From: a virus
Virus record (IMG/VR): IMGVR_UViG_3300021077_000003
Span: 1-30,984 of that record
Length of the DNA: 30,984 nt
Direction: 5' to 3' (one strand)
A model generated the notes under the pieces. That model was not told where the DNA came from, searched no databases, and saw nothing but the letters and a program-made list of their open reading frames with translations. The position numbers and the translations under genes are program-made. Shown here piece after piece: positions 1 through 30,984 of this stretch (positions are counted from its first letter, which is position 1; the number at the start of each line of letters is the position of its first letter).

Positions 1-642
1 ATGAATGTTTACTTCAATAAGAAATTGGCACAACTGACTAGTGAGAGAGAATGGAATCAAACAAGGAGAGGCAAGAAAAGAATAGATAAGAAAATAAAGA
101 AGTTGTGCCGTAAGCGGCACTTCAAAGTAACTGACTATTTGCATAAAACAACTAGCATGATTGCTAATCAATTAGTATCCGCTGGCGTTACAGACCTAGT
201 AGTAGGCAAGAACGTAGGTTGGAAACAAGAGGCAAACATGCAAGCTCCAGTAAATCAAATGTTCTGTTTCATCCCACATGCTAAGTTCATAGACATGCTT
301 AGATACAAGTGGGAGAAATCGGGCCGGAGATTTCAAACAATCGAAGAATCCTATACTTCTAAATGTTCCTTCCTAGATAACGAACCAGCTTGTAAGCACG
401 AATCATATCTAGGCCGTAGGACTAAAAGAGGATTATTCAAGACAGCAAACAAGTTGAAAATAAATGCAGATATAAACGGTGCTGGTAATATAACATTAAA
501 AGTATTCCCGGATGCTTGGAACCTCTGGTCCCAAGAGAACAGGATAAAGGGCTTTGTAGTTAGCCCAAGACGTTTAACTCCGTCTGCTCAAATGAGTCAA
601 CCGAAATCTAAAAAGAATGTTCTACATTCTTCTATGGGCTAG
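1..642 (+). CDS. tnpB: TnpB-family RNA-guided nuclease, C-terminal part (5' partial)
   Basis: The 213 visible residues match the C-terminal half of IS200/IS605-type TnpB. The RuvC-II region IEESYTSKCSF carries the catalytic Glu, a KRGLF stretch follows, and NADINGAGNI carries the last RuvC Asp. TnpB proteins are usually about 370-400 aa, and the RuvC-I Asp plus the N-terminal RNA-binding part are missing. They lie either beyond the left edge of the window or are lost, so the first ATG is probably not the real start. Only two Cys are seen where some relatives have a four-Cys ribbon. No TnpA is visible. TnpB uses an omega RNA, usually transcribed across the 3' end of its gene, to cut DNA and help its element persist. 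The last 30 or so residues look like read-through into the element's right end. Whether the protein is intact cannot be decided here. Confidence 0.85.
   Translation: MNVYFNKKLAQLTSEREWNQTRRGKKRIDKKIKKLCRKRHFKVTDYLHKTTSMIANQLVSAGVTDLVVGKNVGWKQEANMQAPVNQMFCFIPHAKFIDMLRYKWEKSGRRFQTIEESYTSKCSFLDNEPACKHESYLGRRTKRGLFKTANKLKINADINGAGNITLKVFPDAWNLWSQENRIKGFVVSPRRLTPSAQMSQPKSKKNVLHSSMG
614..630 (+). other. Hairpin at the 3' end of tnpB, possible omega RNA / right-end structure
   Basis: A perfect 7-bp stem, AGAATGT at 614-620 and ACATTCT at 624-630, with a 3-nt loop lies inside the last codons of the tnpB frame. IS605-type elements carry subterminal hairpins at the right end, and the omega RNA scaffold overlaps this place. 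The exact element end and the guide start cannot be read from the sequence. Confidence 0.4.
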
Positions 643-646
643 GAAA

Positions 647-1309
647 CTATTTGTAATCTGGATTTCCTTTTTCTTCTTCTCTAATAATTTTGCTTCTAAT
701 AGCCTTTTCGTTCATATTTAATTTTCTTGCTGCAACTTTTACTGAAGAATATTTTTCTCCAGCGTATATAATTTCCGACGAAGTTGCGTCTGAAATTTTT
801 TCTTTGACCTCTTCCGTTCTAGGGATTCCGTATGTTGGGCTATTTTCTCCAGAAAACTTATCTACCCATAATTGTCTATCCTCTGGAGAAAGGTTTTCGT
901 AATATATTTTCAATTTTGCTTTTTGTTGTTCTATTGCCTCTTGAGATTGATGAGAACCTTTTCTATTTCCAGGATTATGCTTAAAATATTCTTCGTTCAA
1001 CTTTGCAATTTTTATTCTACAATATTCATATTCTTTAGCAGTTGCAACTTTTCTCTCTCCGGTCTTCCTAGTAATCATACATTGATAAGCAAAAGCAAGT
1101 TCCCTACTATGTGGATTCGCCATTTGTAAAAGTTTATGACAAAGATAATGTTCTCTAGCTGTTAATAAAACTAAATTGTTGGGATTATTGGTTCCACCTT
1201 GACATTTAGGAATAATATGATGTTTCTCAAAATATTCTCCTTTGCCCTTTACTCGATATTTTGTCTGAGCATTTTTAATAATATTTCCGTAAATTTTCAT
1301 ATAGTTCAT
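647..1309 (-). CDS. HNH homing endonuclease with NUMOD DNA-binding modules
   Basis: This 220-aa protein has an HNH nuclease core near the N-terminus: the KHHIIPKCQGG motif (His30-His31), NNLVLL, then EHYLCHKLL. A NUMOD3-like stretch (about residues 154-173, GENSPTYGIPRTEEVK) follows, then a C-terminal NUMOD1/IENR1-like helix-turn-helix (about 180-215, YSSVKVAARKLNMNEKAI). This is the classic free-standing phage homing endonuclease layout: nuclease plus modular DNA recognition. The start is supported by AAGGAG about 7 nt upstream; a second in-frame ATG lies three codons in. It sits just downstream of gp23 and shares its first 80 or so residues with the HNH protein at 26598-27083. Its stop codon lies only 5 nt from the end of tnpB, so the two mobile genes abut tail to tail. 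Confidence 0.92.
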   Translation of the reverse strand: MNYMKIYGNIIKNAQTKYRVKGKGEYFEKHHIIPKCQGGTNNPNNLVLLTAREHYLCHKLLQMANPHSRELAFAYQCMITRKTGERKVATAKEYEYCRIKIAKLNEEYFKHNPGNRKGSHQSQEAIEQQKAKLKIYYENLSPEDRQLWVDKFSGENSPTYGIPRTEEVKEKISDATSSEIIYAGEKYSSVKVAARKLNMNEKAIRSKIIREEEKGNPDYK

Positions 1310-1336
1310 TATAGTCTCCTTGATTATCCTTTCTTT

Positions 1337-1344
1337 TATTTATG
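1337..1344 (-). promoter_or_regulatory. Late-type promoter CATAAATA upstream of the HNH gene
   Basis: CATAAATA on the minus strand lies 27 nt upstream of the HNH start and differs from the T4 late element TATAAATA by the first base only. Its place between the gp23 terminator and the HNH gene fits separate late expression of the endonuclease. It is a single short match in A+T-rich DNA. Confidence 0.45.
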
Positions 1345-1375
1345 CATGTTCGTCCCTAAATTTTAAGATTTTTAC

Positions 1376-1411
1376 AAATAAAAAGAGAGACCCTTTGCAG
1401 AATCTCTCTTA
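1376..1411 (-). terminator. Rho-independent terminator after gp23
   Basis: Read on the minus strand, AAGAGAGA and TCTCTCTT (plus-strand 1403-1410 and 1383-1390) form an 8-bp stem with a 12-nt loop, followed by a T-rich run. It starts about 25 nt after the gp23 stop codon. Confidence 0.8.
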
Positions 1412-1435
1412 AAATTTAGCGACTATTAGTTTTTA

Positions 1436-2728
1436 TTATGAACCAATAACCTTATCTAGATTTACTACCTGGATAGCACGATAGTAACGACCAGAACCCA
1501 AAAGGGAATCTGTGATAGCATAGCGCGACATAACTCCAATATTTCTCCCGAAGTCATCTGGGCGAACAGCAGAGTTAAACAGACCAGTGATAAAGTCGGA
1601 AAGAATGATACCGGCATCATTAATGCTAGGACCCTTATAACCAACAAGAGCATAGTCTAGAGGAGCGAGAGCGTCACGATAAACGGTGATAGTTCCATTG
1701 ATCTTACCTACTTCAGTAACGGTGGTAGTTGCATTTACTTCGGCAGTGTTGGCGGTGAACTGAGGCCCGGCAGACTGTAGAGCAGTAGCTACGCGAGGGC
1801 TGACGATAACGAAGTTACCGGCTCCACGGAAAGTAGCAGTTGCAATGTCATTAGAAGCCTTAGTGATTACGTTAACTAGATTAGAGAACTTTTCCTGAGA
1901 CCAACGACCGTCGCTATTGAAAGCATCGAATGTAACGGGGACTGCTCCACCATTAGAAACGTTTACGGCAGCTTGAATCATACGACCGATAATTTCGCGG
2001 TCACGTTCGGCAGGCACTTCGATGGATAGGATGTCAAGCATCTCACGTTCCATATCTAGATTATGCATTGCCTTTAGATCCTGAGCGGCTACGAGTGAGA
2101 AGCTGGCACCAAGCATACGAACGTTAGCCTGAATAGCAACCTTATCAAGATACAGGGTAAGCTGGGGCATTCCATTTCCAATTCCCCAAGCTTCAGCGGC
2201 GGAAGTAGCAATACCAGTACCGAACTGACCAGCAGACGCTCCGGAGAGGGTATAGATGGCAGAAGTAGCAGTGGTAAGAGCAGATCCAGCCTGTGAACCT
2301 GAATATCCAGAGAATTCGTTAAGAGCACGGAAACCGGCTTCGTAAAGATCGTTTCCACCAGTTGTTCCAGCACCAGGAACACCGGCCTGAACATATGCAC
2401 GACGAAGAGCATAAGCAAGTCCGACAGGTCCATTCATAGCCTGAAGACCAACTACGCGGTGAGCGAAATGTTCGTAGTAAGCTCTGCGAACGAGGGCAAG
2501 GGCGATAGGTTGGAACTGAGCACCGGCGCCGTTATTTGAACCGTAGTTACCAGTAGTGGTTTCGCCAGTTACGCTTTCGGTAAGGCTAAAAGATTCCTGA
2601 GAAACTTGGTTTTCCATTAGGACTGCAAGGTTGGCACGCAATTCTGGGTTGGGGATTGAGGCAACGGAGAGCTTTCCGGGCATACGCATCCACTTTTCTA
2701 AAATCTGATCTCTAGTTAGTTTACTCAT
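1436..2728 (-). CDS. 23: Major capsid protein (gp23-like)
   Basis: This 430-aa protein is the T4 gp23-type HK97-fold capsid subunit. The hallmark segment FQPIALALVRRAYYEHFAHR followed by VGLQAMNGPVGLAYALR (about residues 72-109) matches the gp23 family. It is shorter than T4 gp23 (521 aa), mainly in the middle, where a Gly/Ser/Ala/Thr-rich stretch (about 115-180) stands in for the T4 insertion domain. An LTE/S site near residue 51 fits the (L/I)xE rule of the gp21 prohead protease and may mark removal of the N-terminal peptide (inference). The gene has an AAGGAG ribosome-binding site, its own TATAAATA late promoter and a strong terminator. Its codons are visibly richer in G+C than those of its neighbours, as expected for the most abundant virion protein. 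Confidence 0.97.
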   Translation of the reverse strand: MSKLTRDQILEKWMRMPGKLSVASIPNPELRANLAVLMENQVSQESFSLTESVTGETTTGNYGSNNGAGAQFQPIALALVRRAYYEHFAHRVVGLQAMNGPVGLAYALRRAYVQAGVPGAGTTGGNDLYEAGFRALNEFSGYSGSQAGSALTTATSAIYTLSGASAGQFGTGIATSAAEAWGIGNGMPQLTLYLDKVAIQANVRMLGASFSLVAAQDLKAMHNLDMEREMLDILSIEVPAERDREIIGRMIQAAVNVSNGGAVPVTFDAFNSDGRWSQEKFSNLVNVITKASNDIATATFRGAGNFVIVSPRVATALQSAGPQFTANTAEVNATTTVTEVGKINGTITVYRDALAPLDYALVGYKGPSINDAGIILSDFITGLFNSAVRPDDFGRNIGVMSRYAITDSLLGSGRYYRAIQVVNLDKVIGS

Positions 2729-2758
2729 TTTTAATTTCTCCTTTAGAGTTATTAAAAA

Positions 2759-2766
2759 TATTTATA
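2759..2766 (-). promoter_or_regulatory. Late promoter TATAAATA of gp23
   Basis: An exact T4-type late element lies 30 nt upstream of the gp23 ATG, with AAGGAG between. It is the best-placed late promoter in the window and supports reading the related sites elsewhere as a family. Confidence 0.85.
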
Positions 2767-2864
2767 AGAAAGTATTAAAAAATTTTTCTCAAAGGTTTTC
2801 AAAAACTACGTTAAAAGGTTTTCTAAAGGTTTTCCGAAAAATCCTCACAAAGTATTTCCGAAAA

Positions 2865-2903
2865 CAATTAAAAAAGAGTCCTGATAATTAAACCAGAACT
2901 CTT
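2865..2903 (-). terminator. Rho-independent terminator after gp22
   Basis: On the minus strand AAGAGTTCTGG pairs with CAGGACTCTT across a short A+T loop, giving a stem of about ten pairs, followed by TTTTTT. It begins about 50 nt after the gp22 stop and uncouples gp22 from gp23. Confidence 0.8.
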
Positions 2904-2954
2904 AAAAATTTCCCGCGCACTTTCTCAAAAAACAATCAAAAAACAATCAGAAAC

Positions 2955-3932
2955 TTACTTCAAAAGATCTGCAACTCTACCCAATCTGATTTCGTCCTGA
3001 GACCTTTCTTCTGGTTCTTCTTTCTTATCTTCTTCCAGGGTATCTAAAGTATCTTCGGCAAAAATATCTTCGTTTATTTCTTCTTTCTTAGATGATTTCT
3101 TAGAAGACTTAGAAGGCTTTTCATTCTCTTCTCCAAAAGGTGATTCCGCTTCTTCTAATACTTGAACGAAGGTATCAATCTTAGAAGAAACTTCATCAAA
3201 AGACTTTCCTTCAAACATTGTGATTACGCGGCTCTTCTGTTTGTTAGAAAGTCCATCAATCTTAGAAGCGATTAGGAGACCAGTCTTTAGTTCGTCATTC
3301 TTCTTCTGTAGATTGATAGTGGCCTGATAAGATTCATTTAGTTTCTTAGTCAGTTCGGCAGTCTTTTCTTCAGATTCTTTAATAGTCTTTTCACCGTCTG
3401 TATCAAGTCCTACGAGAGATGTTTCGAAAAGCTTGAAAATACCATCTACAATAGGAGCGTAAGCCTGATGAATTGCGTGTTCCTTTAATACTTCATCGGA
3501 AATTTTGTTGGTGATTTCCATATCTAGCCATTTGTCAAGATTATCAAGAACTGATTCCTCTAGCTTTTCAAATTTCTCGGCATACTTCTCTTCTAGCTTT
3601 TCAGTTTCTTTTGCAACGGCTTCTGTCAATTGTTCTGTAACATACTTGTCAGCTAATGCCTGAAGTTTTTCTACAGCAGTTTCCTTAAATTCGTTAGTCT
3701 TAGTTTCGTAAGATTCTTTCAAAGTCTTTTCGGCAAGTTCTAGACGAGTTTTGACTTCCTGTTCACAAAAGCTTTCGGCAAGTTCTTCTAGACGAGCCTT
3801 TTCCTCTTCAATAAGAATTTCGGCCCTTATCTTTGCTTTATCTTCAATTAGTGTAGTTACGGATTCTTCAAGTTCTGCGTATGCTTCTGGAGAAAGTCCG
3901 TCTTTAAATTTTTCTAGGATTTTGTTAGCCAT
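2955..3932 (-). CDS. 22: Prohead core scaffolding protein (gp22-like)
   Basis: This 325-aa protein is very rich in Glu and Lys and predicted to be almost entirely helical and coiled-coil, as expected for the T4 gp22 scaffold around which gp23 assembles. The identification rests on composition, length (T4 gp22 is about 270 aa) and position between protease and capsid genes. Several (L/I)xE tripeptides such as LAE and LEE are possible sites for digestion by the prohead protease during maturation. An acidic, Ser/Lys-rich C-terminal third (about residues 265-315) ends in a short basic-hydrophobic tail, RLGRVADLLK. The start has AGAGGA upstream. A weak late-like CCTAAATA precedes it, and a terminator follows. 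Confidence 0.88.
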   Translation of the reverse strand: MANKILEKFKDGLSPEAYAELEESVTTLIEDKAKIRAEILIEEEKARLEELAESFCEQEVKTRLELAEKTLKESYETKTNEFKETAVEKLQALADKYVTEQLTEAVAKETEKLEEKYAEKFEKLEESVLDNLDKWLDMEITNKISDEVLKEHAIHQAYAPIVDGIFKLFETSLVGLDTDGEKTIKESEEKTAELTKKLNESYQATINLQKKNDELKTGLLIASKIDGLSNKQKSRVITMFEGKSFDEVSSKIDTFVQVLEEAESPFGEENEKPSKSSKKSSKKEEINEDIFAEDTLDTLEEDKKEEPEERSQDEIRLGRVADLLK

Positions 3933-3956
3933 TTTATATGTTCCTCTTGTTTAAAT

Positions 3957-3964
3957 TATTTAGG
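3957..3964 (-). promoter_or_regulatory. Weak late-type promoter CCTAAATA of gp22
   Basis: CCTAAATA on the minus strand lies 24 nt upstream of the gp22 start and keeps the TAAATA core of the late element. The location between the endonuclease gene and gp22 is where a late promoter is needed, but the match is only six of eight. Confidence 0.4.
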
Positions 3965-4038
3965 AAATTTGAAAGAATTTTTTTGGAAAGCTTCGGAAAA
4001 ATTTTTTAAAGTTTTTGATAAATAGGTGGTTGAAATTT

Positions 4039-5520
4039 TTATGGTTTGTAGTGAAGACCTAAGTGTTTGATTTTGTCTGGAAATTTTCGTTCTCCTTTAA
4101 GATAAATCAAAAGATTACTAGAAGATATTTCAAGTTCTCTAGAACATTCTTTAGCAGACACCCAAAATCTTCCAGAATTATCATAAACAATTTTTTTAGG
4201 ATTGTCTTGTTTAATCTTTTCTAATATTTGCTCAGGAGTTTTCGAAATATAATTTATATCATCAGCATAATGTAAATCTAAGTAATATAAATCTTTTCTT
4301 GTTTTTAATTTGCCAGTTAACGTAGATGTTAAATCTGATGTATTCATTTTTAAGTCTTTAGCAGCTTCACCAATCGATCCCCAAATTCTTCCAGTATTGT
4401 CGGCAACTTTTCTTGCTCTTGGTGATTCTCCTCCTCTATAAACAATTCTTTCTATTTCATTATATTCTTTTTCTAATTCTTCTTTATTTTTGTTTATATG
4501 TTCTTTATTTGTATAGTGTAAATCTAAACAATACAAATCTTTTCTAAATCTAATTCTTCCAGATAACATAGAACATAGGTTATTATATTGTATTTTTAAT
4601 TCTTTTGCAGCATCTTCTACATATTCCCAAAATCTTCCATCATTACTAGCAACATGATATTTCTCTAATTCTTTTTCATTGTAATATTTTTCAATTTCAT
4701 CTATTGGTTTTGGTATATAATTTTCGGAAAATATATGAAAATCTAATAATGCCAAGGCTTTTGGAAAATCTAAAGTTCCATTCATCATATTATAAAATGT
4801 TGATGGAACAATATTATATCTTCTAGCGACATCTATAATACAACCTAAACTATTTCCATATCTATCAAATACTTCTTTATTGTTTGGCGTATTCATTCCT
4901 TTATATTCTATTTTTGATAATCGTTCCAATTCGTCTATAGGTTTTGGGACCCAATATATATCATCTTCATAATGTAAATCTAAATGAACTATAGTTCTAC
5001 TCATTGGTTTTAAACCACCAAGCATGTCATGAAAATGCGATTTTATTCCTAACGCATCTGCACATTCTTTTACACAACTCCAGATTCTTCCTGTATTGTC
5101 GGCAACTTTTCTAGCATTGTAATTATTTCCACCTAATCTCCAGGCACCATCTTTTTGTTTCCAAGGATTTTTATCAGAATTCGCATGCGCCTTCCATTTT
5201 TCTTTAGATGAATCATAATCTTGAAAAAATTGCCCACCACCATCACAATTATAGCCATTTCTATTTTGTATGGTTGAATCTAATTCCTTTATATATTTTA
5301 TTTCCAATTCATCTAATCTTTCAGGAACACATTCTTCTAAAATATCAAATGAAAAATTTTCAAATCTATATTTTTTAATAGCTTTATGAAAAGGACAATC
5401 ATCATTAAAATGACTATGTGATTTATATCTTTTCCAAACATCATTGCTTTGTCCAATATATAATTTTCCGTTAATATTATTCGTAAATTTATATATTCCA
5501 CATATTTTCTTTTTAGCCAT
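4039..5520 (-). CDS. GIY-YIG homing endonuclease with five C-terminal DNA-recognition repeats
   Basis: This 493-aa protein begins with a GIY-YIG nuclease domain: CGIYKF at residues 7-12, YIGQS at 21-25, a basic DVWKRYKSH region with the likely catalytic Arg31, and ELEIKYIKEL with a likely catalytic Glu. The rest is a tandem array of five related modules of about 47 aa (about 138-184, 217-263, 289-336, 371-418 and 444-491). Each reads roughly VxDNxGRxW, a helix-turn-helix-like stretch, then LDLHY, and resembles IENR1/NUMOD1 units. The gene lies between gp21 and gp22, both of which are intact, so it is a free-standing insertion and not intron-borne. It has its own sigma70-type promoter and an AAGGAG site. 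It probably cuts a related phage's gp21-gp22 interval to spread (inference). Confidence 0.92.
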   Translation of the reverse strand: MAKKKICGIYKFTNNINGKLYIGQSNDVWKRYKSHSHFNDDCPFHKAIKKYRFENFSFDILEECVPERLDELEIKYIKELDSTIQNRNGYNCDGGGQFFQDYDSSKEKWKAHANSDKNPWKQKDGAWRLGGNNYNARKVADNTGRIWSCVKECADALGIKSHFHDMLGGLKPMSRTIVHLDLHYEDDIYWVPKPIDELERLSKIEYKGMNTPNNKEVFDRYGNSLGCIIDVARRYNIVPSTFYNMMNGTLDFPKALALLDFHIFSENYIPKPIDEIEKYYNEKELEKYHVASNDGRFWEYVEDAAKELKIQYNNLCSMLSGRIRFRKDLYCLDLHYTNKEHINKNKEELEKEYNEIERIVYRGGESPRARKVADNTGRIWGSIGEAAKDLKMNTSDLTSTLTGKLKTRKDLYYLDLHYADDINYISKTPEQILEKIKQDNPKKIVYDNSGRFWVSAKECSRELEISSSNLLIYLKGERKFPDKIKHLGLHYKP

Positions 5521-5546
5521 GACGAACTCCTTTATTTCTTAAAATA

Positions 5547-5575
5547 ATTTTATCATATTTAATCTTAATAGTCAA
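5547..5575 (-). promoter_or_regulatory. Sigma70-type early promoter of the GIY-YIG gene
   Basis: On the minus strand, TTGACT (5570-5575), a 17-nt spacer and TAAAAT (5547-5552) form a promoter with an extended -10 TG. The spacer ends in AGATTAAATATGA, the same 13 bases as in the promoter of gp46 at 27174-27202. It starts directly after the gp21 terminator. Confidence 0.8.
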
Positions 5576-5576
5576 T

Positions 5577-5639
5577 AAAAAATTATAGTATAATAATTCA
5601 TAGGTAGTTTAACCCTTCGGATGTCTACTATAATTTTTT
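5577..5639 (-). terminator. Terminator formed by a perfect 14-bp inverted repeat at the gp21 3' end
   Basis: AAAAAATTATAGTA at 5577-5590 and its exact reverse complement TACTATAATTTTTT at 5626-5639 enclose a 35-nt loop. Read on the minus strand the structure ends in six T. It overlaps the gp21 stop codon, so it would stop transcription right after gp21. The long loop is less usual for an intrinsic terminator, and by symmetry it could also act on plus-strand transcripts. Confidence 0.65.
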
Positions 5640-6300
5640 AATAAGTTTTTCGAAAATTTTCTATAAACTTTCTTAAATCAACTTCTAAATTTCTGGTTCC
5701 ATTTTTCGAAAGATCTTTCTGAAAATTTTCTACAGCAACTTGTCTAAAAGAGTCACCATCAACAATCCAATCAAATTGTTCTACCAAGCTTTCGGTTACT
5801 GCGTTTGTTGCTGAAGGATCTACACAACAATCAGTAGCAATAAGTTTAAAATTGTCATTCACTTCACCATTTGATAAAACTGAACCAAGACCACGCGTAC
5901 TACAGGAGATTAAAATACGGTCATTCATAAGTGCTTTTAATATTTTCCCATTCGGAGTATCTAAAGCCAAAGCAGTTCCAATATAATTATCTCCCTCTTC
6001 TGTTAAACTCTCTGTTAATATACAACTGTCCTCAAATTTTAATACGGGCGATTCAGGATGTGAAAGATTTCCTATAGATTTTCTCATTTTTATATGTGTA
6101 TTAGTATACCTTTCAACTTCTGGGGCAACTACTCTCTTTCTATAAATTCTTTGATTTTGATTTTTTTGTTCACACATTATAAATGGCCCCTTAATTCTAT
6201 AAGTTTTATCTTTAGAACCATCATTTTTCTCTTCAACCAGATAATCCAAATCCGAAGAATTCACGAACTCAGTCAGTAATTTTAATCTTTCTTCCGCCAT
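5638..6300 (-). CDS. 21: Prohead core protease (gp21-like, S78/U9 type)
   Basis: This 220-aa serine protease is the T4 gp21-type enzyme that digests the scaffold and trims capsid and internal proteins after (L/I)xE during head maturation. The likely catalytic His is His81 in the GNLSHPESP motif, and the likely catalytic Ser is Ser134 in ISCSTRGLGS, matching the usual SSRG context of this family. T4 gp21 is a similar size (212 aa). An LLTE near residue 11 could be a self-cleavage site. The start is set by GGGGGA directly upstream. It lies in the T4 order 20-67-21-22-23, interrupted only by the GIY-YIG insertion. Confidence 0.95.
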   Translation of the reverse strand: MAEERLKLLTEFVNSSDLDYLVEEKNDGSKDKTYRIKGPFIMCEQKNQNQRIYRKRVVAPEVERYTNTHIKMRKSIGNLSHPESPVLKFEDSCILTESLTEEGDNYIGTALALDTPNGKILKALMNDRILISCSTRGLGSVLSNGEVNDNFKLIATDCCVDPSATNAVTESLVEQFDWIVDGDSFRQVAVENFQKDLSKNGTRNLEVDLRKFIENFRKTY

Positions 6301-6361
6301 AATTCCCCCAAAGTTTTCCGAAAACTTTCTCTAAAACTTCTCTAAAAATCCCGATTAAAAA

Positions 6362-6523
6362 TTATCCTTTCTTTCCGGCTCGCTTTTCTTTAAGGTCTGC
6401 GATAAATTCTTCTTTCTTCTTACCAATCTTTTCTACAATTTTTTTAGCAACCATTTCTTCAAGAACTGGCTTTAATGAGACATAATCACCTTCGTTAACC
6501 ATTTCGATAATTTTCTTAGACAT
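6362..6523 (-). CDS. Small basic/acidic prohead core protein, gp67-like by position
   Basis: A 53-aa open frame with its own GAGGG site and late-type promoter. The protein is charged and helical (MSKKIIEMVNEGDYVSLKPV at the start, a Lys-rich tail), with no membrane segment. In T4 the slot between portal gp20 and protease gp21 holds the small prohead core proteins gp67 and gp68. The start, a short helix followed by NEGDYVSLKPVLEE, recalls the gp67 N-terminus (inference from memory of the family, not an alignment). It is probably a minor scaffold component digested by gp21. Confidence 0.65.
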   Translation of the reverse strand: MSKKIIEMVNEGDYVSLKPVLEEMVAKKIVEKIGKKKEEFIADLKEKRAGKKG

Positions 6524-6545
6524 ATTTAAAAACCCTCTTTCAAAG

Positions 6546-6553
6546 TATTTATG
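6546..6553 (-). promoter_or_regulatory. Late-type promoter CATAAATA of the gp67-like gene
   Basis: CATAAATA on the minus strand is 22 nt upstream of the start codon, with GAGGG in between. Spacing matches the other late sites in this window. Confidence 0.65.
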
Positions 6554-6604
6554 ATAGAGGGTTTAGAGATTTTTCGAAAATACTATTAAAGACTTTCTAA
6601 TCTA

Positions 6605-7435
6605 TTATTTTGCAGCCCAGACCAAACCATCATATGCGCAAAATAGTATATTTGTTCCAGAAACTATAGACTGAGTATTGGCAACTGTTCCATTATAATA
6701 GATTGACTGTGCGGCGGAAAGAGTATATGCAAAGTTTCTATTGAAAAATGTATATTCAAGACCAGTAATAGGGGGATTAGGAAGTTTAATTGTTACCGCT
6801 GAAGCATTTATAACAACCTGATTATCATATGAAGGATCCAACTGAACGGAGGATGATGTGATAGTAGTTTGATAAATGATGTTGTTAACGATAAGATTAT
6901 TAGTAAACAAAGTTCCTGAAGTAGCTCCGGAAACGTAAACGGAAACACCACCAGTAGAATCAGAGATAGCCTTATTAACATCTCTAAGACCAAGTCCACC
7001 ACCACCTGAAGGATAAGCATTCTTTCCGGGCTTTCCATCAGACACTAGAGATTCCCAAAGATTCTCGCCTTCGGTTCTAATATAAACAACACCTTCGTTA
7101 ACGTATTTGAAAGTAGTTCCAGGAGTATGTTCCAAAGGATTAGGCATATAATTCAGCTTTCCTAAAAACTTTGGAGAAACATTTTCATTTACGTTTTTAG
7201 GAGCTTTCATTCCCTTGCCCATATCTACCACAAGCTCATTAGGATCGGACTTAACATATGCGGCAGCTTTCTTAGCATCTTTCTTAAATTCTTTTTCGTC
7301 AGATGTTGAGGAAACTTCTTCATTCATCTTTTCGTCAAGTGATTCTAGAATACTTTCTACAGAATCAGTTTTCTTTGTTTTAGGAGTTTCGGCTCCTTCG
7401 TTCAAAATCTTATTAGCAAGGTCTTTAAAATCCAT
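6605..7435 (-). CDS. Virion protein with capsid-targeting-like N-terminus and fibre-like C-terminal domain
   Basis: This 276-aa protein was not recognised as a named family. Its N-terminus, MDFKDLANKILNE followed by GAE, resembles T4 capsid-targeting sequences cut by gp21 after (L/I)xE. A charged, low-complexity stretch follows (about 14-85). Then comes a Gly-rich hinge (SGGGGLGLRDV, about 143-153) and a Ser/Thr/Val-rich, beta-strand-type C-terminal domain (about 165-276, with QVVINASAVTIKLPNPP) of the kind found in phage fibres and head decorations. It lies between portal and gp67-like genes with its own TATAAATA promoter and an AGAGGA site. Expression with the head genes suggests a head component. 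Whether it is inside or outside the capsid is not clear. Confidence 0.6.
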   Translation of the reverse strand: MDFKDLANKILNEGAETPKTKKTDSVESILESLDEKMNEEVSSTSDEKEFKKDAKKAAAYVKSDPNELVVDMGKGMKAPKNVNENVSPKFLGKLNYMPNPLEHTPGTTFKYVNEGVVYIRTEGENLWESLVSDGKPGKNAYPSGGGGLGLRDVNKAISDSTGGVSVYVSGATSGTLFTNNLIVNNIIYQTTITSSSVQLDPSYDNQVVINASAVTIKLPNPPITGLEYTFFNRNFAYTLSAAQSIYYNGTVANTQSIVSGTNILFCAYDGLVWAAK

Positions 7436-7457
7436 TTTTAGGGTCCTCTTTTAGAAT

Positions 7458-7465
7458 TATTTATA
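7458..7465 (-). promoter_or_regulatory. Late promoter TATAAATA of the 276-aa protein gene
   Basis: An exact TATAAATA on the minus strand is 22 nt upstream of the start codon, with AAGAGGA between. It lies in the gap after the portal gene. Confidence 0.8.
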
Positions 7466-7482
7466 AAAACTTTCTGAAAATT

Positions 7483-9177
7483 TTAAGGAAGTTGTATTGC
7501 GCCTGTTTCTGCTTCTTCTGGAGGAGGTTGTTCTTTAGATCCTTCAGGTGTTTGTTCTTTTTCCGCACCAGTTTCTTCAGCATTAGATTCTTGGTTTTGC
7601 TGATTCATTTCTTGGTCTGGTGTAGGTTCTTCTTCTTCGGCATTATCTTCTGGTTCTTTATCTTCCTCTTTTTCTGCATTTTCGGAAAGTTCTTCAGCAA
7701 TTTGATTTCTCTTTTCTTGATATTCTTCTTCATTATCTCCCCAAATTTCTGTCATAACATATTTAACCGGGAAGAGACCGTTTGGATTATCTTTACTAGC
7801 AATTAGAGAAGATGCCATGTTAATTACTTCCAAGCGAGATTTTAAGTTTAGAAGTTTCTTTTGTTCAGCGAAGGCATTATCATTACAGAATTCTATATCA
7901 AAACAATGTTCTCTAGTAAATTTTGAATCTACTTGATTAGAAAGAACCAATTGTGTGCAGAGAAAATCTATGAAAATTTTCTTAAACATTCCTCTAAATC
8001 TTCTAATCATTTTTTCGAACTTTAATTCTTCTCTAGTGATTTCTCCTGGAGCAGTATTAGAAACTACTGAATTAAGATTATCCGCCCAGCGATTTTTAGG
8101 AATTTTTAGAGATGTATATAAAGCGGTTAAGAACATATTTACATCTTCTAGCTCACCAAGATTCATTCCTGATTGTAGAGTTGTTACATCTGTTCCTTGA
8201 CCTTCTCTTTTAATAAACCAGTAATCATCAGTAAGAGCTTGAAACATTTTTGTAGAGTCAACAGTGCCAGATTCAGAATTATAAGTATAGTTTTTTCTAT
8301 ATCTTGCAATCAAACCTTTCAAATATTCTTCAGCCTTTCCAGGAGGTAGTCTTCCAGCTTCTACGTTCCAAAGTCTTCTTTCAGGTGCTCTTACTAGTCG
8401 GTAAATAACCAAAGAGTCTTGAAGATTTTTATATTGATTCCAAGTTCTGATAGTTCCTTCTAAGTATCCTCTTACGTCTAAACGAGATTGAGAATAATTA
8501 TCCCAATGGACATAGCAAATTTGATTGGTTTCAAATGCAGTATCTTGATTTTGAGAATAAAGAGTAGACAAAGCAAATCTTTTTGTAGACTGAACGTATT
8601 TTTCTATAGTTGTTCCTTTATAAATTGGATATGTATTTACGGCGGGAAGAACTTTCATTCCTATAATTCTTGTGCCTTGGTCATTCATAACTTTTTCTAA
8701 AAACAATTCAGAATCTATTAACCACATTCGGAAAAGATTCCATCCACGCTGGTCAAATTTTATCACTTCATCTACAATATAATCAAAAACTTTTCTAATA
8801 TGTTTTTCATCTCTTGTTGGAAGATCTTTTTTAATAATTAGTTTTACATATTTACCATGTTCATCTGGAGTAATAGCTTCGTCACAAATGGTATCTAGAG
8901 CGTTAGAAATTTCTGGGAAAAAAGACATGTCTCTATATGTTGCGATTTTCTGAGCCTTTGATGCAAAAATTGATTTGAAGGCGGCTTGATTAGAAGTGAA
9001 CATCGCATTAGGACTAGAAGAATAAGACCCATAAAGATTTTGAGAAGCATCTATAAGCATAGACTCTTCTTGAGAAACGCCTTGAGAATTTCTTACAATA
9101 GCATCATCTGTATCTTGGTCAAACTTGTTTCTAGCTTTTAAGAAATTGTGACTAAATGGGTTTATGCCGATGTTCAT
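7483..9177 (-). CDS. 20: Portal vertex protein (gp20-like)
   Basis: This 564-aa protein matches the T4 gp20 portal family (524 aa in T4). Recognisable stretches are the helical EISNALDTICDEAI segment with the following KLIIKK strand (about 90-117), WNQYKNLQDSLVIYRLVRAP ending in ERR, and a C-terminal part of the clip/stem region with WADNLNSVVSNTAPGEITRE followed by KFEKMI. The dodecameric portal nucleates the prohead, and DNA enters and leaves through it. The last 65 or so residues are an acidic Glu/Gln/Pro-rich extension with no clear counterpart in T4, probably disordered. It follows the 173-aa gene by 11 nt and has an AAGGA site, so the two are probably co-transcribed. Confidence 0.96.
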   Translation of the reverse strand: MNIGINPFSHNFLKARNKFDQDTDDAIVRNSQGVSQEESMLIDASQNLYGSYSSSPNAMFTSNQAAFKSIFASKAQKIATYRDMSFFPEISNALDTICDEAITPDEHGKYVKLIIKKDLPTRDEKHIRKVFDYIVDEVIKFDQRGWNLFRMWLIDSELFLEKVMNDQGTRIIGMKVLPAVNTYPIYKGTTIEKYVQSTKRFALSTLYSQNQDTAFETNQICYVHWDNYSQSRLDVRGYLEGTIRTWNQYKNLQDSLVIYRLVRAPERRLWNVEAGRLPPGKAEEYLKGLIARYRKNYTYNSESGTVDSTKMFQALTDDYWFIKREGQGTDVTTLQSGMNLGELEDVNMFLTALYTSLKIPKNRWADNLNSVVSNTAPGEITREELKFEKMIRRFRGMFKKIFIDFLCTQLVLSNQVDSKFTREHCFDIEFCNDNAFAEQKKLLNLKSRLEVINMASSLIASKDNPNGLFPVKYVMTEIWGDNEEEYQEKRNQIAEELSENAEKEEDKEPEDNAEEEEPTPDQEMNQQNQESNAEETGAEKEQTPEGSKEQPPPEEAETGAIQLP

Positions 9178-9188
9178 GAAAATCCTTA

Positions 9189-9710
9189 TTATTTCAAGTC
9201 ATTAAGATTTGATTCTTCCAACTTCAAATATTTAGCAACCATAGATATAGAGGAATTGATTATTTTATCACTTTCGTCAAATTTTTCCGAAAAATAATTC
9301 AAATTTTCTGAAAGCAATTCGTCTAAAGTCTTAACCTGTGTCAAATCTTCATCTATTGTTTTCTTAATCTTTTTTAATTTTTTTCCTAACTTACTATCTT
9401 CTACAGACATCGGACTAATTGGTTGTCTAGAAAATGTGGCGGCTTTAGGAGCAAACACATAATTTCCCATAGTTGATGTAGTCGTTTGAGGATCAGCAAC
9501 GGGAGCCATAGGAACATCTTTCTGCTCTTCTTTTTTAATATCTAATAGATTTTTAAGACATCCTACAACTAAAGGGTAAAATCTTTCCGACTTTTCATCT
9601 ATATCATATTCTTTCTTTACAATTTTTTCACATTTTTTCCAAAGATTTTCTACAGTCTTAGGTTTCTTCCCAGATTGTTTTGCAAGCGATTTCATTAGTC
9701 CTGTAGGCAT
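9189..9710 (-). CDS. Small structural-type protein of unknown function
   Basis: A 173-aa protein. The N-terminal 55 residues (KSLAKQSGKKPKTVENLWKK through VVGCLKNLL) form a compact helical domain of a type I recall in various phage head and packaging proteins, but I cannot name a family with confidence. The middle is Pro/Thr-rich and likely flexible (about 65-105), and the C-terminus is helical and charged. It sits directly upstream of the portal gene in the same late transcription unit, which suggests a head or connector role. The start has a GAGGG site and a GATAAATA promoter. Confidence 0.7.
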   Translation of the reverse strand: MPTGLMKSLAKQSGKKPKTVENLWKKCEKIVKKEYDIDEKSERFYPLVVGCLKNLLDIKKEEQKDVPMAPVADPQTTTSTMGNYVFAPKAATFSRQPISPMSVEDSKLGKKLKKIKKTIDEDLTQVKTLDELLSENLNYFSEKFDESDKIINSSISMVAKYLKLEESNLNDLK

Positions 9711-9731
9711 TTGGCAAACCCTCTTTCGAAG

Positions 9732-9739
9732 TATTTATC
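9732..9739 (-). promoter_or_regulatory. Late-type promoter GATAAATA upstream of the 173-aa gene and gp20
   Basis: GATAAATA on the minus strand lies 21 nt before the start codon, with GAGGG between. It lies in the short gap after the upstream 128-aa gene and would drive both the 173-aa gene and the portal. Confidence 0.65.
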
Positions 9740-10126
9740 TTAAGAGTTTTTAGCAATTATAGAAATATTTGCTCCAGATAATGTTCCAGAGACAGTTAGA
9801 TCCGCTGCAAAAGAATTAACACCAAATGCGTTTATAATAACTATGCTATCTACATTAGAATTATTTGATATAGAACCTGATGATATGTTCGATAATGTAG
9901 AATTTACACCAGAATATATATTAAAAGAAGCAGTATATGAAGTAGAAGACGTTCCCGAAGTTCCACTTACGAGAAATGCTACTAAGTTTGGAACTACATA
10001 TTGAAATGTTTGTAAACTTGCGGAGGTTGCAGACGAAGTAGAAGATGTTGCGGCACTAACAAGATATAAAGTTTGGTATGTTATGTTGTTTATGGAATTT
10101 GTGGAGACGACTTGTATTTTATTCAT
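9740..10126 (-). CDS. Small Ser/Thr-rich beta-type virion protein
   Basis: A 128-aa protein rich in Ser, Thr, Asn and Val with no charged segments beyond the ends and no signal peptide. It contains VSGTSGTSSTSYTASF and a C-terminal DLTVSGTLSGANISIIAKNS strand-rich stretch. It is translationally coupled to the 1412-aa fibre gene: the upstream TAA and this ATG share one base. The composition and coupling suggest a fibre-associated tip, cap or chaperone-like partner, but the family was not recognised. Confidence 0.65.
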   Translation of the reverse strand: MNKIQVVSTNSINNITYQTLYLVSAATSSTSSATSASLQTFQYVVPNLVAFLVSGTSGTSSTSYTASFNIYSGVNSTLSNISSGSISNNSNVDSIVIINAFGVNSFAADLTVSGTLSGANISIIAKNS

Positions 10127-13100
10127 TAGGAAATTGCCGCCTTGGAAACCATGAATTTTATTGCTATAGCTTCTGATAATGACGCATTCGTATTATTTCT
10201 AATGAATATTGTTGCTGAACCATTTGCAGGAGTCACAGCGAAACCATATGCACCTAAAGTTCCAGCAGATGTGTGATTTATATTTACAAAGTCATTTGCG
10301 CCTATAAACGAATTCGTAAGAACAAAGTTTACTGTAGTTGCAGAAGCTAATGCAGCACTACTCATTATAATATTTCCGGTTAGCTTATTCAAAGTAACGC
10401 CAGTCGTCTTATTAGTTGCTTGAACAATTTGACCACCAGAACCAATAGCATAACCTATTCCCGAGGAACCATAAACAGGTCCTAAAAATGTCGCGGTTTT
10501 GTTCGCAGAAATTGTTAATAAATCATTTGTTCCATAAACTCCAAATGTTATAAAATTATTTGAAGAACCATTTCCTTGATAACAAAAACCAAAGTTCGCA
10601 GCATTATTTGTAGCTTCCTGTAAACCAAAATCGAAATTAAATCGATTACCAACAGTGGCGGACATTCCAGTATTCAAAGCAATAATAGGATGTATAACCC
10701 CACCAGTAGCAGACATGTTTATTGTTAATGGAGAATCTAACACAGACGTTAATGTTTGAGAATTCGCCGAAATATTTGTAGCAGAAATACCAGAAGATGT
10801 TATATTCACTATTATATTTTGGGCAGACGTAGAGTTTACGAAAAAGTTTATCGAGTTTCCAGATGTTGCGGAGTTTCCTATAGATCCAATAGATAAATTG
10901 CTTCCTTGTGTATAAATATATCCATCATTCGGACCATTTACATACCAATTATTAGCAGATTGTAAATATTTTGAACCATTTATTCCAAAATCTATATAAA
11001 AATTGGAATCTGTTCCTACATTAGACGTAGCAACAAAATCAGTAGATGCCGACGTTCCCGACGATTGATTCTGAGAAATTACTTGAAAATATGAATTAAC
11101 ATTGCCATCGGTCTCTACAGGACTTCCAGGAAAAGATCTAAAAGATGCACTAGATACAAGTATATTGACATTTTGTGTTATAATATTATTAAAAATCCCA
11201 GATGTCGAAATTATGGTTCCCGAAGAAAATATATTTCCGGGACTAGACAACGCACCGCCAGATAAAGGAAAATACGATAAAGAAGGTATATCAGAACTTG
11301 TTAAATTTGCCCCAGAAACGACACGACCTTTAGAATCAATATTTACTTTAGTATATGTTCCACCTGAAGTTATATCTATTAAAGAAAATGTAACTAAAGA
11401 ATCTTTAGAACCATTCGAATAATATGAACTATATACATCATTATTATTATACTTTATATCAGACCAATATAATAATGTAGATGTTACTTGTGTTGTAACT
11501 CCAGTATCTGGATTTATAGAATATAAATACCCGGTGGCATAACTACCAGTCAACGCAAATGCATATAACAATTTAGTAAACGGATTGTATGAAATTCCCA
11601 TCCAATATCTTTGAGTATCTGTAGTTATTTGTGTAGTAATTCCATTTGTTGGATTTATAGAATATATATAACCATATGTTGTTGTCACATATATAAGATT
11701 TTTAGTCTGAACATATACACCATTAAACCATTGCTGACTATTTGTATTTAATTGTGTTGTTGTTCCATTTATCGGGTCTATAGTATATACATAATCGCCC
11801 CAACCAAACCCATACAACAATCCAGTCAATGGTAAATACATTAACCCATTCCAGTTTCCTACAGCACTAGTTATTTGTGTTAAAATTCCACTATCAACAT
11901 TTAATGAATATATATATCCTCCATATTCATTAACATATAATAAAGGATTATTTGGAATATATGTAATACCAGACCAACCGGCAGATGTTGTTGTTATTTG
12001 TTTAGTAACTCCTGTAAATGGATTATGTGAATATATAGCATCTCCATACGTAAGCGCATATAACATTCCGGTATCAGGACGAAAGCATATCTGTGTCCAA
12101 TCTTTTGTTAGTGTCGATATTTTAGTTGCAGAAAAGGTTATAGGATCTATGGTAAAAAATACCGCTTCATTTCCGGTTTCTTGCGTCGTCGTTGCATAAA
12201 ATATTCCATTTGAATTTGTTCGTATATAATTCGTTAACTGATTTGCAGAAAGACTTTGCAAAGCTGTTCCCGAAATATTTCCGAAATGTGTTCCAGAAAT
12301 ATTAGTTGCCGATACGAATGGAGAAACCAAACCACCAGTCATAATATCACCAGAAACTGTTACATATCTATTGACTAAAAGTTGCCCCCCTTCGAAAAAA
12401 TTGGTTGCAGAAATACTTGTTCCAGAAACTATACCAAAATTTTGGGTTCCTGAGAATGTTTGAGATGCGTCTGTCCTTGCTAATGTTGCATTTGTCGTAG
12501 GTAGAGTGTATGTGATGCCGTCTGTTCCATTAACTATTATAGAATTGTTAATTGTTGCGATTTTACCAGAAGCAGTTTGGACAGAGTTTGTAGCCCAGCC
12601 CCAATTGCCGGTGGACGCCGAATTAAGCCATGATATAAAATACACTATCGCAAATTGACCAATAGTTGTCAATGTAGCACCACCAGAATCTTTTATTGTA
12701 GTGACTTGTCCAGATGATCCATTATTAACAATCATATATTGCTGACCAGATAAAATAGTAGTTTCGTCTGGAAGAGTTATTGTAGCATTATTTGTATTAA
12801 CCGAAATAGCATATGGAGAAGCTGAAGTTAGTGTTAATGTGGTGGTAGCAAGTTGTAAAGATCCATACGCCAAACCATTTGAAAAAACATTTCTAGAAAC
12901 TATGATATTACCGGAAACACTTCCACCAGATAATGGAAGATATGCTCCGGAAACCGATCCACCACCAGACCCACCATTTGCCGAAAGATACAGTAATTGG
13001 TTCTGAACGTTTGCCGAAAGTCCATAAAAATATGTATAGAGAGTAGAGGATGTGGGCAAATAAGATAGCGCAGGAATATCGCCGCTAGTTAATGTAGCTC

Positions 13101-14364
13101 CGGAAACAACTCTTCCATATATATCTGTCGTCACTTTAGTAAATGTTCCTGACGTTCCAAAAGTATTCAAATCTACATTTATATATCCGGCAGTAGTAAC
13201 CGGAGACCCAGTTATCGTTAATGTGGTCGATGTAATTCCAACGGAGGACACACCGACTCCAGTATATATTATCCCGGAATTAGAGGATGCTTGAGAAACA
13301 GTCATTTCGTTTACTGTTACTTTATTGTTTGTAGCAGCATTAGACCACTGGACAGAAATATTCAAAGAGTTTTGAATAGTTGTATTTACAGTTGCAGATT
13401 CATTCAAATTTATTAAAGTAAATGTAGAAGAATCATAAAATTTCATTGTCCCGACTAAAATAACAGTTGCGGATGTTCCGGCAGATGTTTGTGGTTCTAA
13501 TTTAGCATCTATTTCCCAATTGTATAAAGTATTGATTATGGAATTTGAAATATCGTTTCCAGAAACACCAAAAGAAACCAAAGTATTAAACCCATCCACA
13601 AATGTCCATGTTAATGTGTTTGCTAAATTCGCCCAAGATATGTTTCCACTACCTTTAATATATATTACATTTCCGGGAGATTGTGTTAATACACTAAACG
13701 AAGGCATTCCTGGAAGTATAGACGTTAATGTGACAGAAGAAGAAATAATTTGCGGAGTTGTTATAGAATAATAAGTGGATGCAGGATAAAATACGGACGA
13801 TATAGTTGATGCAGAAATTACTCTACCATAAGAGTCTAAAGATATTACAGGGATATTATTTACAGAACCATATGAGCCAGCAGAAACCCCGGTAGCAGAT
13901 AAATTAACAGAAATGTTTCCGGACGTTGTGACAGGACTTAATCCAACGGCTAGTGTAGTAGAAGATATACCAACCGAAGAAACTGATCCACCTGCCCCTC
14001 CTCCGGGAAATTGAATTGATACACTTGATGCAGAAATAATTCTCCCCTTAGAATCTACTTGAAATTGAGAAACGGAAGTATTTGTTCCATAAATTCCAGG
14101 AGTTGCACCAGTGGCAGAAAGGACGGAATTTAATATAACAGCGGATGTTCCATTGAAAGAAATGGGGGAGGCGGATATATCACCAACTATAGAAAATGGT
14201 TGCGTGTTTAATAATTGAACCGAATTGGAGGCGGTGCCAGAAAGATTTCCGAAATGTGTTCCTGAAACTGTCTGAAAAAACGCATTACCAGCAGAGGATA
14301 TGGTTGCAGATATTACCCCTATATTAAAATTACCATCTACTTCTAAATTACTTACAATTTTCAT
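10126..14364 (-). CDS. Large fibre protein with predicted beta-propeller domain
   Basis: A 1412-aa fibre protein. Residues 1-200 and 370-470 contain the repeats seen in the 2001-aa neighbour (QFQVDSKGRIISAS, GTHFGNLSGT, TTSGNISVNLSATG). About residues 500-600 form a separate beta-type module. About 710-1000 hold six to seven units of about 41 aa ending in LLYA..GYIYSINP.TG followed by TTQITT and a W-x-G-I-x-Y motif, the pattern of a beta-propeller. The last 100 residues (GGQIVQATNKTTGVTLNKLT and following) are a C-terminal domain common at the end of phage fibres and receptor-binding proteins. It follows the 2001-aa gene by 9 nt with GGAGA upstream. It is probably a long tail or side fibre with host-binding function (inference). 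Confidence 0.85.
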   Translation of the reverse strand: MKIVSNLEVDGNFNIGVISATISSAGNAFFQTVSGTHFGNLSGTASNSVQLLNTQPFSIVGDISASPISFNGTSAVILNSVLSATGATPGIYGTNTSVSQFQVDSKGRIISASSVSIQFPGGGAGGSVSSVGISSTTLAVGLSPVTTSGNISVNLSATGVSAGSYGSVNNIPVISLDSYGRVISASTISSVFYPASTYYSITTPQIISSSVTLTSILPGMPSFSVLTQSPGNVIYIKGSGNISWANLANTLTWTFVDGFNTLVSFGVSGNDISNSIINTLYNWEIDAKLEPQTSAGTSATVILVGTMKFYDSSTFTLINLNESATVNTTIQNSLNISVQWSNAATNNKVTVNEMTVSQASSNSGIIYTGVGVSSVGITSTTLTITGSPVTTAGYINVDLNTFGTSGTFTKVTTDIYGRVVSGATLTSGDIPALSYLPTSSTLYTYFYGLSANVQNQLLYLSANGGSGGGSVSGAYLPLSGGSVSGNIIVSRNVFSNGLAYGSLQLATTTLTLTSASPYAISVNTNNATITLPDETTILSGQQYMIVNNGSSGQVTTIKDSGGATLTTIGQFAIVYFISWLNSASTGNWGWATNSVQTASGKIATINNSIIVNGTDGITYTLPTTNATLARTDASQTFSGTQNFGIVSGTSISATNFFEGGQLLVNRYVTVSGDIMTGGLVSPFVSATNISGTHFGNISGTALQSLSANQLTNYIRTNSNGIFYATTTQETGNEAVFFTIDPITFSATKISTLTKDWTQICFRPDTGMLYALTYGDAIYSHNPFTGVTKQITTTSAGWSGITYIPNNPLLYVNEYGGYIYSLNVDSGILTQITSAVGNWNGLMYLPLTGLLYGFGWGDYVYTIDPINGTTTQLNTNSQQWFNGVYVQTKNLIYVTTTYGYIYSINPTNGITTQITTDTQRYWMGISYNPFTKLLYAFALTGSYATGYLYSINPDTGVTTQVTSTLLYWSDIKYNNNDVYSSYYSNGSKDSLVTFSLIDITSGGTYTKVNIDSKGRVVSGANLTSSDIPSLSYFPLSGGALSSPGNIFSSGTIISTSGIFNNIITQNVNILVSSASFRSFPGSPVETDGNVNSYFQVISQNQSSGTSASTDFVATSNVGTDSNFYIDFGINGSKYLQSANNWYVNGPNDGYIYTQGSNLSIGSIGNSATSGNSINFFVNSTSAQNIIVNITSSGISATNISANSQTLTSVLDSPLTINMSATGGVIHPIIALNTGMSATVGNRFNFDFGLQEATNNAANFGFCYQGNGSSNNFITFGVYGTNDLLTISANKTATFLGPVYGSSGIGYAIGSGGQIVQATNKTTGVTLNKLTGNIIMSSAALASATTVNFVLTNSFIGANDFVNINHTSAGTLGAYGFAVTPANGSATIFIRNNTNASLSEAIAIKFMVSKAAIS
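12281..12392 (-). repeat. Module shared by both fibre genes (copy 1)
   Basis: These 112 bp match 15377-15488 without gaps, with about nine mismatches by eye. They encode VNRYVTVSGDIMTGGLVSPF and the following ATNISGTHFG in both proteins. A recent copy or gene conversion between the two fibre genes explains this. Confidence 0.85.
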
Positions 14365-14373
14365 AAATCTCCA

Positions 14374-17300
14374 TTAAGACTGAACAATAATGTTTGAATT
14401 AAATTGATTACCATTAACGATATTTATGACCACAACATTATTGGTAGATAAATTGTATTTAACATCTGGAAGTATTTCCACATTATTTGTAAAGTCAAAC
14501 ATAAAAACATTAACATACCGATAATTGAGATTGTGTGTAGCAGACAACAAATAAGACGTTGCTGAAATTATAGCTGATGTCGTATATGTTTTATGGTCAG
14601 TTAATCCAGTATTTGCAAAAAGTTTTCCTTGAGAATCAATTTGTATGTATCCACTAGTTGATGCTGTAGTTGTTATTGGAGGCGTTAAATATAAAAGACC
14701 GGCGAATATAGTTGTTCCAGAAATGTTTAGATTTCCAGGAGTAGATAAAGTTCCACCGCTTAATGGAAGATAAAGACTTAATCCAGATAAAGAAGGTATT
14801 GCCGAAATTTGAACATACTTATTATTAAATAAAGTATCCGAACTTGTGATTCCATATCCGGAAAGTGTTGTAGGTGTTCCAGAAATTTGAGACCATGGTA
14901 AAGTCCCAATCGCCGAAATATATGGAAGACTAGGAATATCACCGCTAGTTAAAGTAGTTCCTGAGATAACTCTTCCGAAAGGGTCTGTAGAAATTTTCGG
15001 AAATGTTCCAGATGTTCCAAACGGAGAAAGGTTTACTAGAATATTTCCTGAAGTTGTTATAGGAGTATTCGAAATTGTTAATGTGGTGGAGGCAATACCG
15101 ACACTTGAAACACTTCCTCCTCCAGAACCACCAGGAAATTGAATAGCCACATTAGATGCGGATATTATCCTTCCTTTAGCATCGACTTGAAATTGAGAAA
15201 CCGAAATGTTGTTTCCATAGATTCCTGAAGAAACTCCGGTAGCAGAAAGAACAGAAACTAAAGAAACTCCACCTGTGCCATTGAAAGAAATATTCGCCGA
15301 TGAAACATCACCGACGATATTAAAGTTCTGAGAGATAGTTAATTGATTAGCTTGATTCGCCGTTCCAGAAAGGTTTCCGAAATGTGTTCCTGAAATATTA
15401 GTTGCCGATACGAATGGAGAGACCAATCCACCAGTCATAATATCACCAGAAACGGTTACATATCTATTAACTAGAAGCTGTCCGCCTTCATAAAAATTGC
15501 TTGCGGAAATGTTCGGAACAGATATGCTTCCAGTTAATGCCCCACCAGATAATGGAAGATATGCCGAGGTAAATCCGAATAATGCGGAGGATGCTAATTT
15601 ATTTGCATCTAAATTTTGTAATGCTGTTTGAACATTTGTTGCCGTAATACTTCCACTCGGAGTAAAATTTATTTGAGTTGCCGAATAGTCTCCAGAAACC
15701 GGAAATACGGAACCATTTCTACCATTCCAAGTATAGATTGAGTCGGTGTTATCTATTTTGTCCCAAGTAATCCCATTAGAGACTATCCAATCCCCAACCT
15801 GAAAATATGGAAGACCAGCAAAAGAATCAGCCGAAATTATAATAGATGTGGCAGAACTAAAACCACCAGTTGGAATAGAACTTCCTGAAATTTGTGTTAT
15901 ATAATACCCACCAGATACAGCAGACGCAGCCGGTAAAGTGGTTCCAGAAGAAGCGTTCCAAGTTCCTAAATAATGAACTTGACCAAATAGTGAAGATGGT
16001 AAAAATGATGTAGGAACTTTTGCTGTAGAATCTAAAGGAGCTACGCCATTAGCTGTTCCTGAAAGTGTGGTAGAAATATACAGAGTAGACAAAGAAGGTA
16101 TATCAGAAACGATTAAAGTAGCTCCTGATATTACCCTACCAAAAGTATCTGATTGAATCTTTGTATATACTCCACTGGTTCCAACGGGCGAAAGATTTAC
16201 CGAAATATTTCCAGAAGTTGTAACCGGAGTTAATCCAATTGTTAAAGTGGTTGACGAAATACCTACAGAAGAAACCGAACCATAATTTAATGACGGAATA
16301 ACAGACAAATATGGAAGAACCGGAATATCTCCAGAAGTTAAAGTAGTCCCGGAAATAACGCGGCCTTTCGAATCCGTTTGAACTTTAGTATATATGCCAG
16401 ATGTCCCAACCGCAGAAAGTGTTGAAGAAAGTATTACGGATCCAGTTCCATTAAAAGAAATATTTGAAGCTACTATATCACCGACTATTCCAAAATTTTG
16501 AGAATTTAATAATTGGTTTGCAGTAAGACTTTGTAAAGATACTCCAGAAAGATTTCCGAAATGTGTTCCAGAAATATTAGTTGCCGATATGTTAGTTCCT
16601 GTTAATGGTCCAGTTAATGTTCCACCGCTTAAAGGAAGATACAAAGAAATGTTGGGAAGGGTCGAAATCTGAGCATATTTGTTATTAAATAAAGCGTCGG
16701 CGGAAACTATCCCATATCCGGAAAGTGTTGTAGGTGTTCCGGAAATTTGAGACCACGGAAGAGTTCCTATAGCAGAAAGATATGGGAGAACCGGAATATC
16801 TCCAGAAGTTAAAGTAGTTCCTGAAATAACTCTTCCATAAGGATCAGAAGAAATCTTTGTATATGTTCCAGATGTTCCAAATAAAGAAAGATTTACAGAA
16901 ATATTTCCGGAAGTTGTTATAGGAGAGCCACCGACAGATAATGTGGTTGAAGCAACACCTACAGACGAAACGGAACCACCACCAGAACCTCCAGGGAATT
17001 GAATAGCCACATTAGATGCAGAAATTATTCTTCCTTTAGAATCTACTTGAAATTGTGAAACTGTAATATTATTTCCATATATTCCGGAAATTACACCAGT
17101 TGCAGATAATACGGAATTTAGTGTTACTGAAGATGTTCCGTTGAAGGAAATATTTGCGGCGGATACATCTCCGACAATGTTAAAATTCTGAGAGATTGTT
17201 AACTGATTTGATTGGTTCGCTGTTCCAGAAAGATTTCCGAAATGTGTTCCAGAAATATTATTGGCAGATATGTTGGTTCCTGTTAATGGTCCAGTTAATG

Positions 17301-20300
17301 TTCCACCACTTAAAGGAAGATACAGAGATAATCCAGACAAAGACGGGATTGCTGAGATTTGAGCATACTTGTTATTAAATAAAACATCCCCGGAAACAAT
17401 TCCATACCCAGAAAGAGTTGTAGGAGTTCCGGAAATTTGAGACCATGGTAAAGTCCCGATTGCGGAAATATAAGGAAGAACCGGAATATCTCCAGAGGTT
17501 AAAGTAGTTCCTGAAATAACTCTTCCATAAGGATCTGAAGAAATTTTTGTAAATGTTCCAGATGTTCCAAAAGGACTTAAATTAGCAGTTAAAACTCCAG
17601 AAGACGTGACAGGAGAACCAGCTATTGTCAACGTGGTTGATGTTAATCCTACAGAGGTTACGGTTCCTGTTCCTGAAGAGCCAGCACCAGAAATATTTAC
17701 GAAAGACGCATTCAAAATTCTTCCGAAAGAATCTATATTTAATACTGGAATTTGTGTAGTTGTTCCATAAGAACCAGGAGTTACACCAGTGGCAGAAAGA
17801 TTTACGGAAATGTTTCCAGAAGTTGTTACAGGACTTAACCCAACAGTTAATGTCGTGGAAGATACTCCGACGGAAGAAACTGAACCACCAGATCCCCCAG
17901 GGAATTGAATTGCCACATTTGATGCAGAAATAATTCTTCCTTTAGAATCTACTTGAAATTGAGATACATTAGTTCCATTTCCAAAAATTCCAGGAGTTAC
18001 GCCAGTTGCCGAAAGAACAGAATTAAAAGTAACTGAAGATGTTCCGTTGAAGGAAATATTTGCAGCAGATACATCACCAGTTATTCCAAAATTTTGCGGA
18101 ATAGTTAATTGGTTAGATTGGTTGGCCGTGCCTGAAAGATTTCCAAAATGTGTTCCTGAAATGTTCTGACCAGATAAATTTCCAGTTAAAGATCCGCCAC
18201 TTAAAGGAAGATATAAAGATAATCCAGACAAAGACGGGATTGCAGAAATTTGAGCATACTTATTATTAAATAAAGTATCTCCAGAAACTATTCCATATCC
18301 AGAAAGCGTTATAGGTGTTCCTGAAATTTGAGACCAGGACAAAGTCCCAATCGCTGAAATATATGGAAGACTAGGAATATCGGCACTTACTAATGTCGTT
18401 CCGGAAATAACTCTTCCATAAGTATCGGTCTGAACTTTTACATAAACTCCACTAGTTCCAATGGGAGAAAGATTTACAGAAATATTTCCTGAAGTCGTTA
18501 TAGGACTTGAACCTACATTTAGAGTGGTTGAAGCAATACCGACACTTGAAACACTTCCTCCTCCTGAACCTCCAGGAAATTGAATAGCCACATTAGATGC
18601 TGAAATTATTCTTCCTTTAGAATCAACTTGAAATTGAGAAACTGTTGTAGAATTTCCGTAAATTCCCGAGACTACTCCAGTGGCAGGAAGAACAGAATTT
18701 AATACAACACCAGAAGTTCCATTAAAAGAAATATTTACAGCGGATACGTCACCGATTATTCCAAAATTCTGAGGAGTAGTTAATAGATTAGCTTGGGTAG
18801 AAGTGCCAGAAAGATTTCCAAAATGTATCCCAGAAATGTTCTGACCAGATAAATTTCCTGTTAATGTTCCACCACTCAAAGGAAGATACAAAGATAATCC
18901 AGATAAAGAAGGTATTGCCGAAATTTGAGCATATTTGTTATTAAAAAGCTGGTCTGAACTCGTTATTCCATAACCAGATAATGTTGTAGGAGTTCCAGAA
19001 ATTTGAGACCATTGTAAAGTCCCAATTGCGGAAATATATGGAAGAACTGGAATGTCAGCAGATGTTAAAGTTGTTCCGGAAATTACTCTACCAAAGGTAT
19101 CAGTTTGAACTTTAATATATACACCGCTTACACCAGTCGCTGAAAGGTTTACGGAAATGCTTCCTGATGTGGTGATTGGACTTAATCCAATTATCAGGGT
19201 TGTTGAAGATACACCTACTGAAGATACGGAACCGTAATTTAATGATGGAATCGCTGATAGATATTTTTTATCAAATAGTGTATCAGAACTTGTGATTCCG
19301 TATCCGGACAAAGTTGTCGGCGTTCCAGAAATTCTAGACCAAGCCAATGACGCAGAAATAGCATCATATGGAAGTTGAGGAATATCTCCCGAAGTTAAAG
19401 TTGTTCCTGAAATAACCCTGCCATAAGGATCCGAAGATATTTTAGAAAAAGTTCCGGATGTTCCAAACGAATTCAAATTTACCGAAATATTTCCCGAAGA
19501 TGTTATAGGACTTGAACCTACATTTAATGTATTTGAAGTAATTCCTACTGAAGTAACTGTTCCAGAAGTAGTAGGAATTTGTACAGAAACATAAGACGCA
19601 GATAAAATTCTTCCTTTAGAATCTATTACTAATTGTGGTATTTGATTTGAACTTCCATACGACCCAGCAGACACTCCAGTTGCAGAAAGAATAGAATTTA
19701 ATATTACTCCCGACGTTCCATTAAAAGAAACGTTTGCGGCAGATATATCACCAATTATAGAAAAATTTTGAGAAGTAGCTAATTTAATTGTTTGTAAAGA
19801 TGTTCCTGAAGATGGAAGATAATTTAATAAAGGTATGTCAGCACTTGTTAAAAGACTTCCGGAAAGAACTCTACCAAAACTATCTATAACTATTTTTTCA
19901 TAAATTCCTGGAGTAGATACCGCAGAAAGATTTACATTTATATTTCCAGCGACAGTTATTGGAGTATTTGAAATCGTTAATGTTGTTGAAGAAACCCCAA
20001 CAGACGTAACAGTTCCGGTTCCACTTGTTCCCGAACCTCCGGAAATTGTAACAACACTTGCAGAAACAATTCTCCCAAAACTATCTACAATTATTTGAGG
20101 AATTTGTGTAGAAGACCCATACAATCCAGGAACGACGCCAGTTGCCGAAAGATTTACAGAAACATTTCTAGAAGATGTAGATAAAACCGATAATGAAGTT
20201 GAAGAAACATTTAATACAGTTTGTCCAGGATAGAATTCAAAATATCCAGTCGCACTTGGAGAATATAAAATTCTATTATTATCTAAATCAAAAACTAAAG

Positions 20301-20379
20301 AATTTGTCCTAATATTTGCATTAAGATTTGTTCTAGTGTCTTGCTTATAATATATTCTACCTTGGATAGCAGATGTCAT
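14374..20379 (-). CDS. Giant repetitive fibre protein
   Basis: A 2001-aa fibre protein made mostly of repeating beta-rich modules. Recurrent segments are TVTSVGxSSTTLxxxxxPIT, TTSGNISVNLSATG, QFQVDSKGRIISASNVAIQF (four close copies), SQISGTPTTLSGYGI (six copies), YLPLSGGTLTG and GTHFGNLSGT. One segment (about 1400-1560, with VHYLGTWNASSGTTLP and YTWNGRNGSVFPVSGDYSA) is a module known from tail-fibre proteins. The unique N-terminus (MTSAIQGRIYYKQDTRTNLN) probably attaches the protein, and a unique C-terminal 90 residues (TDHKTYTTSAIISATSYLLS and on) may be the tip. An AAGGATAA site and a CATAAATA promoter precede it. It lies between neck gene 14 and the portal, where T4 has tail genes. Confidence 0.88.
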   Translation of the reverse strand: MTSAIQGRIYYKQDTRTNLNANIRTNSLVFDLDNNRILYSPSATGYFEFYPGQTVLNVSSTSLSVLSTSSRNVSVNLSATGVVPGLYGSSTQIPQIIVDSFGRIVSASVVTISGGSGTSGTGTVTSVGVSSTTLTISNTPITVAGNINVNLSAVSTPGIYEKIVIDSFGRVLSGSLLTSADIPLLNYLPSSGTSLQTIKLATSQNFSIIGDISAANVSFNGTSGVILNSILSATGVSAGSYGSSNQIPQLVIDSKGRILSASYVSVQIPTTSGTVTSVGITSNTLNVGSSPITSSGNISVNLNSFGTSGTFSKISSDPYGRVISGTTLTSGDIPQLPYDAISASLAWSRISGTPTTLSGYGITSSDTLFDKKYLSAIPSLNYGSVSSVGVSSTTLIIGLSPITTSGSISVNLSATGVSGVYIKVQTDTFGRVISGTTLTSADIPVLPYISAIGTLQWSQISGTPTTLSGYGITSSDQLFNNKYAQISAIPSLSGLSLYLPLSGGTLTGNLSGQNISGIHFGNLSGTSTQANLLTTPQNFGIIGDVSAVNISFNGTSGVVLNSVLPATGVVSGIYGNSTTVSQFQVDSKGRIISASNVAIQFPGGSGGGSVSSVGIASTTLNVGSSPITTSGNISVNLSPIGTSGVYVKVQTDTYGRVISGTTLVSADIPSLPYISAIGTLSWSQISGTPITLSGYGIVSGDTLFNNKYAQISAIPSLSGLSLYLPLSGGSLTGNLSGQNISGTHFGNLSGTANQSNQLTIPQNFGITGDVSAANISFNGTSSVTFNSVLSATGVTPGIFGNGTNVSQFQVDSKGRIISASNVAIQFPGGSGGSVSSVGVSSTTLTVGLSPVTTSGNISVNLSATGVTPGSYGTTTQIPVLNIDSFGRILNASFVNISGAGSSGTGTVTSVGLTSTTLTIAGSPVTSSGVLTANLSPFGTSGTFTKISSDPYGRVISGTTLTSGDIPVLPYISAIGTLPWSQISGTPTTLSGYGIVSGDVLFNNKYAQISAIPSLSGLSLYLPLSGGTLTGPLTGTNISANNISGTHFGNLSGTANQSNQLTISQNFNIVGDVSAANISFNGTSSVTLNSVLSATGVISGIYGNNITVSQFQVDSKGRIISASNVAIQFPGGSGGGSVSSVGVASTTLSVGGSPITTSGNISVNLSLFGTSGTYTKISSDPYGRVISGTTLTSGDIPVLPYLSAIGTLPWSQISGTPTTLSGYGIVSADALFNNKYAQISTLPNISLYLPLSGGTLTGPLTGTNISATNISGTHFGNLSGVSLQSLTANQLLNSQNFGIVGDIVASNISFNGTGSVILSSTLSAVGTSGIYTKVQTDSKGRVISGTTLTSGDIPVLPYLSVIPSLNYGSVSSVGISSTTLTIGLTPVTTSGNISVNLSPVGTSGVYTKIQSDTFGRVISGATLIVSDIPSLSTLYISTTLSGTANGVAPLDSTAKVPTSFLPSSLFGQVHYLGTWNASSGTTLPAASAVSGGYYITQISGSSIPTGGFSSATSIIISADSFAGLPYFQVGDWIVSNGITWDKIDNTDSIYTWNGRNGSVFPVSGDYSATQINFTPSGSITATNVQTALQNLDANKLASSALFGFTSAYLPLSGGALTGSISVPNISASNFYEGGQLLVNRYVTVSGDIMTGGLVSPFVSATNISGTHFGNLSGTANQANQLTISQNFNIVGDVSSANISFNGTGGVSLVSVLSATGVSSGIYGNNISVSQFQVDAKGRIISASNVAIQFPGGSGGGSVSSVGIASTTLTISNTPITTSGNILVNLSPFGTSGTFPKISTDPFGRVISGTTLTSGDIPSLPYISAIGTLPWSQISGTPTTLSGYGITSSDTLFNNKYVQISAIPSLSGLSLYLPLSGGTLSTPGNLNISGTTIFAGLLYLTPPITTTASTSGYIQIDSQGKLFANTGLTDHKTYTTSAIISATSYLLSATHNLNYRYVNVFMFDFTNNVEILPDVKYNLSTNNVVVINIVNGNQFNSNIIVQS
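14720..19800 (-). repeat. Coding tandem repeats of the 2001-aa fibre gene
   Basis: Imperfect in-frame repeats of about 670-1180 bp. The GNLSGT-encoding word recurs near 15371, 16551, 17231, 18141 and 18811, and the QFPGG-encoding word near 15131, 16993, 17902 and 18573. Spacing varies by whole modules, consistent with expansion and shuffling by recombination. Confidence 0.85.
15377..15488 (-). repeat. Module shared by both fibre genes (copy 2)
   Basis: Second copy of the 112-bp module at 12281-12392, in the same orientation and frame. The surrounding sequences also share the QFQVD and GNLSGT repeats but at lower identity. Confidence 0.85.
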
Positions 20380-20404
20380 TTAATTATCCTTAAACGTTTG
20401 AAAT

Positions 20405-20412
20405 TATTTATG
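20405..20412 (-). promoter_or_regulatory. Late-type promoter CATAAATA of the fibre operon
   Basis: CATAAATA on the minus strand lies 25 nt upstream of the 2001-aa fibre start, with AAGGATAA between. It would drive both fibre genes and the small gene after them. Confidence 0.65.
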
Positions 20413-20417
20413 GAAAA

Positions 20418-20693
20418 TTAAACATCTATAAATTCGTTGCCTTCATACTCCAATGTTTGATCGTAAAAATCTAATTCTTCTGGATCTGTTATTATACCGT
20501 CTACAAAATCAGAATATATATAAATTATTACTATGCAATTATCTAAAGTCCAATTATTAAAAGGATCATTCGGAGGGCATTCGGTCAATCCTGGAACATA
20601 TAAATAAGAAACTTTTTCGAAATTTACTTCACAATTATCTTGAAATAAATCTGAGCAAGCTACCTTAACATTACTAGGAATAATTAACTGCAT
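20418..20693 (-). CDS. Small protein of unknown function next to gp14
   Basis: A 91-aa acidic protein with four Cys, no signal peptide and mixed strand pattern (MQLIIPSNVKVACSDLF, then VSYLYVPGLTECPP). No family was recognised. Its start overlaps the end of the gp14 gene by 10 nt, so it is translated with it. Position between the neck gene and the fibre genes suggests a small virion or neck component. Confidence 0.65.
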   Translation of the reverse strand: MQLIIPSNVKVACSDLFQDNCEVNFEKVSYLYVPGLTECPPNDPFNNWTLDNCIVIIYIYSDFVDGIITDPEELDFYDQTLEYEGNEFIDV

Positions 20694-21262
20694 TGTCCAG
20701 CAACCAATTGTATAGGATCATTTGGAAGATTGTCAAATGCTGGACCTAATGTATAATTTTTGTTTCTAAAGTTCTCTAGATAAAATGTATATGTGTGTTT
20801 ACCTTGAAGAAATATAACATCTTCTAATTTTATCATATTAATTCTGTAAAATTGTTGATTATATTTTGCGTAAACAAGGTCTCCAATTTTCGGAAGATAT
20901 GTAGGAAAAACTGCCGAAGTTCCTGAAGAATCATATGTAGAAACAAAATCATAATGAAGTTTCGAAACATATATCGGAAAATTATCTGTTCCTACTATTC
21001 CTAAAATCCCTACATTTCTTCCTTCATTCGGTAATTCATAATAACCCATATATTCGAATTTTCGGTTTATTACAAGGTTGTTAGTTTCGCCAAAAAGATA
21101 ATCCGGATTTACAAGGTCTACAGGATAATAAATCATTTGAACCCCACGTTCGTTAAAGCCTTCCATTTGTAAAACTTCATAAAGACTTCGTTCACTGTCA
21201 TAAGCCGAAGTGCATTTTACAAAGAATCCATTAGGCATAAATCCGAATTCGTTATAGTTCAT
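20684..21262 (-). CDS. 14: Neck protein (gp14-like)
   Basis: This 192-aa protein resembles T4 gp14, the head-to-tail connector protein (256 aa in T4). The clearest match is EVLQMEGFNERGVQMIYYP followed by VDLVNPDYLFGE (about residues 29-59), which parallels the T4 segment with RGVECYY and SPDLIFGE. IGDLVYAKYNQQFYRINMI (about 126-144) parallels the T4 EGDLIYFP...FEINWV segment. It is shorter than T4 gp14 at the C-terminus. It has AAGGA upstream and follows the 167-aa gene by 8 nt. Confidence 0.8.
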   Translation of the reverse strand: MNYNEFGFMPNGFFVKCTSAYDSERSLYEVLQMEGFNERGVQMIYYPVDLVNPDYLFGETNNLVINRKFEYMGYYELPNEGRNVGILGIVGTDNFPIYVSKLHYDFVSTYDSSGTSAVFPTYLPKIGDLVYAKYNQQFYRINMIKLEDVIFLQGKHTYTFYLENFRNKNYTLGPAFDNLPNDPIQLVAGQCS

Positions 21263-21270
21263 TATTTTCC

Positions 21271-21774
21271 TTAAAGCAAGTTAGACGCAAAACTAGTCAT
21301 ATCATCTAAAACTGGATTAGGATTTTTCGAAAATACTAGGTCATCTTGCGGAAGGTTTGTAGCAGGGTTTCCGTAATCTGGCTGTTGTGGCGCTCCATTA
21401 AGACTTCCAAACCCTCTCTGATAATCTTGAGATGGGCCAGGGGGAAAATACTGAGGTTGTCTACTCATTCCTGGAGTGTATAATGGTTGATGATATTGCT
21501 GTCTTTCTGTTAATTGTCCTTCTTTCCAATCATAATCTAAAAGACTTGCGGCAGTTCCTAATTCTTCTTGAAGTGGACTTGAAGGTTTTTTCTGAGGCTT
21601 TTCGGAAAGTTTTTGAGAAGTTTTTTCGGAAGGTTTTGAAGAATGATGAGAAGATTTAACAGGCTTTTTATAGTCTCTTATCTCTTCAAGAAGGCTAATA
21701 CAGTCCGAAATAGTATCTTTATCACCAGACTTAATTAGTGATGCTATTAGATTTTCAATGTTTTCTAAAGACAT
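21271..21774 (-). CDS. Low-complexity virion-type protein of unknown function
   Basis: A 167-aa protein with a short N-terminal helix (about 1-35, SLENIENLIASLIKSGDK), then a Lys/Ser/Pro-rich linker and a Gln/Pro/Tyr-rich half (about 70-150) that is probably disordered. The C-terminus (DDMTSFASNLL) is a short amphipathic tail, possibly a docking peptide. It occupies the place where T4 has gp13, ahead of gp14, but shows no likeness to it. An AAAGGAT site and a late-type promoter precede it. Confidence 0.65.
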   Translation of the reverse strand: MSLENIENLIASLIKSGDKDTISDCISLLEEIRDYKKPVKSSHHSSKPSEKTSQKLSEKPQKKPSSPLQEELGTAASLLDYDWKEGQLTERQQYHQPLYTPGMSRQPQYFPPGPSQDYQRGFGSLNGAPQQPDYGNPATNLPQDDLVFSKNPNPVLDDMTSFASNLL

Positions 21775-21789
21775 AGTTTAATATCCTTT

Positions 21790-23271
21790 CTATATATTTA
21801 TTGTTTCATTGGTATAGTCAAACTGTTGTTCCTCATAATAATGAAGCCTGTTATTTTTCCAATGATTATAACAGAAATTATTATAAGTTTTTTTTCCATC
21901 AGAATAACGGCAATCATCCACCACATCATGTATTGTTACATATTCTTTCGATTCATGTTTTCGCAAACCTCTTCCAATGCTTTGTAAAATTTTAATCTGA
22001 GATTTGTAAGAAGAGAATAACACAATATGATGCAATTTTTTTACGGAAACGCCTGTAGAAAAGGTTCCGTAAGAGGCGACTAAAATAGATCCGGATTCGT
22101 TTTCTAAACCTTTCCGAATATTTTCTCTAACGTCTGCCTCAGTCTTTCCGTAAATTTCATGAACAACTTTTCCAGGAAACTTTTTCTCTAGGTATATCTT
22201 AATATTTCTTAAATGTTCTATCTTAGTCACAAGTATCAAAATATTATCAGTATCTTTAGAATTTTTAACAATATGGTCTAAAGCCAAATTTCTGTTAGCA
22301 TATGAATTTATATCATCTACTTCTTTTTGATAAGAACTTCTAGCGTGCTTCATTTCAGGAGGGTATCTAAGAATCAAATTTTTAATCTTAATTTGAGAAA
22401 TTATTCCTTTATCTATCAATTCTTTCGACATAACTTTATGAATAACTGGACCAAGATATCCTACAACTGTATTAAAATCTGCTTCATTATCCGGCATAGA
22501 ACCAGTCAAACCGATTCTAAATTTTGCTCTAGAACATTTCTTACCAATTTCCGAAATAGATTTTCCTTGCATCTGGTGACATTCATCTACAATTAACGCA
22601 TCATACTTTTCGAAAAATCTCTCATCATTTTTGTAAACACTTTGCCATGTAGTTATTAAAACATTCTTAGATAGGTCTAGAATCTTTCCTCCATAATTCA
22701 AACAAACATTATCTAAAACATTATTCCAGGAGTAGTCATTCTTAAAATCAGAGTAAAGCTGTTCTACCAAAGATATAGAAGGAACTATCAAAATTACTTT
22801 CTTTCCTTTAGCTATCAAATATCTCACTAAAGAATATATTATTAAAGATTTTCCAGAAGATGTAGCAAGATTTAATACACCTCTTCCGAAAGTTATAGCT
22901 CTAGATATTGCTTCTATTTGGTGGTCATATGGAAAAATATTTACAGAAGGTGGGAAAACTACTTCTAAAAACTTTTGCAAAAACTCTTCGGAAACCTTTT
23001 CTCCAAACTCTGATACCTTAAATTCTAATACAGGCTCGTAAGAATAACTTTCACAAAATTTTAGAAACTTTGATAGAAGACCAATTGGAAATAAACCATC
23101 TCTTGTGAGGAAAGAAATTCGACCTGTCCATTGTCCTATACGATACGACGGGCTGAACTTATAATCCTTTGCGTAAAATTCCATTAAAGGTTTCAATTCA
23201 TTATATTGAGACTTATCTAAATCCGCTTGAAGAAAAACTTCCGAAAACTTTCTTACATGTATCTTGTCCAT
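21790..23271 (-). CDS. uvsW: UvsW-like RNA-DNA/recombination helicase
   Basis: This 493-aa SF2 helicase corresponds to T4 UvsW (503 aa), which unwinds R-loops, branched DNA and stalled forks and helps shut off origin-primed replication. Motifs seen: an N-terminal UvsW-specific domain (1-110), Q-like FPYDHQIEA (113-121), Walker A ATSSGKS (136-142), Walker B DECH (229-232), RIGLTGS motif III (252-258) and motif VI QSIGRGLRKH (about 434-443). The start codon has no Shine-Dalgarno site. A GATAAATA element ends 6 nt before it, so the messenger may be leaderless. Confidence 0.96.
   Translation of the reverse strand: MDKIHVRKFSEVFLQADLDKSQYNELKPLMEFYAKDYKFSPSYRIGQWTGRISFLTRDGLFPIGLLSKFLKFCESYSYEPVLEFKVSEFGEKVSEEFLQKFLEVVFPPSVNIFPYDHQIEAISRAITFGRGVLNLATSSGKSLIIYSLVRYLIAKGKKVILIVPSISLVEQLYSDFKNDYSWNNVLDNVCLNYGGKILDLSKNVLITTWQSVYKNDERFFEKYDALIVDECHQMQGKSISEIGKKCSRAKFRIGLTGSMPDNEADFNTVVGYLGPVIHKVMSKELIDKGIISQIKIKNLILRYPPEMKHARSSYQKEVDDINSYANRNLALDHIVKNSKDTDNILILVTKIEHLRNIKIYLEKKFPGKVVHEIYGKTEADVRENIRKGLENESGSILVASYGTFSTGVSVKKLHHIVLFSSYKSQIKILQSIGRGLRKHESKEYVTIHDVVDDCRYSDGKKTYNNFCYNHWKNNRLHYYEEQQFDYTNETINI
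21795..21802 (-). promoter_or_regulatory. Late-type promoter AATAAATA before the gp14 operon
   Basis: AATAAATA on the minus strand lies 20 nt upstream of the 167-aa gene, overlapping the last codons of uvsW. It is one base from TATAAATA. It would start the 167-aa gene, gp14 and 91-aa gene unit. Confidence 0.5.
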
Positions 23272-23277
23272 ATTAAC

Positions 23278-23305
23278 TATTTATCAAACATTTAAGAAAA
23301 GTCAA
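23278..23305 (-). promoter_or_regulatory. Promoter of uvsW: GATAAATA with an upstream TTGACT
   Basis: GATAAATA (23278-23285, minus strand) matches the late element at seven of eight bases. TTGACT at 23300-23305 with a 16-nt spacer and a TG before TAAATA also makes a sigma70-type reading possible, so the site could serve early, late or both. Either start point would fall at or next to the ATG. Confidence 0.5.
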
Positions 23306-23344
23306 GAGAAATTTTAAGAAAACTTTAAGAAATATTTTCGGAAA

Positions 23345-23383
23345 AGACAATAAAAAACCTTTCAGAAAAACTTCCGAAAGGTT
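23345..23383 (-). terminator. Rho-independent terminator upstream of uvsW
   Basis: On the minus strand AACCTTTC and GAAAGGTT (plus-strand 23376-23383 and 23356-23363) form an 8-bp stem with a 12-nt loop, followed by TTTTTTATT. It insulates uvsW from upstream transcripts. Confidence 0.8.
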
Positions 23384-23440
23384 CCAGTATGAATTACATG
23401 AGCATAAAATAAGCCGACTAAAGGTAAACCTCTAATGTCA
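23356..23440 (-). ncRNA. Candidate 85-nt late transcript with its own promoter and terminator
   Basis: The stretch between two terminators carries a GATAAATA site at 23445-23452 and ends at the 23356-23383 terminator. A transcript of about 85 nt would result. It has no convincing reading frame: an AGAGG is present but no start codon follows at useful spacing. This would be a small RNA or a tiny leader; expression is not shown by the sequence. Confidence 0.35.
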
Positions 23441-23444
23441 ATTT

Positions 23445-23452
23445 TATTTATC
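23445..23452 (-). promoter_or_regulatory. Late-type promoter GATAAATA between two terminators
   Basis: GATAAATA on the minus strand directly follows the T-run of one terminator and lies about 60 nt before the stem of the next one. No gene start follows. Confidence 0.4.
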
Positions 23453-23491
23453 AAAAAGAAAAACGACCCAAAGTAAACTTCAGATCGTTTT
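23453..23491 (-). terminator. Rho-independent terminator of the small-protein operon
   Basis: On the minus strand AAAACGA and TCGTTTT (plus-strand 23485-23491 and 23460-23466) pair, with an inner AAGT/ACTT pairing, then TTCTTTTT. It lies about 90 nt after the 114-aa gene. Confidence 0.75.
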
Positions 23492-23578
23492 ATAGGAGGA
23501 GAAAAACAGCTAATAAAGAATAAACTCCTTACTTCAAATCTATTGTAACAAATTTAATCTAGGTTGTAAAGAAGAAAC

Positions 23579-23923
23579 TTATAGATTATGCCAGGACTTG
23601 TAGAACTTGTCTTCAGCTTCTACAAATTCTTCTACATCTTTTAGAAAAGCCTTTAGTTTAGAAAATTCAGAAACATTTAATTCAGTAGTATCAAAAACTT
23701 TTCCGGCTTTATCTACGATTGAAACCTCTACTACATCTTCGTCTTCTGTAGGCTTAACATAAAGAGTTTTCTGGACCTTACCACCCCCAAAGAAATCTTT
23801 ATACTTTCCGAAATCATTTTTAGAAACGATCCCAATTTTCTTAAGGTCTGCTTCAACTTTTTCGGAAAGCTCGTAATCATTCTTTGCTTCAGTCAACATC
23901 TTAATATATTCTGGAAATTTCAT
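23579..23923 (-). CDS. Putative internal head protein, 114 aa
   Basis: The N-terminus MKFPEYIKMLTE followed by AKND resembles the T4 internal-protein targeting sequence MKTYQEFIAE followed by A, which gp21 cuts after (L/I)xE. The remaining 100 residues are charged and soluble, with an acidic C-terminal helix (SEFSKLKAFLKDVEEFVEAE). No enzyme motif is visible. The start shares one base with the end of the upstream 140-aa gene, so translation is coupled. If the targeting sequence is real, the mature protein is packaged and may be injected with the DNA. Confidence 0.6.
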   Translation of the reverse strand: MKFPEYIKMLTEAKNDYELSEKVEADLKKIGIVSKNDFGKYKDFFGGGKVQKTLYVKPTEDEDVVEVSIVDKAGKVFDTTELNVSEFSKLKAFLKDVEEFVEAEDKFYKSWHNL

Positions 23924-24345
23924 TATTCTTGGTCCTCGGTTGGAATTTCTTCGCTAGGGTTAAACTCATGTTCTGTAGTATCTATTTCGAACTTAGGTAA
24001 CAATTCGTTTTGAAATCTATCTCTGACTTTCTCTAAACTATTAGCAATTTCTCCGAAAATTTTCTTAATATCTGAACCAAGCTTTTCTTTATTCTTACTT
24101 CCGTAAACTGTTTTCAAAATTTTCTTAATTTTTTGGATAGTTACTTCGGCATCCCTTAGATCTTCTGAAACTTTACCATTACCATCCAGAGTAGCCTTTG
24201 ATGCAGTGTCTCTAGAAAAGTCACTTAGACTATCGAATAAAGAAACATAAAGTTCTATAATCTCTTTCGAAAGTTCTGTTTCAGTAGCTTCATTCAATAT
24301 TCTCTTTTTGTTTATTTCATTTTCTACAAGTTCTGAAAAATCCAT
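23923..24345 (-). CDS. Putative internal head protein, 140 aa, helical
   Basis: A mostly helical protein starting MDFSELVENEINKKRILNE followed by ATE, where LNE/A fits the gp21 cleavage rule. The body (about 25-118) is amphipathic helix, and the last 20 residues are acidic. No family was recognised. It has an AAGAGG site and a GATAAATA promoter, and is coupled to the 114-aa gene that follows. A structural or scaffold-like role is an alternative to an injected protein. Confidence 0.6.
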   Translation of the reverse strand: MDFSELVENEINKKRILNEATETELSKEIIELYVSLFDSLSDFSRDTASKATLDGNGKVSEDLRDAEVTIQKIKKILKTVYGSKNKEKLGSDIKKIFGEIANSLEKVRDRFQNELLPKFEIDTTEHEFNPSEEIPTEDQE

Positions 24346-24364
24346 AGTAAACCTCTTTTAGAAA

Positions 24365-24372
24365 TATTTATC
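24365..24372 (-). promoter_or_regulatory. Late-type promoter GATAAATA of the 140-aa gene
   Basis: GATAAATA on the minus strand lies 19 nt upstream of the start codon with AAGAGG between, just after the terminator of the previous gene. Confidence 0.65.
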
Positions 24373-24379
24373 AAAGTTT

Positions 24380-24416
24380 ATCAAAAAGAAAAGGCCCAAC
24401 TTTCGAAGAGCCTTTT
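24380..24416 (-). terminator. Rho-independent terminator after the 174-aa gene
   Basis: On the minus strand AAAAGGC pairs with GCCTTTT around a 14-nt loop, followed by CTTTTT. It starts about 20 nt after the 174-aa gene. Confidence 0.8.
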
Positions 24417-24437
24417 TAAAACATAATAAAATTAAAC

Positions 24438-24962
24438 TTATGAATTATAAATCGTTGGTAAGTATCCAGCTAACCAAGCTCTTCCTTTCTTAGTAAGCTT
24501 TTTATCTTCTTCAGTTAGGAGACCATGTTGAACCAAGTCATCATCGGCAACAATTTCCTCATTTACCATACGTTCTGCCAAGTGTGCATTATAAAGACTT
24601 CTGACAGACTTTGGAGAAAGCTTTACGAAATCTTCTTTAAGAGCTTTTGGCGCAGTTGCTTCTCTCTTTTCAATTTTAAGATTGCCACCAAGATCATATC
24701 CAAGTTCGGCTTCAGCTTTCTTTAGAGCGTCACCCTTATCGGCAGCAGGACCTTCCCACTTTACTTCACCATCTTTCATAACTACCCAAACTTCAGTCTT
24801 ATCATTTTCTTTTTCAACTTCATCTGGGTCTTGAAGTCCTTTAGGTTCATTTTGAATGAAAGTTGGTGCCACATCTACAATACCGAATCGTTCAGTTTCT
24901 GTGAGTGTGTTTTTTGAAAGCAAAGATTCTACCAAACTTCCAATACTATTTTTCTGAGTCAT
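24438..24962 (-). CDS. Putative internal head protein, 174 aa
   Basis: The N-terminus MTQKNSIGSLVESLLSKN followed by TLTE is amphipathic and ends in LTE/T, again fitting prohead-protease cleavage. A middle segment, TEVWVVMKDGEVKWEGPAAD followed by KGDALKKAEAELGY (about 56-90), looks like a small alpha/beta fold. The C-terminal part (RSLYNAHLAERMVNEEI, then HGLLTEEDKKLTKKGRAWL) resembles a short winged-helix-like stretch, which hints at DNA contact. That is inference, and no family was recognised. The gene has an AAGAGGA site, a TATAAATA inside the upstream gene, and a terminator. Confidence 0.6.
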   Translation of the reverse strand: MTQKNSIGSLVESLLSKNTLTETERFGIVDVAPTFIQNEPKGLQDPDEVEKENDKTEVWVVMKDGEVKWEGPAADKGDALKKAEAELGYDLGGNLKIEKREATAPKALKEDFVKLSPKSVRSLYNAHLAERMVNEEIVADDDLVQHGLLTEEDKKLTKKGRAWLAGYLPTIYNS

Positions 24963-25251
24963 TTTCTGATTCCTCTTTATCTTTATTTATAAAACTATTC
25001 AAATCTTTTTGCGGATATTTTTGTTTAATCAAATCTGTAGTATATACAAGACCATCTTGAATTTTTTTCTTAACTTCTTCTAAAACTCTTTTCGTATAAA
25101 TTTCGGAAGATACCATATAAAGGTCTTCGGCAGTTTGATATTGGTTTTGAGAGTATAATTCCCGAGCTATTTCTAAAATGTCATCGGAAACTGGCATATC
25201 TGGTTTAGGTGTTTGCTCGGAATTTTCTTGAATAAATTTTTTAAATCGCAT
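24946..25251 (-). CDS. Putative internal head protein, 101 aa
   Basis: MRFKKFIQE followed by NSE resembles the T4 targeting sequence in length, basic-aromatic start and final IQE. The remainder is helical (SDDILEIARELYSQNQYQTA, then SEIYTKRVLEEVKKKIQDGL) with a charged tail. The pattern of a short helical pair suggests a small helical bundle. No Shine-Dalgarno site is visible. A GATAAATA ends 5 nt before the ATG, so the predicted start point equals the A of the ATG. It overlaps the next gene by 17 nt. Confidence 0.6.
   Translation of the reverse strand: MRFKKFIQENSEQTPKPDMPVSDDILEIARELYSQNQYQTAEDLYMVSSEIYTKRVLEEVKKKIQDGLVYTTDLIKQKYPQKDLNSFINKDKEESENDSEK
24984..24991 (-). promoter_or_regulatory. 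Late promoter TATAAATA of the 174-aa gene
   Basis: An exact TATAAATA on the minus strand, 21 nt upstream of the start with AAGAGGA between. It lies inside the coding sequence of the 101-aa gene. Confidence 0.6.
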
Positions 25252-25256
25252 GAAAT

Positions 25257-25264
25257 TATTTATC
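25257..25264 (-). promoter_or_regulatory. Late-type promoter GATAAATA directly before the 101-aa gene
   Basis: GATAAATA on the minus strand ends 5 nt before the ATG, overlapping the uvsY stop codon. With T4 spacing, transcription would begin on the start codon. Confidence 0.5.
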
Positions 25265-25676
25265 AGAAATCCAAACCAGCTTTGAAACGCATATGAGCAA
25301 TTGAATTTTTAATTTGGAAACCAAGGTCTCTAAAATTTTGTAGAGTGTTTTCGAGATATATTACAACTTCTTCTTGAAAATTTATTTCTTTACAAATATT
25401 GAAGAATCTTGGGTCTTTGTGCATTTGAGACTCAATCTCATCCCGCTTCTCTCTTCTGATATCTGAGTGAAATTTAATTTTATCATAAAGTTCTGCATAG
25501 AGGACTTCTTTATCGAGCCGTAGATCCTTCAATTTAGTTGTTTCCTTAGTGAATATGTCTAGATAGAAACATCTCTTAATGACTAACTCTTGAAGTTTAG
25601 ATTGAATAGAATCTTCATTGAAAGTCAGTTCCTTTTCTATCAATGGTTTCAATTTTTGAAGTTCAAGTTTAGTCAT
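25263..25676 (-). CDS. uvsY: UvsY-like recombination mediator
   Basis: The protein has 137 aa, the same length as T4 UvsY, and shares its layout: a charged helical N-terminus, a Lys-rich middle and a C-terminal segment NFRDLGFQIKNSIAHMRFKA followed by GLDF. That tail parallels T4 UvsY SRGFAIKHIQDMRAFEAG. UvsY helps load the UvsX recombinase on gp32-coated DNA. The gene is preceded by AGAGGAA and a late-like GCTAAATA, and further away by an early-type promoter at 26580-26608. Neighbours UvsW and gp46/gp47 belong to the same recombination pathway, and uvsY and uvsW are also adjacent in T4. Confidence 0.88.
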   Translation of the reverse strand: MTKLELQKLKPLIEKELTFNEDSIQSKLQELVIKRCFYLDIFTKETTKLKDLRLDKEVLYAELYDKIKFHSDIRREKRDEIESQMHKDPRFFNICKEINFQEEVVIYLENTLQNFRDLGFQIKNSIAHMRFKAGLDF

Positions 25677-25697
25677 GAATTAAATTTCCTCTATAGT

Positions 25698-25705
25698 TAT
25701 TTAGC
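25698..25705 (-). promoter_or_regulatory. Weak late-type promoter GCTAAATA of uvsY
   Basis: GCTAAATA on the minus strand lies 21 nt upstream of uvsY with AGAGGAA between. It keeps the TAAATA core only. Confidence 0.35.
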
Positions 25706-25761
25706 TTTGAAGTTAATGATGAACCGTGATTTTTAAGATTAAATTGCTGTTAATTCTAATT

Positions 25762-25830
25762 CAATAAAAGTAATTGAAATGGAGACCGTAGGGAGCCATT
25801 TCTGAGTCCGAAGGACGAACTTTAATATTG
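25762..25830. ncRNA. Predicted three-way-junction RNA in the uvsY leader
   Basis: Three stems close in 69 nt. Outer stem: 25762-25770 with 25820-25830 (nine pairs, AA bulge). Second: GAAATGG 25776-25782 with CCATTTC 25796-25802. Third: GTCC 25806-25809 with GGAC 25813-25816. Both strands can fold so. Read on the plus strand the CTGA, stem and GAA order recalls a hammerhead core, but the second half of the CUGAUGA element is missing. Likely transcription is on the minus strand, ahead of uvsY, where a regulatory leader fits best. Confidence 0.4.
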
Positions 25831-26175
25831 TGATTAAGTTTTTTCTAAAAATGATAATTTCAAAATGAGCATAATTATTCATTGTTTAGAAAGTTTGAAC
25901 CGTATGAATTAAAAATGGTTCGATTGAATTATAATTTTCTTATTGAAGATAGATTTAATTACAATGGTTCTATAGGTTCGAATTTATAGAAATCTTTAAC
26001 TTCAATAGATTGTGATTTATATTTTCTAAAAACTTTACTTCAATATGGTTCAATGCAGTTCAATTTATAATTATTTTTCTAGAAAGTTTAATTACAATTC
26101 TGTTCATGGTCTTTCAGTCAATCTCGTTCCTCGATTGAATCGCTTCGCTCAAGTCCTTTCTAATTCATGGTTCCG

Positions 26176-26205
26176 TTTCAGTTCAGTTCAATTCAGTTCA
26201 ATTCA
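26176..26205. repeat. Six tandem NTTCA units
   Basis: TTTCA, GTTCA, GTTCA, ATTCA, GTTCA, ATTCA in direct succession. Related GTTCAAT words recur leftwards in the same gene-free interval. Confidence 0.8.
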
Positions 26206-26228
26206 ACTTTCGAAAAATTTCTGACAGA

Positions 26229-26247
26229 CCCACCCTAAATCCCTCCC
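26229..26247 (-). other. G-quadruplex motif
   Basis: On the minus strand GGGAGGGATTTAGGGTGGG has four G-triplets with loops of 1, 5 and 1 nt, the canonical intramolecular pattern. It lies about 330 nt downstream of the early-type promoter and on its nontemplate strand. Confidence 0.75.
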
Positions 26248-26579
26248 AAAAAACATAAAAATTTTTAGAAGACAATTTAAGGAATATCTAGACCCAAGAA
26301 ATGTTTTACTCTTTTTATTTGAAATCCTAGAAAATAAATTATAAGAATTTCAAACTTGCAAGAAACGTAAACCGTAACATTTCTTCGAAGATTCTCTCAT
26401 TTCTTTAACAATTTTATTCTTCCATTTCTCCAGAAGACTTATTATTTGTTAGAGGCTTTCTTTTGGTCTTTTTTTCAGAGCCAACACCTTATTGAGAAAC
26501 TTCTACCCAAACCATTTTCAGATTTGTGTTTTAGAAAACTTTTCAGAAACATTTTCCGATAATTTTCTTCAACTTTTTC

Positions 26580-26608
26580 ATCATATCATCTTTAATCTCA
26601 TGTGTCAA
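26580..26608 (-). promoter_or_regulatory. Sigma70-type early promoter firing into the gene-free region
   Basis: On the minus strand TTGACA (26603-26608), a 17-nt spacer and TATGAT (26580-26585) with an extended -10 TG. The spacer ends in AGATTAAAGATGA, one base from the spacers of the gp46 and GIY-YIG promoters. The -35 box overlaps the last codons of the HNH gene. The first real gene downstream is uvsY, about 900 nt away. Confidence 0.8.
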
Positions 26609-27083
26609 GGTGTTTTTCAAGATAAATGTATCCGTTCATTCTCTTATTTAATCTTCTTCTCATAGTAGTATCTGGTATGTTCATTTCGATACATGCCAAG
26701 CAAACACTTTCGAAAATTCTATCATATATTTTTACAGGACGACTTTTCCAATTTAATTTACCAGTATTAAAAAATGCATTCTTAATTCTTAACTGTTCAT
26801 ATTCTTTAGAACTTAATTTTATTCTTTGTTGATTTTCGGAAGAACTTAGAGACATTTTATGATAGCCCATGAACAAACTTTTATTTTCAGGATAGGCTTT
26901 TGATAATAATTTATGTGCAAGAAAATGTTCTCTAGCAGTTAACAATACCATATTTTCTTTTTTATTAGACCCACCCAAACACTTAGGAATGATGTGATGG
27001 TTTTCTAAATAGTCTGAGCCTTTCTTTCGGTTTTGTTCCTTGGCATGTTCTATCAGTTTATTGTAGAGCTTCAAGTATGTCAT
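26598..27083 (-). CDS. HNH homing endonuclease, 161 aa
   Basis: The HNH core NHHIIPKCLGGSNKKENMVL, then EHFLAHKLL, lies at about residues 28-60. A C-terminal NUMOD1-like helix-turn-helix follows (about 117-155, FESVCLACIEMNIPDTTMRR). The first 80 or so residues are clearly homologous to the HNH protein at 647-1309, while the C-termini differ, suggesting the same nuclease with a swapped recognition part. It sits in the divergent interval between the uvsY leader and gp46. No Shine-Dalgarno site is present; a CATAAATA ends 6 nt before the ATG. Confidence 0.9.
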   Translation of the reverse strand: MTYLKLYNKLIEHAKEQNRKKGSDYLENHHIIPKCLGGSNKKENMVLLTAREHFLAHKLLSKAYPENKSLFMGYHKMSLSSSENQQRIKLSSKEYEQLRIKNAFFNTGKLNWKSRPVKIYDRIFESVCLACIEMNIPDTTMRRRLNKRMNGYIYLEKHLDT

Positions 27084-27089
27084 TAAATT

Positions 27090-27097
27090 TATTTATG
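27090..27097 (-). promoter_or_regulatory. Late-type promoter CATAAATA directly before the 161-aa HNH gene
   Basis: CATAAATA on the minus strand ends 6 nt from the start codon, so a late transcript would have at most one or two bases before ATG. Confidence 0.45.
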
Positions 27098-27173
27098 TTG
27101 CTCTGGTCTCGTTTTCGAAAACTTTCTTAAAAATCTTTTGAGAATCTTTCGGAAATCTTTTCTAAACTGCTAC

Positions 27174-27202
27174 TTGACAATGGAGATTAAATATGATACA
27201 AT
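27174..27202 (+). promoter_or_regulatory. Sigma70-type early promoter of the gp46-gp55-gp47 operon
   Basis: TTGACA (27174-27179), 17-nt spacer, TACAAT (27197-27202) with TG one base before. The spacer ends in AGATTAAATATGA, shared with the GIY-YIG promoter. A second TATAAT follows at 27208-27213. The start codon of gp46 is at 27229. Confidence 0.85.
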
Positions 27203-27228
27203 AGAACTATAATAGAGAGATTTTCAAA

Positions 27229-28989
27229 ATGTATGTTCGCGTAAATTATCAAATTGTAAAGAACTTCCTTAGTTATGGAAATTCTGAAACTAAGTTAGAA
27301 TTTGAACCAGGGCTTTCTTTGGTGACTGCTAAAAATGGAGGTGGAAAGTCTACTCTGTTTTTAGATGCAGTTTCTTACAACCTTTACGGAAAGCCTTATA
27401 GAAATATTAAAATAGCAGAACTCGTAAACCGTAAAAATGGTAAAGGATTGTATACAGAAGGTTCTTACACAATTGACGGAAAAGACACTTATAGAATTAT
27501 TAGAACATATGCTCCACAAAAATTAGAGATTTATAAGAATGAAGAAACGGTTCCTTTAGAATCAGCTTCTTCGAAAAAATTGGACCAAGATGAAATCACA
27601 ACTTTAATAGGAATCAATTACGATATTTTCAAACTTGTAATTGCAATAGCCACTTCTACAAATCCTCCATTCCTTTCTTTAGGACTTCCAGAAAAACGTA
27701 AAGTAATGGAGTCTATATTTTCTATAAACATTTTCGGAGAGATGCTTTCAAAAGCTCGGAAGAAACTAAACACTACAAAAACTGACAAGACTATCTATCA
27801 AAATAATGTAAAGAATTTGGAAAGTCTTTTAAAAACATTGAATTCTCAGATTAAAGAAATAGATGATTCAATTAAAGATTTTGATTCTAAGAAAGACGAA
27901 GAAATCAAGGCATTAAAGATTAGAAAAGAATCTGTAGAAAGAGATATTAAAGAACTTTCCGAAAAACTTAAGGAAATGTTATCTATCAAAATTGAATTAG
28001 ATAAGAATGATTATGTATCTGAACAAATTAAAATAGATACTGATATAAAAGTTTCCGAAGCTAAGATTAAAGAGAATAAAACACAAATAAAGTTTTTAGA
28101 AAAGAATACTGAATGTCCTCTTTGCAAACATGAGTTAACAGAAGAACATAAGAAAGAAGAGTTGAAAAAATTAAATGATAACAATACTAAACTTCAAACA
28201 AAGATTGACGGGTTGAAGAAAAAACTTTCGGAAATTCTTTTGAAAATTACTAAGCAAAAAGAAATTAAAAAACTTTCCGAAGAAACTAATTCAAATGTTT
28301 CTATGACAAATTTGAAGATTAAAAATTTAGAAAAGAATAAGAAAGACTTGGAAAAACAAATTAAAAATGCGGAAGAAAGAGTTTTTAATTTAGACTCTAC
28401 AAACATTAAGAAAGAGTTTGAAGAAAAGAAAAAGACTTATAAAGAATATGCGGAAATTTTCGAAAACCTTTCTAAAGAAATGAAGAAGCTTGAAATGGTT
28501 GTTAAGATGCTTTCCGAAGAAGGCATTAAAAGTTATTTCTTCAAAAGGTTGGTTCCTGTTCTCAACTCTAAGATAAACGAACAACTAAATATATTTGATC
28601 TTCCAGTTGTGATAAATTTTAACGAAAACATGGAAGAGTCTATAGATATTGTAGGTTCATCTGAGAAGGGAGTTTCTTACATGAGTTTTTCTGAAGGTGA
28701 GAAGAAACGTATAGACATTGCAATTCTTCTTTCCTTTATAAGCACTATGAAAACTATTTCTAATTGGAATTGTAATCTTCTAGTGTTTGATGAAATTCTT
28801 GATTCCGCCACTGATGCTGATGGTTTAGAGAGGTTGTTAGGGTCTATTAAAGAAATTACTTTGAAAGATTCTAACATTTGTTCTTATGTAGTTTCTCATC
28901 GTGAGTCTATGCAAGATTTATATGATAGAGTTATTGAGATAAAGAAAGTGAATGGGTTTTCAAAAGTTGATGTAAAAACAAATGGCTAA
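27229..28989 (+). CDS. 46: Recombination endonuclease subunit gp46 (Rad50-like ATPase)
   Basis: This 586-aa SMC-type protein corresponds to T4 gp46 (560 aa). It has Walker A AKNGGGKST (34-42), two long coiled-coil arms around a zinc hook CPLC (Cys296 and Cys299), the ABC signature SFSEGEKKR (about 486-494) and Walker B LLVFDE with Asp521-Glu522. With gp47 it resects double-strand ends for recombination-dependent replication and degrades host DNA. GAGAGA lies upstream. The 3' end overlaps gp55 by 8 nt, so the three genes form one operon. Confidence 0.97.
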   Translation: MYVRVNYQIVKNFLSYGNSETKLEFEPGLSLVTAKNGGGKSTLFLDAVSYNLYGKPYRNIKIAELVNRKNGKGLYTEGSYTIDGKDTYRIIRTYAPQKLEIYKNEETVPLESASSKKLDQDEITTLIGINYDIFKLVIAIATSTNPPFLSLGLPEKRKVMESIFSINIFGEMLSKARKKLNTTKTDKTIYQNNVKNLESLLKTLNSQIKEIDDSIKDFDSKKDEEIKALKIRKESVERDIKELSEKLKEMLSIKIELDKNDYVSEQIKIDTDIKVSEAKIKENKTQIKFLEKNTECPLCKHELTEEHKKEELKKLNDNNTKLQTKIDGLKKKLSEILLKITKQKEIKKLSEETNSNVSMTNLKIKNLEKNKKDLEKQIKNAEERVFNLDSTNIKKEFEEKKKTYKEYAEIFENLSKEMKKLEMVVKMLSEEGIKSYFFKRLVPVLNSKINEQLNIFDLPVVINFNENMEESIDIVGSSEKGVSYMSFSEGEKKRIDIAILLSFISTMKTISNWNCNLLVFDEILDSATDADGLERLLGSIKEITLKDSNICSYVVSHRESMQDLYDRVIEIKKVNGFSKVDVKTNG

Positions 28990-29404
28990 GAAAAAGAAAG
29001 AAGGTTATTTTAATAATGAAGAAGTTTTAGAATTTTTTAAGAGAAGGAATTTCTTAAAGTCTCTCGAAACACGAACATTTCAAGAAGAAAGAGAATTGAC
29101 GAAGATTAAAGAAAAGTTGGGAGTTCTTTATTTCAAGATTTCTGAAGGGCTTTTGCGTAGACCTAACTTTTGTAATTATGATATTGCTACAAAGTCCGAG
29201 ATGATTTCTGATGCAGTTTATAATTGTCTTAAAGCTGGAGACAATTACGATGTAAAGTTTGATAAGCCACACGCATATTTTACGCAAATTTCTTGGAATG
29301 CTTTTATCTTGAATATTAAAAATTTGAAAAAACGTTCTGGATCGATTCTTCCATTGTCACATATAGAGAACATGGAAGCTGGAGATGATGGAGCAGGGGA
29401 ATGA
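28982..29404 (+). CDS. 55: Late-transcription sigma factor (gp55-like), short
   Basis: A 140-aa protein related to T4 gp55 (185 aa), the sigma factor that recognises TATAAATA late promoters. The matching core is ISEGLLRRPNFCNYDIATKS, then EMISDAVYNCL and KPHAYFTQISWNAFILNIKN, parallel to T4 IAEGLSKRFNF, EMIADGI and [20 protein letters not shown]. The C-terminal region is truncated: the hydrophobic tail by which T4 gp55 binds the gp45 clamp (SLDFLYE) is absent, and the protein ends in an acidic DDGAGE. It overlaps gp46 by 8 nt and gp47 by 4 nt. Confidence 0.85.
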   Translation: MAKKKKEGYFNNEEVLEFFKRRNFLKSLETRTFQEERELTKIKEKLGVLYFKISEGLLRRPNFCNYDIATKSEMISDAVYNCLKAGDNYDVKFDKPHAYFTQISWNAFILNIKNLKKRSGSILPLSHIENMEAGDDGAGE

Positions 29405-30438
29405 AAATAGCTTTTGTAACTGACATCCACATGGGTTGCCGTAGAGGTTCGGAAGTTTTTCTAAAATCTCACTTAAAGTTTTTCAAAGAACAGTTTATAC
29501 CCGATTTGAGAGCTAGAGGAATAGACACCATAATAATTCCTGGAGATTTTTTCGACAATCGCCTAGCACTAGATTCCAGAATTTTAGACAGTGTGTTAGA
29601 ACTTTTCGAAAACGATTTCAAAGATTTTAAGATTTATATCATAGTAGGAAATCACGACTCATATTTGGAAAGTTCTATTCATATAAATTCTTTAAAAGTT
29701 TTAGAACACTTTCCTAACGTAACTATTTTCGAAAAATCTAATTCAATTAAACTAGCAAACAAGTCATTCTATTTCGTTCCTTGGGTTACAAATTCCGAAA
29801 AGTTTTTAGAAGAACTTTCTCAAATTAAAAAACATGACATCTGCGTAGGGCATTTCAACTTCTCTTCTTTCCTAATGCATAAAGGACAAGAATGTGAACA
29901 TGGCCTCCCTTCTGTCCCATTTTTCGAAAAGTTTAAGCTCACGATCTCCGGACACTTTCATACACGTTCAGAAAAGGTTTTGGGAAGCTCTAGGATCGTT
30001 TACATAGGTAATCCGTTCCACATGACTAGGAATGATATAGATGACCCTAGAGGATATTCTATACTTAACACTGACGATCTTAGTTTGGAGTTTGTAGAAA
30101 ATACACAGTCTATAAAATTCGTAAAATATTTTTATCCACAACCTTTGGAAGAACACCATATCAAAGGAAATCACGTAGACATTTTCATAAACATAGATGA
30201 GAAAACTGACGAAAAACTTGTAGATAAATACTTTGAAAGGCTTGAAAAATTTGAACCAGCGTTTCCTATAAACAAGAAAACAGTTAATAAAATAGACTTG
30301 AACGCTCCAGACGAAATGCAAGGAGCCTCTATTCCAGAACTGATAAATGAATATGTAAATGCTCAAACGATAGAGAACAAAGAAGAAATTTTAGAAATGG
30401 TTTTTGAATTTTATAACGAATGTAAGAATACCATGTGA
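29401..30438 (+). CDS. 47: Recombination endonuclease subunit gp47 (Mre11-like)
   Basis: This 345-aa metallophosphatase matches T4 gp47 (339 aa). The metal-binding motifs are TDIHMG (Asp8, His10), GDFFDNR (Asp49), GNHDS (Asn84, His85), GHFNF (His151) and GHFHTRS (His185, His187). It is the nuclease partner of gp46. The ATGA overlap with gp55 couples their translation. In T4 gp55 lies further away from 46-47, so the order 46-55-47 is a rearrangement. Confidence 0.97.
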   Translation: MKIAFVTDIHMGCRRGSEVFLKSHLKFFKEQFIPDLRARGIDTIIIPGDFFDNRLALDSRILDSVLELFENDFKDFKIYIIVGNHDSYLESSIHINSLKVLEHFPNVTIFEKSNSIKLANKSFYFVPWVTNSEKFLEELSQIKKHDICVGHFNFSSFLMHKGQECEHGLPSVPFFEKFKLTISGHFHTRSEKVLGSSRIVYIGNPFHMTRNDIDDPRGYSILNTDDLSLEFVENTQSIKFVKYFYPQPLEEHHIKGNHVDIFINIDEKTDEKLVDKYFERLEKFEPAFPINKKTVNKIDLNAPDEMQGASIPELINEYVNAQTIENKEEILEMVFEFYNECKNTM

Positions 30439-30448
30439 GGTTGTTGAG

Positions 30449-30637
30449 ATGATACACGCAAAAGTAAAAACAGAAGAAGATTTCGTAAACAAAGATGTTG
30501 CAGAAGCTAAGGCTAATGCTTGGTTAGAACGTTTTAAGAAAGTTGCTAAAGAAAAGAATCTAGATATGAACAAAGATTTTCGGAAAATTGAACGAATACT
30601 TGACAGAGAAGATAGAAACAGTCTTGAAAAAATTTAA
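30449..30637 (+). CDS. Small charged protein of unknown function
   Basis: A 62-aa Lys/Glu-rich, predicted helical protein (KANAWLERFKKVAKEKNLDM). The ATG at 30449 was chosen because it follows the gp47 stop and has GAGG upstream; an in-frame ATG at 30404 would lie inside gp47. It belongs to the same operon by spacing. No family was recognised. Confidence 0.65.
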   Translation: MIHAKVKTEEDFVNKDVAEAKANAWLERFKKVAKEKNLDMNKDFRKIERILDREDRNSLEKI

Positions 30638-30650
30638 GAGGAACAAATGA

Positions 30651-30984
30651 ATGGAATTGAAAGAATTTAAGGAATCTATTAACGAACTCTCTACGAAAAA
30701 TGTAGAAGTTATTAGACCAGAGAGTTTGCCTAATGTGGTTCAAATTAAAAAGAATGTATTATTGAGTTTCGTTTCCGATGCTACTGGTTGTGGGCATATT
30801 AGAAACGTATTTCCTTTAACATATTTGAACGCACTTTTCGGAAAAGAACAAGTTTGTATTCCTATTATTTCTCCGATTTTTATCAAGCAAGAAGACATTT
30901 TGGTCAAGACAAAGGCAATCCTATTCCAAAGAAACATGGCTCCAGAACATCATCAACATGTCCAGTGGTATAAACAAAATCAAG
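30651..30984 (+). CDS. Glycosyltransferase-like protein, N-terminal part (runs off the window)
   Basis: The frame stays open from the ATG at 30651 (AGAGGA upstream) to the end of the window. The N-terminal 111 residues show LLSFVSDATGCGHIRNVFPL and a later ILFQRNMAPEHHQHVQWY. These are reminiscent of phage-encoded group-1 glycosyltransferases, where a GCG-x-x-R opening is followed by an FQR segment. The catalytic domain lies outside the window, so this is a tentative call. The first 12 residues, MELKEFKESINE, also look like a targeting sequence, perhaps by chance. Confidence 0.45.
   Translation, partial: MELKEFKESINELSTKNVEVIRPESLPNVVQIKKNVLLSFVSDATGCGHIRNVFPLTYLNALFGKEQVCIPIISPIFIKQEDILVKTKAILFQRNMAPEHHQHVQWYKQNQ

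Follow-up and report, generated by a model that had tools for sequence, protein, structure and literature searches.

The non-coding gap between the divergent genes gp46 and uvsY may act, in an uncultured clade of T4-like phages, as an origin-like control locus, a reading that comparison among sequences places at about an even chance, and positions 25677-26608 of the DNA analysed here would be the version of this locus carried by one member. That DNA, called the window below, is a 30,984-base viral metagenome record of a T4-like phage, in which homologues of gp23, gp22, gp21, gp20, uvsW, uvsY, gp46, gp55, and gp47 were recognised. The candidate origin is supported circumstantially, and the reading gains this support because the address is conserved at a strand switch near a GC-skew minimum and because iterated palindromes occur there in many members. 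The choice of start sites in T4-like phages is known in detail for T4 only. A syntenic gap that can be compared over about 30 loci, with repeats that vary while the address, the strand switch, and the skew stay, amounts to a natural experiment on the requirements of an origin, and it gives a place to seek origins in uncultured phages from sequence alone. In GenBank, the closest matches to gp46 of the clade were cyanophage proteins, with ~34% identity over three quarters of the protein; the sole match to uvsY was in Synechococcus phage Bellamy (24% identity), and no phage with either protein above ~34% identity was found. Therefore, no cultured member was usable for comparison, and the clade appears, as far as GenBank matches to gp46 and uvsY can tell, to consist of uncultured phages.

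In the window, 921 gene-free bases (25677-26597), read on the minus strand as a candidate origin or uvsY leader, lie between the gene for the recombination mediator UvsY (25263-25676, minus strand; PHROG 231, E 4e-11) and an HNH homing endonuclease gene (26598-27083, minus strand; PHROG 655, mobE-like). The latter gene is inserted between the interval and gp46 (27229-28989, plus strand), which encodes an SbcC-like recombination nuclease subunit. The initial annotation had described a gene-free stretch of about 900 bp in a uvsY/uvsW neighbourhood, and both points hold, the uvsW-like helicase gene lying at 21790-23271 on the minus strand; the separation from gp46 by the HNH gene was absent from it. 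The largest open reading frame of the interval has 59 aa, and four relatives show single-base indels and changes in repeat length, so that no part of it looks coding and a coding gene was rejected; no tRNA was found. Its GC content is 28%, versus 34% in the whole window, and its most AT-rich 100 bp (25981-26080, 19% GC), which rank in the lowest 0.2% of the window and lie ~500 bp downstream of the leftward promoter, may serve as an unwinding element. A TAAATA word just before uvsY (25697-25704, minus strand), which is similar to words at other gene starts in the window, is probably late-promoter-like.

The leftward promoter (26608-26580, minus strand) is of the early, sigma-70 type with an extended -10 element (TTGACA-17-TATGAT with TGn). 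It has 11 of the 12 consensus bases, matches the consensus at both hexamers, as an early promoter would, and is the best leftward site within 23.2-27.4 kb; the strong early-type promoter that had been proposed to fire into the interval is thus borne out as a sequence match. A divergent early promoter of gp46 (27174-27202, plus strand) shares the spacer word GAGATTAAANATG with it, and both promoters are kept in four close relatives. Another early-type promoter, at 5575 on the minus strand beside a GIY-YIG homing endonuclease gene (4039-5520, between the scaffold and protease genes), resembles those at 26608 and 27174.

The G-quadruplex motif GGGAGGGATTTAGGGTGGG (26229-26247, minus strand), on the nontemplate strand of the predicted leftward transcript as initially claimed, is the sole such motif in the window and in a 57-kb relative, and none of 200 shuffles of the window contains one. 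An exact-match search for the motif was set aside: it returned one unrelated contig (L015), which has the motif in a different context. The repeated GAACCAT words are equally real, with four copies on the minus strand (26167-26173, 26045-26051, 25964-25970, and 25915-25921) and two inverted GAACCGT, whereas 500 shuffles contain GAACCAT 0.10 times on average and at most twice, and none reaches four. Short direct repeats of the TTGAACTGAA type occupy 26177-26207 (minus strand). An 81-bp block (26100-26180, minus strand) is identical in all close relatives and contains the 11-mer GAGCGAAGCGA at 26140-26150. Two hairpins with a 7-bp stem and a UUCG-type loop (25776-25816, minus strand; fold z -3.3), lie ~120 nt before uvsY and were absent from the initial annotation.

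The interval is also present, 92-99% identical, in four close relatives (L002-L005), among which single bases are gained or lost and the TTGAACTGAA-type repeats vary in number. A comparison of the layout among related phages had been suggested; the promoter, the quadruplex, which is invariant in all five close phages, and the first two GAACCAT words are conserved, but not the third and fourth, which read GGACCAT in three relatives and GAGCCAT in L002, respectively. In L003 and L004, the 140 bp nearest to uvsY diverge by 28%. These two phages also have ~0.9 kb between genes (7295-8190 in L003) where the window has a few bases (24378-24383), on the uvsW side of uvsY. Sequence conservation among the five phages is confounded by recombination and was unusable as proof of function: at four-fold sites, neighbouring uvsY shows few or no differences either, and identity rises and falls abruptly along the contigs, as recombination would produce, so that they look mosaic.

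Evidence beyond the close group comes from loci collected by gp46 alignments down to ~28% identity. Among the 33 loci in which gp46 is at least 34% identical to that of L029 and ~0.4-3 kb of upstream DNA is present, uvsY is divergent from gp46 in 31, across a gap of ~300-2500 bases, and in L117 and L119 it was not found within 3 kb of gp46. The larger gaps contain inserted genes. At loci below ~31% gp46 identity, uvsY was not found upstream of gp46; in many of them a gene the size of gp47 stands immediately upstream with the same orientation, as in cyanophages, and distant T4-like and cyanophage loci are without the divergent gp46/uvsY arrangement. In the inner subclade, the non-coding part of the gap follows a common plan of gp46 promoter, AT-rich stretch often with TATAAATA, repeat array, GC-rich hairpin, and uvsY. 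The arrays comprise direct and palindromic repeats particular to each lineage, such as tandem copies of ~26 bp containing CCTAGGCCTAG in L029, TGACCGGTCA palindromes in L026, CTAGGTACCTAG in L032, and TACTAGATTCTAGAA repeats in L103, and many of the palindromes in relatives are perfect and loopless. Outer members L104, L105, L106, L108, and L110 have a gene of ~560 aa between uvsY and gp46, and the protein of L104, the one member examined, has a weak, sub-threshold match to a primase C-terminal domain (PriCT-2).

Scored against dinucleotide shuffles, repeat coverage of the gap gives z values of 2.4-7.0 for most members of the inner subclade (7.0 in L086, 6.8 in L087, 6.5 in L094, 6.2 in L089, and 4.9 in L032) and z 3.2 in the window, a value attained by none of 200 shuffles; the excess was not seen in the outer relatives L102, L104, L105, and L108. 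When every gap of ≥180 bp in a record was ranked for palindromes, the locus came first of 52, 59, and 23 in G001, G002, and G003, respectively, and third of six in G004, a close relative of the window. Therefore, the palindrome signature belongs to the relatives, and the lineage of the window has a longer interval that is without their palindromes and bears irregular GAACCAT/TTGAAC words. The 11-mer GAGCGAAGCGA, the core of a very stable DNA mini-hairpin, recurs in the gap of two distant members, L031 (twice, 473-509) and L158 (2156-2166), and elsewhere among the loci searched for it in L035/L036 only. The GCGAAGC core reaches 0.90 per kb in the gaps, against 0.00-0.15 per kb in the remaining non-coding DNA of four records, and its density in the gaps is more than 10 times that of the entire records; this enrichment is left as an observation because such hairpins can also be terminators. 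Upstream of gp46 in L031 (1-890) there are two near-identical copies of ~100 bp and several GCGAAGC hairpins.

In eleven records of 25-264 kb, the gap also marks precisely the point at which a long run of leftward genes adjoins a long run of rightward ones. The pattern was seen in G001-G004, in which a minimum of the binned cumulative GC-skew profile falls within a few kb of the gap, and seven further records were collected to test it. All seven have the gap at the junction, and the cumulative GC-skew minimum of the whole record is located in the gap itself in three (G008, G010, and G014) and ~0.8 kb or less away from it in the other four (G009, G011, G012, and G013). The runs on either side number 46 and 44 genes in G001, 3 and 55 in G008, 22 and 10 in G009, 12 and 28 in G011, and 14 and 10 in G014. 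A strand switch with a shift in nucleotide bias, as would be expected of phage origins in general, is present in eleven records and confounded with gene direction; for this reason GC skew was rejected as an independent proof of an origin, and skews at third positions and in non-coding DNA did not cleanly separate the effects of replication from those of gene direction.

Divergent transcription alone would give both the strand switch and the skew shift, as the strongest rival explanation holds. According to this rival, which we regard as quite possible, the gap serves only to regulate the divergent genes gp46 and uvsY: it is composed of promoters and a long, repeat-bearing 5′ leader of uvsY, its repeats and hairpins act on the transcription or translation of these recombination genes, and no replication starts in it. 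This rival agrees with the presence of a gp46 promoter within the gap in nearly all members, with a stable hairpin that many members have no more than ~125 nt from uvsY, and with the failure to find an intrinsic terminator or terminator-like site between the leftward promoter and uvsY. However, the perfect loopless palindromes of the relatives suit recognition as DNA better than RNA hairpins, the leader in the window has no overall signal of RNA structure, and a leader of ~900 nt is long for a phage gene.

An origin in the gap can be compared with known ones. T4 oriE, oriF, and oriG lie at a transcription strand switch with a shift in nucleotide bias; oriE combines 12-nt iterons with an early-mode promoter, oriF and oriG, which act through an R-loop, contain both a MotA middle promoter and an AT-rich unwinding element, and UvsW, which is made late, unwinds the R-loops at T4 origins, while the role of the iterons of T4 itself is described as ill defined (PMC3016281). 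In the annotation of the T4 record, oriF is a rep_origin at the 5′ edge of uvsY, and its primer RNA is given as the uvsY transcript. The candidate resembles oriF, or ori(uvsY), in its location at the 5′ edge of uvsY, its predicted priming transcript toward uvsY, the AT-rich DNA downstream of the promoter, the neighbourhood of a strand switch, and the nearby uvsW-like helicase gene. It differs from oriF in that the latter needs ~100 bp, has a MotA middle promoter, and occupies the short spacer that follows gene 25, whereas here an interval of 900 bp with an early-type promoter faces gp46. With oriE it shares an early-mode promoter, as judged by consensus match, a strand switch with bias shift, and, in relatives of the inner subclade, iterons at the syntenic place, but the gene neighbourhood differs, and the evenly spaced 12-mers of oriE correspond to lineage-specific palindromes of various lengths in the clade and to irregular words in the window. 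The locus seems to fit neither T4 oriF nor oriE fully. Extrachromosomal mycobacterial prophages have RNA-based origins, and the likeness to these, which is one of description, lies in a transcribed non-coding region without an initiator gene that is needed there for replication; unlike the phage of the window, they are temperate and have the origin next to parABS (PMC7157519).

If the gap is an origin, the host RNA polymerase would start near 26573 early in infection and transcribe leftward toward uvsY, across the G-rich and then the AT-rich, repeat-bearing part of the interval. The duplex would be opened in the AT-rich part either by a transcript that stays hybridised as an R-loop, in the manner of T4 oriF, or by the binding of a phage protein to the repeats, a mode suggested for T4 oriE; forks would then leave along the two divergently transcribed arms. 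We infer that the transcript is made and that replication starts here, and the choice between the two modes of opening is likewise conjectural. The R-loop version, which was the form of origin initially proposed beside uvsY, finds limited support in the sequence. The nontemplate strand is purine-rich, which counts for it, and the predicted stability of the RNA-DNA hybrid, computed with nearest-neighbour values, is modestly high, ranking among the highest 3% over 100 bp around the quadruplex and being ordinary over 300 bp. Across the clade this mechanism is not supported, because most iteron-bearing relatives lack the leftward early promoter, which is found by consensus match in the lineage of the window, L094, and L095, because the quadruplex and the GAACCAT words are seen in the lineage of the window only, and because the palindromes are lacking in the window. 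The more general proposal of a replication origin beside uvsY retains the address, the strand switch, the skew, and the palindromes of the relatives, but the lineage of the window does not share the palindrome signal, and no initiator protein was found. As the repeats range from CTAG-rich tandem repeats through ACCGGT palindromes and GATC palindromes to GAACCAT words, one could tentatively suppose that the clade keeps a fixed origin address while the repeats turn over completely, with either a fast co-evolving initiator or a sequence-independent mode of opening. The latter would need palindromes and AT-rich DNA; this joint reading as a whole is somewhat doubtful.

Apart from the candidate origin, the interval might encode a phage non-coding RNA transcribed from the promoter at 26608, which is improbable. 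The strong promoter, the lack of an open reading frame, and the high identity among close relatives suit such an RNA, as does a 7-bp stem in L003 at the same place as in the window despite different stem bases. This stem was not counted as compensatory because of the gap placement of the alignment program, which missed it, so that the likeness rests on two separate folds; the compensatory pairs counted in the alignment number zero. In addition, Rfam gave no match at gathering score and three weak, implausible ones at a relaxed threshold, the full-length fold has z -1.5, no 120-nt stretch on either strand falls below z -2.6 or lower than controls, and the sequence of the interval is not conserved outside the close group. 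A known RNA family or a large structured RNA was therefore rejected.

Finally, a functionless scar left by mobile elements, through insertion of a homing endonuclease and degeneration of genes, is very improbable, since relatives without an insert retain a non-coding gap of 300-400 bp with repeats and large parts of the interval are 95-100% identical where the HNH gene of relatives has drifted to 88-94%, even though that HNH gene abuts the interval, other genes are inserted in the same gap of L033, L087, L095, and L099, and there are several homing genes, together with a transposase fragment, in the window. This fragment (1-642; PHROG 506) lies at the contig edge beside the capsid region. The HNH gene at 26598-27083 has a relative of the same family (PHROG 655, mobE-like) at 647-1309, adjoining gp23, and the two share ~117 bp at ~74% identity. 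The window also encodes a protein of 2001 aa (14374-20379) that is built of many diverged internal repeats.
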